Positions 1 to 64,000 of a stretch of DNA of 64,000 nt are shown one piece after another. The stretch lies in the NCBI RefSeq assembly GCF_014207935.1, contig NZ_JACHLL010000001.1:186001-250000 (forward strand). Reading direction: 5' to 3'. Position 1 is the first letter of the stretch, and each line of letters starts with the position of its first letter. The position numbers and the translations under genes were made by a program. The DNA is from Pseudomonas fluvialis (lineage in GTDB: Bacteria; Pseudomonadota; Gammaproteobacteria; Pseudomonadales; Pseudomonadaceae). The notes below the pieces were generated by a model. It worked only from the letters and a program-made list of their open reading frames with translations. It did not search any database and was not told the origin of the DNA.

Positions 1-765
1 CTGATGATCGGCCTGCAGGATGATCGGCTGACCATCGGGCGGCACCTGAATGGCGCCGCGCGTCACCCCCAGCGACCACTGCCGTCGTGGTGGCTCGATG
101 GCCTGGCCGCACAGGCGCGCCCCCATGCGGTCGGAGTGCGGGCTGAGCTGCCAGGCCTGCGCGAAGAACGCCTGCAGTTCGTCCTCGGCAAACTCGGCAG
201 CATCGCCGCCGGTGATCACCCGCAGTACGGGCGAGCAACTGTAATCCGGCCGATACGGCCAGGGCAGGCTGGCGGTTTGGCGAAACTGTGCAGGCGCACA
301 CAGCAAGCGATCCCCCACCTGCAACGCCCTTCCACCACCGCCATGGCCGCCCAGCCCTTCGCGGTGCTGGCAACTGACACTGCCCAGCACGGCCTCACCA
401 CGAAAGCCCCCGGCGACCGCCAGGTAGGCCCGCTGGCCTCGCTGGGCGAAGCCCAGTTTCAGACGCTGCCCGGCGCGCAGCGCAAAGCGCGTCCACAAAG
501 GCAGCGGCTCGTCATCACGGCGCAGCGGCAGCTCGGCGCCAGTCACCGCCAGCCAGGTATCGACCTGGCTTTCCAGCTCGACGTCGCCCAGAGCGATCTC
601 CAGCAGTGGCGTGCCCCAAGGGTTGTCCAGCAGGCGATTGGCCCAGGCGGCCGCCTTCAGATCCAGCGGCCCGGCCGGCGAAACGCCCAGGTGCAGCCAG
701 CCCTGACGGCCGCCATCCTGCAGCAGGGTCTGCGGTCCCGCCCGCAGCACGCGCAGGCCCTTCAC
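1..765 (-). CDS. pxpC: 5-oxoprolinase subunit C (biotin-dependent carboxyltransferase family), 3' end outside window
   Basis: With PxpA and PxpB this subunit forms the ATP-dependent 5-oxoprolinase that opens pyroglutamate to glutamate. The reading frame begins at a GTG that overlaps the pxpB stop (GTGA, 762-765) and continues to the left edge, so about 255 residues are visible and the C-terminus is missing. The start reads (M)[20 protein letters not shown], typical of the family, followed by the conserved GVSPAGPLD segment. The family name is historical: these proteins resemble a carboxyltransferase domain but act in oxoproline hydrolysis. The gene is translationally coupled to pxpB and is the last visible member of the pxpA-pxpB-pxpC operon. 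Confidence 0.9.
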   Translation of the reverse strand, partial: MKGLRVLRAGPQTLLQDGGRQGWLHLGVSPAGPLDLKAAAWANRLLDNPWGTPLLEIALGDVELESQVDTWLAVTGAELPLRRDDEPLPLWTRFALRAGQRLKLGFAQRGQRAYLAVAGGFRGEAVLGSVSCQHREGLGGHGGGGRALQVGDRLLCAPAQFRQTASLPWPYRPDYSCSPVLRVITGGDAAEFAEDELQAFFAQAWQLSPHSDRMGARLCGQAIEPPRRQWSLGVTRGAIQVPPDGQPIILQADHQ

Positions 766-1439
766 CGCGGCCCACCCAGAGCGCGATAAGCAGCCTCATC
801 AATGGCGTGAAAGCGCACCCGGTCGCCGATGGCCAGCGGGCTGGGCGGCGTCTGCCGGGCATCGAAGAGAGGCAGCGGGCAACGCCCCAGCAAGTGCCAG
901 CCGCCGGGGGAAGCCTGCGGGTAGACCGCCGTCTGCCGCTCGGCAATCGCCAGGCTGCCCGCTGGCACCCGCGTGCGGGGCGTGGCCCGGCGCGGCAGCT
1001 GCAGCCGCGAATCCAGCTCCCCCAGATAGGCAAAGCCCGGTGCGAAACCGATGGCACCAACGCGGTATTCCACCGCACTGTGCAGAGCAATCACCTCGGC
1101 AACACTGAGGCAACAGGCTTGTGCCACCTCGTCCAGGTCCTCCCCCGCGTACCACACCGGCCACTCATGCAGGCGCCCAGCCTGCTCCGGCGCCGGCTCG
1201 GCCAGCCAGACTTCCAGCAGCGGCGTCAGACGGGCCGAGAGCGCCAGGTGATCGATCTGCAGCAGGTCGTAATGCAGCAGCAGAGTGGTCCAGCCCGGCA
1301 CCAGATCAATCAGCAGAGGCCCCAGTTCGGCACGAATGCGTTGCGCCAGTACCGCCAGGCGCAGCGGCAGCTCGGCATCCGGCGCCTCGGCCAGCACCAG
1401 CAACAGGGCTTCGGCACCAGCCGGTTCGAGGCGGATCAC
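762..1439 (-). CDS. pxpB: 5-oxoprolinase subunit B
   Basis: This is the second subunit of ATP-dependent 5-oxoprolinase, formerly annotated as an allophanate hydrolase subunit 1 homologue (KipI-like). The 225-residue product carries the family signature with a central [15 protein letters not shown] segment and a following [15 protein letters not shown] stretch, which are strongly conserved in PxpB. It starts at a GTG whose first bases overlap the pxpA stop (GTGA), and its own stop overlaps the pxpC start, so the three subunits should be made by coupled translation. Length and context fit the family; there is no sign of damage. Confidence 0.93.
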
Positions 1440-2194
1440 AGGCTGTCCAGTTGCGCCCGCAGCCGGCGCAGCACCGCCAGGGATTCGGCGTTGTCGCCAT
1501 GCACGCAGAGGCTGTCGGCCTCAAGACGCAGCGGACTGCCATCGAGCGCGGCAAAAGGTTCGCCACGGGCGATGGCCAGCGCCTGTTCAAGAATGCGCTC
1601 GGCCTGCTGGTGCACCGCACCGGGCAGGCGGCGCGGTGCCAGGCTGCCATCGGCCAGGTAGGCGCGATCGGCAAAGGCCTCGCGCAGCAGCGGCACGCCG
1701 GCCGCCTCGGCCAGCCGTCGCTCTCGGGCATTGCCGTCGCTCTGCTGGCCGCCACGGGCCAGCAGCATCAGCGGCAGCCCGGCACGGTAGCGGGCACAGG
1801 CGCGCAACACCGCCTGCAGCAGGTCATCGCGCAGCAGCAGATCGTTGTACAGCGCGCCATGGGGTTTGACGTAATCGATCTGCGTGCCCGCCGCCCGGCA
1901 AAAGGCATCCAGCGCGCCCAACTGGTACAGCACCAGCGCCTCGACCTCCTCGGCCGAACAGGCCAGATGACGCCGGCCAAAGCCCTGCAGGTCGGGGTAG
2001 GAAGGATGAGCACCGATGCTGACACCATGCTCGCGGGCCAGCAGAACACTCTGCTGCATGATCAGCGGATCACCGGCATGAAAGCCGCAGGCCAGGTTGG
2101 CCTGATCGATCAGCGGCATGGCCAGAGCATCATCGCCCATCTGCCAGGCGCCGAAGCTTTCACCCATGTCGCAATTGAGGAGAATTCTGTTCAT
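1436..2194 (-). CDS. pxpA: 5-oxoprolinase subunit A (LamB/YcsF family)
   Basis: This is the first gene of the pxpABC operon and encodes the 252-residue LamB/YcsF-family subunit of 5-oxoprolinase, which recycles 5-oxoproline formed spontaneously from glutamine or glutamate. Visible motifs are LNCDMGE near the N-terminus, [20 protein letters not shown] and VKPHGALYN. All are hallmarks of the family and include the acidic and histidine residues expected at its active site. The ATG at 2194 lacks a strong Shine-Dalgarno sequence, but no better start fits the family N-terminus. The upstream neighbour on the same strand is separated by 68 bp holding a hairpin. Confidence 0.94.
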
Positions 2195-2229
2195 CCGCGA
2201 AGCTTAAGACGGGAAACGGCTCGCGGCCA

Positions 2230-2255
2230 GCGGGAGCGGCGCTGCCCGCTCCCGC
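2230..2255 (-). terminator. GC-rich hairpin between the iron operon and pxpA
   Basis: A perfect 10-bp stem, GCGGGAGCGG pairing with CCGCTCCCGC around a 6-base loop, lies just after the stop of the reductase gene. There is no T run on the minus strand, so it may slow or end transcription only weakly or stabilise the mRNA 3' end. Confidence 0.4.
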
Positions 2256-2262
2256 CCGAGCG

Positions 2263-4647
2263 TCAGTACACGTCGCGCCGGTAACGACCGCGGTCCTGCA
2301 ACTGCTCCAAAGCCTCGCGCCCGAGCAGTTCCTGCAGAACTTCGTCGACGCCCGCGGCCATGCCTTTCAGGCTGCCGCACACGGCCAGCACCGCGCCCCG
2401 CTCCAGCCAGCGCTGCAGCTCGACCCGCGCCTCGCGCAGACGATCCTGCACATAGATCTTCTGCCGCTGGTCGCGGGAAAACGCCAGGTCCAGTCGCTGC
2501 AGATGACCATCAGCGAGATAGCCCTCCAGTTCTTCGCGCAAGAAGAAGTCATGCTCCCGGTTGCGCTCGCCAAACAGCAGCCAGTTGCGCTGGCGACCCA
2601 GAGCCACTTGCGCCTGCAGCAGACTGCGCAGACCGGCCAGACCGCTGCCATTGCCGATCAGGATCAGCGGCACATCCGCCTCCGGCACGCGGAACGCCGG
2701 ATTGCTGCGAAGACTGGCGCGCAGGCTCCCACCCAGCGCCAGACCGGTGGTCAGCCAGCCGGAGCACAGGCCCAGACGGCCATCGCTCAGGCGCTCCTGA
2801 CGCACCAGCAACTCCAGCACACCGGCGGCAGGCAGCGAGGCGATCGAGTAGTCGCGCAGCGCGGCACCGGTCTCATTGCCCGGCTGCACCTGGAGCAGAT
2901 CACCGGCCTGCCACTGGGAACCCTGCGCCCCCTGCAGCCGCAGGAGGAACAGGGGCGAGCCGCTGCTGCCGGGGTTCAGGCAGCGCCGCTCCAGCAGAGT
3001 CCAGTTTTGCAGAGCTGGCGCCAACTCGGCCGTTGCCGCCGCAGCGCCCAGCTCGACCAGTTGCTGCTGCCAGCGGCTGAGCGACGCGCTGTCGCCGTTG
3101 TCCACCTCGACCGGGCTGAACAGGCTGCGCGCGCCCTGCCGCCCCAGCCAGTCGTGCAGGCGCCGGGCAAAGCCGCAGAACTGCTGATACTGGCGATCCC
3201 CAAGAGCCAGCACGGCATAGCTCAGCTCGCCCAGCGCCAGCTCGCCGGCCAACAGCTTGCGCTCGAAGCCTCGGGCATTGTCCGGTGCCTCGCCATCACC
3301 AAAGGTGCTGACCACGAACAGGGCGCGACGGACCTGCTGCAGCTTTTGCGCATCCAGGCGGGCCAGCGGCTGCACCTGAACGGTATGACCGGCCGCCTGC
3401 AACTGGCCGGCACTGCGCCAGGCGAGCTGTTCGGCCATGCCGCTCTGGCTGGCAAACCCGATCAGCCAGGGTTCGTCTGTACCGCTCTCACCGGTGGCGA
3501 CTCGCGCGGCCTGCACGGCTTTTTTCTTGCGCCGGCGGTCCAGGTAGAGCAGCCAGCCGGTGATGGCGAACAGCGGCATGGCCAGACTGGCCAGCGCCAT
3601 CAGGATGCGCCCGAGCAGGCCGAAGTATTCACCGGTGTGCAGCGCATAGACGCTGCCCAGCAGCTGCGCGCCGAAGGCTTTGTCGGCATAGCGTTCATGC
3701 TTGAGCACCCGACCGCTGTCCGTTTCCAGGGTCAGTTGATTGAAGGCCCGCGAATGCCCGGCATCCTCCAGCAGATAGAACAGCGTGGCTGGCTGCCCGG
3801 CCACCGGCGGCAGGCGCAGGTTCCAGGCCGCAAGTTGCGGACCGGCCGCCTGCTGCAGGCTGTGCCACAGCGCCGGGTAATCCACCGCTGGCGGCGGGCC
3901 GCTGGGGACGCCCGGTTGCCCCGGGCGACCGCCTTCACGGCGGCCTTCGCCGGGCTTGCGCTGCTCGCCGGCCGGCGCATCGCTGAGCAGGCGGGTCATG
4001 CCATCGCGATACCAGTCATAGGACCAGTACAGGCCGGTCAGGCTGGCGCACAGGTAGAACAGCAGCGCCCAGGTGCCGAAGACCGCATGCAGGTCCCAGT
4101 TGAAGGCACGCCCCTTCTTCGCCCAGTCGAGGGTCAGCCAGGCACGCCAGTTCAGCGCCTGGCGCGGCCAGCGCAGGTACAGCCCGGACAGGCAGAAGAA
4201 CACCAGCGCCAGGGTGCTGGCCGCCGTGATCTGCTTGCCGGTATCGCCCATGGCCAGGAAGCGGTGCAGCTGCAGCATCAGGCCGAAGAAGCCCTGCCCC
4301 ACCGGCTGCGCGAGCAGTTCGCCGGTGTAGGGGTCGAAGAAGCGCATAGGTCCGCGGCGCTCGCCTGGTGGCGGGGTGAAGAACACCCGCGCCGCCTGCC
4401 CGTCACGCTGATCGACCCACAGGCCGGAGACGGTCTTGCCTTCGGCCGCTTCGATCTTCGCCACCAGCTCGGCCGGCGGCAGGATGCCCGAGTCACGCAC
4501 CTCGACCCTGAGTACCTCGGGATTGAGGGCACCCATGATCTCGCCTTCAAAGGCGTACAGCGCACCGGTAACGCCCATCAGCGCCAGCACCAGGCCGGCG
4601 GTAATGCCAAAGAACCAGTGCAGTTGGAAAACGATCTTCTTGAACAC
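2263..4647 (-). CDS. PepSY-associated TM / flavodoxin / ferredoxin-reductase fusion, probable ferric-siderophore reductase
   Basis: A fusion enzyme of about 794 residues. The N-terminal half is a PepSY-TM membrane module with several transmembrane segments ([18 protein letters not shown] near the start) and histidines suited to haem or iron binding. It is followed by a flavodoxin domain ([14 protein letters not shown]) and a FAD/NADPH reductase domain like the sulfite reductase flavoprotein ([22 protein letters not shown]). The likely role is to pass electrons from NADPH across the inner membrane to reduce ferric siderophore iron. P. aeruginosa PA4513, next to piuA, has the same design. The longest frame begins at a GTG at 4689, but the GTG at 4647 follows AAGG at 8-base spacing and matches the usual N-terminus, so I choose it. 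Confidence 0.88.
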
Positions 4648-4754
4648 GACAAACACCTTGATCAACAGGCCACGCCCATAACGGCGCACATTCTAGATAG
4701 GAAGCATTTGCATCTGCTTGAGGTTTACCCAGCCTTTACCTTGGGCAGCTCGAC

Positions 4755-5852
4755 TCACAGCCGCACCAGTAATTCGGGCGTGATATCCGCCAGTTCGCGG
4801 CAGCCGCACAGGGCCATGCCGACTTCCAGCTCTTCACGCAGCAGTTTGAGCAGGTGTGCCACGCCCAACGCACCAGCCGTGGCCTGGGCATGCACATAGG
4901 GCCGGCCGATGAGCACCGCATCAGCACCCAGGGCGATGGCCTTGAGCACATCCGTGCCGCGGCGGATACCGCCATCCACCAGCAGCAGTGCCTCGGCCCC
5001 CACGGACTGGCGAATCGCCGGCAGCATCTTCACGGCCGGTAACTGACTGTCCAGTACGCGACCGCCGTGGTTGGAGGCGATCACTCCGGCGGCGCCAGCC
5101 TGCATGGCCTGCCGCGCATCGGCGGGGTGCAAAATGCCCTTGAGCAACACCGGCAGCGGGCTGTGCCGGCACAACCAGGCCACCTCGTCCCAGCGCGGCG
5201 CCAGGGCCAGCAGGCCGTCGAACACCGGACTCTGCCCAGACTGCAGCTCGGGCAGACGCGGCGACTCATCCACATTCACCGCACGGACTCCCTCCGGCAG
5301 CTGGAAACCCGCGCGCTGCTCACGATTACGCACACCGCTGACCGGTGCATCCACGGTCAGCACCAGCGCCTGGTAACCGGCAGCAGCAGCCCGCTCGGCC
5401 AGCGCCAGCGTGCGCTCGCCATCGCCCTGCCAGTAGAGCTGGAACCACAGCGGGCCCTGCGCCACCTCGGCAACCGCTTCCAGGGAGGTCGAGGAAAACG
5501 AGCTGAGCACCGCCGCGCCGCCCATCACCCCGGCGGCCATCGCCGTGGCCAGCTCGCCCTCGGCATGGAACAACTGCTGGTAGGCCACCGGTGCCAGCAG
5601 AATCGGGTGCTGCAGCTCCTGCCCCAGCAGGCGGCAGCGGGTATGTCCGCCGCGCAGATCACGCAGCATCCGCGGCAACAGAGCCCACTCCTGCCAGACC
5701 TGCAGGTTGGCCTGACAGGTCAGCTCATCGGCCGCGCCGCCCTCCAGATAGACCAGGGCATTCTCGTCCAGCCGCTGCCGGGCATGGCGCTGGTAGTCGG
5801 CGGCCGACACCAGATCGGCAGGAATCCCGCTCAGGGGCGGCAAGCGCGACAT
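4755..5852 (-). CDS. FMN-dependent alpha-hydroxy-acid oxidase/dehydrogenase (lactate oxidase-like)
   Basis: The 365-residue product belongs to the FMN-dependent alpha-hydroxy-acid dehydrogenase family (LldD, glycolate oxidase, lactate oxidase). Visible motifs are YLEGGAADE, LAPVAYQQLFHAEGE, the catalytic-histidine motif SNHGGRVLDSQLPA, and the FMN-phosphate region LLVDGGIRRGTDVLKAIALGADAVLIGRP. It probably oxidises a small 2-hydroxy acid to the 2-keto acid; the substrate cannot be read from sequence. The ATG at 5852 follows a GGGGGGAG ribosome site and lies 2 bp after the dioxygenase stop, so this gene is an integral member of the Fur-controlled operon rather than part of a lactate operon. 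That placement is unusual. Confidence 0.88.
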   Translation of the reverse strand: MSRLPPLSGIPADLVSAADYQRHARQRLDENALVYLEGGAADELTCQANLQVWQEWALLPRMLRDLRGGHTRCRLLGQELQHPILLAPVAYQQLFHAEGELATAMAAGVMGGAAVLSSFSSTSLEAVAEVAQGPLWFQLYWQGDGERTLALAERAAAAGYQALVLTVDAPVSGVRNREQRAGFQLPEGVRAVNVDESPRLPELQSGQSPVFDGLLALAPRWDEVAWLCRHSPLPVLLKGILHPADARQAMQAGAAGVIASNHGGRVLDSQLPAVKMLPAIRQSVGAEALLLVDGGIRRGTDVLKAIALGADAVLIGRPYVHAQATAGALGVAHLLKLLREELEVGMALCGCRELADITPELLVRL

Positions 5853-5854
5853 GC

Positions 5855-6532
5855 TCACTCCCCCCACTGGCGCAGCAGGTTGTGGTAGGTGCTGGTCAGG
5901 CTGAGCACTTCTTCGCTGTCACCCAGTTGGCCGCGCAGCTTGAGGATGGTCATGTCCAGGTCGAACAGCATCTTGCGCTGCCAGGCATCACGCACCCAGC
6001 TCTGGGTCCAGAGAAAGGCGGCGATGCGCGCGCCGTCGGTCACCGGCTCAACCCGGTGCAGGCTGGTGGAGGGGTAGACGATGGCGTCACCGGCGGCCAG
6101 TTTGACCTCGTGCTCGCCGTAGGTGTCCTCGACGATCAGCTCGCCGCCTTCGTACTCCTCGGGCTCGCTGAGGAACACCGTGGTCGACACATCGGTGCGC
6201 ACCTGCACACCGCTGAAACGGTCACGCTGCAGGGCGTTGTCAACATGATTGCCATACTGCCCACCGCCGCGGTAGCAGTTGAACATCGGCGGCAGCATGT
6301 GCCGCGGCAAGGCGGCCGAGACGAACAGCGGGTGCCGCGCCAGGGCATCGGCGACGCGCTGCGACAGGCCGGCAAAGGCCGACGAGTCGGCCGGAAACTG
6401 CAGGTTGCGCTTGAGCTGGGCAGCCTGAGCACCAGAGGTCCGCGCGCCATCGACCCAGTCATGGGCAGACAGTTCGGCGCGCAGCCCGGCGACTTCCGCC
6501 TTGCTCAGTACCTGGGGGATATGCAGCAACAT
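5855..6532 (-). CDS. piuC: PKHD-type Fe(II)/2-oxoglutarate hydroxylase
   Basis: A 225-residue Fe(II)- and 2-oxoglutarate-dependent dioxygenase of the PKHD (YbiX/PiuC) family, found next to TonB-dependent siderophore receptors in many proteobacteria. The metal-binding HxD is in NHVDNA and the distal histidine in SLHRVEPVTDG, followed by the RIAAFLWTQSWVRD segment typical of the family. The substrate is unknown; modification of a siderophore or receptor has been suggested from gene context. The ATG at 6532 follows GGAGAA. It lies 63 bp after the receptor gene, with a hairpin in the gap, and is almost directly followed by the hydroxy-acid oxidase. Confidence 0.93.
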   Translation of the reverse strand: MLLHIPQVLSKAEVAGLRAELSAHDWVDGARTSGAQAAQLKRNLQFPADSSAFAGLSQRVADALARHPLFVSAALPRHMLPPMFNCYRGGGQYGNHVDNALQRDRFSGVQVRTDVSTTVFLSEPEEYEGGELIVEDTYGEHEVKLAAGDAIVYPSTSLHRVEPVTDGARIAAFLWTQSWVRDAWQRKMLFDLDMTILKLRGQLGDSEEVLSLTSTYHNLLRQWGE

Positions 6533-6559
6533 CTGTGGTTCTCCTCGCTCAACGCAGGA

Positions 6560-6577
6560 AGCCCGCTTACGCGGGCT
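6560..6577 (-). other. Hairpin between receptor and dioxygenase genes
   Basis: AGCCCGC and GCGGGCT pair around a TTAC loop in the 63-bp gap between piuA and piuC. There is only a very short T tract, so it may act as a partial terminator or processing site that lowers expression of the downstream enzymes relative to the receptor. No function is proven. Confidence 0.35.
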
Positions 6578-6595
6578 CCCTGGTGTGACGGCCGG

Positions 6596-8881
6596 TTAGA
6601 AGCTGAACTCGGTGGTCATCATGGCCGAGCGCGGCGTGCCCAGGACCATCCGTGCACCACTGTTGTTGAGGGTGGAGATGTACTCCTCGTCGAACAGGTT
6701 GTAGACGTTCAGGCGCAGGTTGACGTTCTTGTTCAGGCGATACGCGGCCATGGCATCGGCCACCCAGTAAGACGGAATTTCCGGCATGTTGGTGGTGCTG
6801 CTGTCGGCGCCCTTGGCGATCAAGCGATCCTGGTCGGAGACGTAGCGCGCGCCACCACCGAGAGTCAGGTCACCCAGGGTGTAGGAGGTCCACAGGGTAG
6901 CGGTCAGGTCCGGCGACCAGCGCACGCCGGTGTTCTCGGTAACAACGCCCGCATTGCTGCGGCTGACCTGATCGAGCTGCTCCGTGTCCATGCTGGCGAT
7001 GCCGGCGCTGACCTGCCAGAAGTTGGTGATCTGTCCGACCATGCCCAGCTCGACGCCGGTCACGCGGATCTTGCCGTCCTGCTGGTAGCTGTCGCTCAGC
7101 GCGTCGTAGGACACCTGATTGGTGTTCTCGGTACGGTACAGCGCGGCGGTCAGGTTCAGGCGCTCATCCAGCAGGTCCCACTTGGTGCCCAGCTCGACAT
7201 GCTCGGTTTCCTGAGGGTCCAGGTTTGGCTGGCTATCGCTGGACTCGGAGGTCGACAGGGCGAAGTTGCCACTGCCCGGCGGGGTCAGCGAGTTGGCGTA
7301 GGACAGGTAGATGCTGCCGTTCTCGGCGGGCTTGTAGACCACGCCGGTGTTCCAGCTGGTCAGGTCGTCCGAGCTGTCCAGATCATACGGAGTCAGCAGG
7401 TAATCGTTGCTTGCCGAGGTCGAGGCAATCGACACCAGTGAGGCGCCCTTGGTATCGGTGCGGTAATGCTCGAAGCGCACACCAGCATTGACCGACCACT
7501 GCTCGTTCAGGTGCAGGGTATCGAAGGCATACAGCGCTGCGGTATCGGTGGTGCCATCGCTGTACACGCCGGTCTTGTAGGGCTTGCCCAACACGTCATG
7601 GGCGTTGGGGTCATACAGATTGGCATTCGGCAACGCTACCGCCGCATAGGTCACGCCATCGATCAGTTGCAGAGCGGTGGCACCGGACTCGGTGCGCTGG
7701 CTCTCGCGCATGAACTCGACGCCGGTGGCCAGGGTGTTGCGCAGGCCGAAGGTGAAGAACTCGGTGCTCAGGTTGGTCTGGTTGGCGGCGATCTCGTTTT
7801 CCTGGTCGGTCAGCTGGCGCGAGCGGCTGACAGTCCAGTCAGACGGATCACTCGAGCTATTCGCCGACAGGGTATTGACCCCGGTGAGGATGCGATCCGT
7901 GGTGGTTTTGCCAATGCGCGAGGTGTTGCGCACGGTGGTCACGTCATTCAGATCGTGCTCCAGCTTGACGGTCAGCATGTCGGCATCGACATCCTCGTAG
8001 TCACCGGTGCTGCCGTAGAAGTTGTCCTCATCGACCTTGCCACCGGCGCGCAGACGAGCGTCCGCGTTGTAGAAACCGTCCATACCGATGGTCGGGATAC
8101 CGCCATCCGGGACATTTTCCTGGCGCACATGCTGGCTGTAGACGTACAGACGGGTATCGCCATCCAGGCCGAACGCCACCGCGGGCGCCACGGCGTAGCT
8201 GCTGTTTTCCACGTAGTCGCGGCCATCGACGCCACCGTCGCGGCGCATCAGGTTCAGGCGCAGGGCGGAACCCTGGCTCATGGTCTGGTTGATGTCGGCG
8301 GTCATGGCTGCCTTGTCGGCGGTGCCGTAACCCAGGGTGCCGCTGATGCTGTCTTCCAGGGTCGGCAGCTTGGACACCAGATTGATGTAGCCGGACGAGG
8401 CGCCACGGCCGATATCGGAGCCGGCGGCGCCCTTGACCACTTCCACCTGTTCCAGGTTGAACACGTCTCGGCTGACCGCGCCAAGGTCACGGATGCCGTC
8501 GACGAAGGTTGAGGTCTGAGTGGAGAAGCCGCGCATCATGAAGGTGTCGCCGGCCGAGGTGTTGCCATTCTCACCGAGCTGCATGGTGATGCCGGGAGTG
8601 TTGCGCAGCGCCTCCATCAGGTTGCTGGCGCCCTGCTCCTGGAGCATTTCCTTCTTGATCACCTGAACGGTCTTGGGGGTGTCCAGCAGGTCTTCGGTCA
8701 TCTTGTCGTTGGCACTGCGGCTGGCCTTGTAGGAAGGCGCCTGGGCGGTATCGCTGACGCTGATGGCCGGCAGGCTCAGTTCGCCCTTCTGCTCCTCGGC
8801 AACGGCCAGGGCTGGAATGGCGGCGGCGATCAGTGCGGCCAGCTGCGTGGCTTTGTGGTGTTTGCGACTACGAATGGACAT
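6596..8881 (-). CDS. piuA: TonB-dependent siderophore receptor (PiuA-like)
   Basis: An outer-membrane TonB-dependent receptor of about 761 residues. The chosen ATG at 8881 follows GGGGAAG and opens a signal peptide rich in Ala/Leu ending in PALAVAEE. A plug domain follows (VIKKEMLQEQGASNLMEALRNTPGI, with a GDTFMMRGF segment), then a long beta-barrel ending with the aromatic residue expected for Bam insertion (TTEFSF). It should import a ferric catecholate or related siderophore with energy from TonB-ExbBD. A 19-bp Fur box lies about 100 bp upstream, indicating iron repression. The following piuC, oxidase and reductase genes run on the same strand. An alternative in-frame start at 8929 lacks a comparable ribosome site. 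Confidence 0.93.
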   Translation of the reverse strand: MSIRSRKHHKATQLAALIAAAIPALAVAEEQKGELSLPAISVSDTAQAPSYKASRSANDKMTEDLLDTPKTVQVIKKEMLQEQGASNLMEALRNTPGITMQLGENGNTSAGDTFMMRGFSTQTSTFVDGIRDLGAVSRDVFNLEQVEVVKGAAGSDIGRGASSGYINLVSKLPTLEDSISGTLGYGTADKAAMTADINQTMSQGSALRLNLMRRDGGVDGRDYVENSSYAVAPAVAFGLDGDTRLYVYSQHVRQENVPDGGIPTIGMDGFYNADARLRAGGKVDEDNFYGSTGDYEDVDADMLTVKLEHDLNDVTTVRNTSRIGKTTTDRILTGVNTLSANSSSDPSDWTVSRSRQLTDQENEIAANQTNLSTEFFTFGLRNTLATGVEFMRESQRTESGATALQLIDGVTYAAVALPNANLYDPNAHDVLGKPYKTGVYSDGTTDTAALYAFDTLHLNEQWSVNAGVRFEHYRTDTKGASLVSIASTSASNDYLLTPYDLDSSDDLTSWNTGVVYKPAENGSIYLSYANSLTPPGSGNFALSTSESSDSQPNLDPQETEHVELGTKWDLLDERLNLTAALYRTENTNQVSYDALSDSYQQDGKIRVTGVELGMVGQITNFWQVSAGIASMDTEQLDQVSRSNAGVVTENTGVRWSPDLTATLWTSYTLGDLTLGGGARYVSDQDRLIAKGADSSTTNMPEIPSYWVADAMAAYRLNKNVNLRLNVYNLFDEEYISTLNNSGARMVLGTPRSAMMTTEFSF

Positions 8882-8982
8882 GGACTTCCCCAACTCGAAA
8901 CAGGTAAATGCCCTTCGCGGCGCCTGCACCTCTGCGGATGAGTGCGCCGCGCCAAGGGCGGTAAGTTCGAAGCGGAGCGGAT

Positions 8983-9001
8983 GTTAATCATTATCATTTA
9001 C
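8983..9001 (-). promoter_or_regulatory. Fur box upstream of the iron operon
   Basis: On the minus strand the 19-mer GTAAATGATAATGATTAAC matches the classic Fur consensus GATAATGATAATCATTATC at 15 of 19 positions. It lies about 100 bp upstream of the receptor start, so iron-replete Fur should repress the piuA-piuC-oxidase-reductase operon. Confidence 0.88.
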
Positions 9002-9094
9002 TATCGCAATAAAGGATCATCCGTTTTCGAGAAAAAATATCATTCAGGATGAATTCGCATAGCCAGGATGGCCATTGGCTCGGCCAGAAATGCA

Positions 9095-9118
9095 AAAACC
9101 CCGGCTAGCCGGGGTTTT
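9095..9118 (-). terminator. Intrinsic terminator after speC
   Basis: AAAACCCCGGC and its complement GCCGGGGTTTT form a near-perfect palindrome with a TA centre, followed by T residues on the minus strand. It sits 19 bp after the speC stop, and the A/T tracts on both sides could let it work in both directions. Confidence 0.85.
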
Positions 9119-9136
9119 CTTGATGCTACGGAACGC

Positions 9137-10300
9137 TTACAGGTAATAGGCCTTCAATGGCGGGAAGCCGTTGAACTCCACCGCGCTGTAGCTGGTGGTG
9201 TAGGCACCGGTGGACAGCCAGTACAGGCGGTCGCCGATCGACAGGTTGAGCGGCAGGCCGTACTTGTAGTTCTCGTACATGATGTCGGCGCTGTCGCAGG
9301 TCGGGCCGGCGATCACCACTTCTTCCATCTCGCCCTTCTTCTCGGTCCAGATCGGGAACTTGATCGACTCGTCCATGGTTTCGATCAAGCCGCTGAACTT
9401 GCCCACATCGACATACACCCAGCGCTCCACGGCGGTACGCGACTTGCGCGCGACCAGAACCACTTCACTGACCAGGATGCCGGCGTTGGCGATCAGTGAG
9501 CGGCCCGGCTCGAGGATGATTTCCGGGAGGTCGTCACCGAAGTCTTCCTTGAGGAAGCGGATGATTTCCTCGGCGTAGGTTTCCAGGCTATTGGTGCGGG
9601 TGATGTAGTTGGCCGGGAAGCCGCCACCCATGTTGATCAGCTTGAGTTCGATGCCGTCTTCTTCCTTGAGGCGCTCGAAGATCACCTTGACCTTGGCGAT
9701 GGCCGCGTCCCACACGGAGATGTCGCGCTGCTGGCTGCCCACGTGGAAGGACAGGCCGTAGGGCACCAAGCCCAGGTCGCGAGCAAGGATCAGCAGGTCC
9801 ATGGCCATGTCGGTCTGGCAGCCGAACTTGCGCGACAGCGGCCAGTCAGCCGTGGTCGAGCCCTCAGTGAGGATACGCACATAGACCTTCGAGCCCGGCG
9901 CGGCCTTGGCGATGTTGCGCAGGTCCGCCTCGGAGTCGGTGGCGTACAGACGCACGCCCTTCTCGTAGAAGTAGCGGATGTCCTTGGATTTCTTGATGGT
10001 GTTGCCGTAGCTGATGCGCTCCGGGCCGACACCGGTGGCCAGCACCTTGTCCAGCTCATAGATGGAGGCGATGTCGAAGTTCGAACCCTTGTCGCGCAGC
10101 AGCTCGATGATCTCGACGGCCGGGTTGGCCTTGACCGCGTAGTACACCTTGGCGAATTCGAAACCGGCACGCAGGTCGTCGTAGGCCTGGCCGATGATCG
10201 CGGTGTCGATCACCACGAAGGGGGTTTCTTGCTTGTCGGCGAAAGCCTTCATTTTCTGGAAGGTTTCGCGCGGGTAGTAGTCTTCGACCTTGATCGGCAT
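9137..10300 (-). CDS. speC: Ornithine decarboxylase, fold-III (alanine racemase-like) type
   Basis: A PLP-dependent decarboxylase of 387 residues that makes putrescine from L-ornithine, the first step of polyamine synthesis. It belongs to the eukaryote-like fold-III group rather than the large fold-I bacterial SpeC. The PLP lysine is in VYYAVKANP (K57), the phosphate-binding region is ILEPGRSL, and the catalytic cysteine is in AGPTCDSAD (C335). The size and C-terminus LKAYYL fit the Pseudomonas PA4519-type enzyme. The ATG at 10300 follows GGAG. Some members also accept lysine, which sequence reading alone cannot exclude. It stands alone between a terminator and a long leader. Confidence 0.93.
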   Translation of the reverse strand: MPIKVEDYYPRETFQKMKAFADKQETPFVVIDTAIIGQAYDDLRAGFEFAKVYYAVKANPAVEIIELLRDKGSNFDIASIYELDKVLATGVGPERISYGNTIKKSKDIRYFYEKGVRLYATDSEADLRNIAKAAPGSKVYVRILTEGSTTADWPLSRKFGCQTDMAMDLLILARDLGLVPYGLSFHVGSQQRDISVWDAAIAKVKVIFERLKEEDGIELKLINMGGGFPANYITRTNSLETYAEEIIRFLKEDFGDDLPEIILEPGRSLIANAGILVSEVVLVARKSRTAVERWVYVDVGKFSGLIETMDESIKFPIWTEKKGEMEEVVIAGPTCDSADIMYENYKYGLPLNLSIGDRLYWLSTGAYTTSYSAVEFNGFPPLKAYYL

Positions 10301-10724
10301 GCAGGGAACTCCAAATGGCTAAGGCAAGCTATGGGTGCTTAACAGGGATGTTGGCTCGTCGAAGAGCCGCGAACGTCTAATCCGTTTCCCCACTTTGGTT
10401 CGCCTACTTCCCAAGGCATGTCGCCGAGTACCCTGCGGGTCTCTCGTCGTCAGTACTTGAGCCGGATGGATCGTTTCCAGCATGGACGTTCGGGCGCGAA
10501 CTTTAGGACCATGAGCCCTACAGATCAATCAAAAATTGCCGCCTTTTTGCACCCGGTTGTCGCCTGCTCGATTGCCTGTTTTCGATCCTTAACAAAACGT
10601 CCGGAATGCTGCACAAACCGGGGATTTCACCCACTTTCCGAGCGGGCGCCGCGAGGCTCGGCTTTACCGGTATAATCGCCGCCTTTTTTGACAAACTGAC
10701 TACTCAGTCGACAGGTTTCCCAGC
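10301..10724. other. 424-bp divergent intergenic region between speC and prfC
   Basis: No confident gene is present. On the minus strand a 69-codon ORF (10319-10528) ends 18 bp before speC; it is very arginine-rich and I do not accept it as proven. A small hairpin (GGCTC/GAGCC, 10353-10368) lies in the presumed speC leader. On the plus strand a TATAAT at 10671-10676 could be the -10 element of prfC, but I see no good -35 at the right distance. Confidence 0.5.
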
Positions 10725-12308
<1,584 letters not shown>

Positions 12309-12318
12309 GCCCTAGCGA

Positions 12319-12349
12319 AGCCGAGCATAAGCATATGCTCGGCTTTTGC
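12319..12349 (+). terminator. Terminator after prfC
   Basis: GCCGAGCAT pairs with ATGCTCGGC around a 6-base loop and is followed by TTTT, 10 bp after the prfC stop. Confidence 0.8.
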
Positions 12350-12428
12350 CGCGACGATTCGAGCAGCACACTTCCCACGGACAAGGCACTGGCTTAGGCT
12401 GGTCACTCAACCTACAGGGAGTAGTTCC

Positions 12429-12752
12429 ATGCGCACGATGCTCTTCACCGCCTTAAGCCTGCTCGCCAGCCACAGCCTGGCCGGAGTGGAAATCCGCCAA
12501 CCTTACTGGTACGTGCAACTGGCCTGCGAAGGCTACAGCCAGTGCTTTGCCTCCAGTAACGGCAGCTACAGCGCCAACCAAGCCTCGGCGCGCCGCTTTG
12601 ATGACCCAGGAAAGGCGCAACGCTTCGTCGACAGCTTCACCAGCAGCATACGCGACAAGTCACCGCAGATCGTTCAAGGCTTCGACAGCAAGTGCGTAAA
12701 TGAGACTGAAGCTCGTCGCCTGCAGCTCTCCGGCAGCTCTTGCCAGCCCTGA
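12429..12752 (+). CDS. Small secreted cysteine-containing hypothetical protein
   Basis: I do not recognise this 107-residue protein. It has a clear signal peptide (MRTMLFTALSLLASHSLA, cleavage near residue 18) and a mature part with four cysteines (C33, C39, C89, C105) that could make two disulfides, so it is probably periplasmic or secreted. GGGAG lies 7 bp before the ATG, which supports a real gene. It follows the prfC terminator by about 80 bp and ends 4 bp before the TatD start, suggesting co-transcription with tatD. No catalytic motif is seen. Confidence 0.65.
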   Translation: MRTMLFTALSLLASHSLAGVEIRQPYWYVQLACEGYSQCFASSNGSYSANQASARRFDDPGKAQRFVDSFTSSIRDKSPQIVQGFDSKCVNETEARRLQLSGSSCQP

Positions 12753-12756
12753 TGCA

Positions 12757-13539
12757 ATGCACCTGATCGACACCCACACCCACCTCGACTTTCCTGAGTT
12801 CGACGCCGACCGCGCAGCACTGCTAACGCGCAGTCGTGCACTGGGGGTCGAGCGCCTGGTGCTGCTCGGCGTCTACCAGGCCAACTGGCAACGCCTGTGG
12901 GATCAGGTGCAGCAGGAGGATGGCCTGTACGCCGCTTTCGGTCTGCACCCGGTCTACCTTGACCAGCATCAGCCCGAGCACCTGCAGGAGCTGCGCGACT
13001 GGCTGCAGCGCCTGGCGGACAACCCCAGGCTCTGCGCAGTGGGCGAGATCGGCCTGGACTACTTTCTCGAACAACTGGACCGCACGCGGCAACAACAGCT
13101 GCTCGAGACGCAGCTGAAACTCGCCATCGAGTTCGAGCTTCCCGCCCTGCTGCATGTACGCCGCGCTCATGCGGCAACCATCGCGACGCTGAAACGCTTC
13201 AAACCAGCACGCGGCGGCATCATCCACGCCTTCGCTGGCAGCCTTGAAGAAGCCCGCGAATACCTCAAGCTCGGTTTCAAACTCGGCCTGGGCGGCGCGC
13301 CCACCTGGCCGCAGGCGCTGCACCTGCGCAAGGTAGTGGCGCAACTGCCGCTGGAGTCCATCGTGCTGGAAACCGACGCCCCGGACATGGCGCCCGTGAT
13401 GTTTGCCGGCCAGCGCAACAGCCCTGAGCATCTGCCGGCGATCTGCTCCGCCCTGGCCGAGCTGCGCGGCATCCCGGCTGAAGAGCTGGCCCTGGCCAGT
13501 ACGCGCAACGCCTGCGAACTGTTCCGCTGGCCGATCTGA
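12757..13539 (+). CDS. TatD-family metal-dependent hydrolase
   Basis: A 260-residue TIM-barrel metallohydrolase of the TatD family, whose members are Mg-dependent 3'-5' exonucleases or uncharacterised DNases. Metal-binding motifs are visible: DTHTHLD near the N-terminus, GEIGLDY, LHVRRAH, IIHAFAGS and ETDAPDM near the C-terminus. I choose the ATG at 12757, because family members begin with a short Met-x-IDTHTH; the upstream in-frame ATG at 12700 would overlap the previous gene by a wide margin. The ribosome site is weak, which fits coupling to the preceding small gene. Which TatD subgroup it belongs to cannot be fixed by eye. Confidence 0.9.
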   Translation: MHLIDTHTHLDFPEFDADRAALLTRSRALGVERLVLLGVYQANWQRLWDQVQQEDGLYAAFGLHPVYLDQHQPEHLQELRDWLQRLADNPRLCAVGEIGLDYFLEQLDRTRQQQLLETQLKLAIEFELPALLHVRRAHAATIATLKRFKPARGGIIHAFAGSLEEAREYLKLGFKLGLGGAPTWPQALHLRKVVAQLPLESIVLETDAPDMAPVMFAGQRNSPEHLPAICSALAELRGIPAEELALASTRNACELFRWPI

Positions 13540-13546
13540 CCGGCAT

Positions 13547-13576
13547 GAAAAAGCCCGCACAATGGCGGGCTTTTTC
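13547..13576. terminator. Bidirectional terminator between tatD and the chemoreceptor gene
   Basis: GAAAAAGCCCGC pairs perfectly with GCGGGCTTTTTC around a 6-base loop. It lies between convergent genes, and the flanking A and T tracts allow it to end both transcripts. Confidence 0.9.
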
Positions 13577-13590
13577 AGCGCAACGCGAGG

Positions 13591-15627
13591 TCAGTGGCGG
13601 CGCACCTTGAACGCACCGATGAACTGCTTGAGCTGGGCCACCTGCGCCGACAGCTCGCGGCTGGCCTGCTCGGTCTGACTGGAGCCTTCGGCCGTGCGCT
13701 CGCCGGCCTGGTTGATCTGCACAATATTCTGGTCGATGTCGTGCGCCACGGCCGTCTGTTCCTCGGCCGCGGCGGCAATCTGCTGGTTCTGGTCGACGAT
13801 CATGCCCACCGCGCCGAGAATATTCTCCAGCGCCTGCTGCACCTGCCCAGACTGATTGACCGTGCCATCGGCCATCTGGTGACTGACATTCATGGCCTTC
13901 ACCGCGGCACCGACACCTCCCTGCAGCTTGGCAATCATCTGCTCGATCTCCTCGGTGGACTGCTGAGTGCGCTTGGCCAGAGTGCGCACCTCGTCGGCCA
14001 CCACGGCAAAGCCGCGGCCCTGTTCGCCGGCACGCGCCGCCTCGATGGCGGCATTGAGGGCCAGGAGGTTGGTCTGTTCAGCAATGCCCTTGATCACTTC
14101 CAGCACCCGACTGATAGAGGCGCTATCGGCCGCCAGCTGGTTGATGACCGCCACGGACTGATCGATCTCGGCCGCCAGACGACGGATGCTGCCGACCTGA
14201 TTCTCGACCAGGCTGCGGCCACTGACGGTCTCGTCGTTGACGCTCTGCGCACTCTGCACCGCCGCCGCCGCGCTGCGCGCCACCTCCTGAGCGGTGGCCG
14301 ACATCTGATTCATGGCCGTAGCCACCTGTTCGATCTGCCCGCGCTGTTCATAGACCGCCTGGTTGCTCTCGCCGGAGACAAGTTCGACACGATCCGCCTG
14401 GCGCTCCACCTCGATCACTGTCTGGCCAACGATATCGATCAGGTCGTGAATCTTCGCCACGGTGTCGTTGAATACCTGACCCAGCTCGCCCAGCTCATCC
14501 TGGCTCTGCGCCTTGAAACCGACGGTCATGTCGCCGGCCGCCACCTTGTCCATCACCTGACCAAGGGTCTTCAAGGTGCTGCGGGTGGACACATAGAAGC
14601 CGCCATACAGATAGACAATGACCAGGAACACCAGCACCAGCGCCACCACCAGCAGGACGGTATCGGTACGTTTCGCAGCCAGACGTGTCTCCAGAACCGA
14701 GCGCAACAGCTCAACGGAGGCATCATTCAGGGCATAGGTCTTTTCCAGATGGGCGCTGACCTGCTCGAAATAGCCCTGCCAGGGCTGATCCAGGCTGTCG
14801 GCAACGATGATCTGGTCTTCGAAGAAGGTGGAAACCTCCTTCAGGCTGTTCAGGCTGTCCTCAGCCTTGGACGACAGCGCCGCCTTGGCTTCACCGCCCG
14901 CCAGTGCCTCTTTCAGGCGTACCGAGTACTCGCCCTGCAGCTTCTCCAGCTGCAGCAGCAGGTCATCCATCTTGGTGCTGGATGATGAGTTGAGAAACCC
15001 CTGCGCTAGGGAGTAAGCCCCCACAGCCCGGCCCACGGCGATATTGGCAGTCACCTGCGGGGTGAAACCCGTGATCAGCTCGGTCAGTTGGCGTACATCG
15101 GCGCGGCCGTCCTGGCTAAGACCGGCCTGGGCGGCGACGTATTTTAGAAACACCTGGGAACTGCCCAGCTGCTTCTCCACTGCGCCGGTCTTGCTCTGCA
15201 GCGAGGTTTCCGCACGCACGGCCTTGAGTGCCTGGAGCAGGGCATCACGCTTGCTGTTGAAGTCCTCAATTTCCGCCGGGTGATGGGAAACCGACTGCAT
15301 CTCCTCCACGCGCTGAATCAGCCCCTGCTCCAGCTTGGTGATTTGCGTCTCGATGTCCCCGGCCTTGCCGGACTGCCCGACCATGGCATTGACCTGCACC
15401 AGGTCATTGAGGGTTTCCAGATCGCGCCGCAATTGCAGGCTGGAAGACAACAGGTCGAGACTTTCCAGCTCGGACTTGGTGTTCTGGTATTGCGTGTAGG
15501 AGTCGCTCACCAGGTAATAGTTGGTAATGCCCATGGGCAGGAAGAACATGACGCTAATCAGACTGAACTTCATACCAAAGCTCAGACGATTCATCAGTGC
15601 GATAGCCGGATACAACACGGTCTTCAC
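13591..15627 (-). CDS. Methyl-accepting chemotaxis protein
   Basis: A 678-residue chemoreceptor. It has a short cytoplasmic N-terminus, a first membrane helix near residues 18-38, a periplasmic domain of about 280 residues predicted to be all-helical, a second membrane helix ([19 protein letters not shown], about residues 325-345), a HAMP domain and a cytoplasmic signalling domain with the hairpin-tip segment [20 protein letters not shown]. The large helical sensor suggests an HBM-type ligand domain; the ligand is unknown. The start is a GTG after AGGAG. It matches the position and type of P. aeruginosa PA4520, near speC and ampDE. There is no C-terminal CheR-binding pentapeptide. Confidence 0.92.
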
Positions 15628-15837
15628 GAGACGTCTCCTGTTATTTTTCTACGCCCGCCCAAGGGGCAAAGCCATTCTGGCACGTCGGCATGGGATAAAG
15701 CTGAAGCGGCAGACATGCGGACACTGCCATCAGGCTCTCTGATAGCCACCCATCAAAAGGCATAATGCCATCATTACTTTCTGGTAAGGCCGTCATCAAC
15801 AATTATCGGCCCCCGTTTGCGGAACTTAAGGTGCAGC

Positions 15838-16731
15838 ATGAACAACTCGTTACGGCTCGGTATAGACCTTGGCGGCACCAAGATCGAAATCATAGCTCTG
15901 GCCCCAGACGGTCGCGAACTGCTGCGCCAGCGCTGCCCGACTCCCGGCGGAGACTATGCAGCCACACTGGCCGCCATCGCCCACTTGGTCAGCCAGTGCG
16001 AACAGCAGCTCGGCCAGCACGGCAGCCTGGGCATTGCCATTCCCGGCACGCGCTCGGCCGACCATGGCCGCATCAAAAACGCCAACTCCACCTGCCTCAA
16101 CGGCCAACTGCTGCAGGAAGATCTGCAGACTCTGCTGCAGCGCCCCATCCGCCTGGCCAATGACGCTGACTGCCTCGCCGTCTCCGAGGCCTGCGACGGC
16201 GCCGCAGCCGGTGCGAAAACGGTCTTTGCAGTGATTATAGGCACAGGCGTGGGCGGTGGCCTGATCATCAACGGACAACTGTTGCAGGGGCCGAACGGCA
16301 TCAGTGGCGAATGGGGTCACAACCCCCTGCCCTGGCGCTCAGCAAGCGATGGCGAACCACGTCGCTGTTATTGCGGCAAGCAGGATTGCATCGAGACCTT
16401 TCTCAGCGGACCGGGCTGGGCGGTTCGCAGCGGCCTGCTGGGAGATGCGCGCAGCCTGGTGCAGCGCGCGCAGCAAGGCGAAGAGAAGGCCGTGCAGGCA
16501 CAGCAACGCTATTACGATCAACTCGCACGCGCCCTGGCCAGCGTGATCAACATCGTCGACCCCGAGGTGATCGTCCTCGGTGGCGGACTCTCCAACATCG
16601 CCGCGCTGTACCACGAAGTACCGCCGCTGCTGGCTCGCTACGTCTTCTCCGATCAGGTCAACACGCGTCTGGTACAGGCTCGCCACGGCGACTCCAGCGG
16701 CGTTCGGGGCGCCGCCTGGCTGTGGCAATAG
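15838..16731 (+). CDS. mak: ROK-family fructokinase (Mak-like)
   Basis: A 297-residue sugar kinase of the ROK family. The ATP-binding motif GIDLGGTKIEI is at the N-terminus. The NANSTCLNG and LANDADCLAVSEA stretches match the E. coli manno(fructo)kinase Mak very closely, and the zinc-binding loop CYCGKQDCIETFLSGPG and the C-terminal HGDSSGVRGAAWLW are also Mak-like. It should phosphorylate fructose to fructose 6-phosphate using ATP, possibly also mannose or glucose. The ATG at 15838 lies after AAGG. It is transcribed alone, divergent from the chemoreceptor and convergent with ampE, with only 4 bp to the ampE stop. Confidence 0.88.
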   Translation: MNNSLRLGIDLGGTKIEIIALAPDGRELLRQRCPTPGGDYAATLAAIAHLVSQCEQQLGQHGSLGIAIPGTRSADHGRIKNANSTCLNGQLLQEDLQTLLQRPIRLANDADCLAVSEACDGAAAGAKTVFAVIIGTGVGGGLIINGQLLQGPNGISGEWGHNPLPWRSASDGEPRRCYCGKQDCIETFLSGPGWAVRSGLLGDARSLVQRAQQGEEKAVQAQQRYYDQLARALASVINIVDPEVIVLGGGLSNIAALYHEVPPLLARYVFSDQVNTRLVQARHGDSSGVRGAAWLWQ

Positions 16732-16735
16732 CCGG

Positions 16736-17563
16736 TCAGATCAGCAGCAACCACACCGCCCAGGCGGCGTACCAGAGCATGGCTGCGCGAATCAGCAGTT
16801 GCCACAACTGATCCAGCGTGGCGACCCCATCAGAAGCATTGCCGGCGTCGCTCAGATCAGCTGCCGCCTGACCGCTGACCGCCACCAGCCCCGCGGCACC
16901 GGCCTGCCAGTTGAGCAGATCATGCAGCAGCACCCTGCCAACCGCGGTGAAATCCCCCACCAGCGCGAAGGCGCCCGCAAGCAAACGCACCGGCAGCCAA
17001 TCCAGTGCATGACGCCACATGCTCACCTGCTGGTGCAGTGCCGGGCTAGCCGCATGCTCCTCCAGCAGGGCCAGCAGGCGATAGGCCAACGCAAACACAG
17101 GCCCCGCAAGGGCGTACCAGAAGATCACCGCAAAGAAACTCTGATAGGCCTGCCAGAGCAGATGTACCTGCACCTGCCCCAGCAACGACGACTCACCTTC
17201 GGCAGCAAGACCGAGGTCGCGCTGCATGGCCAGATAGGCTGCCTCCCGATCGCCGCGCCGCCAGGCATCGCGAAACGGCCCCAGCGAGGCCATTACGTCA
17301 CCGCGCCCCAGGGCGTACACCAGCACAAGCAAATGCACCGGCAGAGCCAGCCAGCCGTAGGCCACCGACTGCAACAGCCACAGCAGCAGCGCCAACAACA
17401 GCATCGGTAACAGCACCAGTCGCAGCAGTTGCCAGGTATCACCAGCCTGCGTTGTCTCAAGGCCGCGCAGCTGGCGCAACCACCAACCATCCTGCTGAAT
17501 TCGCTGGCGCAGGGCAGAAAACTTCTCGACCCAGATAACCAGCAACATCACCAGAAAACTCAT
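16736..17563 (-). CDS. ampE: AmpE-like inner-membrane protein
   Basis: An integral membrane protein of 275 residues with several hydrophobic segments (LVLLPMLLLALLLWLLQSVAYGW, YALAGPVFALAYRLLALL, AAMLWYAAWAVWLLLI). It is the usual partner of AmpD and starts inside the ampD stop (ATGA overlap). AmpE has been proposed as a signalling membrane component in beta-lactamase induction, but its biochemical role is not settled; it shares distant likeness with CobD/CbiB-type membrane proteins. Its C-terminal end faces mak tail to tail. Confidence 0.9.
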   Translation of the reverse strand: MSFLVMLLVIWVEKFSALRQRIQQDGWWLRQLRGLETTQAGDTWQLLRLVLLPMLLLALLLWLLQSVAYGWLALPVHLLVLVYALGRGDVMASLGPFRDAWRRGDREAAYLAMQRDLGLAAEGESSLLGQVQVHLLWQAYQSFFAVIFWYALAGPVFALAYRLLALLEEHAASPALHQQVSMWRHALDWLPVRLLAGAFALVGDFTAVGRVLLHDLLNWQAGAAGLVAVSGQAAADLSDAGNASDGVATLDQLWQLLIRAAMLWYAAWAVWLLLI

Positions 17564-18132
17564 TGACTGCTCTCCTCTTGTGGCAACCCGGCAAAATACT
17601 GCTTCCAGTCAAATGCAGGCCCCGGATCGGTCTTGCGCTGCGGTGCGATATCGCTGTGTCCACAGATTCGCTGACGCGTCAGCAGGGGATAGGCGCTCAG
17701 CAACTGATTCGTCAGTTTCTGCAGCGTGGCATATTGCGCCGCGGTATAGGGCAGATCATCCGTACCCTCCAACTCGATGCCCAGGGAAAAGTCGTTGCAG
17801 CCCTCACGCCCGGCAAAGCTGGAAACGCCGGCATGCCAGGCCCGCTCGCGGCAGGATACAAACTGGGTCAGGCTACCGTCACGCTCGATCAGAAAGTGCG
17901 CCGACACGCGCAATTCGGCAATGCTGGCGAAGTAGGGATGCGCATCGCTGGGAAGCTGATTCTGGAAGAACTGCTGCACGCGCCCACTACCGAACTCCCC
18001 TGGCGGCAGGCTGATGTTGTGAATCACCAGCAGGGACACTTCGTCCACAGGACGGCTATTACAGTTCGGCGACGGGCAATGAATAGCTCCTGCTACCCAC
18101 CCGCTGTCGATATCCAGATGCAGCTCAGTCAC
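17560..18132 (-). CDS. ampD: 1,6-anhydro-N-acetylmuramyl-L-alanine amidase
   Basis: A cytoplasmic zinc amidase that removes the stem peptide from 1,6-anhydro-muropeptides in cell-wall recycling, and so controls AmpR-dependent beta-lactamase induction. The zinc ligands are in LLVIHNISLPPG (H38), in AWHAGVS or nearby, and in GHSDIAPQRKTDPG; the CNDFSLGIELEGTD stretch is diagnostic. I choose GTG at 18132 (190 residues), which follows AGGA and gives the DSGWVxGxxHCPSPN N-terminus seen in P. aeruginosa; the longer frame from 18183 has no match. It is translationally coupled to ampE. Confidence 0.94.
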   Translation of the reverse strand: MTELHLDIDSGWVAGAIHCPSPNCNSRPVDEVSLLVIHNISLPPGEFGSGRVQQFFQNQLPSDAHPYFASIAELRVSAHFLIERDGSLTQFVSCRERAWHAGVSSFAGREGCNDFSLGIELEGTDDLPYTAAQYATLQKLTNQLLSAYPLLTRQRICGHSDIAPQRKTDPGPAFDWKQYFAGLPQEESSQ

Positions 18133-18186
18133 ACGTATTCCTGCCGCAAGAAAAGCGCGAGGATAACAGAGTGCGCCAGCCATAAA

Positions 18187-18217
18187 TGCAAACGCCCGGC
18201 AGTACCGGGCGTTTGCA
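18187..18217. terminator. Hairpin between the DUF1631 gene and ampD
   Basis: TGCAAACGCCCGG pairs perfectly with CCGGGCGTTTGCA around a 5-base loop, 10 bp after the DUF1631 stop. The T tract is short, but the 13-bp stem is strong. Confidence 0.7.
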
Positions 18218-18227
18218 AGAGCTGCGT

Positions 18228-20513
18228 TCAGGCGCCTTTCATGCGGCGCAGATTGCCGATCACCGACTCCAGAGCCCGATCAAACAGCAAGGCATCATCC
18301 AGCAGGCGCACAGCCTGCCGGCGAAACTCCACGGCCAAGCCCATGCGGGTCTTCTCCAATACCTTCATACCGGTGCGGTTGACGAAGATGAACTTGCCCG
18401 ACGGTTTGATCACCGCAGCCAGTTTGCAGCGCAACTTGTGCTCCTCATCTTCCTGAATCTCCACCCAGCTGCCAACTCGCAGGGCATCGACCTGAGCCAG
18501 CACGGCCTCATCCTCGACCACCGGCTGTTCCTCGCGCTCGCGGCGCTCGCCGGGCGCCAGCAGAACAATCTCCTCGATCACTTCCACCATCGGCGCCGGC
18601 TCACTGAGCTCCGGCGTGCTATCCAGTGGCAGCACTTCAGCCACCTGCGATAGCGCCTGCGCCTCGACAGCACTGACCGCAGCATCAGCCTCCGGCTCCT
18701 GCCGCATGCGCTGGAAAGCCTGCACATGCAGCGCTTCAAGACCGGCAAACAACTCGTTGACCGCAAAGGGGTCCAGCGATGCCTCGGCCATGCCTTCGCG
18801 CAGACTGCGCAGCAGGCCAGGCACCATCTGCAAAAGACGCAGGCGGTCCTCGGCGGTTTCCGGCGTGGACACGCTCCACACCAGATCATCCATGGTCGCC
18901 GTGGCATCGCGCCAAGCTGCAGAGTCACCACCATGCTTGAGGTTGACCAGCAGCAGCACCTTGCTCCAGGCCTCTTGCAGCAACCGCACCACTGCCGCCG
19001 GCAAGGTTTTGCCCAGCAGCCGCTGATTCATAGCCTGCTCAACCGCCAGGCGCGCCTGTTCGGACTTGGCGCGGCCCTCTTCGGCATCACGCATGCGCTG
19101 TTCCAGCAGTTCACTGCGACGGCGCTCATTGCCGGTAAACGCGACAAAGTCGGCCAGCAACTCGGAGAAGATCCGCGGGTCATCGACAAAGTCATTGAGC
19201 AGCCGCTGCACCACCTGCTCGATCTTCTGGTACAGGCTGTCGCGTTTCTCGGCATCGTGCTCACTCCAGCCCAATGCCGCCGTGGCGATCTCATTGAGCA
19301 GCCGCCGAGCCGGGTGACTGCCACGATTGAAAAACGCCTTGTCCTGCACCGCCACCTTGAGCATGGGAATCTGCAGACGTGCGATCAGAGCCTTCAGCGA
19401 ATCCGGCAGAGCCCGGTCATCGAGAATGAACTCGAACAACATGGAGATCAGGTTGATCGCATCATCATCGACCTGCCCCACCACGCGGGTCTTGCCCGAC
19501 TTGGCGCTGGCCTTGCTGAGCAGCAGATCGAGCTTTTCGCGCAGCTCCTCACCACTGATCTGATTGGCTGCCGGCAAGTGCTGCTGCAAATGCGAGAGGA
19601 GCCGGGTCAGATCATTACTGGTGATCGGCACAGCATCGGCCGGCAGTTCGCGCAGCGGCAAGGCTGAACCGCGCAGCTGAGTCATCAGCCCCTGGAAGGC
19701 GGCAAAGGCTTCCTGCATGTCCTCGCCAGCGCCTGCAAAACTGGCCGACGACTCCGGCACAACAGGCGCGGCCGGAGCAGAGCGCGCGCCCGATCGAGGC
19801 TGCCGAGCCGCTGGCGGCGCCGACTTCAACTCCGGTAGAACACCGGCCTGCACCAGAATCTGATTGGCCTCGGCATATAACTGGCCCATCTCACTGAGCA
19901 CATACTTTTCAAACAGTTTGTAGATGATCAGCTTGATGCGGATATCCACGCCCAGGTCAGCACAGGCGCTGACAAAACTCTCGCATACCGGCCTCGGGCC
20001 CAGCGGGTTGCTGGTGTCATCAATCTTCTTGTGAATCAGGGTATTGATACGCGTGGTCAGGTGGTGCAGCGCCTGGGCATCCCGACTGAGCACCTTGGCG
20101 GCCATGGCATCGACCGCCACCGACTCTTCCAGCTCGTCGTTCTGCATCAGGCTGAGGCCTTCCAGCGCCACTGGAGTCAGCTGCGGTGCCTGGCCCACGC
20201 TGTAGCGTGCCAACTCGGCAAAGCCCTCGAAGACCTTGCGCAGAAAACCATTGGCGATGCTCTTGCGCTTCAGGCGCAACTCACGCATCGCCTCGAACAG
20301 ATCATTCTGCTCGGCATTTGATGTGGCACGGTCCGCCATCTCGAACAGACTGTCGTCGGCGTTATCGAACAACGCCTGCAAGTCCTGTTTAAGCTGGAGG
20401 GCAGCCTTGTCACGCAATTGCGTCAACGCCACGGGCAGTCTTCCTACCTGGGTGTGAGAGGTATGCTCAGGGGCCGGCCGATTCAGCGGCACCACATTCG
20501 CATCAGTCTGCAT
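18228..20513 (-). CDS. DUF1631 family protein (copy 1)
   Basis: A cytoplasmic protein of 761 residues of the DUF1631 family, often seen in Pseudomonas between ampD and nadC (PA4523 position) and of unknown function. The N-terminal domain has ADRATSNAEQNDLFEAMRELRLKR, then LSLMQNDELEES. The middle has linkers rich in Ala/Ser/Pro, and a DLLDDRALPDSLKALI-type segment (ILDDRALPDSLKALIARLQ) precedes a long helical region. The C-terminal 110 residues look like a small beta-barrel (RVGSWVEIQED, KFIFVNRTGMKVLEKT). The ATG at 20513 follows AGGAGA; the longer upstream frame has no support. A paralogue with the same architecture lies at 34119-36512. Confidence 0.88.
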   Translation of the reverse strand: MQTDANVVPLNRPAPEHTSHTQVGRLPVALTQLRDKAALQLKQDLQALFDNADDSLFEMADRATSNAEQNDLFEAMRELRLKRKSIANGFLRKVFEGFAELARYSVGQAPQLTPVALEGLSLMQNDELEESVAVDAMAAKVLSRDAQALHHLTTRINTLIHKKIDDTSNPLGPRPVCESFVSACADLGVDIRIKLIIYKLFEKYVLSEMGQLYAEANQILVQAGVLPELKSAPPAARQPRSGARSAPAAPVVPESSASFAGAGEDMQEAFAAFQGLMTQLRGSALPLRELPADAVPITSNDLTRLLSHLQQHLPAANQISGEELREKLDLLLSKASAKSGKTRVVGQVDDDAINLISMLFEFILDDRALPDSLKALIARLQIPMLKVAVQDKAFFNRGSHPARRLLNEIATAALGWSEHDAEKRDSLYQKIEQVVQRLLNDFVDDPRIFSELLADFVAFTGNERRRSELLEQRMRDAEEGRAKSEQARLAVEQAMNQRLLGKTLPAAVVRLLQEAWSKVLLLVNLKHGGDSAAWRDATATMDDLVWSVSTPETAEDRLRLLQMVPGLLRSLREGMAEASLDPFAVNELFAGLEALHVQAFQRMRQEPEADAAVSAVEAQALSQVAEVLPLDSTPELSEPAPMVEVIEEIVLLAPGERREREEQPVVEDEAVLAQVDALRVGSWVEIQEDEEHKLRCKLAAVIKPSGKFIFVNRTGMKVLEKTRMGLAVEFRRQAVRLLDDALLFDRALESVIGNLRRMKGA

Positions 20514-20736
20514 TTCAGTTCTCCTGCAGGCCAATGTCCAGCCTGGAGCATCAGCCCGCATCAACAACCGGAACGCCAGTACAAAAAAGGTCAACCCTCT
20601 GGCGTCAATTTCTCTTGAGTCATTATTGAAGCAGGCCGGCATTACAACCAACTGCGCATACCGGCAGATATGATCAGGGTCACAGTTAGCGACAAATGCC
20701 CTACCAACGGTCGCGCACAGCAGACCAGCGCCGCCA

Positions 20737-20766
20737 TTAGCAGGCCACGCACGGCCTCCGTATAAT
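20737..20766 (+). promoter_or_regulatory. Possible sigma-70 promoter of nadC
   Basis: TTAGCA, 18 bp, then a perfect TATAAT at 20761-20766, 27 bp before the nadC start. The -10 is good; the -35 is weak. Confidence 0.5.
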
Positions 20767-20793
20767 GCGCCATCCCCGATATGGAGCCCGACC

Positions 20794-21642
20794 ATGCCCA
20801 ACCTGCGCCTTGCCGACCTGTACGACGAAATTCAGCGCAACGTGCAACTGGCGCTGCAGGAAGATGTCGGCGCCGGGGACATCACCGCCCAGCTCATTCC
20901 CGCAGAACGCATGGCGAGCGCCCGCGTGATTACCCGCGAGGCAGCCGTACTGTGCGGTAGCGCCTGGGTTAACGAGGTCTTCCGCCAGTTGGCCCCCAGC
21001 GTCGTCGTCACCTGGAACGCCCAGGACGGCGACAAAGTCAGTGCCGATCAGACCCTGTTCACCCTGAACGGCCCAGCACGCGCTCTGCTCACCGGTGAGC
21101 GCAGCGCACTGAATTTCGTGCAGAGCCTGTCCGCCGTCGCCACCCGTTGCCGCCAATACGCCGACCTGGTCGAAGGTACGTCGGTAAAACTGCTCGACAC
21201 TCGCAAGACCATCCCCGGTCTACGCCTGGCACAGAAGTACGCCGTCACTTGCGGCGGCTGCCACAACCACCGCATCGGGCTGTACGACGCCTTCCTGATC
21301 AAGGAAAACCACATCGCTGCCTGCGGAGGAATCGCTCAGGCCATTGCCAGCGCACGGCAAATCGCCCCCGGAAAACCGGTGGAAGTGGAAGTGGAGAGTC
21401 TTGAGGAACTGCAACAGGCTCTGAACGCCAGCGCCGACATCATCATGCTCGACGAGCTGAGCCACGCGGACATGCGCACCGCCGTACAGCTCACAGCCGG
21501 CCGCGCCAAGCTGGAAGCCTCCGGCGGCATCAACGACAGCACCTTGCGCAGCGTCGCCGAAACCGGCGTGGACTACATATCCATTGGAACCCTGACCAAG
21601 GACATCAAAGCCATCGACCTATCCATGCGCCTAACGATGTAA
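20794..21642 (+). CDS. nadC: Nicotinate-nucleotide pyrophosphorylase (carboxylating)
   Basis: Quinolinate phosphoribosyltransferase, 282 residues, converting quinolinate and PRPP to nicotinate mononucleotide in de novo NAD synthesis. Visible motifs are [39 protein letters not shown] (PRPP/quinolinate binding arginines and lysine), [21 protein letters not shown] and [11 protein letters not shown] near the C-terminus. The ATG at 20794 follows GGAG. In Pseudomonas this gene marks one flank of the variable pilin locus, as it does here. A terminator and tRNA-Thr follow. Confidence 0.97.
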
Positions 21643-21660
21643 TCAACTCAAAGCCTCTAG

Positions 21661-21695
21661 AAATAAAAAGCCCCACAATCGCGGGGCTTTTTATT
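21661..21695. terminator. Bidirectional terminator between nadC and tRNA-Thr
   Basis: AAATAAAAAGCCCC pairs with GGGGCTTTTTATTT around an 8-base loop, with long A and T arms that serve both the nadC transcript and the minus-strand tRNA/ABC transcript. Confidence 0.9.
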
Positions 21696-21771
21696 TGGTG
21701 CCGGTAAGAGGAATCGAACCCCCGACCTTCTCATTACGAATGAGCTGCTCTACCGACTGAGCTACACCGGC
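21696..21771 (-). tRNA. tRNA-Thr (CGT anticodon)
   Basis: The minus strand folds as a 76-nt tRNA beginning GCCGGTGTAGCTCAGTCGG and ending with encoded CCA. The anticodon stem-loop TTCGTAA gives CGT, a threonine tRNA. The acceptor stem GCCGGTG/TACCGGC pairs. This tRNA is the known boundary of the exchangeable pilin region in Pseudomonas, between nadC and pilA. Confidence 0.95.
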
Positions 21772-21814
21772 GTAGAAGACATTCTGCCGGAACAGGCAGC
21801 ACAAATCGACACGC

Positions 21815-22735
21815 TTAAACCGCCGCCTTCATCTTCTGCCGCTCGGCATCTTCAAGAATCTTGAAGAACACGGTTTCCAGAGAAACCGCCGGCTTGACCG
21901 TCAGCACATGCCCACCCGCCATATTCAGACGGTTGATAAATGCCGGCAAATCGGCCTGCATCACCTCGAACTCGAACTCGCCGTCACGCAGACACTTGGC
22001 TGCCGGCTCGAAATCGATCTGAGCATTAAAACGCACCAACAGGCAATCCGCCCGCTCAGCGGCCAACTCACGCGGTGAGCGTACGGTCAGCAGCTCACCC
22101 TTGTTGATAAAGCCAAAACGATCAGCAATACGCTCGACATCGTGCAAGACATGAGAGGTAAAGAAGATGGCGCCCCCTTCCTTCTTGTACTCGTTAAGGA
22201 TATCCACCACATCCTTACGCCCGACGGGATCAAGGCCGGAAAGCGGCTCATCCAACACCAGCAGCTTGGGCTGTACCACCATGGCATGCGCTAGGGCTAC
22301 CCGCTGAACATTGCCTTTGGAAAGCTCACGGATACGCCGGTTGGCATTCTCAGCTACGGAAAAACGCTCCAGCACGGACACGCACCAAGCCTTGGCATCC
22401 TTGCGCTTGATGCCATACATGGACAGCGCCGCACGCAGGATTTCCAGTGGAGTGAACTGCTCATAGAGCGAGGGCGACTCAGACACAAAGGCGAGCGGCT
22501 GACGAGCTTCAGCACGCCGAGCATCAACGCCGTAAATACTGACCTGCCCCTGATAGTCATTAATGATATCGAGCATCACCTTTATGGTGGTGGACTTGCC
22601 GGCACCATTGGGGCCGACAAAACCGAAAACCTCGCCCTCAGCAACACTCAGGTCGACATTACGAAGAGCCTGAACCACCTTACCCTTGCCACGAAAGGTC
22701 TGGGAGACGCCGTGGAACTCTAATGCAGCGCTCAC
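21815..22735 (-). CDS. ABC transporter ATP-binding protein of the pilin locus (PilH-like position)
   Basis: A 306-residue ABC ATPase of the NatA/CcmA-like exporter type. Walker A GPNGAGKST is at 41-49, a divergent signature LSKGN at 138-142 in place of LSGGQ, Walker B LLVLDE at 158-163, and an H-loop in FFTSHVLHDVERI; about 90 extra C-terminal residues follow. The GTG start lies 8 bp after GGAGG and only 2 bp from the previous stop. It pairs with the permease at 23569-24399. In Myxococcus, pilH encodes an ABC ATPase next to pilA that is needed for pili; position and type suggest the same job here, but this is inference. A general drug or lipid exporter is the alternative. Confidence 0.87.
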   Translation of the reverse strand: MSAALEFHGVSQTFRGKGKVVQALRNVDLSVAEGEVFGFVGPNGAGKSTTIKVMLDIINDYQGQVSIYGVDARRAEARQPLAFVSESPSLYEQFTPLEILRAALSMYGIKRKDAKAWCVSVLERFSVAENANRRIRELSKGNVQRVALAHAMVVQPKLLVLDEPLSGLDPVGRKDVVDILNEYKKEGGAIFFTSHVLHDVERIADRFGFINKGELLTVRSPRELAAERADCLLVRFNAQIDFEPAAKCLRDGEFEFEVMQADLPAFINRLNMAGGHVLTVKPAVSLETVFFKILEDAERQKMKAAV

Positions 22736-22737
22736 GA

Positions 22738-23565
22738 CTAATCCTCCATACCGGCGATCTTCATTTTCTTCAAGATGATTTTCCCATCGCGCAGTTCGTA
22801 ACCAAGGTTAAGAGGGTCTTCAGGTAAATGTGCCAACAGACCCGCATCGATTAGCTGATTAAGTCTCACTAACGCACCATTATCTTTCTCATAACGGCGC
22901 TGCGCCTCGCGCAAAGTGACCAACCCCTGTAGCCGAACAACACGCTTATCGAGTATTACGCGCAACTTTGAATCACGGCTAGCGTCACGCTGCTGAGTCA
23001 AATAATCAAGAGCCAATCTTTCATCAGCAAAGCTCTCAACGCGCAACATAATCGCCAACTTCATCAAAGCAGGAGAATTGCTTGGCCAGCGCTGCGCAGA
23101 CAATTCAAGCGCCCGCACAGCCTCATCAATATCATTTTCGAAAAAAGATTTATTTATTGCATAGAGAAAACCTGGAACACCATCCCACATACGACAATCT
23201 ATCGCAGCCTGCAGCACAAAGTTAGCATCATCAACCGCACCGCCCCATGCCAACAAACCATTTGCCAAGTAATAATTATCCTCATGACACGGATGAAGCC
23301 GCGCCACCTCCCGCTGAGCCCTTGTCAAATAAAGAGTATCAACACCAATAACATCCACACCAGTCACAGCCAAGCGCATGACTTCCAAGTCACCCGCCAA
23401 AAAACGATCACCCGCCATTAAAACCACAAGAAACGGTGCAGGAACAACAACTCGATCACCATATGAATAATCGGCAGCAGCCCCCCCACTCCTCGAGAGC
23501 TGAGCCGACGCAACGAACAAGCCAAACACCAAAATGAAAACTATATATTTCTTCCAGACCCACAT
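22738..23565 (-). CDS. Membrane-anchored helical-repeat protein of the pilin locus
   Basis: I do not recognise this 275-residue protein by name. An N-terminal hydrophobic segment (YIVFILVFGLFVASAQL, residues 7-23) is an uncleaved anchor or signal peptide. The body is helical with TPR-like spacing (NYYLANGLLAWGGAVDDANFVL, then FFENDIDEAVRALELSAQRWP), and it ends with LPEDPLNLGYELRDGKIILKK. It sits between permease and ATPase with gaps of 3 and 2 bp, so the three surely work together. The likely location is the periplasmic face of the inner membrane. In Myxococcus the equivalent slot is pilG, a poorly characterised partner of PilHI; homology cannot be claimed from reading. AT-rich compared with the flanks. 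Confidence 0.75.
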   Translation of the reverse strand: MWVWKKYIVFILVFGLFVASAQLSRSGGAAADYSYGDRVVVPAPFLVVLMAGDRFLAGDLEVMRLAVTGVDVIGVDTLYLTRAQREVARLHPCHEDNYYLANGLLAWGGAVDDANFVLQAAIDCRMWDGVPGFLYAINKSFFENDIDEAVRALELSAQRWPSNSPALMKLAIMLRVESFADERLALDYLTQQRDASRDSKLRVILDKRVVRLQGLVTLREAQRRYEKDNGALVRLNQLIDAGLLAHLPEDPLNLGYELRDGKIILKKMKIAGMED

Positions 23566-23568
23566 AAA

Positions 23569-24399
23569 TCAATCCATACATCTACGACGCACAGCAAAAA
23601 TAGCAAGCGCAATAAAAATAAATGCATAAATCACTGAAGAAGTTACCGACCAAATTAAACCAGACGGCAAAACCTCCCATGTTGAATACAGAGCAACCCC
23701 ACGCACATCCAACTGCCCGAGATCAGGAACAAGATAATACAGCCAACCCACCCCATTCCTATAAAAGCCAGCATAGCCATCACCAACAACCCAAGGAGAC
23801 ACTCCAAGCAGCTCAAGCACAGAAGAATACGACCTTGCTATAATTAAAAAACCCGCCCCACCCAAGAACACAAAACCAGCAGAAGATGAGAACACTGATA
23901 AAAAAACAACAACCGCAGTAAAAACCAAAGCATCAAAAACTAAAAGAGCAGCCGTAAAAGAAAGCCCCCCTAGCAAAGAAACAGGAGTAGATTGCTGATA
24001 CCAGCCTGAAATCCAAAAAACCTCAAACCCAAGAAGAACAAACAACCAAACCAGCAAACCAATAGCCAGCAACCAAGCAGCCAAAATCCTCGAAACCAAC
24101 CAACGCACTCGAGACAACGGATAAACCATCGTACACAAGTAATACTTCCGCTCAAACTCCCTAGAAATCAACTCATGCACGACAACAAAAATCAACATCG
24201 GTAAAAAAATACGGATAACCGAAATACCAATATCAAGAGAAACCGTCGCCGGCTGACGCGCACTAAACATCGACGCCAAAAAAACCAGACATCCAAGCGC
24301 CAATGTTAAGCCGCACCACAAACCAATTTTCCCCCGCACTGCAACCTGCAATGCCAATCGAAACTGAGCAAGCAATCCCTTATCCAAAAACACCACCAA
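23569..24399 (-). CDS. ABC-2 type permease of the pilin locus (PilI-like position)
   Basis: A 276-residue polytopic membrane protein with about six hydrophobic segments, among them IGLWCGLTLALGCLVFLASMF, FLPMLIFVVVHELIS, ILAAWLLAIGLLVWLFVLLGF and a C-terminal FIFIALAIFAVRRR. The layout matches ABC-2/NatB-type permeases. The segment VVHELISREFERKYYLCTMVYPLSR resembles the cytoplasmic coupling region of such permeases. The start is unclear: TTG 24399, GTG 24396 or GTG 24393, all just after GGTGGA. The gene is strikingly AT-rich (for example 26 G+C in the 60 bases from 24001). It begins just past the pilin terminator, so it probably depends on read-through. Confidence 0.8.
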   Translation of the reverse strand: MVVFLDKGLLAQFRLALQVAVRGKIGLWCGLTLALGCLVFLASMFSARQPATVSLDIGISVIRIFLPMLIFVVVHELISREFERKYYLCTMVYPLSRVRWLVSRILAAWLLAIGLLVWLFVLLGFEVFWISGWYQQSTPVSLLGGLSFTAALLVFDALVFTAVVVFLSVFSSSAGFVFLGGAGFLIIARSYSSVLELLGVSPWVVGDGYAGFYRNGVGWLYYLVPDLGQLDVRGVALYSTWEVLPSGLIWSVTSSVIYAFIFIALAIFAVRRRCMD

Positions 24400-24420
24400 T
24401 CCACCAATAAAGTTGACTTC

Positions 24421-24452
24421 AAAAAAAAAGAAGGCGCAGAACGCCTTCTTTT
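24421..24452 (-). terminator. Strong intrinsic terminator after the two pilin genes
   Basis: On the minus strand AAAAGAAGGCG pairs with CGCCTTCTTTT around a 5-base loop and runs into nine T residues. It lies 13 bp after the pilA-C stop and 20 bp before the permease start, so most pilin transcripts should stop before the ABC genes. Confidence 0.9.
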
Positions 24453-24465
24453 CTATGACACCCTA

Positions 24466-24933
24466 TTAGTACGGCAGAATAGCGCCAACAGTACCCGACG
24501 TGCAATTTCCCCCAAGTGCTTGACCTGCGACACCACCACCACGGGTATTAACAACGAAGCCGGAGTAATCTGCAGTGATGGTAAACTGACCTGCTACCTG
24601 AGTGCTGCCATCACCATTCGGGCAAGAAGCATTGTTCCAGGAGTCATCTGCGGTACCAACCTGGGCATCAGCACCCGGATCAGTTGAAACACACTGGTAG
24701 ACACGCGACTTGCGGCTACCGGCATTGTGACAGGTTGACACTGCAGCTGCGTTAGCCGCTTCATTGCAGGCATAAGCCGCGAGAACGCCATTAGATGTTT
24801 GGATGGTTACATCCTCACCCAGAGTAGGGCAGGCAGCGGTAGTAATCACACCACCTTGCGGCAGGTCAACTGCAGAGGCACCGGCGGCAAAAAACAGCGA
24901 AGTCAGAGCAATTGCGATTGCATGCTTTTTCAT
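24466..24933 (-). CDS. Secreted six-cysteine protein, candidate C-terminal pilin partner (PilA-C-like)
   Basis: A 155-residue precursor with a Sec signal peptide MKKHAIAIALTSLFFAAGASA (cleaved after residue 21) and no prepilin-peptidase motif. The mature part is small-residue rich, with six cysteines (C35, C56, C68, C81, C104, C144) able to form three disulfides, and it ends in GAILPY. It follows the 58-residue pilin by 27 bp and shares its terminator. The size equals the globular head that is missing from that pilin. By analogy with the Geobacter PilA-N/PilA-C pair, I infer it docks on the helical pilin to make a complete subunit; it could instead be an accessory pilus-surface protein. The ATG at 24933 follows GAGAGAAC. 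Confidence 0.8.
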   Translation of the reverse strand: MKKHAIAIALTSLFFAAGASAVDLPQGGVITTAACPTLGEDVTIQTSNGVLAAYACNEAANAAAVSTCHNAGSRKSRVYQCVSTDPGADAQVGTADDSWNNASCPNGDGSTQVAGQFTITADYSGFVVNTRGGGVAGQALGGNCTSGTVGAILPY

Positions 24934-24960
24934 GATTCGTTCTCTCAATTTAACTTTAAA

Positions 24961-25137
24961 TTAGCGCTGAGCTGCAGAGAGCACGGTAGCCGCATTCTTT
25001 GCGTCAGCCTGCGCGCTCGAGTCGTTCGCTTTAGCGCGATACTCGTTAAATTGCGGAATTGCGATAGCAGCCAGAATGCCGATGATCGCAATCACGATCA
25101 TCAGTTCGATCAGGGTAAAGCCCTTTTGCTTCTTCAT
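24961..25137 (-). CDS. pilA: Short type IV pilin containing only the N-terminal helix (PilA-N-like)
   Basis: A complete 58-codon gene: leader MKKQKG, then the class-III cleavage site G6/F7 and the invariant glutamate at mature position 5 ([20 protein letters not shown]), then [20 protein letters not shown] and a stop after SAAQR. The mature protein is 52 residues against about 140-150 for normal PilA; the globular beta-sheet and disulfide loop are absent. The stop is followed by a ribosome site and a new gene, so this is not a frameshift. It occupies the pilA slot, divergent from pilB, with a sigma-54 promoter and AGGAG 8 bp before the ATG. PilD should cleave it. Mature aromatics are F1, F24 and Y27 only. 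Confidence 0.92.
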
Positions 25138-25184
25138 ACAATGTGCTCCTGAGTTAGTAAGGTCTGGGGACCCGTACTGACCAC

Positions 25185-25200
25185 AGCAGGTAGCGTGCCA
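25185..25200 (-). promoter_or_regulatory. Sigma-54 (-24/-12) promoter of the pilin genes
   Basis: The minus strand reads TGGCACGCTACCTGCT, with GG and GC at the -24/-12 spacing of RpoN promoters (consensus TGGCAC-N5-TTGC). It lies about 50 bp upstream of the pilA ATG and predicts a 5' leader near 35-40 nt. In Pseudomonas, pilA is activated by PilS-PilR through RpoN, so this cassette appears wired to the host system. Confidence 0.8.
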
Positions 25201-25369
25201 ATCAACTGAAACCCGCCACAATCTTGAGAATACCAAGATAACCCCGGCCACCAACCGGATCACCGCCGGCAGTTAGTGACATTTTTGGTCACCTCACGTA
25301 GGCACGGTTTGGTTTCCCCGGTGATCTAGGCTATAAGGCAAGCATAACGCTAGACGGTTACCGCCCGAT

Positions 25370-27070
25370 ATGAACGACGCCCTGCCTATCCTTACCGGCC
25401 TTGCTAAGCAACTGGTGCTTGCCGAGCTGCTCGACGAGCGCAGCGCCCAGCAGGCACAACTGCAAGCCCACCGCAACAAGCTATCGCTGGTCACCTATCT
25501 GGTGCAGAACAAACTGATTAAAAGCAGCCAACTACTGGAAGTAGCTGCCGACCAGTTTGGCGTACCGTATTGCAGCCTTGCCTCCATCGACAAGGAAAGT
25601 CAACCCCGCGATCTGATCAGCGAAAAGCTTTGCCGCCAACACCGAGTGCTACCACTGTATAGGCGTGGTAATAAGCTCTTTATTGCCATCTCTGATCCAA
25701 CCAACCATCAAGCCACAACGGATATTCAGTTCAGTACTGGCTTGAGCACTGAAGCACTCTTGGTTGAAGACGACAAACTAGGGGAGGCAATAGAGAAGTT
25801 TTTCGATACCGGCGCGAGTGGCATGGGAGACTTGGCTGACGTCGATCTTGAAGGCCTTGACGTCGAAGCCATCTCGGATGACAAGGAGGAAACAGCTGGC
25901 AATGATGCCGACGACGCTCCCGTGGTGCGTTTCGTCAACAAAATGCTACTTGACGCCATCAAGGGTGGCTCGTCAGACCTGCATTTCGAACCTTATGAAA
26001 AAGCTTACCGAGTGCGTTTTCGCACCGACGGTATATTGCATGAGGTAGCGCGCCCACCGATTCAGCTGGCCAGCCGTATTGGCGCCCGCCTGAAGGTAAT
26101 GGCTGCTCTGGATATCTCCGAACGGCGCAAGCCGCAGGATGGCCGGATCAAAATGAAAATATCCAAGAACAAGGCCATCGACTTTCGCGTCAATACCCTG
26201 CCGACCTTGTGGGGCGAAAAGATCGTAATGCGAATCCTCGACCCCAGCAGCGCGCAGATGGGCATTGACGCACTGGGCTACGAAGAAGAACAGAAAGAAC
26301 TTTATCTGACTGCCCTCAAACAACCGCAAGGCATGATTCTGGTGACTGGCCCTACGGGCTCCGGCAAAACGGTATCGCTCTACACCGGCCTGAATATCCT
26401 CAATACAGTAGATGTGAATATTTCCACCGCGGAAGACCCTGTAGAGATCAATCTTGAGGGCATCAACCAGGTCAACGTTAATCCCAAGCAGGGCATGGAC
26501 TTTACTCAGGCACTGCGCGCCTTCCTGCGCCAGGACCCAGACATCATCATGGTCGGTGAGATCCGCGACTTGGATACTGCCTCCATTGCAGTGAAAGCAG
26601 CACAGACCGGCCACATGGTGATGTCCACTCTGCACACCAACAGCGCAGCGGAAACCCTGACACGCATGCGTAATATGGGCGTGCCGTCATTCAACATTGC
26701 CACCTCGGTTAACCTGATCATTGCCCAGCGCCTGGCCCGCAAGCTCTGCTCCTGTAAGAAAGAAGTCGAAATTCCCAAAGAAGCGCTGTTGAAGGAAGGA
26801 TTCCCTGAAGACAAGATTGGCACCTTTAAGGTCTACGGCCCGGTTGGCTGCGAAAACTGCAAAGGCGGCTACAAAGGTCGTGTCGGTATTTATGAAGTGG
26901 TTAAAGTCACGCCCGCGCTACAGCGGATTATCATGGAAGAAGGCAACTCCATCGATATCTCGGTGCAAATGCGCAAAGACGGCTTCAATGATCTAAGAAC
27001 TTCGGGCCTCGTTAAGGTAATGCATGGCGTTACCAGCCTGGAAGAAGTCAACCGTGTGACCAAGGATTAA
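25370..27070 (+). CDS. pilB: Type IV pilus assembly ATPase
   Basis: The hexameric extension motor of the type IVa pilus, 566 residues. An N-terminal MshEN-like domain is followed by the ATPase core: Walker A GPTGSGKT near residue 327, the Asp/Walker B region ending DIIMVGEIRD, and the His box GHMVMSTLHTN. The four zinc cysteines lie in LCSCKK (about 455-458) and GCENCKGG (about 493-496). It has the full length of P. aeruginosa PilB. It is divergent from the pilin genes and begins the pilB-pilC-pilD-coaE-yacG operon, with 3-bp gaps to pilC and pilD. Confidence 0.97.
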   Translation: MNDALPILTGLAKQLVLAELLDERSAQQAQLQAHRNKLSLVTYLVQNKLIKSSQLLEVAADQFGVPYCSLASIDKESQPRDLISEKLCRQHRVLPLYRRGNKLFIAISDPTNHQATTDIQFSTGLSTEALLVEDDKLGEAIEKFFDTGASGMGDLADVDLEGLDVEAISDDKEETAGNDADDAPVVRFVNKMLLDAIKGGSSDLHFEPYEKAYRVRFRTDGILHEVARPPIQLASRIGARLKVMAALDISERRKPQDGRIKMKISKNKAIDFRVNTLPTLWGEKIVMRILDPSSAQMGIDALGYEEEQKELYLTALKQPQGMILVTGPTGSGKTVSLYTGLNILNTVDVNISTAEDPVEINLEGINQVNVNPKQGMDFTQALRAFLRQDPDIIMVGEIRDLDTASIAVKAAQTGHMVMSTLHTNSAAETLTRMRNMGVPSFNIATSVNLIIAQRLARKLCSCKKEVEIPKEALLKEGFPEDKIGTFKVYGPVGCENCKGGYKGRVGIYEVVKVTPALQRIIMEEGNSIDISVQMRKDGFNDLRTSGLVKVMHGVTSLEEVNRVTKD

Positions 27071-27073
27071 GTA

Positions 27074-28297
27074 ATGGCAGAGAAAGCACTGCAAACCAGT
27101 GTCTTCAAATGGGAAGGCACTGACCGCAAAGGAGCCAAGGTCAAGGGCGAGCTGAACGGACAGAACCCGGCGTTGATCAAGGCGCAACTGCGCAAGCAGG
27201 GCATCAACCCGACCAAGGTGACCAAAAAGGGCAAGGATCTTTTTGGTGGCGCGGGCAAGAAGATCAAGCCCATGGACATTGCCCTGTTTACCAGACAGAT
27301 GGCCACCATGATGAAGGCCGGCGTTCCGCTACTGCAGTCCTTCGACATCATCGGTGAGGGTTTCGATAATCCCAACATGCGCAAGCTGGTTGATGAAGTG
27401 AAAATGGAGGTCGCTGCAGGCAACAGCTTCGCCTCCTCTCTACGCAAGAAACCGCAGTATTTTGACGACCTGTACTGCAATCTAGTCGATGCCGGCGAAC
27501 AGTCCGGCGCCTTGGAAACTCTGCTAGACCGTATCGCCACCTTCAAGGAAAAGACCGAAGCACTAAAAGCCAAGATCAAAAAGGCCCTCAACTATCCAAT
27601 GGCCGTGATCGTAGTAGCAATCATCGTGACTGCGATCTTGCTGATCAAGGTAGTACCACAGTTCGAGGCGGTCTTTGAAGGTTTTGGCGCTGAGTTACCC
27701 GCCTTTACTCAAGTCGTAGTCAACATGTCACGCGGACTACAAGAGTATTGGTATCTGTTTTTAGGCGCCATTCTTGCTTTTGTCTTTGCATTTCAGGAGG
27801 CTCACAAGCGCTCAGAAGCCTTCCGAGACTGGATGGACCGCACAATGCTGAAGCTGCCGATTGTTGGCGACATCATGTATAAAGCGACCGTAGCGCGCTT
27901 TGCCCGCACCCTGGCCACCACCTTTTCAGCAGGTGTACCACTGGTGGAGTCACTGGACTCGGTGGCAGGCGCCTCAGGCAACGTGGTTTTCCGCAATGCG
28001 ATTGGCACCATAAAGCAGGATGTGTCTTCCGGCACCCAGCTCAACTTCGCCATGCGCAGCACCGGCATCTTCCCCTCCCTAGCTATCCAGATGACGGCCA
28101 TTGGCGAAGAATCGGGCGCCCTGGACACCATGCTCGACAAGGTAGCCAGCTTCTACGAAGCAGAAGTAGACAATGCGGTGGACGGGCTGACCGCATTAAT
28201 GGAGCCTATGATCATGGCTGTTCTCGGCGTACTGGTCGGCGGCCTGATCATCGCCATGTACCTGCCAATCTTCCAACTCGGCAATGTCGTTGGCTAA
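27074..28297 (+). CDS. pilC: Type IV pilus inner-membrane platform protein
   Basis: A 407-residue polytopic protein of the GspF/PilC family that couples the PilB motor to pilin insertion. The two repeated cytoplasmic domains are visible (FTRQMATMMKAGVPLLQSFDI and FARTLATTFSAGVPLVESLDS), each followed by membrane segments (AVIVVAIIVTAILLIKVVPQF, and the C-terminal MIMAVLGVLVGGLIIAMYLPIF). It starts 3 bp after pilB and is of normal length. It must handle the shortened pilin of this strain, yet shows no obvious departure from the usual sequence by eye. Confidence 0.97.
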   Translation: MAEKALQTSVFKWEGTDRKGAKVKGELNGQNPALIKAQLRKQGINPTKVTKKGKDLFGGAGKKIKPMDIALFTRQMATMMKAGVPLLQSFDIIGEGFDNPNMRKLVDEVKMEVAAGNSFASSLRKKPQYFDDLYCNLVDAGEQSGALETLLDRIATFKEKTEALKAKIKKALNYPMAVIVVAIIVTAILLIKVVPQFEAVFEGFGAELPAFTQVVVNMSRGLQEYWYLFLGAILAFVFAFQEAHKRSEAFRDWMDRTMLKLPIVGDIMYKATVARFARTLATTFSAGVPLVESLDSVAGASGNVVFRNAIGTIKQDVSSGTQLNFAMRSTGIFPSLAIQMTAIGEESGALDTMLDKVASFYEAEVDNAVDGLTALMEPMIMAVLGVLVGGLIIAMYLPIFQLGNVVG

Positions 28298-28300
28298 TAC

Positions 28301-29173
28301 ATGAATGGATTGACATTTCTGGCCGGCAATTTGCCGGCCTTTGTTTTGGTCGTACTGGTTTTCGGCTTGCTAATCGGCAGCTTCCTCAATGTACTGGTCT
28401 ACCGCCTGCCCAAGATGATGCAGCGCGAATGGTGCGTGCAGGCCAGGGAAATATTGGAGCTTGAGCCTGAGCCGGCAGGGCCGACCTTCAATCTGGTATT
28501 GCCCAACTCCACCTGCCCGCACTGCCAGCATGAGATTCGCCCCTGGGAGAACATCCCCCTGCTCAGCTGGCTGGCACTGCGCGGCAAATGCTCGGCATGC
28601 AAAGCTCCGATCAGCACGCGCTATCCGCTGGTGGAGCTGGCTTGCGGCGTGCTGTCCGCCTTTATTGCCTGGCAATTCGGTCCGACCTGGCAGTGCGCAG
28701 CCATGCTGCTGCTGAGCTGGGGGCTGCTGGCGATGAGCCTGATCGATGCCGACCACCAGTTGCTGCCGGACGTACTGGTGCTGCCACTGTTGTGGCTGGG
28801 ATTGATCATCAACCAATATGGACTGTTTGCCACGCCAGGCGACGCTCTGTGGGGCGCAGTGGCGGGCTATCTGAGCCTGTGGTCGGTGTACTGGCTGTTC
28901 AAGCTGCTGACCGGCAAGGAAGGCATGGGCTACGGTGACTTCAAACTGCTGGCCATGCTCGGCGCCTGGGGCGGCTGGCAGATTCTGCCGCTGACCATCC
29001 TGCTGTCTTCATTGGTAGGCGCCGTGCTGGGCGTGATCATGCTGCGCCTGCGCAACGCCGAGACCAGCATCCCCATCCCGTTCGGCCCCTATCTGGCTAT
29101 CGCCGGCTGGATTGCGCTGATCTGGGGTGAGCAGATCACCTCTGCCTATCTGCAGATCGCCCACTTCAACTGA
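28301..29173 (+). CDS. pilD: Prepilin peptidase / N-methyltransferase
   Basis: A bifunctional inner-membrane aspartic protease that cleaves the leader of type IV prepilins and type II pseudopilins and methylates the new N-terminal Phe. Zinc-binding cysteines C72, C75, C97 and C100 are present. The catalytic aspartates D149 (SLIDADHQLLPD) and D213 (MGYGDFKLL) match the P. aeruginosa numbering. The length of 290 residues is normal. It starts 3 bp after pilC. Its expected substrate here is the 58-residue pilin at 24961-25137, which keeps the G/F cleavage site and E5. Confidence 0.97.
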   Translation: MNGLTFLAGNLPAFVLVVLVFGLLIGSFLNVLVYRLPKMMQREWCVQAREILELEPEPAGPTFNLVLPNSTCPHCQHEIRPWENIPLLSWLALRGKCSACKAPISTRYPLVELACGVLSAFIAWQFGPTWQCAAMLLLSWGLLAMSLIDADHQLLPDVLVLPLLWLGLIINQYGLFATPGDALWGAVAGYLSLWSVYWLFKLLTGKEGMGYGDFKLLAMLGAWGGWQILPLTILLSSLVGAVLGVIMLRLRNAETSIPIPFGPYLAIAGWIALIWGEQITSAYLQIAHFN

Positions 29174-29177
29174 ATGC

Positions 29178-29197
29178 TGCCCGACACCCGTCGGGCA
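29178..29197 (+). other. Hairpin between pilD and coaE
   Basis: TGCCCGAC pairs with GTCGGGCA around a short loop just after the pilD stop. There is no T run; it could be a weak terminator or an mRNA-stabilising structure within the operon. Confidence 0.35.
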
Positions 29198-29254
29198 TGA
29201 CAGCAGCGCCAGCTGTCGCGGATAATCACCGCCCGCTGTTCCGGAATGATTGCA

Positions 29255-29863
29255 ATGACTCCCTGGATTCTCGGCCTGACTGGCGGCATAGGCAGTGGCA
29301 AGAGCGCTGCCGCCGCCTGCTTCGACGCCCTGGGCATACACACCGTCGACGCCGACCACGCCGCCCGCTGGGTGGTGGAGCCTGGTCGCCCGGCGCTGCA
29401 AGCCATTGTCGATCGCTTCGGTAATGAGGTTCTGCAGGAAGACGGCCAACTCAATCGCGCCGCCCTGCGCACACGGATTTTCAGCGACGCCGAGGAACGC
29501 CGCTGGCTGGAAAGCCTGTTGCATCCGCTGATCGGCGCCGAGATTCGCCAGCATCTGCGGCAAGCAACCTCGCCCTACGCCATCCTGGTTTCACCGCTGC
29601 TGATTGAGTCCGGCCAGTACCGCATGACTCAACGCGTGCTGGTCATCGACACACCGGAAGAAGAACAGATCCGCCGCACCATGCAACGCGATCAGGTGGC
29701 AGAAGATCAGGTGAAAGCCATCCTGCAGGTCCAGGCGGCGCGGGAAAAGCGCCTGCAACACGCCCACGACGTGCTGGTCAATGATCGCGACCTGCACTGG
29801 CTGCAACAGCAGGTGGAGCGACTGCACCAACAGTATCTGCGCTTCAAGGGAGGCCAACCATGA
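29255..29863 (+). CDS. coaE: Dephospho-CoA kinase
   Basis: The last step of coenzyme A synthesis: phosphorylation of the 3'-OH of dephospho-CoA. The 202-residue product has the P-loop [11 protein letters not shown] at its N-terminus, the DADH motif and the lid region. I choose the ATG at 29255 ([11 protein letters not shown]), which matches known CoaE starts; the upstream ATG at 29246 adds only three residues. It is the fourth gene of the pilBCD operon and its stop overlaps the yacG start (ATGA), a conserved arrangement in Pseudomonas. Confidence 0.96.
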
Positions 29864-30060
29864 AAGCAACCCCTACCGTCAGTTGCCCTACCTGTGGCGC
29901 GCCGGTCGAATGGACACCCCAAAACGCACAACGTCCGTTCTGCTCGGAACGCTGCAAGCTAATTGATCTGGGCGCCTGGGCCTCGGAAAGTCACGCCATT
30001 CCGGGCGACCCACTGGAAGACGAACTGTTTTCCGGCGATCTGCCCCCGCGCGAACACTGA
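29860..30060 (+). CDS. yacG: DNA gyrase inhibitor, zinc-ribbon protein YacG
   Basis: A 66-residue zinc protein that binds GyrB and inhibits gyrase in E. coli. The four zinc cysteines C9, C12, C28 and C32 are in CPTCG and FCSERCK, followed by [18 protein letters not shown] and an acidic tail typical of the family. It overlaps coaE by 4 bp and ends the pil operon. Confidence 0.95.
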
Positions 30061-30088
30061 GCAAAGCGTACGGCTTCGCCACCAAGCA

Positions 30089-30172
30089 CAGGGTAGATTG
30101 GCGTTAAGAGCAGCGAAACCCGACAATCGGCGCAGCTTATGGACTTCCCCATAAAGCGGCTCAACCTACTCC
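30089..30172. repeat. Imperfect palindromic intergenic repeat
   Basis: About 84 bp between convergent genes, with imperfect inverted ends (GGGTAGATTG and CAACCTACTC) and an inner TTATGG/CCATAA hairpin. The segment TCGGGTTTCGCTGCTCTTAA on the minus strand resembles the dispersed short repeats common between Pseudomonas genes. Copy number cannot be checked in one window. Confidence 0.45.
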
Positions 30173-30184
30173 GCCATGCCGCAC

Positions 30185-30400
30185 TCAGGGCCGCATAAAC
30201 ATATAGTCGCGCCCATCATCCAGATTCTCGGCCAGAAACTGCAGTTCTTGCGCCAGATCACTCAGCGGTCGCGACGCCTTGCTGCGCTCGACCAGAGCAC
30301 TGAGCAGCGCACGCAGCACCAGCGCCTCATCCAGCCCTGCCTGGCGCGCTTCATTCAAAGCCTTGTCGATTGCGCCCCGCGCCCATTCATGCGCCCCCAT
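30185..30400 (-). CDS. Small conserved-looking hypothetical protein
   Basis: A 71-residue cytoplasmic protein, acidic and helical (EWARGAIDKALNEARQAGLDEALVLRALLSALVERS), with no membrane segment and no motif I recognise. AGAGGAG 7 bp before the ATG is a very good ribosome site, which supports a real gene. It lies downstream of the CbiM-like permease on the same strand and probably ends that operon. Codon use looks like the neighbours. Confidence 0.7.
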   Translation of the reverse strand: MGAHEWARGAIDKALNEARQAGLDEALVLRALLSALVERSKASRPLSDLAQELQFLAENLDDGRDYMFMRP

Positions 30401-30485
30401 GATGCTGCTCCTCTGCAGACAAAGCCTGATGCTGCTCGGCCAACGAGATTAAGCGCTTGATATGGATCAACAGCCCAACAAGCAT
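30387..30485 (-). CDS. Possible 32-residue small protein
   Basis: A short ORF reads MLVGLLIHIKRLISLAEQHQ and continues to GGA before its stop. The stop (TGA) lies inside the start region of the following 71-residue gene (30185-30400), the kind of overlap used for translational coupling. The N-terminal part is hydrophobic then amphipathic. The ribosome site (GAGC) is poor. It could be only a chance frame between two real genes. Confidence 0.3.
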   Translation of the reverse strand: MLVGLLIHIKRLISLAEQHQALSAEEQHHGGA

Positions 30486-30507
30486 CAGCTCAATGAATCG
30501 TCCGGCA

Positions 30508-31197
30508 TCAGCGCTGCGACTCGTCGTCTTTCCAGGGCGCCTGCAGGTAACGGGTGCGATTGAAGGTTTCCAACCAGTCGGGACAGAACACCACAAGCCC
30601 CGTGATGGCCGTGCCATTGATGAACGCTTCGGGAAACATAACCAACCACAGGTAGGCGGCCATATCGTCCAGCCAGGGCGGCATGGCGTAGATGCCGCTC
30701 CACCACAGCAAGCCCAGCCCCAACAACACACAGAGTGCGGCAGTCAAGGCGGCCGGGAAGAAGCCGGCACAGAATATATAGACAAACAGATTCTTTGGCT
30801 GGAAACGCTCGACCAGCAGCGCGCAGCCCTCGGCTACCCATACCGGCAGCAGGATCAACAACAGGGCATTGACACCTATGGCTGCCAACTCCTGGCGCCC
30901 CAGCGCCAGCAACCCCAACTGTGCCAGCGCTCCGGCCAGGATCGCTAGTGGCCAGTCGAGTAGCAGGGTCACGGCCGTCATGCCGATGAAATGAAAGGCC
31001 AGCCCCGACTCGAAATCCCGCCGCACCAGCCACAGCAAAAACAGACTCAACACCGTGCCGAACAGCAGGTGCTGCCGACGAAAATCGCTGAACAACTCCA
31101 GCCAGGGCGCCCGCCAGACCGCCCACAGCAGCGCCGGCCCATACACCAGCCAGCCGAGCTGCAGGACTTCCGACGTCAGCAGCCCTGCGCTGATCAT
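30508..31197 (-). CDS. Orphan CbiM/NikM-like energy-coupling-factor permease
   Basis: A 229-residue integral membrane protein with about six to seven hydrophobic segments, resembling the CbiM/NikM substrate-specific component of cobalt and nickel ECF transporters (AFHFIGMTAVTLLLDWPLAILAGALAQ, IYAMPPWLDDMAAYLWLVMFPEAFINGT). Classic CbiM starts with an MHIxxG metal-binding N-terminus; here the first residues are MISAGLLTSEVLQLGW, so the metal site is altered. No ATPase or CbiQ gene is near. The ATG overlaps the stop of the preceding secreted protein (ATGA), linking the two in function. The substrate is unknown. Confidence 0.78.
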   Translation of the reverse strand: MISAGLLTSEVLQLGWLVYGPALLWAVWRAPWLELFSDFRRQHLLFGTVLSLFLLWLVRRDFESGLAFHFIGMTAVTLLLDWPLAILAGALAQLGLLALGRQELAAIGVNALLLILLPVWVAEGCALLVERFQPKNLFVYIFCAGFFPAALTAALCVLLGLGLLWWSGIYAMPPWLDDMAAYLWLVMFPEAFINGTAITGLVVFCPDWLETFNRTRYLQAPWKDDESQR

Positions 31198-31661
31198 TGC
31201 TGCGCCTGATCCAGAGCCTGACGCAACGCCTGGGCATCCGTGAAGGTACGGCTGTCGCGCAGCACACCGTGCTCAAGATCCAGCCACAACACCTGATCCT
31301 CTGCGGCCGGATAGCGCGAGGCTACGCGGGACTGGCTGTCCAGCAGCACCCGGTAGTTGTAATCGCGCATGGCCGGAACGGCGAACAGGGTCGAAATCAC
31401 TGCCGGCATACGACTCACATCCGCCACGAACACCGCCTGGCGCGCCTCAAGATAGCCCTTCGGCTTCTCCTCCAGCGCCGCCTTGAGCAGCTTGGCGCCG
31501 GTCATGTTGCGCGCCACCAGCAGGATGCGCGCCTGCTGATCAAGGGTATAGGCCTTGTCGAACTGATCGAGCAGCGTCCACGGCAACAGACGTTCTCCCT
31601 TTTCCAGCGCCATGACGCTTGCGCAAAACAGCAACATAAATACCGCCAGTACACTTCGCAT
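31194..31661 (-). CDS. Secreted thioredoxin-fold-like hypothetical protein
   Basis: A 155-residue protein with a signal peptide (MRSVLAVFMLLFCASVMA). The mature part reads GERLLPWTLLDQFDKAYTLD, then ILLVARNMTGAKLLKAAL and later RVLLDSQSRVASRYPAAEDQVLWLDL. This pattern resembles a thioredoxin/peroxiredoxin fold but has no CxxC and no catalytic cysteine. Pseudomonas homologues have been labelled 'FAD/FMN-containing dehydrogenase', which nothing in the sequence supports. It overlaps its neighbours on both sides by 4-bp ATGA junctions: the acetyltransferase upstream and the CbiM-like permease downstream. A periplasmic partner of the permease is possible. Confidence 0.75.
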   Translation of the reverse strand: MRSVLAVFMLLFCASVMALEKGERLLPWTLLDQFDKAYTLDQQARILLVARNMTGAKLLKAALEEKPKGYLEARQAVFVADVSRMPAVISTLFAVPAMRDYNYRVLLDSQSRVASRYPAAEDQVLWLDLEHGVLRDSRTFTDAQALRQALDQAQQ

Positions 31662-32080
31662 CAGTCATTTCCTCTTGTGGAAAACACATCGATATCCTCA
31701 CGACGCAACCAGTCCGTCCGAGCCGACCAGAAGGACTGTGCGACAGGCGCCGTGCGCAACACAAATACATGCGATTTATCGATTCCCAACGCAGCCAGAC
31801 GCTCCCGCGCCTCCTGCAACAATGCCCGCGCATGACCGCGGCCACGCCAGGGCTGATCGACCACCAGATGTTGCAGATAACCACGCCGACCATCGTGCCC
31901 CACCAGCAGCGACCCCACCACCTGCCCCTGCAACTCAAGCACCAGACTGAGCTGCGGGTTGCGTTGCAGATAGCGACAGAACGGCACATAGCCGTCCTCG
32001 TCGCGCAGGCAAATCCCTTCACTGCGCTGCCACAAGGCATACAGCTGGGCATGGTCGTCGGCAGTAGCAGAGCGGATCAT
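31661..32080 (-). CDS. GNAT-family N-acetyltransferase
   Basis: A 139-residue acetyltransferase of the GNAT fold. The acetyl-CoA binding region is LVVDQPWRGRGHARALLQEA (motif A, Q/RxxGxG/A), and the C-terminal half contains SHVFVLRTAPVAQSFW. The substrate is unknown. I choose the ATG at 32080, which follows GAGGTG; the longer frame has no support. Its stop overlaps the start of the secreted thioredoxin-like protein, so it heads a tightly coupled operon with that protein and the CbiM-like permease. Confidence 0.85.
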   Translation of the reverse strand: MIRSATADDHAQLYALWQRSEGICLRDEDGYVPFCRYLQRNPQLSLVLELQGQVVGSLLVGHDGRRGYLQHLVVDQPWRGRGHARALLQEARERLAALGIDKSHVFVLRTAPVAQSFWSARTDWLRREDIDVFSTRGND

Positions 32081-32186
32081 CAGGCACCTCGCGAATGGGC
32101 GCAGTTTACACCGCAACCCGCCGACCGGCATGAGGCACACCGGCGCGGTCGTCACAGGCTGTACGCTATCCAGTCGCCTGCCTATC

Positions 32187-32822
32187 ATGAGCCACATGCA
32201 CGAGAGCGATTACCTGCGCCTACTGACGCGCCAGGCCGAACAGGCCAACGAATTTCTGTCCAATGCCCGCAAGTGGGAACGCGAGCGCTGGGTCTGCCAG
32301 CGCCTGCTGCAAGCCTTCAACATCAGCCATCGCCTGGACGAGTTCGGCAGCGGTCAGGAGCCACCGGACGTGCAGTTTCGCGAGGCCAACTTCGAAGTAT
32401 TCTTCGTCCTCGACGAAGGTCGTCGCCTCAATGAGGAATGGCGCGATGAAGTCGAGCGACGTCGCTCGGCCTTCTCCCTGAGCCAGCTGGTTCGCCGCCA
32501 TCGCCGACCGCGCTGGCTGAGCGCTGGCGATCTGCAGGCGCGCCTGGGACCGACCCTGCGCAAAAAGGCGCACAACTATCAGGAACGAGGCCTGCCGCTG
32601 GGCGAACTCGATCTGCTCGCGTTCTGCAACCTCAAGCAGGCGGCACTGGACTTCAACAGCCCGTTCCCGCCACCCTCGGAATACCAGCGCCAGGGCTGGC
32701 GCTCGCTGTCGCTGGTCGGTCCCAACTTCGTGCGCATCCTGTTCACCCACGACAACGCCCCGGATTTTCTGCGCCACAACCGCGGCCGCACCGTGCTGTT
32801 CGATCTGGGCATCGGGCTATGA
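32187..32822 (+). CDS. DUF1780 domain protein
   Basis: A 211-residue cytoplasmic protein of the DUF1780 family, restricted mostly to Pseudomonas relatives. The region ANEFLSNARKWERERWVCQRLL is followed by EPPDVQFREANFEVFFVLDEGRR, where an E...D...(E)xF/V pattern resembles a PD-(D/E)xK nuclease core. That is only a suggestion from the pattern. ATG 32187 and ATG 32196 are both possible. Its stop overlaps the MOSC gene start (ATGA). Confidence 0.82.
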   Translation: MSHMHESDYLRLLTRQAEQANEFLSNARKWERERWVCQRLLQAFNISHRLDEFGSGQEPPDVQFREANFEVFFVLDEGRRLNEEWRDEVERRRSAFSLSQLVRRHRRPRWLSAGDLQARLGPTLRKKAHNYQERGLPLGELDLLAFCNLKQAALDFNSPFPPPSEYQRQGWRSLSLVGPNFVRILFTHDNAPDFLRHNRGRTVLFDLGIGL

Positions 32823-33295
32823 GCCTGCAGGAGCTGATCGCCAGCGTGCCGCAGATCGGTGAAGTGCGCTGGATCGGCGTGCGTCCGGCACGAGAAGCGC
32901 CCATGCTTGAAGTCGATGCCGTAGAAGCCCGACGCGATGCTGGCCTGACCGGCGATCACAGCCGCCCCAGCGCCAACAATACCCGCCAGGTCACCCTGAT
33001 CCAGTGGGAACATCTGGACGTGATCAGCGCCCTGCTTGGCAAGCCAATCACTGCCTTGGACTTGCGCCGTAATATCGCCATCAGCGGTATCAACCTATTC
33101 AGCCTCAAGAACCGGCGCTTTCGCCTAGGCCAGGCCATCCTGGAAACCACCGGCTGGTGCCAACCCTGCGCCCGCCTGGAGGCACGACTCGGCAGCGGAG
33201 CATTCCAGGCCGTGCGCGGGCATGGTGGCATCACCGCCCGCGTCGTGCAGGGAGGCATCATTCGCCTGCAGGATCAGCTATCTATAGTGAACTGA
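32819..33295 (+). CDS. MOSC domain protein
   Basis: A 158-residue MOSC-domain protein (molybdenum cofactor sulfurase C-terminal family). The conserved cysteine region is ETTGWCQPCARLEARLG, and the N-terminal half has the beta strands with LTGDHSRPS and RQVTLIQWEHLDVI. Related stand-alone MOSC proteins are thought to transfer sulfur or to reduce hydroxylated bases, but the substrate here is unknown. It overlaps the DUF1780 gene by 4 bp and is followed by the DUF3094 gene after 30 bp. Confidence 0.9.
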   Translation: MSLQELIASVPQIGEVRWIGVRPAREAPMLEVDAVEARRDAGLTGDHSRPSANNTRQVTLIQWEHLDVISALLGKPITALDLRRNIAISGINLFSLKNRRFRLGQAILETTGWCQPCARLEARLGSGAFQAVRGHGGITARVVQGGIIRLQDQLSIVN

Positions 33296-33325
33296 ACCCT
33301 ATTCACCATTGCCAGCGAGGCCCGC

Positions 33326-33496
33326 ATGCCCAGCCAACTCAGCGCCGAAGACCAGGCCAAGGTAGACCACTACCTGAGCGCCCCCCAGCATCAGGTCCAA
33401 CGCCAGCCCTTCCGGCCCTGGCGGCTACTGGCCATCCTGCTGGCGGCAGTGATTGCCCTGGGCCTGCTCAGCCGACTCCTTAGCCAGCTCGTCTAA
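33326..33496 (+). CDS. DUF3094 small membrane protein
   Basis: A 56-residue protein, MPSQLSAEDQAKVDHYLSAP followed by a basic/proline linker (QRQPFRPWRL) and one C-terminal transmembrane helix (LLAILLAAVIALGLLSRLLS). This layout matches the DUF3094 family of Pseudomonas. It is a tail-anchored inner-membrane protein of unknown function, third in the DUF1780-MOSC-DUF3094 operon. Position 33326 is the only ATG that gives the family N-terminus. Confidence 0.85.
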   Translation: MPSQLSAEDQAKVDHYLSAPQHQVQRQPFRPWRLLAILLAAVIALGLLSRLLSQLV

Positions 33497-33555
33497 GCAT
33501 CAGCCCCCCCGGAACGAGCCTAAGCCCGGCGAGATGAAGCCCTTTTTCGTGCACA

Positions 33556-33580
33556 ACAAAAAGCCCGCACAAGGCGGGCT
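33556..33580 (-). terminator. Terminator of the tRNA operon
   Basis: AGCCCGC pairs with GCGGGCT around a 5-base loop, followed on the minus strand by TTTTTGTTG. It lies 15 bp after tRNA-Lys. Confidence 0.85.
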
Positions 33581-33595
33581 CTCTGCATTTCTATA

Positions 33596-33671
33596 TGGTG
33601 GGTCGTGTAGGATTCGAACCTACGACCAATTGGTTAAAAGCCAACTGCTCTACCGACTGAGCTAACGACCC
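33596..33671 (-). tRNA. tRNA-Lys (TTT anticodon)
   Basis: A 76-nt cloverleaf on the minus strand starting GGGTCGTTAGCTCAGTCGG, with anticodon loop CTTTTAA, a T arm with GGTTCGAATCC and encoded CCA. Third gene of the Asn-Pro-Lys operon. Confidence 0.96.
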
Positions 33672-33676
33672 AAAAA

Positions 33677-33753
33677 TGGTCGGGGTAAGGGGATTCGAAC
33701 TCCTGACATCCTGCTCCCAAAGCAGGCGCGCTACCGGACTGCGCTATACCCCG
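33677..33753 (-). tRNA. tRNA-Pro (TGG anticodon)
   Basis: A 77-nt cloverleaf on the minus strand starting CGGGGTATAGCGCAGTCCGG, anticodon loop TTTGGGA, encoded CCA. Only 5 bp separate it from tRNA-Lys. Confidence 0.96.
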
Positions 33754-33762
33754 GCTGGAAGT

Positions 33763-33838
33763 TGGCTCCGCGACCTGGACTCGAACCAGGGACCCAATGA
33801 TTAACAGTCATTTGCTCTACCGACTGAGCTATCGCGGA
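33763..33838 (-). tRNA. tRNA-Asn (GTT anticodon)
   Basis: A 76-nt cloverleaf on the minus strand starting TCCGCGATAGCTCAGTCGG, anticodon loop CTGTTAA, encoded CCA. First gene of the three-tRNA operon, 9 bp before tRNA-Pro. Confidence 0.96.
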
Positions 33839-33901
33839 ACTTCGGTCTTCCAATCCCAGCTACTGGTTCGGTTTAATCCGTTCCCGCATCTGAGGCGCGC
33901 C

Positions 33902-33929
33902 ATTTTACGTTTCCGCGACGCGCTGTCAA
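33902..33929 (-). promoter_or_regulatory. Sigma-70 promoter of the tRNA operon
   Basis: On the minus strand a perfect TTGACA is followed after 16 bp by TAAAAT and then a GC-rich stretch (GGCGCGCC), the discriminator typical of stable-RNA promoters under stringent control. It lies about 64 bp upstream of tRNA-Asn. Confidence 0.85.
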
Positions 33930-34118
33930 CCCCTTGATTTACAACTCGCTCTTATTCTTTGCAGGGCACGGCGCGAGCTGCTATATCTAGCCAAGATGTG
34001 ATCACAAGCACAGATGTGCACTCAGCACACTCGCCGCACACCAGACGCCACTCTCTTTGACTGCCCTGATCGATATGCGCCCCCACCGCCTCAATGGCCT
34101 GCTCCGCAGGAATGCCTC

Positions 34119-36512
34119 ATGAATGAACAGGACAGCAAGCCAAACGTCGTATCCCTGAGCAGCCGCATGCCGCAACCGCGCTTCGGCGACCTGCTGCAAG
34201 GCTGCCGCCAGTTGTTGCTTAACCATCTGGCCAAACAGCTGGAGGCGGTATTCGCCGGCGTCGATGACGCACTCTTCGAGTGCGCCGACAAGGCCAGCAG
34301 CAACAGCGAGCAAACGCTGTACTTCGACAGCATGCGTGAGATCCGCAAGCAGCGCGTGCACCTGGAGCGGGCCTACCATCAGTGGCTTGGCCAGAAGCTC
34401 AGCGCCTTTGCCGAAGGCCGCTGCCAGACTGCCGTAAGCGAACAGGTCGGCCTGGACGACCTGAGCCTGGTGCAGAACGACGATTACGAGGAAAGCCTGC
34501 AGGTCACCAACATGACCAGCCGGGTCAACGCCCGCTGCGCACAACCCCTGTTTGGCCTGGAACAACGCCTGGCCCTGCTCAACAATGGCCTCAAGCCACG
34601 CGAAGAAGACAATCCCTTCGGCCCGCGCCTGATCGCCCAGGCCTTCCGCGAAACGCTCAAAGGCTCGCCGTTCCCGCTGAGTATTCGCCTGACTCTTTAC
34701 CAGCTGTTCGATCAGTACCTGATGAGTAGCCTGGACAGCCTGTTTGCCGAACTCAACCAGAAGCTGATTGAGGCCGGCTTGCTGCCGAACCTCAAGTACC
34801 GGCCGACCCATGCCGCCGGCCGCAGCAGTCCGCCGGTCGCCGCACCGACAGAACACCAGCCCAGCACCGAGCCACCCGCCCACAGCCCGGCCCAGCCCAT
34901 GGCACCCGCAGCAGCCGCTGCCTACAGTGGTTTCAACCCCCAGGGCGGTGGTAGCCCTGCATCGAGTGCCGCAGCGCCCGCTGGCAATAGCCTGCCGGGT
35001 GAGAGCAACGGACAGACCGGCGAGCAGAGCCCGGCGCAGCTGTTCTCCGACCTCAGCTCGCTCATGGCCGAACAGCGCCAGCAAGCGCCCCATGCCCCGC
35101 TGTTCGGCGGCTCGCGCAGCATTGCCAGCTATGCCCCGCAGGGCGCACACAGCACCTACAGCGCCAGCGAACTGCTCAACGCCCTCAATCGGCTGCAACA
35201 AAGCTCCGGCCAGGACCTGCAAAGCCGCCTGCAACAACCCCAGGCAGTGGAAGGCCTCAAAGCCGAGTTGCATGAACAGCTGGAAGCCATCAGCCAGTTG
35301 CCCGGCCAGCAAAAACTGGCCGACGAAGAAGCCGATGTGATCGACCTGGTCGGCATGCTGTTCGACTTCATCCTCGATGACGACAACCTGCCGGACAACT
35401 GCAAGACTGCGCTGTCTCACCTGCACACGCCGTACCTGAAGGTCGCCCTGCACGACAAGGCACTCTTTACCCAGCACCAGCACCCGGCCCGCCAGCTGCT
35501 CAACAGCATGGCCCAGGCGGGCGTGCTGTATGGCGGCGAAGGCGATGACAGTGGTCTGCTGGCGAAGATGCACTGGGTGGTCGAGCGGGTCATCCACAGC
35601 TTCAATGGCGACCTGCAGCTATTCGACAGCCTGCTTGACGAGTTCAATGAATACGTCGCCACCCTCAAGCACAAGGTCGAGCTGCGCGAGCGGCGTGCCG
35701 TGGAGGCCGCCAAGGGGCGCGACAAGCTGCTCGGCGCGCGCCAGCAGGCAGTCGAAGCCATCGAAAAATGCCTGCATGGCCGCGAGTTGCCGCCACTGCT
35801 GAAGAACTTTCTCGAACTGACCTGGACCGACGTGCTGGTGTTCATCCTTCTGCGCGGCGGCGAGCGTAGTGGCGAATGGCAGAAAGCCTGCGACACCGCC
35901 GAACAACTGGCCTGGAGTGGCACGCCGCTGGACGAGAACGGCCGCGCGCAACTCGGCCAGCTGCGTATAGGCTTGCTCGAAGAGTTGCGCAAGGGCCTGG
36001 AACTGCTCGGCGGCTATCACGAAGACGGCATTCGTCGCCTGCTGCAGGACATAGTAGCCTGCCAGCACGCAGTGCAAGCCAAACAGCCACAGCTGGCCGC
36101 CAGGCTCAAGCCGCAACTGCAGGAGAGCGCCCTCGGCGCCATGCTCGGCGAAGACGCCGAACTCGCCAAGGCGCCGCGACCGAAAGGCTCGCTGTCAGCT
36201 CGCGCACAGGGCTTCGTCAAGGAACTGGAAACCCTGGAGTTTGGCGTCTGGTTCGAGTTCGTCAACGGCGACGACACGCAAACCCTCAAGCTGTCCTGGT
36301 TCAGCCCGACCACGCGCAACTACATGTTTGTCGACCATGCGGGCCAACGGGTGGCCGTCAAACCCATCGGCCAGTTGGCCGAAGAAATGGAACAGGGCAA
36401 AGCTCGCCTGCTGCCCCGCGAGCGCAACGCGCCTCTGGTGGACCGCGCCCTCGGCGCCATCTACCGGGCCCTGCAACGCTTCACCGGACGCACACCCAGC
36501 ACGGCCCACTGA
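34119..36512 (+). CDS. DUF1631 family protein (copy 2)
   Basis: A 797-residue paralogue of the protein at 18228-20513. Shared blocks include ADKASSNSEQTLYFDSMREIRKQR, LSLVQNDDYEES, the DNPFGPRLIAQAF segment and FDFILDDDNLPDNCKTALSHL, with a variable Ala/Pro/Ser linker (about residues 230-350). The C-terminal region looks like a small beta-barrel (FGVWFEFVNGDD, YMFVDHAGQRVAVKPIGQLAEE). I choose the ATG at 34119, 9 bp after AGGA, which gives the MNEQDSKPNVVSLSSRMP start. A PilZ-domain gene follows after 45 bp on the same strand, which hints at a c-di-GMP link. Function unknown. Confidence 0.87.
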   Translation: MNEQDSKPNVVSLSSRMPQPRFGDLLQGCRQLLLNHLAKQLEAVFAGVDDALFECADKASSNSEQTLYFDSMREIRKQRVHLERAYHQWLGQKLSAFAEGRCQTAVSEQVGLDDLSLVQNDDYEESLQVTNMTSRVNARCAQPLFGLEQRLALLNNGLKPREEDNPFGPRLIAQAFRETLKGSPFPLSIRLTLYQLFDQYLMSSLDSLFAELNQKLIEAGLLPNLKYRPTHAAGRSSPPVAAPTEHQPSTEPPAHSPAQPMAPAAAAAYSGFNPQGGGSPASSAAAPAGNSLPGESNGQTGEQSPAQLFSDLSSLMAEQRQQAPHAPLFGGSRSIASYAPQGAHSTYSASELLNALNRLQQSSGQDLQSRLQQPQAVEGLKAELHEQLEAISQLPGQQKLADEEADVIDLVGMLFDFILDDDNLPDNCKTALSHLHTPYLKVALHDKALFTQHQHPARQLLNSMAQAGVLYGGEGDDSGLLAKMHWVVERVIHSFNGDLQLFDSLLDEFNEYVATLKHKVELRERRAVEAAKGRDKLLGARQQAVEAIEKCLHGRELPPLLKNFLELTWTDVLVFILLRGGERSGEWQKACDTAEQLAWSGTPLDENGRAQLGQLRIGLLEELRKGLELLGGYHEDGIRRLLQDIVACQHAVQAKQPQLAARLKPQLQESALGAMLGEDAELAKAPRPKGSLSARAQGFVKELETLEFGVWFEFVNGDDTQTLKLSWFSPTTRNYMFVDHAGQRVAVKPIGQLAEEMEQGKARLLPRERNAPLVDRALGAIYRALQRFTGRTPSTAH

Positions 36513-36557
36513 CTACCCGAATGCAATCCGGCCGCTCAAACGGCCTGAGGAGCGAGA

Positions 36558-36890
36558 ATGGATGAACGACGCCTGCACAACCGCCACGCTGCCGAGGTGA
36601 CGCTGGAGGTCTTTGATGTGCACAGCGGGCGCCGCCTGGGCCGCATCGTCGACCTGTCGCTGGACGGCTTCATGCTGTTCAGCGAAGAGCCCATCGCCGC
36701 AGACTCGGTGTGGGAGTGCCGCCTGCAGCCCTGCCCACCACTGGATGAACTGCCCCCAGTAGAGGTGGGCGCCGACTGCCTGTGGAGCCGTCCCGGCGCC
36801 GACAACCAGCACTGCTGGGCGGGCTTTCACATCATCGATATCGACGAGAGCAACAGCGCCCATCTGGAATCGCTACTCGAGCACCTCTGA
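36558..36890 (+). CDS. PilZ domain protein (c-di-GMP receptor)
   Basis: A 110-residue single-domain PilZ protein. Both c-di-GMP binding signatures are present: RxxxR in ERRLHNRHAAEV (residues 4-8) and (D/N)xSxxG in VDLSLDGFML. The rest forms the expected beta strands (GVECRLQP-like, WAGFHIIDID). The ATG follows TGAGGAG. It probably shares a transcript with the DUF1631 gene and may act as its ligand-sensing partner. Its last 18 bp overlap the convergent PAP2 gene. Confidence 0.93.
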   Translation: MDERRLHNRHAAEVTLEVFDVHSGRRLGRIVDLSLDGFMLFSEEPIAADSVWECRLQPCPPLDELPPVEVGADCLWSRPGADNQHCWAGFHIIDIDESNSAHLESLLEHL

Positions 36891-37778
36891 AGCCAGAGGC
36901 CGCGAAGCCCGTGCGCCGAGCAATTGCAGGCGCACCAGGACCCACGGCATCAAGGCGGCCACAAAAAGGCCCATGATCAGGCCGCGAACCACCTGCCACA
37001 GCCAGTCCTGCAGCGGCCACAGGTCTGCCAGCGCCTTGAGCGCCACTTGCAACAGTAGAAACGCACCAGCACCCAGCGCCGCCGCCAACAGCCGCCGCCA
37101 GGTGGAGACCTGCGCATGACTATCCAGCCAGCGGCCTTCCAGACGATAACCGAGCAGTACCCCGACCAGCATCGCCGCCAGCAACGGCACGTAATGTGGC
37201 GCCGTGCCTTGCCAGGCCAGCTGAAAGCCCAACGCCAGCAGCACGATAAGCCCCAGATGCCAGAAGGCATTCGCCTCGCGCCACCAGCGCAGCGGCTGCA
37301 CCAGCGCGAAACCGAGCAGGGTCAGCGCGCCGAGCAGCGCACCGCCCAACACATCCTCCAGATCATGGGCCCCCAGATACAGGCGACTAAAAATGATGCC
37401 GCTGACCACCACCCCACTGAGTAGCCACATCCAGCGCTGGCGCAACTCATAGGCCAGCCAGAGCCAGAGCACCACGGCGATCTGCGCATGGCCACTGGGC
37501 AGCCCAAAGCTCTGCCCCACTTCATGGTCCATGCGATAGTCCAGCGCCGGACGAGGGTCCTGCCAGAGATCCTTGCAGAACGCATTGAACACCGCAGTAA
37601 AGGCCACCAGCAGGAACAGGCGCAGGAACAACGGCTTGTTCCAGGCCCAGTAACCCAGCGGCAGGAAGAACAGGATGAACTTCTCGTAACCCAGCTGGGT
37701 GAAGCCATGCATCAGCGGCGTCAGCCAGTCGTGGCGCAAGGGCAGGACCCAGGACAGGTCGTGAAGAATCTCGGGCAT
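36873..37778 (-). CDS. PAP2-family membrane phosphatase
   Basis: A 301-residue integral membrane phosphatase of the PAP2 superfamily. The three catalytic motifs are intact: KDLWQDPRP (KxxxxxxRP), PSGHAQ, and SRLYLGAHDLEDVLGG (SRxxxxxHxxxD). About eight hydrophobic segments are visible, more than in the shortest members. Likely substrates are lipid phosphates such as undecaprenyl pyrophosphate or phosphatidate, but this cannot be decided from sequence. The ATG at 37778 follows GAGAAG. It converges on and overlaps the PilZ gene by 18 bp. Confidence 0.9.
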   Translation of the reverse strand: MPEILHDLSWVLPLRHDWLTPLMHGFTQLGYEKFILFFLPLGYWAWNKPLFLRLFLLVAFTAVFNAFCKDLWQDPRPALDYRMDHEVGQSFGLPSGHAQIAVVLWLWLAYELRQRWMWLLSGVVVSGIIFSRLYLGAHDLEDVLGGALLGALTLLGFALVQPLRWWREANAFWHLGLIVLLALGFQLAWQGTAPHYVPLLAAMLVGVLLGYRLEGRWLDSHAQVSTWRRLLAAALGAGAFLLLQVALKALADLWPLQDWLWQVVRGLIMGLFVAALMPWVLVRLQLLGARASRPLASEVLE

Positions 37779-38008
37779 CAATGCTTCTCATCAGGGTCGG
37801 GGCAATACCGCCAGTCTGGCCGGAATTTGCCGCGCCACGCAATCCTCGTACATGGCCCCGACCACACTTAGGCAACCATTCATGCCCTGTATTCACAGGC
37901 ATACAACGGTCGCCTGGCACTTCGCGCTAGCATCGACACCAGCCGGGGCCCTGCCGCCAACACCGAGCCAACTGCCCTCCACACAGTACAAAAATAAGCT
38001 GGAGCCCC

Positions 38009-41000
38009 ATGAGCGCACCCTTCAATACCATCCTGATCGCCAACCGCGGCGAGATTGCCATCCGCATCGCACGCGCCTGCGCTGACCTGGACATTCGCTC
38101 GGTGGCGGTGTTCGCCGAAGACGACGGCGCTAGCCTGCACACGCGCAAGGCCGATCTCGCCGTGCCGCTGCGCGGGCGCGGCGTGCCGGCCTACTTGGAC
38201 ATGGACCAACTGATCGAAGTGGCCCGCGCCCAGGGCTGCGACGCCATCCATCCCGGCTACGGTTTTCTCGCCGAGAACGCCGAGTTCGCTCGCCGCTGCC
38301 AGTCCGCCGGCATCGTCTTTATCGGCCCTGATCCGAGCGTACTGGAACTGTTTGGCGACAAGGCCGCCGCCCGCGCCCTGGCCGAACGCTGCGGCGTACC
38401 TCTGGTGGTCGGAATCAACCAGGCGGTGAGCCTGGAGCAGGCCCAGGCCTTCTGCGCCGAACATGGCGCGGTGATGCTCAAGGCCCTGGCCGGCGGCGGC
38501 GGGCGCGGCATGCGCGCGGTGTTCGCGCAGGACGAGCTGGCCGAGGCCTATGCGCGCTGCCAGTCCGAGGCCCAGGCGGCGTTCGGCAACGGCGCCCTGT
38601 ATGTCGAGCAACTGGTGCGCCAGGCGCGGCATATCGAGGTGCAGGTGCTCGGCGATGGCAGCACGGTCAGCCACCTGTGGGAGCGCGACTGCAGTTTGCA
38701 GCGGCGCAACCAGAAGCTGGTGGAAATCGCTCCCAGCCCAGACCTCGACAACGAGGTGCGCGCGGCGATCATCGAGTGCGCCCTGCAACTGGCCGGCGCG
38801 GTGAGCTACCGCGGCATCGGCACCTTCGAATTCCTCCTCGATGCCGAGCAACCGGAGCGCTTCTATTTCATGGAAGCCAACCCGCGGGTGCAGGTGGAGC
38901 ACACCGTGACCGAACAGATCACCGGCGTCGATCTGCTGCACACCCAGATCCGCCTGATTGCCGGCGCTTCCCTCGACCAGTTGGGCCTGCGCCAGCCACC
39001 GGCCGTGCAGGGCTGCGCCGTGCAGCTGCGGATCAACCTGGAAACCCTTCACGCCGACGGCAGCACGCGCCCGGCGGTCGGCACTCTCGCCGCCTACGAG
39101 CCGCCCAGCGGCCCCGGCCTGCGGGTGGACGGCTACGGCTACGCCGGCTACCCGGTCAGCCCCAGCTACGACTCACTGCTGACCAAGCTGATAGCCACCG
39201 CACCCGACTACCCCGCCGCCCTGCGCCGCGCCTACCGCGCGCTGTGCGAATTCCGCCTGGACGGCGTGGCGAGCAACCTGCATCTGCTGCAGAACCTGCT
39301 GCGCCTGCCCGAGGTGCAGGGCAACCGGGTCAGCACCCGCTTCGTCGAGAGCCGCCTGGACGAGCTGCTCGCGGCCCAGCCCAAAGCTCATGCCCATCAC
39401 TATTTTTCCGCCAGCCTGGCACAGTCCGCGACCGGCCCGCGACCGGTCGACGCCCCGCCCGGCACCCAGCCGCTGAACACGCCGAGCACCGGCGTGCTGG
39501 TGTGCCTGGAAGTGGCCGAGGGCGACGCGGTGGCCGCCGGCCAGACCATCGCCGTGCTGGAGGCGATGAAGATGGAGTTCGAGGTGCGCGCCAGCCACAG
39601 CGGCATCATCCGCGCGCTGGTCGCCCAGCCGGGCGATACCCTGGCCGAAGGCCAGGCGCTGCTGTTCATCGAACCGGCCGAGGTGGCCGCCGAGCACGGC
39701 CACAACGAACAGAGCCTGGACCTGGCGCATATCCGCGCCGACCTGGCCGAAGTGCTGGAGCGCCACGCACGCCTCACCGACGAACGCCGCCCCCAGGCCG
39801 TGGCCAAGCGGCGCAAGACGGGCCAGCGCACGGTGCGCGAGAACCTCACCGACCTGCTGGATGACGGCAGCTTCATCGAATACGGCGCCCTGGCCCTGGC
39901 CGCGCAACGACGGCGTCGTTCAGCCGAGGAGCTGATGGAGCTGAGCCCGGCCGATGGCCTGGTCGCCGGCATCGGCACGGTCAACGCCGGCCAGTTCGGC
40001 AGCGAAACGGCGCGCTGCATGACCATCGCCTACGACTACACGGTCTTCGCCGGCACCCAGGGCGTGATCAACCACAAGAAGACCGACCGCATGCTGCAGC
40101 TGGCCGAACAGTGGCGCCTGCCGCTGGTGCTGTTCGCCGAGGGCGGCGGCGGCCGGCCCGGCGATACCGACTTCGTCGGCGTGGCCGGGCTGGACTGCCA
40201 CACTTTCGTTGGCATGGCCAGACTCTCCGGCCTGGTGCCGCTGGTCGGCGTGGTCTCCGGGCGCTGCTTCGCCGGCAATGCCGCCCTGCTCGGCTGCTGC
40301 GACGTGATCATCGCCACCGAAAACGCCAGTATCGGCATGGCCGGTCCGGCCATGATCGAAGGCGGCGGCCTGGGCAGCTTCAGGCCCGAAGAGGTCGGCC
40401 CGGTGTCGGTGCAGGGCCCCAACGGGGTGATCGACGTGCGGGTGGCGGATGAAGCCGAAGCCGTTGAGGTGGCCAAACAGTACCTGTCCTACTTCCAGGG
40501 ACCGCTGGCCGACTGGGACTGCGCCGACCAGCGCGAGCTGCGCCACCTGATCCCGGAAAACCGCCTGCGCGTCTACGACATCCGCCGAGTGATCGAGCTG
40601 CTGGCCGACCGCGACTCGGTGCTGGAACTGCGCCGCCAGTTCGCCCTGGGCCTGATCACCGCCCTGGTCCGCATCGAAGGCAAGCCGTTCGGCCTGATCG
40701 CCAACAACCCCGCGCACCTGGGCGGTGCCATCGACGCAGCGGCCGGCGACAAGGCCGCGCGCTTTATGCAGCTGTGCGATGCCTTCGACATCCCCCTGCT
40801 GTCGCTGTGCGACACCCCTGGCTTTATGGTCGGGCCGGAGGCGGAGAAACAGGCCACGGTGCGCCACGTATCACGCATGTTCGTCGCCGCCGCCAGCCTC
40901 AGCGTGCCGTTCTTCACCGTGGTGCTGCGCAAGGGCTACGGCCTCGGCGCCCAGGCCATGGCCGCCGGCAGCTTCCACTCGCCGCTGTTCACCATCGCCT

Positions 41001-41287
41001 GGCCCAGCGGCGAGTTCGGCGCCATGGGCCTGGAAGGCGCGGTACGCCTGGGCTTCGCCAAGGAACTGGCGGCCCAGGCGGACGCAGTGGCGCAGCAGGC
41101 GCTGTTCGACAAGCTGGTGGCCAAGGCCTACGAGAACGGCAAAGGGCTGAATATGGCCAGTTACCTCGAAATAGATGCCGTCATAGACCCCGCCGAGACC
41201 CGTGCCTGGCTGCTGCGCGGGCTGAATGCCACGCCGCGCCCGGCCGCGCGAACCGGCAAGAAGCGGCCATTTGTCGACACCTGGTGA
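38009..41287 (+). CDS. Single-chain biotin-dependent acyl-CoA carboxylase
   Basis: A 1092-residue fusion of three modules normally on separate chains. Residues 1-450 are a biotin carboxylase (ATP-grasp loop GGGGRGMR, EANPRVQVEHTVTE). Residues 490-560 are a biotin carboxyl carrier with the biotinylation site LEAMKMEF (K521). From about 590 to the end is a full carboxyltransferase (YTVFAGTQGVINHKKTDR, LPLVLFAEGGGGRPGD, then LIANNPAHLGGAID and DTPGFMVGPEAE). The design matches the long-chain acyl-CoA carboxylases described from Mycobacterium and Pseudomonas, which form homohexamers and act on a range of acyl-CoAs. It is annotated elsewhere as a probable pyruvate carboxylase, which the carboxyltransferase type contradicts. 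Transcribed upstream of dxs. Confidence 0.9.
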   Translation: MSAPFNTILIANRGEIAIRIARACADLDIRSVAVFAEDDGASLHTRKADLAVPLRGRGVPAYLDMDQLIEVARAQGCDAIHPGYGFLAENAEFARRCQSAGIVFIGPDPSVLELFGDKAAARALAERCGVPLVVGINQAVSLEQAQAFCAEHGAVMLKALAGGGGRGMRAVFAQDELAEAYARCQSEAQAAFGNGALYVEQLVRQARHIEVQVLGDGSTVSHLWERDCSLQRRNQKLVEIAPSPDLDNEVRAAIIECALQLAGAVSYRGIGTFEFLLDAEQPERFYFMEANPRVQVEHTVTEQITGVDLLHTQIRLIAGASLDQLGLRQPPAVQGCAVQLRINLETLHADGSTRPAVGTLAAYEPPSGPGLRVDGYGYAGYPVSPSYDSLLTKLIATAPDYPAALRRAYRALCEFRLDGVASNLHLLQNLLRLPEVQGNRVSTRFVESRLDELLAAQPKAHAHHYFSASLAQSATGPRPVDAPPGTQPLNTPSTGVLVCLEVAEGDAVAAGQTIAVLEAMKMEFEVRASHSGIIRALVAQPGDTLAEGQALLFIEPAEVAAEHGHNEQSLDLAHIRADLAEVLERHARLTDERRPQAVAKRRKTGQRTVRENLTDLLDDGSFIEYGALALAAQRRRRSAEELMELSPADGLVAGIGTVNAGQFGSETARCMTIAYDYTVFAGTQGVINHKKTDRMLQLAEQWRLPLVLFAEGGGGRPGDTDFVGVAGLDCHTFVGMARLSGLVPLVGVVSGRCFAGNAALLGCCDVIIATENASIGMAGPAMIEGGGLGSFRPEEVGPVSVQGPNGVIDVRVADEAEAVEVAKQYLSYFQGPLADWDCADQRELRHLIPENRLRVYDIRRVIELLADRDSVLELRRQFALGLITALVRIEGKPFGLIANNPAHLGGAIDAAAGDKAARFMQLCDAFDIPLLSLCDTPGFMVGPEAEKQATVRHVSRMFVAAASLSVPFFTVVLRKGYGLGAQAMAAGSFHSPLFTIAWPSGEFGAMGLEGAVRLGFAKELAAQADAVAQQALFDKLVAKAYENGKGLNMASYLEIDAVIDPAETRAWLLRGLNATPRPAARTGKKRPFVDTW

Positions 41288-41378
41288 GACAGCGGCAGCG
41301 CGGCCCTGCGCCGCGCTGCCGAAGGGCGGTGCTTTCGGGTAAACTGCGCGTCTTTTTATGCCTATAACGATCCGCCTG

Positions 41379-43295
41379 ATGCCGACGACCTTCCACCAGA
41401 TCCCCCGCGAGCGCCCCGTCACACCGCTGCTCGACCGTGCCGACACCCCGGCCGGCCTGCGTCGCCTGGCGGAAAGCGAACTGGAAGCCCTGGCCAACGA
41501 GCTGCGCCAGTACCTGCTGTACAGCGTCGGCCAGACCGGTGGGCATTTCGGCGCGGGCCTCGGCGTGATCGAGCTGACCATCGCCCTGCACTACATCTTC
41601 GACACCCCGGATGACCGTCTGGTGTGGGATGTCGGCCACCAGGCCTACCCGCACAAGATCCTCACCGGTCGCCGTGAGCGCATGAGCACACTGCGTCAGA
41701 AGGATGGCCTGGCAGCCTTCCCGCGTCGCAGCGAGAGCGAGTACGACACCTTTGGCGTCGGCCACTCCAGCACCAGCATCGGTGCGGCGCTGGGCATGGC
41801 CATCGCTGCACGCCTGCAGGGCTCGCCGCGCAAGAGCGTGGCGGTGATCGGCGACGGCGCGCTGACCGCCGGCATGGCCTTCGAGGCGCTTAATCACGCC
41901 TCCGACGTCAAGGCCAACATGCTGGTGGTCCTCAACGACAACGACATGTCGATTTCGAAGAACGTCGGCGGCCTGTCCACCTACCTGGCCAAGATCATCT
42001 CCAGCCGCACCTATTCGAGCATGCGCGAGGGCAGCAAGAAGATCCTCTCGCACCTGCCCGGCGCCTGGGAGATCGCGCGCAAGGTCGAGGAGCACGCCAA
42101 GGGCATGCTGGTGCCCGGCACCCTGTTCGAAGAGCTCGGCTGGAACTACGTCGGCCCGATCGACGGCCACGACCTGCCGACCCTGCTGGCCACGCTGCGC
42201 AATATGCGCGACCTGGAAGGCCCGCAGTTCCTCCATGTGATCACCAAGAAGGGCAAGGGCTTCGCCCCGGCCGAGGCCGATCCAATCGGCTACCACGCGA
42301 TCACCAAGCTGGAACCGCTCAACGCCGAGGCCGCGCCCCTCTCTATCCCGAAGCGGCCCTCCGGCCCCAAATACTCCAGCGTTTTCGGCCAGTGGCTGTG
42401 CGATATGGCCGCCGCAGATCCACGGTTGGTCGGCATCACCCCGGCGATGAAGGAAGGCTCCGATCTGGTGGCGTTCAGCGAGCGCTTCCCGGAGCGTTAT
42501 TTCGACGTCGCCATCGCCGAGCAGCACGCCGTGACCCTGGCCGCAGGCATGGCCTGCGACGGCATCAAGCCGGTGGTGGCGATCTACTCCACCTTCCTGC
42601 AGCGCGCCTACGACCAACTGATCCATGACGTGGCGGTGCAGAACCTCGACGTGCTGTTCGCCATCGACCGCGCCGGTCTGGTCGGCGAAGACGGCCCGAC
42701 CCACGCCGGCAGCTTCGATCTGTCCTACCTGCGCTGCATTCCGGGCATGCTGATCATGACCCCCAGCGACGAAAACGAACTGCGCCGCATGCTCACCACC
42801 GGGCACCTGTTCAATGGCCCGGCGGCGGTACGCTACCCGCGCGGCAGCGGCCCGAATGCGCCCATCGAAACAGAGCTGTTGCCGCTGGAAATCGGCAAGG
42901 CCGTGATCCGTCGTCAGGGTCAGAAGACCGCGCTACTGGTATTCGGCGTGCAACTGGCCGAGGCCCTAAAGGTAGGCGAGACACTGGATGCCACCGTGGT
43001 CGACATGCGCTTCGTCAAACCGCTGGACGAAGCCCTGTTGCGCGAACTGGCCGACAGCCACGAACTGCTGGTGACCATCGAGGAAAACAGCATCATGGGC
43101 GGCGCCGGCAGCGCGGTCAGCGAGTTTCTCGCCGCCGAAGGCCGGATCAAGCCCATGCTGCACCTGGGTTTGCCGGACTACTACGTGGAGCACGCCAAAC
43201 CGGCAGACATGCTCGCCGAGTGCGGCCTGGATGCCGCCGGCATCGAAGCCAGCATCCGCCAGCGCCTGGCGCTGCTTGAGCAGAATTCACGCTAA
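41379..43295 (+). CDS. dxs: 1-deoxy-D-xylulose-5-phosphate synthase
   Basis: The first enzyme of the MEP isoprenoid pathway, a thiamine-diphosphate enzyme of 638 residues joining pyruvate and glyceraldehyde 3-phosphate. Visible are [19 protein letters not shown]-like [20 protein letters not shown], the TPP motif [18 protein letters not shown] with NDNDMSIS, and the transketolase Pyr-domain segment [18 protein letters not shown] choose the ATG at 41379 ([13 protein letters not shown]), the N-terminus common to Pseudomonas Dxs, over the longer frame at 41358. In P. aeruginosa it follows ispA and xseB; those genes are not upstream here. Confidence 0.96.
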
Positions 43296-43349
43296 ACCCG
43301 ATCTGATCTGCTTGTTTTTCATGGCCGCGCCCCTTAAGGTGCGCGGCGT

Positions 43350-43548
43350 TTGGTGTTCCACCCAGGTGCGCCAGCCTTCAGGCTGGTGATAATCGGGAAG
43401 CCGGTGCGCTCATCACGAGCTATCCCGGCACTGCCCCCGCAACGGTAATCGAGCGCAGCCAGAGGGCTGCACAGGCGTTCAGCAAGCCACTGGGACTCGT
43501 CCTGGGAAGGCGAACGACTGAGCCTCGAGAGTCCGGAGACCGGCCTGG
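43350..43548 (+). ncRNA. Cobalamin riboswitch
   Basis: The 5' leader of the btuB-like gene contains the AdoCbl/B12 aptamer: TTTGGTGTTCCACCCAGGTG at the 5' end, the GGGAAGCCGGTG segment, CACTGCCCCCGCAACGGTAA core, the B12-box AAGCCACTGGGA, and a GAGTCCGGAGACCGGCCT 3' end. It ends about 110 bp before the start codon. It should reduce receptor synthesis when cobalamin is plentiful. Confidence 0.96.
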
Positions 43549-43659
43549 ATGGAGTCGACTGGTGTTGCGGAGGGCAGCACCGTCAAGCACAGCCCGCACA
43601 TGCAGGGCTGTGCTTGTCTGCCCTCCTCAAAAGTTCATTCCCGCTTTTGAGGCTTCCTG

Positions 43660-45606
43660 ATGAAATTGTCCCACCTGGCCCTGGCCATCTCCCTTGCCCC
43701 TACACTGACCCTGGCTGACGCTCAGCAGGCGCTGGAAATTCCACCACTGGTGGTGACCCGCGCCACGCCGATTCAGCAAACCACCCCGGCCAGCGTCAAG
43801 GTCATCGACCGCAAGCAGATCGAAGCCAGTGGCGCCAGCGCACTGGTGGACGTGCTGCGCGGCCAGGCAGGCCTGCAGATCCGCGACACCCTGGGCGACG
43901 GCAACCGTGTCGGTGTCAGCCTGCGCGGCTTCGGCGAGAACGCGGCCAACAACACCCTGGTGCTGGTCGACGGCCGCCGCCTGAACAACCCCAGCCTGCA
44001 GGGGCCGGACCTCAACAGCGTGCCGCTGGCCAATATCGAGCGCATCGAAATCCTGCGCGGCGCAGGCACCGTGCTCTATGGCGATCAGGCCGTCGGCGGG
44101 GTGATCAACATCATCACCCGTCAGCCCAAGGACAACGAGGCCTATGTCGAGAGCAGCATCGGCAGCCATGACCTGGAAGCCTATCGCGGGCATGTCTACC
44201 AGCAGCTCGGCGCCGGTTTCTCCGCCTATGCCAGTGGCGAAGCACGCAACAGCGACGGCTACCGCGACCACAACAACGCCAGCTATGACGACGCCTTCCT
44301 GCGTCTGCGCCACGACCACGAAGGCGGCCACGCCCTCTACGAATACCAGAGCATCGACGATGAGCTGAAATTTCCCGGCTACCTGACCGCAGCCCAGCGC
44401 CGTAGCGACCGCAAGGCCAGCTACGCCGCCAACTCCAATGGCTGGAATGACAGCAACACCCAGGTACACCGCCTGGCCCTGCAACAGGCGCTGAACGACT
44501 GGCTGACCGCCGATCTCGACTACAGTCACCGCGACACCGACGGTCAGGGCACCTACAACAGCGCCTGGGGCGACTCGCCCTTCACCCAGGGCACCCGTGT
44601 GGAAACCTTCAGCCCGCGCCTGTCCGGTCACTTCGACAGCAGCCTGGGACGCAGCGACTGGCTGTTCGGTCATGACCACACTCAGAGCGACTACGAATAC
44701 CGCTCCAGCTATGGCGCCACCCTGTTCCGCCAGACCCTGCGCGACTGGTACGGCCAGCTGACCCAGCCGCTGACCGACAGCGTCAGCCTCACCGCTGGCT
44801 ACCGCGCCAGCGAGGCCGAAGACCGCAACAAGGGTGCCGACACCAGCCACACCGACCGCGAAGGCAGCAGCAGCCTGGGGCTGAACTGGCAGGTCGACGA
44901 ACAGCTGCGCGCCTTCGTCAAGCGCGAGGATGTCCTGCGCTGGGCCAACGTCGACGAGAACGGCTTCGTCGGTCCGGACGTGGACTTTCTCAAGCCACAA
45001 ACCGGTACCTCCTGGGAAAGCGGACTGGAATGGCAGGATGGCGTGCAGCGCTACCAGGCCACTCTGTATCGCCTGGATCTGACCGACGAACTGATGTACG
45101 ACCCGCTGGCCGCCGGCCCCTTCGGTTTTCCCGGCGCCAACATCAACCTGGACAAGACCCGCCGCGACGGTCTGCTGCTGGAAGCCGAACGCCAGCTGAC
45201 CAGCCGCCTCTCCGTCGGCGGTCAGTACAGCTTCACCGACTCCGAATACCGCGACGGCAACTATCAGGGCAATGAAGTGCCGTGGGTCTCCCGCCACAGC
45301 GCCAGCGCCCATGTCAGCTACCAGATCCTGCCGGGGCTCAAGGGCTACCTGGAATCGGAATACACCGGGGCACGCTACCTGGCCAGTGACGATGGCCACG
45401 CCATGCCCCGCGAAGGCGGCTACACCCTGTTCAATGCCGCGCTGAGCTACGACTACCAGCAGTTCACCAGCAAGCTGCGGGTCAACAACCTGACCGGCAA
45501 GCGCTACGACAGCTTTGCGACCTACGCCAACTGGGTTCCCGGCAGCAAAGGCCTGTACCCGGCGGCCGAGGAAGATGTGCAGCTGAGTGTCGGCTACCGC
45601 TTCTGA
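43660..45606 (+). CDS. btuB: TonB-dependent vitamin B12 receptor (BtuB-like)
   Basis: A 648-residue outer-membrane receptor with signal peptide MKLSHLALAISLAPTLTLA, a likely TonB box around PPLVVTRAT, a plug domain (IERIEILRGAGTVLYGDQAVGGVINIITR) and a beta-barrel ending in VGYRF. The cobalamin riboswitch in its leader, together with the btuF gene next door, strongly supports corrinoid transport. Compared with the short E. coli BtuB it is slightly longer and closer to the generic family, so transport of another cobalamin precursor is possible. It is followed by a terminator and is convergent with btuF. Confidence 0.9.
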   Translation: MKLSHLALAISLAPTLTLADAQQALEIPPLVVTRATPIQQTTPASVKVIDRKQIEASGASALVDVLRGQAGLQIRDTLGDGNRVGVSLRGFGENAANNTLVLVDGRRLNNPSLQGPDLNSVPLANIERIEILRGAGTVLYGDQAVGGVINIITRQPKDNEAYVESSIGSHDLEAYRGHVYQQLGAGFSAYASGEARNSDGYRDHNNASYDDAFLRLRHDHEGGHALYEYQSIDDELKFPGYLTAAQRRSDRKASYAANSNGWNDSNTQVHRLALQQALNDWLTADLDYSHRDTDGQGTYNSAWGDSPFTQGTRVETFSPRLSGHFDSSLGRSDWLFGHDHTQSDYEYRSSYGATLFRQTLRDWYGQLTQPLTDSVSLTAGYRASEAEDRNKGADTSHTDREGSSSLGLNWQVDEQLRAFVKREDVLRWANVDENGFVGPDVDFLKPQTGTSWESGLEWQDGVQRYQATLYRLDLTDELMYDPLAAGPFGFPGANINLDKTRRDGLLLEAERQLTSRLSVGGQYSFTDSEYRDGNYQGNEVPWVSRHSASAHVSYQILPGLKGYLESEYTGARYLASDDGHAMPREGGYTLFNAALSYDYQQFTSKLRVNNLTGKRYDSFATYANWVPGSKGLYPAAEEDVQLSVGYRF

Positions 45607-45619
45607 AACCGCTGAACAA

Positions 45620-45645
45620 CAAAAGGCCCCTTCCGGGGCCTTTTG
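45620..45645. terminator. Bidirectional terminator between btuB and btuF
   Basis: CAAAAGGCCCC pairs perfectly with GGGGCCTTTTG around a TTCC tetraloop, between convergent genes. Confidence 0.92.
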
Positions 45646-45657
45646 CTTGATGCCTGC

Positions 45658-46485
45658 CTACCGGGCCTCGTGCAGCACCGCGCAGAGTTTTTCCAGCGCG
45701 CCGAGCATCTGGAAACTCGGCCGCTCCAGCCCCTTGTCGGGCACCTCCCAGAGTTGCCGCTTGCGCACCGCCTGCAGGGTCGACCACTGCTGCCAGGGTT
45801 CCAGCTGAGCGTCGCTGCCGCCCAGGATCACTTGCGGATCACGCGCCAGCACCGCCTCGACGCTGACCTGCGGTGCCGGCAGGGACAGGTCGGCGAACAC
45901 ATTGCGCGCACCGCACACACGCAGCGCATCGCTGACGATCTGTTGCCCGCCCAGGGTGAACAGCGGCTCGTGCCAGACCTGATAGAACACCGTCACCGGC
46001 TCGCGCCGGGCATAGCGCTGGCGCAAGTCGGCCAGGCCCTGGGTGAAGCGTGCCGACAGGCGTTCGCCCGCCTCGGCCCGCCCCAGCTGCACGGCGATTT
46101 CGCGGAACTGCCCGGCCAACTGATCCAGATCATGGGGCTCGGCCACATACAGCGGGATGCCCAGGCCTTCGAGCTGCTCGCGCTGGCTGCGGGAAATACT
46201 GTCCGGCCAGAGCAGCACCAGATCGGGCTTGAGACTGAGCAGGCTTTCCAGCTCCAGCTGGGCATGCCGTCCAACCGAGGGGCGATCGAGCAAGACAGAC
46301 GGGCGCACACCGGAGTCCAGCACCCCGACCACCAGGTCGGCGCTGTCCAGCTCGACCATGATTTCAGCCAGTGAAGGGGCCAGCGTAATCACCCGGGGCG
46401 CCGCTGCCAGCGACTGCGCCAGCAGCAAGGCACCCAGTGCCAGGGCGGTTTTCAGCCCAGCTGAGGCGGGAGGCGATAGAGCCAC
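45658..46485 (-). CDS. btuF: Periplasmic cobalamin-binding protein (BtuF family)
   Basis: A 275-residue cluster A-II solute-binding protein: signal peptide region [19 protein letters not shown], then PRVITLAPSLAEIMVELDSADLVVG (the BtuF/FepB-type N-lobe), GRHAQLELESLLSLKPDLVLLW, and a C-lobe with YQVWHEPLFTLGG. In the Pseudomonas dxs-ribA interval this is the PA4045 position. The start is uncertain: the longest frame begins with GTG at 46485, inside the end of the upstream gene; a later start nearer LKTALALG would give a more normal signal peptide. No btuCD genes lie in the window, so the permease and ATPase must be elsewhere. Confidence 0.85.
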   Translation of the reverse strand: MALSPPASAGLKTALALGALLLAQSLAAAPRVITLAPSLAEIMVELDSADLVVGVLDSGVRPSVLLDRPSVGRHAQLELESLLSLKPDLVLLWPDSISRSQREQLEGLGIPLYVAEPHDLDQLAGQFREIAVQLGRAEAGERLSARFTQGLADLRQRYARREPVTVFYQVWHEPLFTLGGQQIVSDALRVCGARNVFADLSLPAPQVSVEAVLARDPQVILGGSDAQLEPWQQWSTLQAVRKRQLWEVPDKGLERPSFQMLGALEKLCAVLHEAR

Positions 46486-46871
46486 AGCAGCACCACGCTG
46501 GCCAGCGCCAGCAGGGTCAGGGCCACCGCATTGAGTCCGGCGAGCACCGCCAGGGCGCCTATCCAGGCTGGCAGACCAGCCGCCAGCAGGCCCTTGCTGC
46601 GCTGACGCGCCAAGGCCAGCCAGGCGTCATGCTCGGCAGCGGTATCGAGGCTGCGCTCGGTGGCAATCAAGGCGCGCTTGTAGGCGGAGAACAACGGCAG
46701 GGTCACGAACAGCGAGGCCAGAGCGGCAATGAACAGCGGCATTTCCAGAATGGCCAGCAGGGCGGCATCCCCGCCGAAAACAAGGCTCGTCGCCAGCAAG
46801 GGTGCCAGGCTCAGCAGCAGCTGACGCCACCACTGCACGGCCAGGCGCCGACGCACCTCGCCGCGAGTCAT
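46452..46871 (-). CDS. Small hypothetical inner-membrane protein
   Basis: A 139-residue protein of unknown function with two hydrophobic hairpins: [17 protein letters not shown]...[24 protein letters not shown], and [38 protein letters not shown] near the C-terminus, joined by a soluble helix with [20 protein letters not shown]. It overlaps ribA by 4 bp (ATGA) upstream and overlaps the btuF start downstream. The gene has a fixed position between ribA and btuF in Pseudomonas (PA4046 slot). It might couple to corrinoid uptake, but nothing in the sequence says so. Confidence 0.8.
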
Positions 46872-47476
46872 TCTTCTTCCTGGTGCTTGAGGCCGAGCAT
46901 GTGCCCCAGCTTGCCGGCCTTGGTCGCCAGGTACAGCTTGTTGTGCGGATTGAGGCCGACCTGCAGCGGAACGCGCTCGGCCACGCGCACGCCAAAGCCT
47001 TCCAAAGCATTGACCTTGCGCGGATTGTTGGTCATCAGCTTGATGGTGCTGATGCCCAGATGATCGAGCATCGGCTGGCAGATCGAGTAGTCGCGCTGGT
47101 CGGCGGCAAAGCCCAGACGCTCGTTGGCCTCTACCGTGTCGGCACCACCATCCTGCAACTCATAGGCGCGGATCTTGTTCAGCAGACCGATGCCACGACC
47201 TTCCTGGCGCAGGTACAGGAGCACGCCACGACCTTCGGCGGCAATCGCCCGCAAGGCTGCCTCCAGCTGTGCGCCACAGTCGCAACGCTGACTGAACAGG
47301 GCATCACCGGTCAGGCATTCGGAATGCAGACGCCCCAGTACCGGGGCACCATCGGCCACGTCTCCCAGGGTCAGAGCCACATGCTCCTTGCCACTGGCCT
47401 CATCGAGGAAACCATGCATGGTGAACACCGCGAAGGGCGTGGGCAATTGCGAGGCGGCGACAAAAACGACAGACAC
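46868..47476 (-). CDS. ribA: GTP cyclohydrolase II
   Basis: The first step of riboflavin synthesis from GTP, 202 residues. The three zinc cysteines are in [20 protein letters not shown] and the catalytic region [24 protein letters not shown] is intact, followed by [15 protein letters not shown]. The ATG at 47476 follows GGAGCT at a short distance; a TACAAT at about 47523 may be its -10. It is the only complete cyclohydrolase II active site in the window, since the ribBA gene at 51534 has a degenerate one. It heads the minus-strand operon into the membrane protein and btuF. Confidence 0.97.
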
Positions 47477-47612
47477 CGGGAGCTCCTGGAAATCGGCAGC
47501 AGGTGGAAATCAGGGCGGGCATTGTAACAGCAGCGCCTGGCCCTGGGGTCATGCCGATGGCGGCAATTGCCTGGCTGAATGACGGGCTCGCTTGCGTTGA
47601 TTCAGCGAAGAC

Positions 47613-48269
47613 TCAGAGCTTCGATTCCAGCTGCAGAACGCCCTGCTCTTCGCGCCAGCGCACGCGACTGAGGAAGCTCATGCCCAGCAGCACATCAGTC
47701 GGCGCATCGCCTTCGAGCACCGCCGCTTCGACACCGACCACTTCGATACTGCCGACTTTGACGTTGGGCAGGGTGATCTGCCAGGCCTTTGCGACACCAC
47801 TGGCGGTATTGACCACCATCGGCCGGCCACTCACGCGAAAATCGATCCCCAGCCGGCGCGCCTGCGCCTCGTTCATCGCCACCGAGGTCGCTCCGGTATC
47901 GACCAGGAACTGCACCGGCTGCCCCTTGATCGCCCCGGCCACCCAATAGTGCCCACCCACACCCTGGGCAATGCTCAGCTGCTGCTTCTCCGGCGCGCTG
48001 TAGCCCTGGGAGTAGTCGCGACTGAGCTCATAACGCCGCTCGACACCCTCGACCCGCAATTGCGCACCAGTGCGATCGACGCTGACCACCTGCACGCCAG
48101 CCGGACCGGCCTGCCCCACCTTGACCAGCTTGCGCACGCCGTCGACATTGAGCACGGCAGCTCCCGGAAACAGGCCGACCACCTGTACGGCGGGCGCGGC
48201 CCAGGCCAGCGGCGCCAGGGCCAGCAACAGGGGCAGCAGCCCGCGCGAAAGGGAGTTACGGCAACGCAT
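47613..48269 (-). CDS. Secreted retropepsin-like aspartic protease (TIGR02281 type)
   Basis: A 218-residue protein with a signal peptide (LSRGLLPLLLALAPLAWAA) and a C-terminal retropepsin-like domain with the active-site motif FLVDTGATSVAMN and a GRPMVVNTASG flap region, ending in LLGMSFLSRV. Single-chain bacterial proteins of this type are thought to dimerise. The N-terminal 80 residues (VQVVGLFPGAAVLNVDGVRKLVKVG) are typical of the TIGR02281/clan AA family in Pseudomonas. The ATG at 48269 follows GGAGAA and lies inside the upstream gene's last 14 bp, implying coupling to the solute-binding protein. Substrate unknown. Confidence 0.87.
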   Translation of the reverse strand: MRCRNSLSRGLLPLLLALAPLAWAAPAVQVVGLFPGAAVLNVDGVRKLVKVGQAGPAGVQVVSVDRTGAQLRVEGVERRYELSRDYSQGYSAPEKQQLSIAQGVGGHYWVAGAIKGQPVQFLVDTGATSVAMNEAQARRLGIDFRVSGRPMVVNTASGVAKAWQITLPNVKVGSIEVVGVEAAVLEGDAPTDVLLGMSFLSRVRWREEQGVLQLESKL

Positions 48270-49002
48270 AAGGTTTCTCCAGTTCCTTGTCGAAGGGGTA
48301 CGGCGCATCCCAGCGCTTGAACAGCGGCCGCAGTGCACCGGAACGCACCAGTTCCTGCAGACGCCGGTCATAGATCGCCGCCAGCTCGCGGCCATGGGCA
48401 TCATCGACAAAGCCAAGGTACAGCGGCAAGCGGGTCAGCGGGGTAATCCGATAGCCCTGCGGGCTGTCCGCCTCGGCCAGCACATCCTCGACCTCGGTGC
48501 TGGCATCGATGAAGAAGTCGGCATGCCCGCGATCAAGCATGGCGAGGATACCCCCGCGCCGATGCACCTCGCGGAACTCGCGCACATTGGGCAGATACTT
48601 TTCGTAGCTGTATCCCCGCGCCCACGACAGGCGATAGCGACCCAGCGTCTCGAGGGTCGGCACCGGCTTATCGATCAGGCTCAGGGCGCTGATCTGGTCG
48701 GCATCGTAGTGCCAGCGCGGAAAGAACACCCGCGGCACCTCGTTGGCATACGCGCCGATGAAGGCATCCGCCTCGCCACGCTGTACCAGGCCAATCGAGC
48801 GGGTGTAGGGCACGATGCGGTAGTGGAGTTCGACCCCAGCCGGCTCATAGACCTTGCGCAGCAGATCGAAGGCTAACCCTGTACCGTCTGGATTGGTGTG
48901 TCCCGGCCACTGTTCGGTGACCAGATTGATCCTGTGAAGCGGCCCGGCCTGCGCCTGCGGCAGCAGCGCCAGAGCGCCCAACAGCAACCACCACTTGCCC
49001 AT
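48256..49002 (-). CDS. Periplasmic solute-binding protein, amino-acid type (SBP_bac_3)
   Basis: A 248-residue protein with signal peptide MGKWWLLLGALALLPQAQA and the two-lobe type 3 solute-binding fold: INLVTEQWPGHTNPDGTGLAFDLLRKVYEPAGVEL, then EADAFIGAYANEVP and LSWARGYSYEKYLPNV. No permease or ATPase is near, and it has no kinase or GGDEF domain, so it may serve a distant transporter or a sensor. AGGAGG precedes the ATG. The downstream retropepsin-like protease gene overlaps its end. Similar stand-alone proteins lie next to pgpA in Pseudomonas. Ligand unknown. Confidence 0.85.
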   Translation of the reverse strand: MGKWWLLLGALALLPQAQAGPLHRINLVTEQWPGHTNPDGTGLAFDLLRKVYEPAGVELHYRIVPYTRSIGLVQRGEADAFIGAYANEVPRVFFPRWHYDADQISALSLIDKPVPTLETLGRYRLSWARGYSYEKYLPNVREFREVHRRGGILAMLDRGHADFFIDASTEVEDVLAEADSPQGYRITPLTRLPLYLGFVDDAHGRELAAIYDRRLQELVRSGALRPLFKRWDAPYPFDKELEKPYALP

Positions 49003-49013
49003 GCAGCCTCCTG

Positions 49014-49505
49014 TCAGGCGAAACCCCAGATGATCAACTGCATGCTCAGCCAGGCGAAGACTCCGGCCAGGACATCATCCAGCATGATGCCGACCCCGCC
49101 ATGCACATGCCGGTCGATCCAGCGGATCGGCCAGGGCTTGAGAATATCGAACAGGCGAAACACCAGGAAGCCTAGCAGCAACCACTGCCAGCCGGCGGGC
49201 ACCAGCCACAGGGTAATCCACATGCCGACCATCTCGTCCCAGACGATGCCTTCGTGGTCGTGCACCCGCAGGTCATCGGCGACCTTGCCGCACAGCCAGA
49301 AGCCGAACAGCATGGTCACTCCCAGCATCAGCCAGTAGCCCCAGTCCGGCAGCATCTGCCACAGCGGCATGAACGGCAGCGCCACCAGCGACCCCCAGGT
49401 ACCGGGCGCCTTGGGCATGGTGCCGGAGCCGAAGCCGAAGGCGAGGAAGTGCCAGGGGTTGCGCCACACGGAGGGTGGAATGGGCGTCGCAGGGTTGTCA
49501 GTCAC
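49014..49505 (-). CDS. pgpA: Phosphatidylglycerophosphatase A
   Basis: A 163-residue inner-membrane enzyme that removes phosphate from phosphatidylglycerol phosphate. The N-terminal FGFGSGTMPKAPGTWGSL is diagnostic; DDLRVHDHEGIVWDEMVGMW holds the acidic active-site residues, and the C-terminus has GGVGIMLDDVLAGVFAW. The longest frame starts with TTG at 49517; I prefer GTG at 49505 (VTDNPATPIPPSVWRNPW), which fits relatives and has GGACAAG before it. It overlaps thiL by 8 bp, an arrangement conserved in Pseudomonas. Confidence 0.94.
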   Translation of the reverse strand: MTDNPATPIPPSVWRNPWHFLAFGFGSGTMPKAPGTWGSLVALPFMPLWQMLPDWGYWLMLGVTMLFGFWLCGKVADDLRVHDHEGIVWDEMVGMWITLWLVPAGWQWLLLGFLVFRLFDILKPWPIRWIDRHVHGGVGIMLDDVLAGVFAWLSMQLIIWGFA

Positions 49506-50466
49506 GGTCTTGTCCAAAATGTTGATAGCCGCCTACAGGCTGCGGCAGCTCGCGGCCATCCTCGGCCAACAGTCTTACCTCGCCGCACCCGACCTCGACC
49601 CGCCCCAGCACAGCCAGCTCCGGCCACTGCGCCTGCAACTCGGCAAGATGCTCCGGCGGCAGGGTAAACAGCAGACGGTAGTCATCGCCACCACTGAGTG
49701 CGCCACGCAGTACCTGTTCGCGAGGCAGCAGCTGCAAAGCAGGCGACAGCGGCACACGCGCCTGCTCGATACACAGCGCCACACCCGAAGACGCGGCGAT
49801 ATGCCCGGCATCGGCCAGCAGGCCATCGGAGATATCCAGCGCCGCACTGGCCAGCCTACGCAGCGCCTGACCCAATGCCAGCTGCGGCTGCGGCTGCCAG
49901 TAGCGCGCCAACAAGGGCTCCGCCAGCGCGGCGGGCAGTTGCTGCTGGCCCAGCACCAGCGGCAGGGCCGCCGCCGCATCGCCTAGGCTGCCACCGACAC
50001 ACAGTAGGTCGCCCGGACGCGCGCCACTGCGGCGCAGCGCCGCCCCGGCGGGGACACGGCCGAACACGGTCAGGGTCAGGCTCAGCGGGCCGCGCGTGGT
50101 ATCGCCGCCGATCAGGCGCAGGCCATGACGCTCGGCAGCCTGATTGAGGCCCCCGGCAAAAGCCGCCAGCCAGTCGGCTCCAGCTTGAGGCAGCGTCAGG
50201 GCGAGAGTGAAGCCGATGGCCGTGGCGCCCATGGCTGCCAGATCGCTAGCCGTGACGCCTAGAGCGCGCTGGGCCAACAGAGAGGGATCACAGGGATCGG
50301 GGAAGTGCACCCCGGCTACCAGGGTATCGGTCGACACGGCCAGCTGTTCACCAGCAGGCAAGGTCAGCAGGGCACAGTCGTCGCCGATACCCAACGCGAC
50401 TTCGCCGCCGGCCTGGGCACAGGACGCGGCGGCGAAGAAACGGCGGATAAGCTCGAACTCGCCCAC
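49498..50466 (-). CDS. thiL: Thiamine-monophosphate kinase
   Basis: A 322-residue enzyme making thiamine diphosphate from thiamine monophosphate and ATP. The N-terminus GEFELIRRFFA, the Mg/ATP motif GIGDDCALL, VSTDTLVAGVHFP, the GGDTTRGPLSLT segment and LDISDGLLADAGHIA are all present. It starts at GTG 50466, 14 bp after nusB; the ribosome site is weak. It lies in the nusB-thiL-pgpA part of the rib operon, consistent with co-regulation with cofactor synthesis. Confidence 0.96.
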   Translation of the reverse strand: MGEFELIRRFFAAASCAQAGGEVALGIGDDCALLTLPAGEQLAVSTDTLVAGVHFPDPCDPSLLAQRALGVTASDLAAMGATAIGFTLALTLPQAGADWLAAFAGGLNQAAERHGLRLIGGDTTRGPLSLTLTVFGRVPAGAALRRSGARPGDLLCVGGSLGDAAAALPLVLGQQQLPAALAEPLLARYWQPQPQLALGQALRRLASAALDISDGLLADAGHIAASSGVALCIEQARVPLSPALQLLPREQVLRGALSGGDDYRLLFTLPPEHLAELQAQWPELAVLGRVEVGCGEVRLLAEDGRELPQPVGGYQHFGQDRD

Positions 50467-50480
50467 AACAAGCTGCCGGG

Positions 50481-50972
50481 TCAGCGCTTGTTGGCTTTGA
50501 CTTCAGCCGCGCGCAGGCTCGGTGCCAGCTTGTCCAGCACACCATTGACGAACTTGTGTCCGTCGGTGGCGCCATAGACCTTGGCCAGCTCGATGCCTTC
50601 GTTGATCACCACGCGATACGGGACATCCAGGCGATTGCGCAGCTCGAAGCTGGAGAGGCGCAGGATGGCCAGCTCGACCGGATCGAGATCCGCCAGCGGA
50701 CGATCCAGGTGCGGGATCAGCAGCTCGTCGATATCGCTCTTCTGCGCAGGTACACCGTGCAGGATCTCGCGGAAGTAGGCTCCGTCGACGTGGGAGAAAT
50801 CGTTGTCGACGCGGAACTGCGCCTCGATCTCGTTGATCGACTGGCCAGCCATGTGCCACTGATACAGGGCCTGCATGGCCAGGCTACGGGCCTGACGACG
50901 CGCCGCGGTCTTGCCCTTGGCCGGCTTACCGGCAGGCTGCTCGGGGCTGTCGATATCGTGATTCAGGCTCAC
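50481..50972 (-). CDS. nusB: Transcription antitermination factor NusB
   Basis: A 163-residue RNA-binding helical protein that with NusE/S10 forms the rRNA antitermination complex. After a variable basic N-terminus ([24 protein letters not shown]) come [30 protein letters not shown] and [33 protein letters not shown], all characteristic. It begins with a GTG that overlaps the ribH stop (GTGA at 50969-50972), so translation is coupled to lumazine synthase. The ribH-nusB-thiL order is widely conserved in proteobacteria. Confidence 0.96.
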
Positions 50973-51445
50973 TTGGCCTCCAGGGCCGCCAGCAGGCTGA
51001 CCATTTCCAGAGCGGAGAGCGCGGCTTCGGCGCCTTTGTTGCCAGCCTTGGTGCCGGAACGCTCGATGGCCTGTTCGATGGAGTCGACCGTCAGCACGCC
51101 AAAGGCGACCGGTACACCAAACTCCATGGACACCTGGGCCAGGCCCTTGGTGCACTCACCGGCCACATATTCGAAATGCGGGGTACCGCCACGGATCACC
51201 GCACCGAGGGCGATGATGGCGGAGTACTCGCCACGCTGGGCAACTTTCTGGGCCACCAGGGGAATCTCGAAGGCGCCCGGCGCACGGATCAGGGTGATGT
51301 CGCTTTCGCTCACACCGTGGCGTACCAGAGCGTCAACGGCACCGCTGACCAGGCTTTCGACGACGAAGCTGTTGAAGCGGCCCACTACCAGGGCGTACTT
51401 GCCCTTGGGGGCGATGAAGGTACCTTCGATGGTCTTCAGGGTCAT
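50969..51445 (-). CDS. ribH: 6,7-dimethyl-8-ribityllumazine synthase
   Basis: A 158-residue subunit of the penultimate riboflavin enzyme. Visible motifs are [32 protein letters not shown], the substrate-binding [22 protein letters not shown] with the catalytic histidine, and [17 protein letters not shown]. It lies 88 bp downstream of ribBA on the minus strand and overlaps nusB at its stop. Its size suits an icosahedral or pentameric assembly. Confidence 0.97.
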
Positions 51446-51533
51446 GGCGAGTCTCGTATGGCGTTAAAGAGCCAGTGCGCCACTCACAGCGCACTGTAAA
51501 CATAGGATATGAACAGCGGGTCGGCAGACCGGC

Positions 51534-52628
51534 TTATTCAGCGGGCACGTATTCTACTACTTCCAGGTCGAAGCCGGATATCGCGTTGAACTTCATCGGC
51601 GAGCTGAGCAGGCGCATCTTGCGCACGCCCAGGTCGCGCAAAATCTGCGAGCCGGCACCCACGGTACTGTAGGTCGCTGGGCTCGCGGACTTGCTTTCCG
51701 CGCCTTGGCTGCGTTCCAGCTGAGCCAGCAGCTCCGGACCGTTGATCGGATTGCCCAGCAGCAGCACCACGCCGCTACCGGCCTTGGCCACCTCGGCCAT
51801 GGCCGCACGCAGGCTCCAGCGCCCGGCCTGCTTGACCATGAACAGGTCGCGCAGCGGGTCGGCGTTGTGCACACGCACCAGGGTCGGCGTTTCGGCGCAG
51901 ATACTGCCCAGGGTCAGGGCCATGTGCACGCTGTCGTCCAGGGCATCGCGGTAGCTGACCAGATTGAACTGACCCAGCTCACTGTCGATCTTCTGCTCGC
52001 TAACGCGCTGCACGGTGCGCTCATGAATCAGGCGGTAGTGGATCAGGTCGGCGATGGTGCCGATCTTCAGGTTGTGCTCGGCGGCGAACACTTCCAGCTC
52101 CGGACGGCGGGCCATGGTGCCGTCGTCGTTCATGATCTCGCAGATCACGCCGCTCGGCTCGAAACCTGCCATGCGCGCCAGATCGCAGGCGGCCTCGGTG
52201 TGGCCGGCACGGGCCAGCACGCCACCGGGCTGGGCCATCAGCGGGAAGATATGGCCCGGACTGACGATATCGTCGGCCACGGCGCCCTTGGCCACGGCAG
52301 CCTGCACGGTGCGCGCGCGGTCGGCCGCGGAAATGCCGGTGGTCACGCCCTCGGCGGCTTCGATGGAAACGGTGAACTTGGTGCCAAAACCGGAACCGTT
52401 GCGCGGCGCCATCAGAGGCAGCTTGAGCAGCTCGCAGCGCTCACGGCTCATCGGCATGCAGATCAGGCCGCGGGCGAAACGGGCCATGAAATTGATGTGC
52501 TCGGCGGTGACGCATTCCGAGGCGATGATGATGTCGCCTTCGTTCTCGCGGTCCTCGTCATCCATGAGGATGACCATCTTGCCGGCGCGGATATCTTCGA
52601 TCAGTTCTTCAGCGGTATTCAGAGCCAT
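51534..52628 (-). CDS. ribBA: 3,4-dihydroxy-2-butanone-4-phosphate synthase fused to a degenerate GTP cyclohydrolase II domain
   Basis: A 364-residue two-domain protein. Residues 1-200 are an intact RibB, with the acidic loop DDEDRENEGDIIIA, FGTKFTVSIEAAEGVTTGISAADRA and GHIFPLMAQPGGVLARAGHTEAACDL; it makes the four-carbon unit for lumazine. The C-terminal part keeps the RibA fold (FNLVSYRDALDDSVHMALTLG) but lacks the CxxGDxxxSxRCDCG zinc motif and the RQEGRGIGL catalytic stretch seen in the separate ribA at 46868. It should therefore be inactive as a cyclohydrolase. This fusion with a dead RibA half is known in Pseudomonas. It lies 15 bp after ribC in the riboswitch-controlled operon. Confidence 0.93.
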   Translation of the reverse strand: MALNTAEELIEDIRAGKMVILMDDEDRENEGDIIIASECVTAEHINFMARFARGLICMPMSRERCELLKLPLMAPRNGSGFGTKFTVSIEAAEGVTTGISAADRARTVQAAVAKGAVADDIVSPGHIFPLMAQPGGVLARAGHTEAACDLARMAGFEPSGVICEIMNDDGTMARRPELEVFAAEHNLKIGTIADLIHYRLIHERTVQRVSEQKIDSELGQFNLVSYRDALDDSVHMALTLGSICAETPTLVRVHNADPLRDLFMVKQAGRWSLRAAMAEVAKAGSGVVLLLGNPINGPELLAQLERSQGAESKSASPATYSTVGAGSQILRDLGVRKMRLLSSPMKFNAISGFDLEVVEYVPAE

Positions 52629-52643
52629 GGGGCCAATCCTTAC

Positions 52644-53303
52644 TTATTTGAGGTAGCCGTGTTCGGCCAGAAAGCTTTCGCTGATGCCAGAAGCGGCCGG
52701 CTCGGCGGCCTTGTCGCCGAGCAGCAGACGCTCCAGATAACGCGCCAGCAGATCGACTTCGAGGTTGACCTGCCGTCCGGGGCGGTAGTCGGCCATGATG
52801 GTTTCGACCAGGGTGTGCGGCACGATGGTCAGCTCGAACTCGGCACCATTGACGGCATTCACCGTCAGACTGGTGCCATCGACGGTGATCGAGCCCTTGA
52901 GGGCGATGTACTTGGCCAGCTCGCGCGGAGCGCGCACGGTGAACTGGATGGCGCGGGCATTGTCCTCGCGCTTGAGAATTTCGCCCACTCCGTCCACATG
53001 GCCGCTGACCAGATGGCCGCCCAGGCGGCTGCTCGGTGTCAGGGCTTTTTCCAGGTTGACCTTGCTGCCGGTCTTGAGATCGATAAAGGCGGTGCGCGCC
53101 AGGGTTTCGCGGCTGACGTCGGCCCAGAAGCCGTCGCCAGGCAACTCCACGGCAGTCAGGCACACGCCGTTGACAGCAATGCTATCGCCCAGTTTGACGT
53201 CCGCCAGATCCAGCTTGCCGGTTTCCACATAGACACGCACATCGCCACCCTTGGGGCTCAGCGCGCGGATGGTGCCAATGGCTTCGATAATGCCGGTGAA
53301 CAC
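52644..53303 (-). CDS. ribC: Riboflavin synthase, alpha subunit
   Basis: A 219-residue enzyme catalysing the dismutation of two lumazines to riboflavin. It starts at a GTG giving the universal MFTGIIEAIG start, 8 bp after AGGAG, and shows two internal repeats: GDSIAVNGVCLTAVE / SVNLEKALTPSSRLGGHLVSGHVDG in the first and GSITVDGTSLTVNAV / IPHT-like IVPHTLVETIM in the second. The FMN riboswitch lies 90 bp upstream, so this is the first riboswitch-controlled gene. The longer frame to 53435 runs into the riboswitch and is not coding. Confidence 0.96.
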   Translation of the reverse strand: MFTGIIEAIGTIRALSPKGGDVRVYVETGKLDLADVKLGDSIAVNGVCLTAVELPGDGFWADVSRETLARTAFIDLKTGSKVNLEKALTPSSRLGGHLVSGHVDGVGEILKREDNARAIQFTVRAPRELAKYIALKGSITVDGTSLTVNAVNGAEFELTIVPHTLVETIMADYRPGRQVNLEVDLLARYLERLLLGDKAAEPAASGISESFLAEHGYLK

Positions 53304-53392
53304 GGTTGAAACTCCTGTTTTGAGAAAAACAGGGCACAAGAATCGAAAGGGATGGACCGGACACACGCCAGGCGCGTCCGTCACGCAATCCC

Positions 53393-53543
53393 GCTCTCTC
53401 TTTATCCGGACTATGACCGTCGGCCCCGGAATCACACCGGGTCTGCTGACCTCCGCCGACTGGTAAGCCGTGGGAGCGCTCGCGGGCTAGCAGCCTTGCG
53501 CTGCATTACCGCCGGTGGGGAGTTGCACCCCGCCCTGAGAACG
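53393..53543 (-). ncRNA. FMN riboswitch (RFN element)
   Basis: On the minus strand the element opens with TCAGGGCGGGGTGCAACTCC, continues with CCACCGGCGGTAA, contains GTCGGCGGAGGTCAGCAGAC and GTGTGATTCCGGGGCCGAC, and closes with GGTCATAGTCCGGAT. These are the conserved blocks of the RFN aptamer. It lies between ribD and ribC, 90 bp before the ribC start, so FMN should repress ribC-ribBA-ribH and the genes behind them. Confidence 0.96.
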
Positions 53544-53603
53544 TTATGGCCACTCGCGTGGCTGCGGCAGTTTTACCACAGATTGCCGCGCCACGGGAGC
53601 GTA

Positions 53604-54722
53604 CTAGGCACTGGCAACGGGTACAGCGGTAATCCGCCAGTCATCCCCCACGGCGCGCATATCGGTGATTTTCAGCTGCGGCGCCTCGGCCATACGCGCC
53701 AGCGGCCAGTCCAGCAGCGGGCGGGCAGAGGAGCCGAGGAACTTGGCGGCGACAAACAACTGGTACTCGTCGACCAGCCCGGCGCGGGCAAAGGCGCCGG
53801 CCAGTTTCGGCCCGGCCTCGACCAGCACCTCGTTGGCACCACGCCCGGCCAGCTCCTGCAACAGTTTGCGCAAGTCGACATGGCCATGGGCGTGGGGAAT
53901 GGCCAGCAATTCATGCCCCTCTTCCTGATAGCGCTGCCGCGCCGAGGCCACCGCGCAGGTCGCCACCAGCGTTCTGCCAGCCTGAAAGAAAGGCGCATCG
54001 AGGGGCACGCGCAGGCGCCCGTCGATCAGCACGCGCAGCGGCGGCCGGTCGATGGCCAGGGCCGTCAGCTCGGCGTTCAGTCCCAGTTCCTCGGCACGCA
54101 CCGTCAGCCGCGCCTGATCGGCCAGCACGGTATCGGCACCACTGATGACCACACTGGACTGGGCGCGCAGCCGCTGCACCGCGGCGCGCGCCGCAGGGCC
54201 GGTGATCCACTGACTCTCGCCACTGGCCATGGCCGTGCGCCCGTCCAGGCTCATCGCCAGTTTGACCCGGACAAACGGCAGGCCGCGCACCATGCGCTTG
54301 ATGAAGCCGACATTCAGTGCCCGCGCCTCGCTTTCCAGCACACCACAGGCCACTTCGATGCCAGCCTCGGCCAGCCGTGCCAGCCCCTGCCCAGCCACCT
54401 GCGGATTGGGGTCCTGCATCGCCGCCACCACCCGCGCCACACCAGCCTCGATCAGCGCATTGGCGCAGGGCGGAGTGCGACCAAAGTGGCTGCACGGCTC
54501 CAGCGTCACGTAGGCGGTGGCACCGCGCGCCCGGTTGCCGGCGGCGCGCAGCGCGTGCACTTCGGCGTGCGGCTCGCCAGCCTTGGCGTGCCAGCCCTCG
54601 CCGACGATCTGGCCATCACGGACGATCACGCAACCGACGCGCGGATTGGGATGGGTGGAATACAGCCCCTTGCGCGCCAGCTCCAGCGCCCGCGCCATAT
54701 AGGCCTGATCGGACAGCGGCAC
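53604..54722 (-). CDS. ribD: Bifunctional riboflavin-specific deaminase/reductase
   Basis: A 372-residue enzyme for the second and third steps of riboflavin synthesis. The N-terminal deaminase has zinc ligands in HAEVHALRAAG and EPCSHFGRTPPCANAL. The C-terminal reductase starts with PFVRVKLAMSLDGRTAMASGESQWITG and holds RVLIDGRLRVPL and EVLVEAGPKLAGAFARAGLVDE. The start is a GTG directly after the nrdR stop (TGAGTG), so it is coupled to nrdR and lies upstream of the FMN riboswitch, outside its direct control. Confidence 0.96.
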   Translation of the reverse strand: MPLSDQAYMARALELARKGLYSTHPNPRVGCVIVRDGQIVGEGWHAKAGEPHAEVHALRAAGNRARGATAYVTLEPCSHFGRTPPCANALIEAGVARVVAAMQDPNPQVAGQGLARLAEAGIEVACGVLESEARALNVGFIKRMVRGLPFVRVKLAMSLDGRTAMASGESQWITGPAARAAVQRLRAQSSVVISGADTVLADQARLTVRAEELGLNAELTALAIDRPPLRVLIDGRLRVPLDAPFFQAGRTLVATCAVASARQRYQEEGHELLAIPHAHGHVDLRKLLQELAGRGANEVLVEAGPKLAGAFARAGLVDEYQLFVAAKFLGSSARPLLDWPLARMAEAPQLKITDMRAVGDDWRITAVPVASA

Positions 54723-55181
54723 TCAGTCGTGCTCCCGCGACAGGCGCTCGATCTCTTCGCGGAACTCGTTGAGGTCCTGAAAGCGGCGGTACACCGAGGC
54801 AAAGCGGATATAGGCCACTTCATCGAGCTTGGACAGTTCGGTCATCACCAGTTCGCCGAGCACCCGCGACTTCACCTCACGCTCGCCGGTGGCGCGCAGC
54901 TTGTGCTTGATATGGGCGATGGCCTCTTCCAGACGCTCGACGCTGACCGGGCGCTTCTCCAGCGCCCGCTGCATGCCGGCGCGCAGCTTCTCTTCGTCGA
55001 AGGGCTGACGGCTGCCATCGGACTTGATCAGGCGCGGCATCACCAGTTCGGCGGTCTCGAAGGTAGTGAAGCGTTCCTCGCAGGCCAGGCACTCGCGCCG
55101 GCGGCGCACCTGCTCGCCCTCGGCGACCAGACGGGAATCGATGACCTTGGTGTCGTGGGCACCGCAGAACGGACAATGCAT
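54723..55181 (-). CDS. nrdR: Ribonucleotide reductase regulator NrdR
   Basis: A 152-residue repressor of ribonucleotide reductase genes. An N-terminal zinc ribbon has cysteines C3, C6, C31 and C34 in MHCPFCG and [11 protein letters not shown], followed by an ATP-cone domain ([24 protein letters not shown]) that senses ATP/dATP. I choose the ATG at 55181, which gives the universal MHCPFCG start; the longer frame adds seven residues. Its stop abuts the ribD GTG, the usual nrdR-ribD arrangement. Confidence 0.96.
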
Positions 55182-55295
55182 GGCGGCAACTGGCAGTGGC
55201 AAATGAAGCGGCCATGGTAGCCGATCCCACTCTCAAGACAAGCCAGCCACTTTGCGGTATACAGGCGCCCGTCGAATTTCACCGGGAGCCTGCCC

Positions 55296-55745
55296 ATGTC
55301 CCCGCACCGCCTTGCGCTGCTGTCCCTCGCCCTGCTGCTGGCCGCCTGCAGCAGCCAGCCGGAAAAAGCCTCGCCGGCACCGGCCAAGCCCAAACGCCCG
55401 AGCTCCGAGCAGGCCATTGCCGCGCCGCTGCCGGGCCACCTGCGCCAACTCAGCGGCAGCCTGCTGGGCATTCCTGCCGACGCCGAAGCTGAGATCGCCC
55501 TGTTGCAGGTCGACAGCAAGGGCCGCCCTTTGAAGAGCTATGCCAGCCAGCGCCTGCTGGGCCAGGGCGGCGCCCTGCCCTTTGCGCTGAGTTTTGATCC
55601 GCAGAGCCTTCCGGGTGACGGCCGTTTCGAACTGCGCGCCCGGGTCAGCCAGTCCGGCCGGCTGATTCTGCGTCTGCCACCGCAATCCCTGAATCCGACC
55701 CAGAGCCGTGACTTCGGACCGCTGCAGCTGGTGCGTGCGCCATGA
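55296..55745 (+). CDS. YbaY-family lipoprotein
   Basis: A 149-residue lipoprotein: signal peptide with lipobox LLAAC (C18 would be lipidated), a Pro/Ala-rich linker (EKASPAPAKPKRPSS), then a YbaY-like beta-sandwich (LSGSLLGIPADAEAEIALLQVD, ALPFALSFDPQSLPGDGRFELRARVSQSGRL). The residue after C18 is S, so it is expected in the outer membrane. Function of the family is unknown. Its stop overlaps the methyltransferase start (ATGA). Confidence 0.87.
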   Translation: MSPHRLALLSLALLLAACSSQPEKASPAPAKPKRPSSEQAIAAPLPGHLRQLSGSLLGIPADAEAEIALLQVDSKGRPLKSYASQRLLGQGGALPFALSFDPQSLPGDGRFELRARVSQSGRLILRLPPQSLNPTQSRDFGPLQLVRAP

Positions 55746-56395
55746 GCGCCCCGCTCAGCCTGCTGCAACCGCTGCAGCAATTGCTCGGCGACGCCCAGCT
55801 CAGCGTCGAAACCCTGCCCGGCACCGACCTCAGGCTATGGCTGATCGATGCGCTGAACATGGACCGCGCCTTCAACGCCGAGGAAACCCGGCGCATCCTC
55901 GAAGAGCCGCCCTACTGGTGCTTCTGCTGGGCCAGCGGCCTGGCTCTGGCCCGCTGGCTAGCCGAACGGCCCGAATGGGTGCGCGGCAAGCGCGTGCTGG
56001 ACTTCGGCGCCGGCTCCGGTGTGGCGGCCATTGCTGCGGCCAAGGCGGGGGCGCTGGAAGTGGTGGCCTGCGACCTCGACCCACTGGCGATCGAAGCCTG
56101 CCGCGCCAACGCGGCGCTCAATGGCGTTGAGCTGAGCTATTCGCCGGACTTCTTCGCCGAGGATGACCGTTTCGACCTGATCATCGTCGCCGACGTGCTC
56201 TACGACCGCGCCAACCTGCCGCTGCTCGATCACTTCCTCAGTCGCGGCCGCGAGGCCCTGGTAGCCGACTCGAGGGTCAAAGACTTCCAGCACTCGCTCT
56301 ACCAACGCCTGGGCATGCTGGACGCCTGCACCTGGCCGGACCTGGCCGAGCCGGCCGAGTTTCGCAACGTCAGCCTGTATCACGCCCGCCGCTAA
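55742..56395 (+). CDS. SAM-dependent methyltransferase, ETFB/PrmA-like
   Basis: A 217-residue class I methyltransferase. The SAM-binding motif I is VLDFGAGSGVAAIAAAKAGA, motif II VVACDLDPLAIEACRANAALNG, and the later DLIIVADVLYDRANLPLLD replaces the catalytic region. Near the N-terminus EEPPYWCFCWASGLALARWL resembles the ETFB-type lysine methyltransferases and the L11 methyltransferase group. The likely substrate is a protein lysine, perhaps the electron transfer flavoprotein beta subunit, but this is inference. Coupled to the YbaY-like lipoprotein by a 4-bp overlap. Confidence 0.85.
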   Translation: MSAPLSLLQPLQQLLGDAQLSVETLPGTDLRLWLIDALNMDRAFNAEETRRILEEPPYWCFCWASGLALARWLAERPEWVRGKRVLDFGAGSGVAAIAAAKAGALEVVACDLDPLAIEACRANAALNGVELSYSPDFFAEDDRFDLIIVADVLYDRANLPLLDHFLSRGREALVADSRVKDFQHSLYQRLGMLDACTWPDLAEPAEFRNVSLYHARR

Positions 56396-56463
56396 CCCTT
56401 GTATACCGGCGCCAGAGCCCGCATCTTTAGCCGCATTGCCCTCGCCTCCATCTGAGATCCGAC

Positions 56464-57336
56464 ATGAGCGACACCCCTTACATCTTCGACATCGCAGGCA
56501 GTGCCAGCTTTGAACAGCTGGTCATCGAGAACTCCTTCCACAAGCCGGTGCTGGTGGACTTCTGGGCCGAGTGGTGTGCGCCGTGCAAGGCTCTGATGCC
56601 GCTGCTGGCCAAGATCACCGAGGAGTACCGCGGCGAACTGCTGCTGGCCAAGGTCAACTGCGATATCGAACAGGACATCGTGATGCGCTTCGGCATCCGC
56701 AGCCTGCCGACCGTGGTGCTGTTCAAAGACGGCCAGCCGGTTGACGGCTTTGCCGGCGCCCAGCCGGAGTCGGCCATCCGCGAGATGCTCAAACCCCATG
56801 TGGCCGAGCCGGCACCGCTGGCCGCCGACCCGATGGAAGCCGCCCAGGCGCTGTTCGCCGAAGGCCGCATCGGTGAGGCCGAGGCCCTGCTCAAGCAGGT
56901 GCTGACCGAGAACAACGAGAACGGCGCGGCACTGATCCTCTACGCCCGCTGCCTGGCCGAACGCGGCGAGCTGGGCGAGGCCGAGGCCGTGCTCAATGCG
57001 GTGAAGGGCGACGAACACAAGCAGGCCCTGGCCGGCGCCAAGGCGCAGCTGACCTTCCTGCGTCAGGTCGAACAACTGCCGGAAGCCGCCACGCTGAAAT
57101 CACGTCTGGCGCAGAACGAGCAGGACGACGAGGCCGCCTACCAGCTGGCCATCTGGCAACTGGCACGCCAGCAGTACGAGCCGGCGCTGGACGCCCTGCT
57201 CCGGCTGTTCGTGCGCAACCGCGGCTACGAGAACGGTCTGCCGCACAAGACCCTGCTGCAGGTGTTCGACCTGCTCGGCAGCGATCACCCGCTGGTCACC
57301 GCCTACCGGCGCAAGTTGTATCAGGCGCTGTACTGA
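56464..57336 (+). CDS. cnoX: Thioredoxin-domain co-chaperone (CnoX/YbbN)
   Basis: A 290-residue protein with an N-terminal thioredoxin domain and a C-terminal TPR-like domain (LFAEGRIGEAEALLKQVLTENN, RCLAERGELGEAEAVLNAV). It holds unfolded proteins for DnaK and GroEL, especially after bleach stress. The thioredoxin motif is WCAPC (C38, C41), a full CxxC, whereas E. coli CnoX has lost one cysteine, so redox activity is likely here. The ATG follows GATCCGAC, without a strong ribosome site. It precedes a very strong terminator. Confidence 0.9.
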   Translation: MSDTPYIFDIAGSASFEQLVIENSFHKPVLVDFWAEWCAPCKALMPLLAKITEEYRGELLLAKVNCDIEQDIVMRFGIRSLPTVVLFKDGQPVDGFAGAQPESAIREMLKPHVAEPAPLAADPMEAAQALFAEGRIGEAEALLKQVLTENNENGAALILYARCLAERGELGEAEAVLNAVKGDEHKQALAGAKAQLTFLRQVEQLPEAATLKSRLAQNEQDDEAAYQLAIWQLARQQYEPALDALLRLFVRNRGYENGLPHKTLLQVFDLLGSDHPLVTAYRRKLYQALY

Positions 57337-57357
57337 CAGCCAGGTTGCATCGGGATC

Positions 57358-57393
57358 AAACAACAACGGCGCCTTCCGGCGCCGTTGTTGTTT
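57358..57393. terminator. Bidirectional terminator between cnoX and ettA
   Basis: AAACAACAACGGCGCC pairs perfectly over 16 bp with GGCGCCGTTGTTGTTT around a TTCC tetraloop, between convergent genes. Confidence 0.92.
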
Positions 57394-57405
57394 GCAGCTG
57401 AACGC

Positions 57406-59073
57406 TTACTGCGCCAGCTTCTTGTAACGCACGCGGTGCGGCTGGGAGGCCGCGTCGCCGAGGCGTTTCTTGCGGTCGGCTTCGAACTCGGTGTAGTTGC
57501 CTTCGAAGAAGTACACCTTACCGTCGTCCTCGTAGGAGAGGATGTGGGTGGCGATACGGTCGAGGAACCAGCGGTCGTGGGAGATCACCACGGCCACGCC
57601 CGGGAAGTCCAGCAGCGCCTCTTCCAGAGCACGCAGGGTTTCCACGTCGAGGTCGTTGGACGGTTCGTCGAGCAGCAGCACGTTGCCGCCCTGCTTCAGG
57701 GTCAGGGCCAGGTGCAGACGGCCGCGCTCACCACCGGAGAGGTCCTTGACGAACTTCTGCTGGTCGGCGCCCTTGAAGTTGAAGCGACCGACGTAACCAC
57801 GCGACGGCACCTCGTAGTTGCCGACCTTGATCATGTCGAAGCCGTCGGAAACCTGCTCCCACACGGTCTTGCTGCCATCAAGGCTGTCGCGGCTCTGGTC
57901 GACGCTGGCCAGTTGCACGCTTTCACCGATTTCGATGCTGCCCGAATCCGGCTGCTCCTTGCCCATGATCATGCGGAACAGGGTCGATTTACCGGCACCG
58001 TTACCACCGATCACGCCAACGATGGCGCCCTTGGGGATGCTGAAGGACAGGTCGTCGATCAGCACGCGGTCGCCGTAGCCTTTGCAGACGTTCTTGAACT
58101 CGATGACCTTGTCACCCAGGCGCGGACCGGCCGGGATGTAGATTTCGTTGGTCTCGCTGCGCTTCTGGAATTCCTGCGACTGCATTTCCTCGAAGCGCTG
58201 CAGACGGGCCTTGGACTTGGCCTGGCGTCCCTTGGCGCCCTGGCGCACCCACTCCAGCTCGGCCTTCATGGCCTTGGCGTGGGAGGATTCCTGCTTGGCT
58301 TCCTGGGCCAGACGAGCCGCCTTGGAATCCAGCCAGCCGGAGTAGTTACCCTCGTAGGGGATGCCGTGGCCACGGTCCAGTTCCAGAATCCAGCCGGCGA
58401 CGTTGTCGAGGAAGTAGCGGTCGTGAGTGATCGCCACCACGGTGCCGGGGAAGTCGTGCAGGAAGTGCTCCAGCCAGGCCACCGAGTCGGCGTCCAGGTG
58501 GTTGGTCGGCTCGTCCAGCAGCAGCATGTCCGGGGCCGACAGCAGCAGGCGGCACAGCGCCACGCGGCGCTTCTCGCCACCGGAGAGGTGCTCGATCTTG
58601 GCGTCCCAGGCCGGCAGACGCAGGGCGTCGGCGGCGACATCCAGCTGACGTTCCAGGTTGTGGCCGTCGGCGCTCTGCAGGATGGCTTCCAGCTTGGCCT
58701 GCTCGGCGGCCAGGGCGTCGAAGTCGGCGTCCGGCTCGGCGTAGGCGGCGTAGACCTCGTCGAGGCGGGCCTGGGCCTGCTTGATCTCGCCCACGGCCTC
58801 TTCGACGATGTCACGCACGGTCTTCTGCGGGTCCAGCTGCGGTTCCTGGGGCAGGTAGCCGACCTTGATCCCCGGCATCGGGCGGGCTTCGCCGTCGATC
58901 TCGGTGTCGACGCCGGCCATGATGCGCAGCAGGGTGGATTTACCGGCGCCGTTAAGGCCCAGCACACCGATCTTGGCGCCGGGGAAGAACGACAGGGAGA
59001 TGTCCTTGAGGATTTCACGCTTCGGGGGAACAACCTTGCTCACCCGGTGCATGCTGTAGACGTATTGAGCCAT
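57406..59073 (-). CDS. ettA: Energy-dependent translational throttle protein EttA (ABC-F)
   Basis: A 555-residue ABC-F ATPase that binds the ribosomal E site and gates the first peptide bond according to ATP/ADP. There are two ABC domains: Walker A GLNGAGKST and GGNGAGKST, signatures HLSGGEKRRV and DLSGGERGRL, Walker B LLLDEPTNHLD and LLLDEPSNDLD. The first domain has the EttA arm insertion (about residues 95-140, ending in LDEVYAAYAEPDADFD), and the linker is charged (KAELEWVRQGAKGRQAKSKARL). The ATG at 59073 gives MAQYVYSMHRVSKVVPPKR, the classic EttA start. Divergent from morA. Confidence 0.97.
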   Translation of the reverse strand: MAQYVYSMHRVSKVVPPKREILKDISLSFFPGAKIGVLGLNGAGKSTLLRIMAGVDTEIDGEARPMPGIKVGYLPQEPQLDPQKTVRDIVEEAVGEIKQAQARLDEVYAAYAEPDADFDALAAEQAKLEAILQSADGHNLERQLDVAADALRLPAWDAKIEHLSGGEKRRVALCRLLLSAPDMLLLDEPTNHLDADSVAWLEHFLHDFPGTVVAITHDRYFLDNVAGWILELDRGHGIPYEGNYSGWLDSKAARLAQEAKQESSHAKAMKAELEWVRQGAKGRQAKSKARLQRFEEMQSQEFQKRSETNEIYIPAGPRLGDKVIEFKNVCKGYGDRVLIDDLSFSIPKGAIVGVIGGNGAGKSTLFRMIMGKEQPDSGSIEIGESVQLASVDQSRDSLDGSKTVWEQVSDGFDMIKVGNYEVPSRGYVGRFNFKGADQQKFVKDLSGGERGRLHLALTLKQGGNVLLLDEPSNDLDVETLRALEEALLDFPGVAVVISHDRWFLDRIATHILSYEDDGKVYFFEGNYTEFEADRKKRLGDAASQPHRVRYKKLAQ

Positions 59074-59296
59074 GACTGACCTTGTTGCGGGAAAATGAGG
59101 AACTGCCGGGAGCGGCCTATGCTGTTCAGGACGCCTGCCCGCGCGCGTGGCGCAAAGCTACCGGAATGCAGGCCCGCGGGCAAACCACGCTCGTCGCCTG
59201 TACTGGCACTTCGCCGCGGCAGCAGGCATGCTTGCAACAGCCCACGCGGCTGACTCCCGCTTTCCTGCCCATTCGCCGTAGAAGCAGGCCTATAAC

Positions 59297-62200
59297 GTGC
59301 AAGTTCCCGCTCCCCAGCGTCCTTCCCGCCAGCTGACCGATGCCAGCGGCCTGCCGGTGCGCGGCCCGCTGAAAGGCGCCCTGGTCGCCCTGGTGCTGCT
59401 GATGCTGGGGGTACTGGTGTGGCAGTTGCGCGCCGAGTTCCAGCAACTGGAAAGCAACCAGCGCGAACGCAGTGAGGAATACGTCAGCCACCTGGGCCAG
59501 GATCTGGAACTGAGCCTGCAGTTCAAGGCCCATTCGGCCCTGGCCATCATCCGCCAGAACGACAACCACGACCGCCTGCAACTGGCCGCTGCGCTGACCA
59601 GCATCTTTCCCGGTCTGCACAGCCTGACCTACTTGGATCACCAGGGACGGCGCCTGTACGACAGCCATCAGGTCGACGATTCGACGTTCATCCAGCGCCT
59701 GCACCGCATTCACCATACCCAGCCCTACCACTACGCCTTCAGCGGCGAGAGTGGCGGCATGATCTACCTGCTGCTGCAGGAGCACCCGGACGATGGCAGA
59801 AGTGCCTCCTGGATCCTGCGCCTGCCGCTGGAACTGCTCAGTCAAACCCTGCAGCTGGGCGAGCGGCAGCAATATGCCTGGCTGCTCGAAGACCAGCCCA
59901 GCGAACGCATCCTCACCCGCAGCCTGGGCCTGGCCCGGAGCAGCCCGATCAGCGTGCCGGTGAGCGCCGAAGACCAGGGCCTAACCCTGAGCAGCCAGAA
60001 CGTACAGGGTACCGACTGGCAATTGCGCACACTCTTCGACCCCCGCAGCCTGCAGGCCCGACTGCTGCCGAGCATGGCCGGCAAACTGCTGCTGTTCACC
60101 CTGATCAGCGCCCTGACCCTGATCACCCTGTACGGCCTGCAGCGCGAACAACGCGGCCTGCGCGAACTCAACGCTGCCTCGCGGCGCAGCCTGCACCAGG
60201 CCGCCAGTGCCCTCGGCGCGATCGAGGAGCGGGTGTTGGTCAGCGACCCGGACGGCCTGCTGACCTACCTCAACCCGCAGGCCGAGGCCATGTTCGGCCT
60301 GTCCAGCGCCCTTGCCAGCGGCCGACCGCTGCGCAGTCTGGTGCCGGGCCTCGACCCGCTCTTGCTGAATGCCAGCGCGCTGTTCAGCGAAGAGCAGCCG
60401 GAGATCATCCAGATCCTGCAGAACGGCCAGGCACGCCAGTTCGCCGTGACCCGCAGTGAGCTCAGCGAGAATGCCCGCCTGCTTGGCTATGTCTGGGTAC
60501 TGCGCGATGTCACCGAGCAGCAGCAGGCCCTGCGTGTGATGCAGGAAACCCGCCGGCGCTACCAGGATATCTTCGAGGGCAGCAGTACCGCCCTGTGCGT
60601 GCTCGACCTGCTCGGTCTGCGCCAGTTCCTCCACCAGCAGCGCATCTTCAGCGCCACCGCCCTGGAGCGCTGGCTGAACGACCACCCACAGCGCCACGAC
60701 GAGCTGCTGGCCCAGCTGCACATCACCGAGGCCAACCAGATCGCCCTGCGCCTGCTGGGCATCGCCGAACAGAGCCAGGTCAACCAGTACCTGCTGCAGC
60801 GCGACAGCCTTGCCAGCGGCGGTCATACCTTCCAACTGATCACCGCCGTGATCAGTGGCCAGACCCAGCTGGAACTTGAAACCCGCATCCACACGCCTCA
60901 GGGCCACGAACGCCACCTGTGGCTGGTGATGCGCCTGCCGGAGATGCTCCAGGACTACCACGCGGTGACCTTGGGCTTCAGCGACATCACCAGCCGCAAG
61001 CGCATCGAAGTCTCGCTGATCGAGCGCGAGCGTTTCTGGTCCGAGGTGGTGCGCGCGGTGCCGGATACGCTCTACGTGCATGACATTCCCGGCAAGCGGG
61101 TGATGTTCAGCAATAACCACCTCGGCCCGCAGCTGGGCTACAGCAAGGCCGAACTGCGCGCGCTGGGCGACAAGCTGTGGGAAAAGATCCTCCACCCGGA
61201 CGATGTCGAGCTGTACCAGCGCATGCGCAACATCCAGCAGGTGGTCGGCAACCAGGTGCTGATGCAGTTCGAGCTGCGCTGGCGCCACCGCGACGGCAGC
61301 TGGCACTGGTTCGATATCCGCGAGCAGGCCCTGGCCCGCGACGCCCAGGGCCGCGTCAGCCGCCTGATCGGCATCGCCAAGGACATCACCGCGCAGATCG
61401 AGGACCGCGAATCGCTGCGCGAGAACGAACGGCGCTACCGCCTGCTGGCCGAAAGCACCAGCGACGTGATCTACACCACCGACGCCCAGCTGCAGCTCAA
61501 CTACGTCAGCTCCTCGGTGGAAGAAGCCCTCGGCTACAGCAGCGAGTGGGTCATGCAGCACGGCATGCAGAAGACCGCCGCCAACCCGGCGCAGATAGCC
61601 GGTGTACTTGAACTGCTTGAACGCATCCGTGCCGCAGCGGGACAACCCGAGGCGTTAAACCAACTGCGCCAGCTCGGCTCGCAACAGTTCTTCTTCGATT
61701 GCCTTCGTGCCGACGGTCAGAAAATCCCGGTGGAACTGCGCCTGATGCTGATGTGGGATGAGCGTGGCCGCTTCCTCGGCCTGCACTGCATCGCCCGCGA
61801 CATCAGCCAGCAGCGCCGCGCGGAAAAGGACCTGCGCATGGCCGCCACGGTGTTCGAGCATTCCACCGCCGCGATTCTGGTCACCGACCCCACGGGCGCC
61901 ATCGTCCAGGTCAACCACGCCTTCGGCCGCATCACCGGCTACCAGGCCAGCGAAGTGCTCGACCGCCACCCTGGCGTGCTCACCGCCAACCACCAGCAGG
62001 CCGGCGCCCTGCAATACATCATCGACCACCTGGAACTGCGCGGCAGCTGGGAAGGCGAGATATGGCTCAAGCGCAAGCAGGGCGAACTGTTCCCCGCGTG
62101 GATCGGCATCACCGCCATTCGCGACGACGAAGGCGACCTGGTCAGCTACGTGTGCTTCTTCAGCGACATCAGCGAGCGCAAGGCCAGTGAGCAACGCATC

Positions 62201-63520
62201 CACCGCCTGGCCTACTACGACGTGCTGACCCAGCTGCCCAACCGCAGCCTGTTCCAGGACCGTCTGCACAGCGCGCTGCAGCATGCCGAACGGCATGGCG
62301 AGTGGCTGGTGCTGATGTTCCTCGACCTCGACCGTTTCAAGCCGATCAACGACTCCCTCGGCCACGCCGCCGGCGACCGCATGCTCAAGGAAGTGGCGGC
62401 ACGCCTGCTCGGCTGCGTCGATGAAGACGAAACCGTGGCACGCATGGGTGGCGACGAGTTCACCCTGTTGCTGGCCTCGCGCAGCACCCGCGAGGGCGCC
62501 CTGAACCGCGCCATTCATGTGGCCGAGGCCATCCTCGGCGCCATGGCACAGCCCTTCCGCCTCGAAGGCCGCGAGTTCTTCGTCACCGCCAGCATCGGCA
62601 TCGCCCTGAGCCCGCAGGACGGCCAGGAGTTGAGCCAGCTGATGAAGAACGCCGACACGGCGATGTACCACGCGAAGGAGATGGGCAAGAACAACTTCCA
62701 GTTCTACCAGGCCGAGATGAACGCCCGTGCTCTGGAGCGCCTGGAGCTGGAAAGCGATCTACGCCACGCCCTCGAACAGGGCCAGTTCGCCCTCTACTAC
62801 CAGCCGCAGTTTTCCGGGGACGGCCGCTGCCTGACTGGCGCCGAGGCCCTGTTGCGCTGGCAGCACCCCACGCGCGGCCTGGTCTCGCCCGTGGAGTTCA
62901 TTCCGGTACTGGAAGAGCTCGGCCTGGTGGTGCAGGTGGGCGACTGGGTACTGGCCGAAGCCTGCGCTCAAATGAAACGCTGGCAAGCTGCCGGCATGAA
63001 CATCCCCAAGGTCTCGGTGAACCTCTCGGCACGGCAGTTCGCCGACGGCCAGCTGGGCCTGCGCATCTCACGCATCCTGCAGGAGTTCCAGCTGCCACCG
63101 ACCGCACTGGAAGTGGAGCTGACCGAGAGCATCCTGATGCGTGACGTCGGCGAAACCCTGCAGATCCTCGCCGGTCTCAAACGCCTCGGCCTGTGTATCG
63201 CGGTGGACGACTTCGGCACCGGCTATTCGTCGCTCAACTACCTCAAGCAGTTCCCCATCGATGTGCTGAAGATCGACCGCAGCTTCGTCGATGGCCTGCC
63301 CGAGGGTGAGCAGGATGCGCAGATCGCCCGCGCCATCATCGCCATGGCCCACAGCCTGAACCTGGCGGTGATCGCCGAAGGCGTGGAAACCCAGGCCCAG
63401 CTGGACTTCCTCCGCGAGCATGGCTGCGATCAGGTGCAGGGCTACCTGTTCGGCAAACCCATGCCGGCCAGCCAGTTCTGCCAGCTGTTCAGCGGCCCGG
63501 CGCTGTTCATGCTCAACTGA
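59297..63520 (+). CDS. morA: Membrane-bound PAS-GGDEF-EAL motility regulator
   Basis: A 1407-residue c-di-GMP enzyme. It has a membrane helix near 27-46, a periplasmic sensor of about 215 residues, a second helix near 263-283, a run of PAS modules beginning near 300, 423, 580, 712 and 848, a GGDEF domain (RMGGDEF, 1049-1055) and an EAL domain (EALLRW from E1183, with DDFGTGYSSLNYL and the EGVET motif). Both catalytic motifs are complete, so cyclase and phosphodiesterase activity are both possible. Size, architecture and the glyA neighbour match MorA (PA4601) of P. aeruginosa, which controls flagella and biofilm. The start is a GTG with AGG upstream. Confidence 0.94.
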   Translation: MQVPAPQRPSRQLTDASGLPVRGPLKGALVALVLLMLGVLVWQLRAEFQQLESNQRERSEEYVSHLGQDLELSLQFKAHSALAIIRQNDNHDRLQLAAALTSIFPGLHSLTYLDHQGRRLYDSHQVDDSTFIQRLHRIHHTQPYHYAFSGESGGMIYLLLQEHPDDGRSASWILRLPLELLSQTLQLGERQQYAWLLEDQPSERILTRSLGLARSSPISVPVSAEDQGLTLSSQNVQGTDWQLRTLFDPRSLQARLLPSMAGKLLLFTLISALTLITLYGLQREQRGLRELNAASRRSLHQAASALGAIEERVLVSDPDGLLTYLNPQAEAMFGLSSALASGRPLRSLVPGLDPLLLNASALFSEEQPEIIQILQNGQARQFAVTRSELSENARLLGYVWVLRDVTEQQQALRVMQETRRRYQDIFEGSSTALCVLDLLGLRQFLHQQRIFSATALERWLNDHPQRHDELLAQLHITEANQIALRLLGIAEQSQVNQYLLQRDSLASGGHTFQLITAVISGQTQLELETRIHTPQGHERHLWLVMRLPEMLQDYHAVTLGFSDITSRKRIEVSLIERERFWSEVVRAVPDTLYVHDIPGKRVMFSNNHLGPQLGYSKAELRALGDKLWEKILHPDDVELYQRMRNIQQVVGNQVLMQFELRWRHRDGSWHWFDIREQALARDAQGRVSRLIGIAKDITAQIEDRESLRENERRYRLLAESTSDVIYTTDAQLQLNYVSSSVEEALGYSSEWVMQHGMQKTAANPAQIAGVLELLERIRAAAGQPEALNQLRQLGSQQFFFDCLRADGQKIPVELRLMLMWDERGRFLGLHCIARDISQQRRAEKDLRMAATVFEHSTAAILVTDPTGAIVQVNHAFGRITGYQASEVLDRHPGVLTANHQQAGALQYIIDHLELRGSWEGEIWLKRKQGELFPAWIGITAIRDDEGDLVSYVCFFSDISERKASEQRIHRLAYYDVLTQLPNRSLFQDRLHSALQHAERHGEWLVLMFLDLDRFKPINDSLGHAAGDRMLKEVAARLLGCVDEDETVARMGGDEFTLLLASRSTREGALNRAIHVAEAILGAMAQPFRLEGREFFVTASIGIALSPQDGQELSQLMKNADTAMYHAKEMGKNNFQFYQAEMNARALERLELESDLRHALEQGQFALYYQPQFSGDGRCLTGAEALLRWQHPTRGLVSPVEFIPVLEELGLVVQVGDWVLAEACAQMKRWQAAGMNIPKVSVNLSARQFADGQLGLRISRILQEFQLPPTALEVELTESILMRDVGETLQILAGLKRLGLCIAVDDFGTGYSSLNYLKQFPIDVLKIDRSFVDGLPEGEQDAQIARAIIAMAHSLNLAVIAEGVETQAQLDFLREHGCDQVQGYLFGKPMPASQFCQLFSGPALFMLN

Positions 63521-63657
63521 GGCACTCCGTGCAGCGCCCTGCCGATGAGCCCCGCTTGTCTGCGACATGACGCCCATTCATATGCCAGGGCCGGGCAGAT
63601 GGGTTAGAATCCGCCCCCTTATTCTTTCCGCCCAGCTGATTTTCCAGGTGACTGCCC

Positions 63658-64000
<343 letters not shown>

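Follow-up and report, generated by a model that had tools for sequence, protein, structure and literature searches.

A probable two-gene type IV pilin and its linked ABC genes in the pilin island of Pseudomonas fluvialis

In this work, we found that the pilin island of Pseudomonas fluvialis very likely holds a split-pilin allele, in which a helix-only prepilin (PilA-N) and a separate, Sec-exported head (PilA-C) would form one subunit for PilB/PilC with the help of linked ABC genes. The locus lies in a 64,000-nucleotide stretch of the genome (contig NZ_JACHLL010000001.1, positions 186,001 to 250,000), hereafter the window, and its features are given in Table 1. The explanation is based on gene content, conservation, linkage, and predicted folds, from which we infer the filament and the role of the ABC genes. 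An earlier sequence-only reading had described the pair as a 58-residue helix-only prepilin and a 155-residue protein with a Sec signal and six cysteines, 27 bp apart, and its coordinates are right. The extent that it gave for the locus (24466-25137) holds for the pilin pair but stops short of three further genes at 21815-24399.

Table 1. Features of the split-pilin locus and its surroundings, in window coordinates.
Feature	Position	Strand	Description
nadC	20794-21642		far side of tRNA-Thr from the pilins
tRNA-Thr	21696..21771	(-)	bounds the pilin island
PilH-like (by analogy) ABC ATPase	21815..22735	(-)	306 aa; Pfam ABC_tran E 3e-27
PilG-like (by analogy) protein	22738..23565	(-)	275 aa; N-terminus hydrophobic, remainder soluble and possibly TPR-like; weak TPR_14
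PilI-like (by analogy) ABC-2-type permease	23569..24399	(-)	276 aa; several hydrophobic segments by hydropathy; weak Pfam PF12679, below cut-off
terminator-like hairpin with U-run	24405..24462	(-)	between pilA-C and permease gene; z -4.13
pilA-C	24466..24933	(-)	155 aa, Sec-type signal, six Cys; read as severed pilin head
pilA-N	24961..25137	(-)	58-aa type IVa prepilin, helix only; leader of 6 aa and mature chain of 52 aa; Pfam N_methyl 48 bits
sigma54-type promoter-like site TGGCACGCTACCTGCT	25185..25200	(-)	upstream of pilA-N
pilB, assembly ATPase	25370..27070	(+)	divergent from pilA-N; T2SSE, MshEN
pilC, platform protein	27074..28297	(+)	T2SSF
pilD, prepilin peptidase	28301..29173	(+)	Peptidase_A24

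Pilin-island alleles of Pseudomonas are pilin groups with Tfp accessory genes. The variable pilA region of the window sits in the same position as these alleles, between tRNA-Thr/nadC and pilB; unlike the other alleles, it has a split pilin and ABC genes and no full-length pilin. Three ORFs of more than 270 aa each fill the stretch from pilA-C to tRNA-Thr and encode the permease, the PilG-like protein, and the ABC ATPase. All are co-directional with the pilin pair, giving a cassette of five genes, and relatives of the permease hold the same position in the family loci. The permease and PilG-like genes have a GC content of 0.44-0.50, compared with 0.52-0.55 in pilB/pilC and about 0.6 further out; the low GC coincides with a marked asymmetry between the strands (AT skew of at most 0.56) at window positions 22800-24400, over these two genes. 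The promoter and terminator proposed earlier for the pair were both recovered as candidate signals: the sigma54-type site lies 47 bp before the pilA-N ATG (chance expectation 0.37 matches per whole window), and none of 200 shuffles was as good as the hairpin and U-run 3' of pilA-C, which is absent from the list of a simple terminator scan.

A search for other loci with a short PilA, suggested by the same reading, was productive. The helix-only pilA-N was found in at least 38 of the 298 Pseudomonadaceae genomes (a count from the matches listed by the PilA-N search), and the corresponding 38 loci are the window and 37 that were fetched. Automated calling placed PilA-C 11-33 bp after pilA-N in 37 of them; in the remaining locus (L048), PilA-C was missed by the calling and shown by tblastn. 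A tblastn survey of 48 loci, in which L029 and L030 were without matches, showed that the pair is accompanied by permease, PilG, and ATPase in every one of the 37 fetched loci except that of genome G124 and detected none of the three in nine control loci chosen for longer pilins (L064-L072). It also showed some PilI, PilG, and PilH ORFs that the text filters of the automated calling had missed. The head itself varies too much to be useful for searching, and PilA-N and PilG took its place: a single-sequence search with PilA-C matched 11 of 148 family genomes, and among these, the matches of G002 and G058 (loci L029 and L030) were weak and broken.

Across public genomes, a PilG-led scan found 138 relatives, and the analysis used the best 80. 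A helix-only pilin with a mature length of 52-54 aa is present in 76 of these best 80 of 138, and a signal-bearing ORF, as judged by a crude filter, follows the pilin in 75 of the 76. This count and the family count are not independent, since many Pseudomonadaceae rows are the same genomes. In four loci (L127, L131, L147, and L150), pilin and PilG are about 5 kb apart, and the permease was unrecognised. The family to which Thauera sp. Sel9 belongs has PilG in 16 of 61 genomes. The arrangement recurs in beta-, gamma-, and zetaproteobacteria, and named carriers include Stutzerimonas stutzeri, Pseudomonas anguilliseptica, Thauera, and Mariprofundus.

Across the phylum, PilG was found in 32 of 398 genomes, 27 of them outside the family of the window, and the loci of 20 of these 27 were fetched. 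Three of the 20 hold a split pilin. Among the other 17, PilG is accompanied by a full-length pilin of 113-195 aa (mature) in 13, full-length pilins occur without a called PilG in one, and no pilin was seen in three. With models based on the window, a permease was recognised beside PilG in 76 and an ATPase in 88 of 99 PilG loci; in the 13 loci with a full-length pilin, the same models recognised a permease in three, an ATPase in seven, and both in none. Looser criteria (Walker A motif, hydropathy, same strand, and within 1.8 kb) located both an ATPase-like ORF and an ORF with 6-8 segments in eight of the 13 (L187, L189, L194, L195, L197, L198, L201, and L202). The order in six of them (L187, L189, L194, L195, L197, and L198) is pilin, large membrane protein, PilG, ATPase, and a protein with 6-7 segments; in its PilG, ATPase, and membrane-protein genes it resembles the order reported for Myxococcus xanthus. 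The large membrane protein between pilin and PilG, of about 430-600 aa with 7-11 hydrophobic segments, was observed in these six loci and in L191.

In an unrooted PilG tree with long branches, seven unlabelled rows, and an unsettled bootstrap, the loci with split pilins (77) and those with full-length pilins (13) are separated by a single branch (support 94/88). Duplicates (L183-L185) and L192, which has no PilG called, were excluded; the three most divergent rows (L200-L202) may be misplaced. As the distant PilG relatives lie near full-length pilins, and in keeping with the tree, the ABC set may be older than the split of the pilin. More broadly, it is conceivable, and we offer this tentatively, that a separate class of type IV pili is common to beta-, gamma-, and zetaproteobacteria, with a subunit of membrane helix and Sec-exported head and an ABC machine dedicated to it; this ABC set would predate the split, as distant relatives next to full-length pilins keep a Myxococcus-like gene order, the split would have arisen inside that lineage, and the whole cassette would be one allele of the pilin island in Pseudomonadaceae.

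These distributions bear on the possibility that the ABC genes merely travel with the pilin island and serve an unrelated substrate. This alternative agrees with the hairpin that stands between pilA-C and the ABC genes and with the locus of G124 (L023), which has the pilin pair without ABC matches nearby and is the lone exception among the 38 short-pilin genomes. Against this, when the same 298 genomes were searched with a PilG profile, the 37 positives equalled the short-pilin set minus G124, such that PilG is present in 37 of 38 short-pilin genomes and in none of the 260 others (Fisher p 1.5e-46, kinship ignored, with a profile built from the family loci and hence not blind to them). The 76 loci with a helix-only pilin among the best 80 of 138 PilG loci and the 13 with PilG and a full-length pilin among the 17 distant loci point in the same direction, and we regard the passenger explanation as unlikely.

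Comparison with M. xanthus supplied the names used here for the three genes by analogy. Its pilAGHI operon is described, in PMC3546991, as encoding an ABC accessory factor (PilG), an ATPase (PilH), and a permease (PilI), and it likewise links genes for an ATPase, a permease, and an accessory protein to pilA. The PilA of M. xanthus is full length, whereas the window has a split pilin followed by permease, PilG-like, and ATPase genes in that order. PilGHI is called essential for pilin translocation in one passage that cites Wu 1998 (PMC3724824), and experimental support for PilGHI as ABC transporters was not available according to a passage of PMC6060248.

Turning to the pilin pair, PilA-N has a complete class III leader, Glu5, and a single hydrophobic helix that is followed by the stop codon, with no head. 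Its mature chain ends about where alpha1 ends in full pilins. The closest PDB sequence matches are chains named 'Geopilin domain 1' (E 2e-17 to 5e-15). The Geobacter pilin is encoded by two genes, and the alpha1 region is treated as the first 55 residues of the pilin, in sections of PMC11046646.

For PilA-C, the Sec-type signal ends in AGASA, as judged by eye and hydropathy. The protein alone was modelled with pLDDT 85.4 and pTM 0.79, and the top solved match of the model comes from the pilus of Geobacter metallireducens, namely its PilA-C chain (9egp_B; Z 7.0, rmsd 2.5, 72 aligned residues of 92), with a Z below 8 but far above that of the next row, which is unrelated (Z 3.5). A read-through fusion of PilA-N and PilA-C was also modelled (pLDDT 79.7, pTM 0.73), and the predicted chain is packed as one pilin. 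VIA-align returned seven rows with Z >=2 for this fusion; the first six are type IV pilins, with Z 7.2-3.6, under 8 and in a range that the notes of the program itself call common, and the other row is a non-pilin with Z 2.0. Five of the six pilin rows align across both parts, and the match with the full-length PAK pilin covers 118 residues and spans both parts. Foldseek found nothing for the fusion model at E 0.001; its best E was 0.67, the rows were mostly glycosidases and antibodies, and a pilin (4bhr) appeared only at rank 26. Because the fusion is one artificial chain, it speaks for the compatibility of PilA-N and PilA-C and not for their binding.

By sequence, PilA-C had no match at E 0.1 among the families of Pfam and NCBIfam, and a single-sequence search of PDB sequences gave no match at E 1; for the permease and the PilG-like protein, neither family database gave a match over its cut-off. 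The heads come in two types: type A has 4-7 cysteines, mostly six, and type B has two and belongs to cassettes with more distant ABC genes. Profile comparison linked type A with type B (prob 90; 0/60 column shuffles reached the score), type B with the heads of the PilG-linked full-length pilins (prob 63; 0/60 column shuffles), and these heads with Geobacter PilA-C (prob 75.5; 0/100 sequence shuffles). One core, S-x-x-V ... H-x-x-G ... S-x-x-G, is common to the three links, and controls with reversed alignments or other pilin heads stayed at prob <1. Direct comparisons were fainter: type A against the full-length pilin heads was weak (prob 6), type A against a fragment of Geobacter PilA-C reached a prob of only 1.9, though 0/100 shuffles reached the score, and type B against Geobacter PilA-C was not significant (7/100 shuffles). 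A PilA-C profile that included the signal matched Geobacter PilA-C at E 0.0011; this match leans on the signal peptide, since the mature-only profile (A5) found nothing among PDB sequences at E up to 5. The type B profile (A2) had a single PDB match, which is unrelated (E 0.34). In set A6, 21 of the 32 in-frame relatives were used and 11 were left out. Joint loss of cysteines as a guide to disulfides was set aside, because one of the patterns may be an alignment shift.

Taken with the fold match and the fusion model, this chain of profiles makes a Geobacter-like two-piece pilin, as the sequence-only reading had proposed, the best reading of the pair, with PilA-C most likely a severed pilin head domain. 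Another reading is that PilA-N alone forms the filament and that PilA-C serves as a helper or cargo, in the periplasm or secreted, and not as a structural head. Filaments of PilA-N only have been argued for the conductive pili of Geobacter, in a debate in print that is covered in part of PMC9207759, and the leader and alpha1 of the PilA-N studied here are complete. This is nevertheless quite improbable given that the fold of PilA-C matches a chain of the G. metallireducens pilus, that the profile chain runs through type B and the full-length pilin heads, and that the signal-bearing ORF stays beside PilA-N in nearly all of the PilG-linked loci counted above (75/76, from the best 80 of 138).

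For the preferred two-chain subunit, the following route may be proposed. PilD would trim PilA-N within the membrane, as its leader suggests, and PilA-C would be exported by Sec and fold in the periplasm as a cysteine-rich beta-sheet head. The head would then dock on the exposed half of alpha1 (alpha1-C) to give the two-chain subunit, which PilB/PilC would polymerise and PilT would retract. The permease, the PilG-like protein, and the ABC ATPase may form a membrane complex that most likely aids the export, stabilisation, or loading of the pilin pieces before assembly; this role is suggested by gene linkage and by the reports on Myxococcus pilGHI.

The genome has 20 N_methyl places, distributed over the split-pilin locus, two minor-pilin clusters, a gsp cluster in which GspG exceeds the NCBIfam cut-off, and an msh-like cluster that has a PilB-like ATPase of its own (cluster names partly by eye). 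Four PilT-family ATPases are over the cut-off, and PilM is also present. A full-length pilA elsewhere in the genome had been named as a point against the two-piece reading. No second type IVa major-pilin gene is evident among the N_methyl places, although two full-length PilE-like pilins and an msh-like pilin do exist; as the other N_methyl pilins lie in gsp, msh-like, or minor-pilin clusters, the short pilin holds the slot of the major pilin. It is highly improbable that the short gene is a decayed pilA and that the pili are made of another pilin, such as a PilE-like protein or one from the msh-like cluster: such genes do occur, but the order and length of the short pilin are constant across many species, its promoter-like site and hairpin are both in place, and the other pilins sit in the clusters just named. 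The msh-like pilus cluster and the two minor-pilin gene sets correspond to L032, L033, and L034 (C5, C2, and C4), and one minor-pilin set adjoins a very long PilY1-like gene (partly by eye).

Among known systems, PilA-N/PilA-C of Geobacter (6VK9, 7TGG, and 9EGP) is the closest, since it likewise combines a helix-only pilin with a separate head and is matched by PilA-N in sequence and by PilA-C in fold; the literature search found no paper on structure 9EGP. In comparison with Geobacter, the head described here is longer, mostly with six cysteines in type A, its sequence link is indirect, and the pair belongs to a pilin island, where it diverges from pilBCD and is followed by the permease, PilG-like, and ATPase genes. 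Geobacter PilA-C was proposed to be a split-off head (PMC5174107), and its common ancestry with pilins was doubted in a portion of PMC6201914. The bridge through the PilG-linked full-length pilins favours the former view over the latter.

The sequence-only reading knew of no described Pseudomonas pilin group with this form, but the view that the form is undescribed was not supported. Pseudomonas is listed among the genera with truncated pilins in an excerpt of PMC5174107 (2016), which does not mention PilA-C or ABC genes there. In the pilAB operon of Azoarcus sp. BH72, which PMC3262810 calls essential for pili, pilA codes for 'a short prepilin' and is co-transcribed from a sigma54 promoter with a second gene, and both genes are called crucial for pili. 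From the Thauera relatives L110, L112, and L114, we would guess that the cassette in the window is akin to Azoarcus pilAB. Twitching is reportedly essential for the colonisation of rice by Azoarcus BH72, to go by the title of a paper.

Among the open-licence papers searched, by titles and the starts of abstracts, none linked split pilins with PilGHI. As far as these searches show, three points are new: the identity of the PilA-C partner as a head outside Geobacter, the ABC set as a near-constant companion of the split pilin in these proteobacteria, and the distant forms of the ABC set beside full-length pilins. The split pilin would no longer be a special case of Geobacter and conductive wires, and the genomes described here offer more tractable hosts for studying how a two-chain subunit is made. 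Because ABC genes and split pilin almost always occur together in this family, these genes also provide a handle on the old open question of what an ABC transporter does in pilus biogenesis.

Several loci have additional genes. A second helix-only pilin is present in 19 of the 76 PilG loci with such a pilin (L022, L035, L036, L073, L085, L086, L113, and others); it is diverged, often located after pilA-C, mostly without an evident second head, and perhaps a minor split pilin. L021 has a second PilA-C-like protein without a PilA-N of its own (L021:8463-8897). In the type B cassettes L055 and L058-L063, an extra gene adjoins the ABC ATPase (e.g., L060:8218-9264); by eye, its product resembles a membrane protein of the acyltransferase-3 (OafA-like) kind and could modify the pilin.
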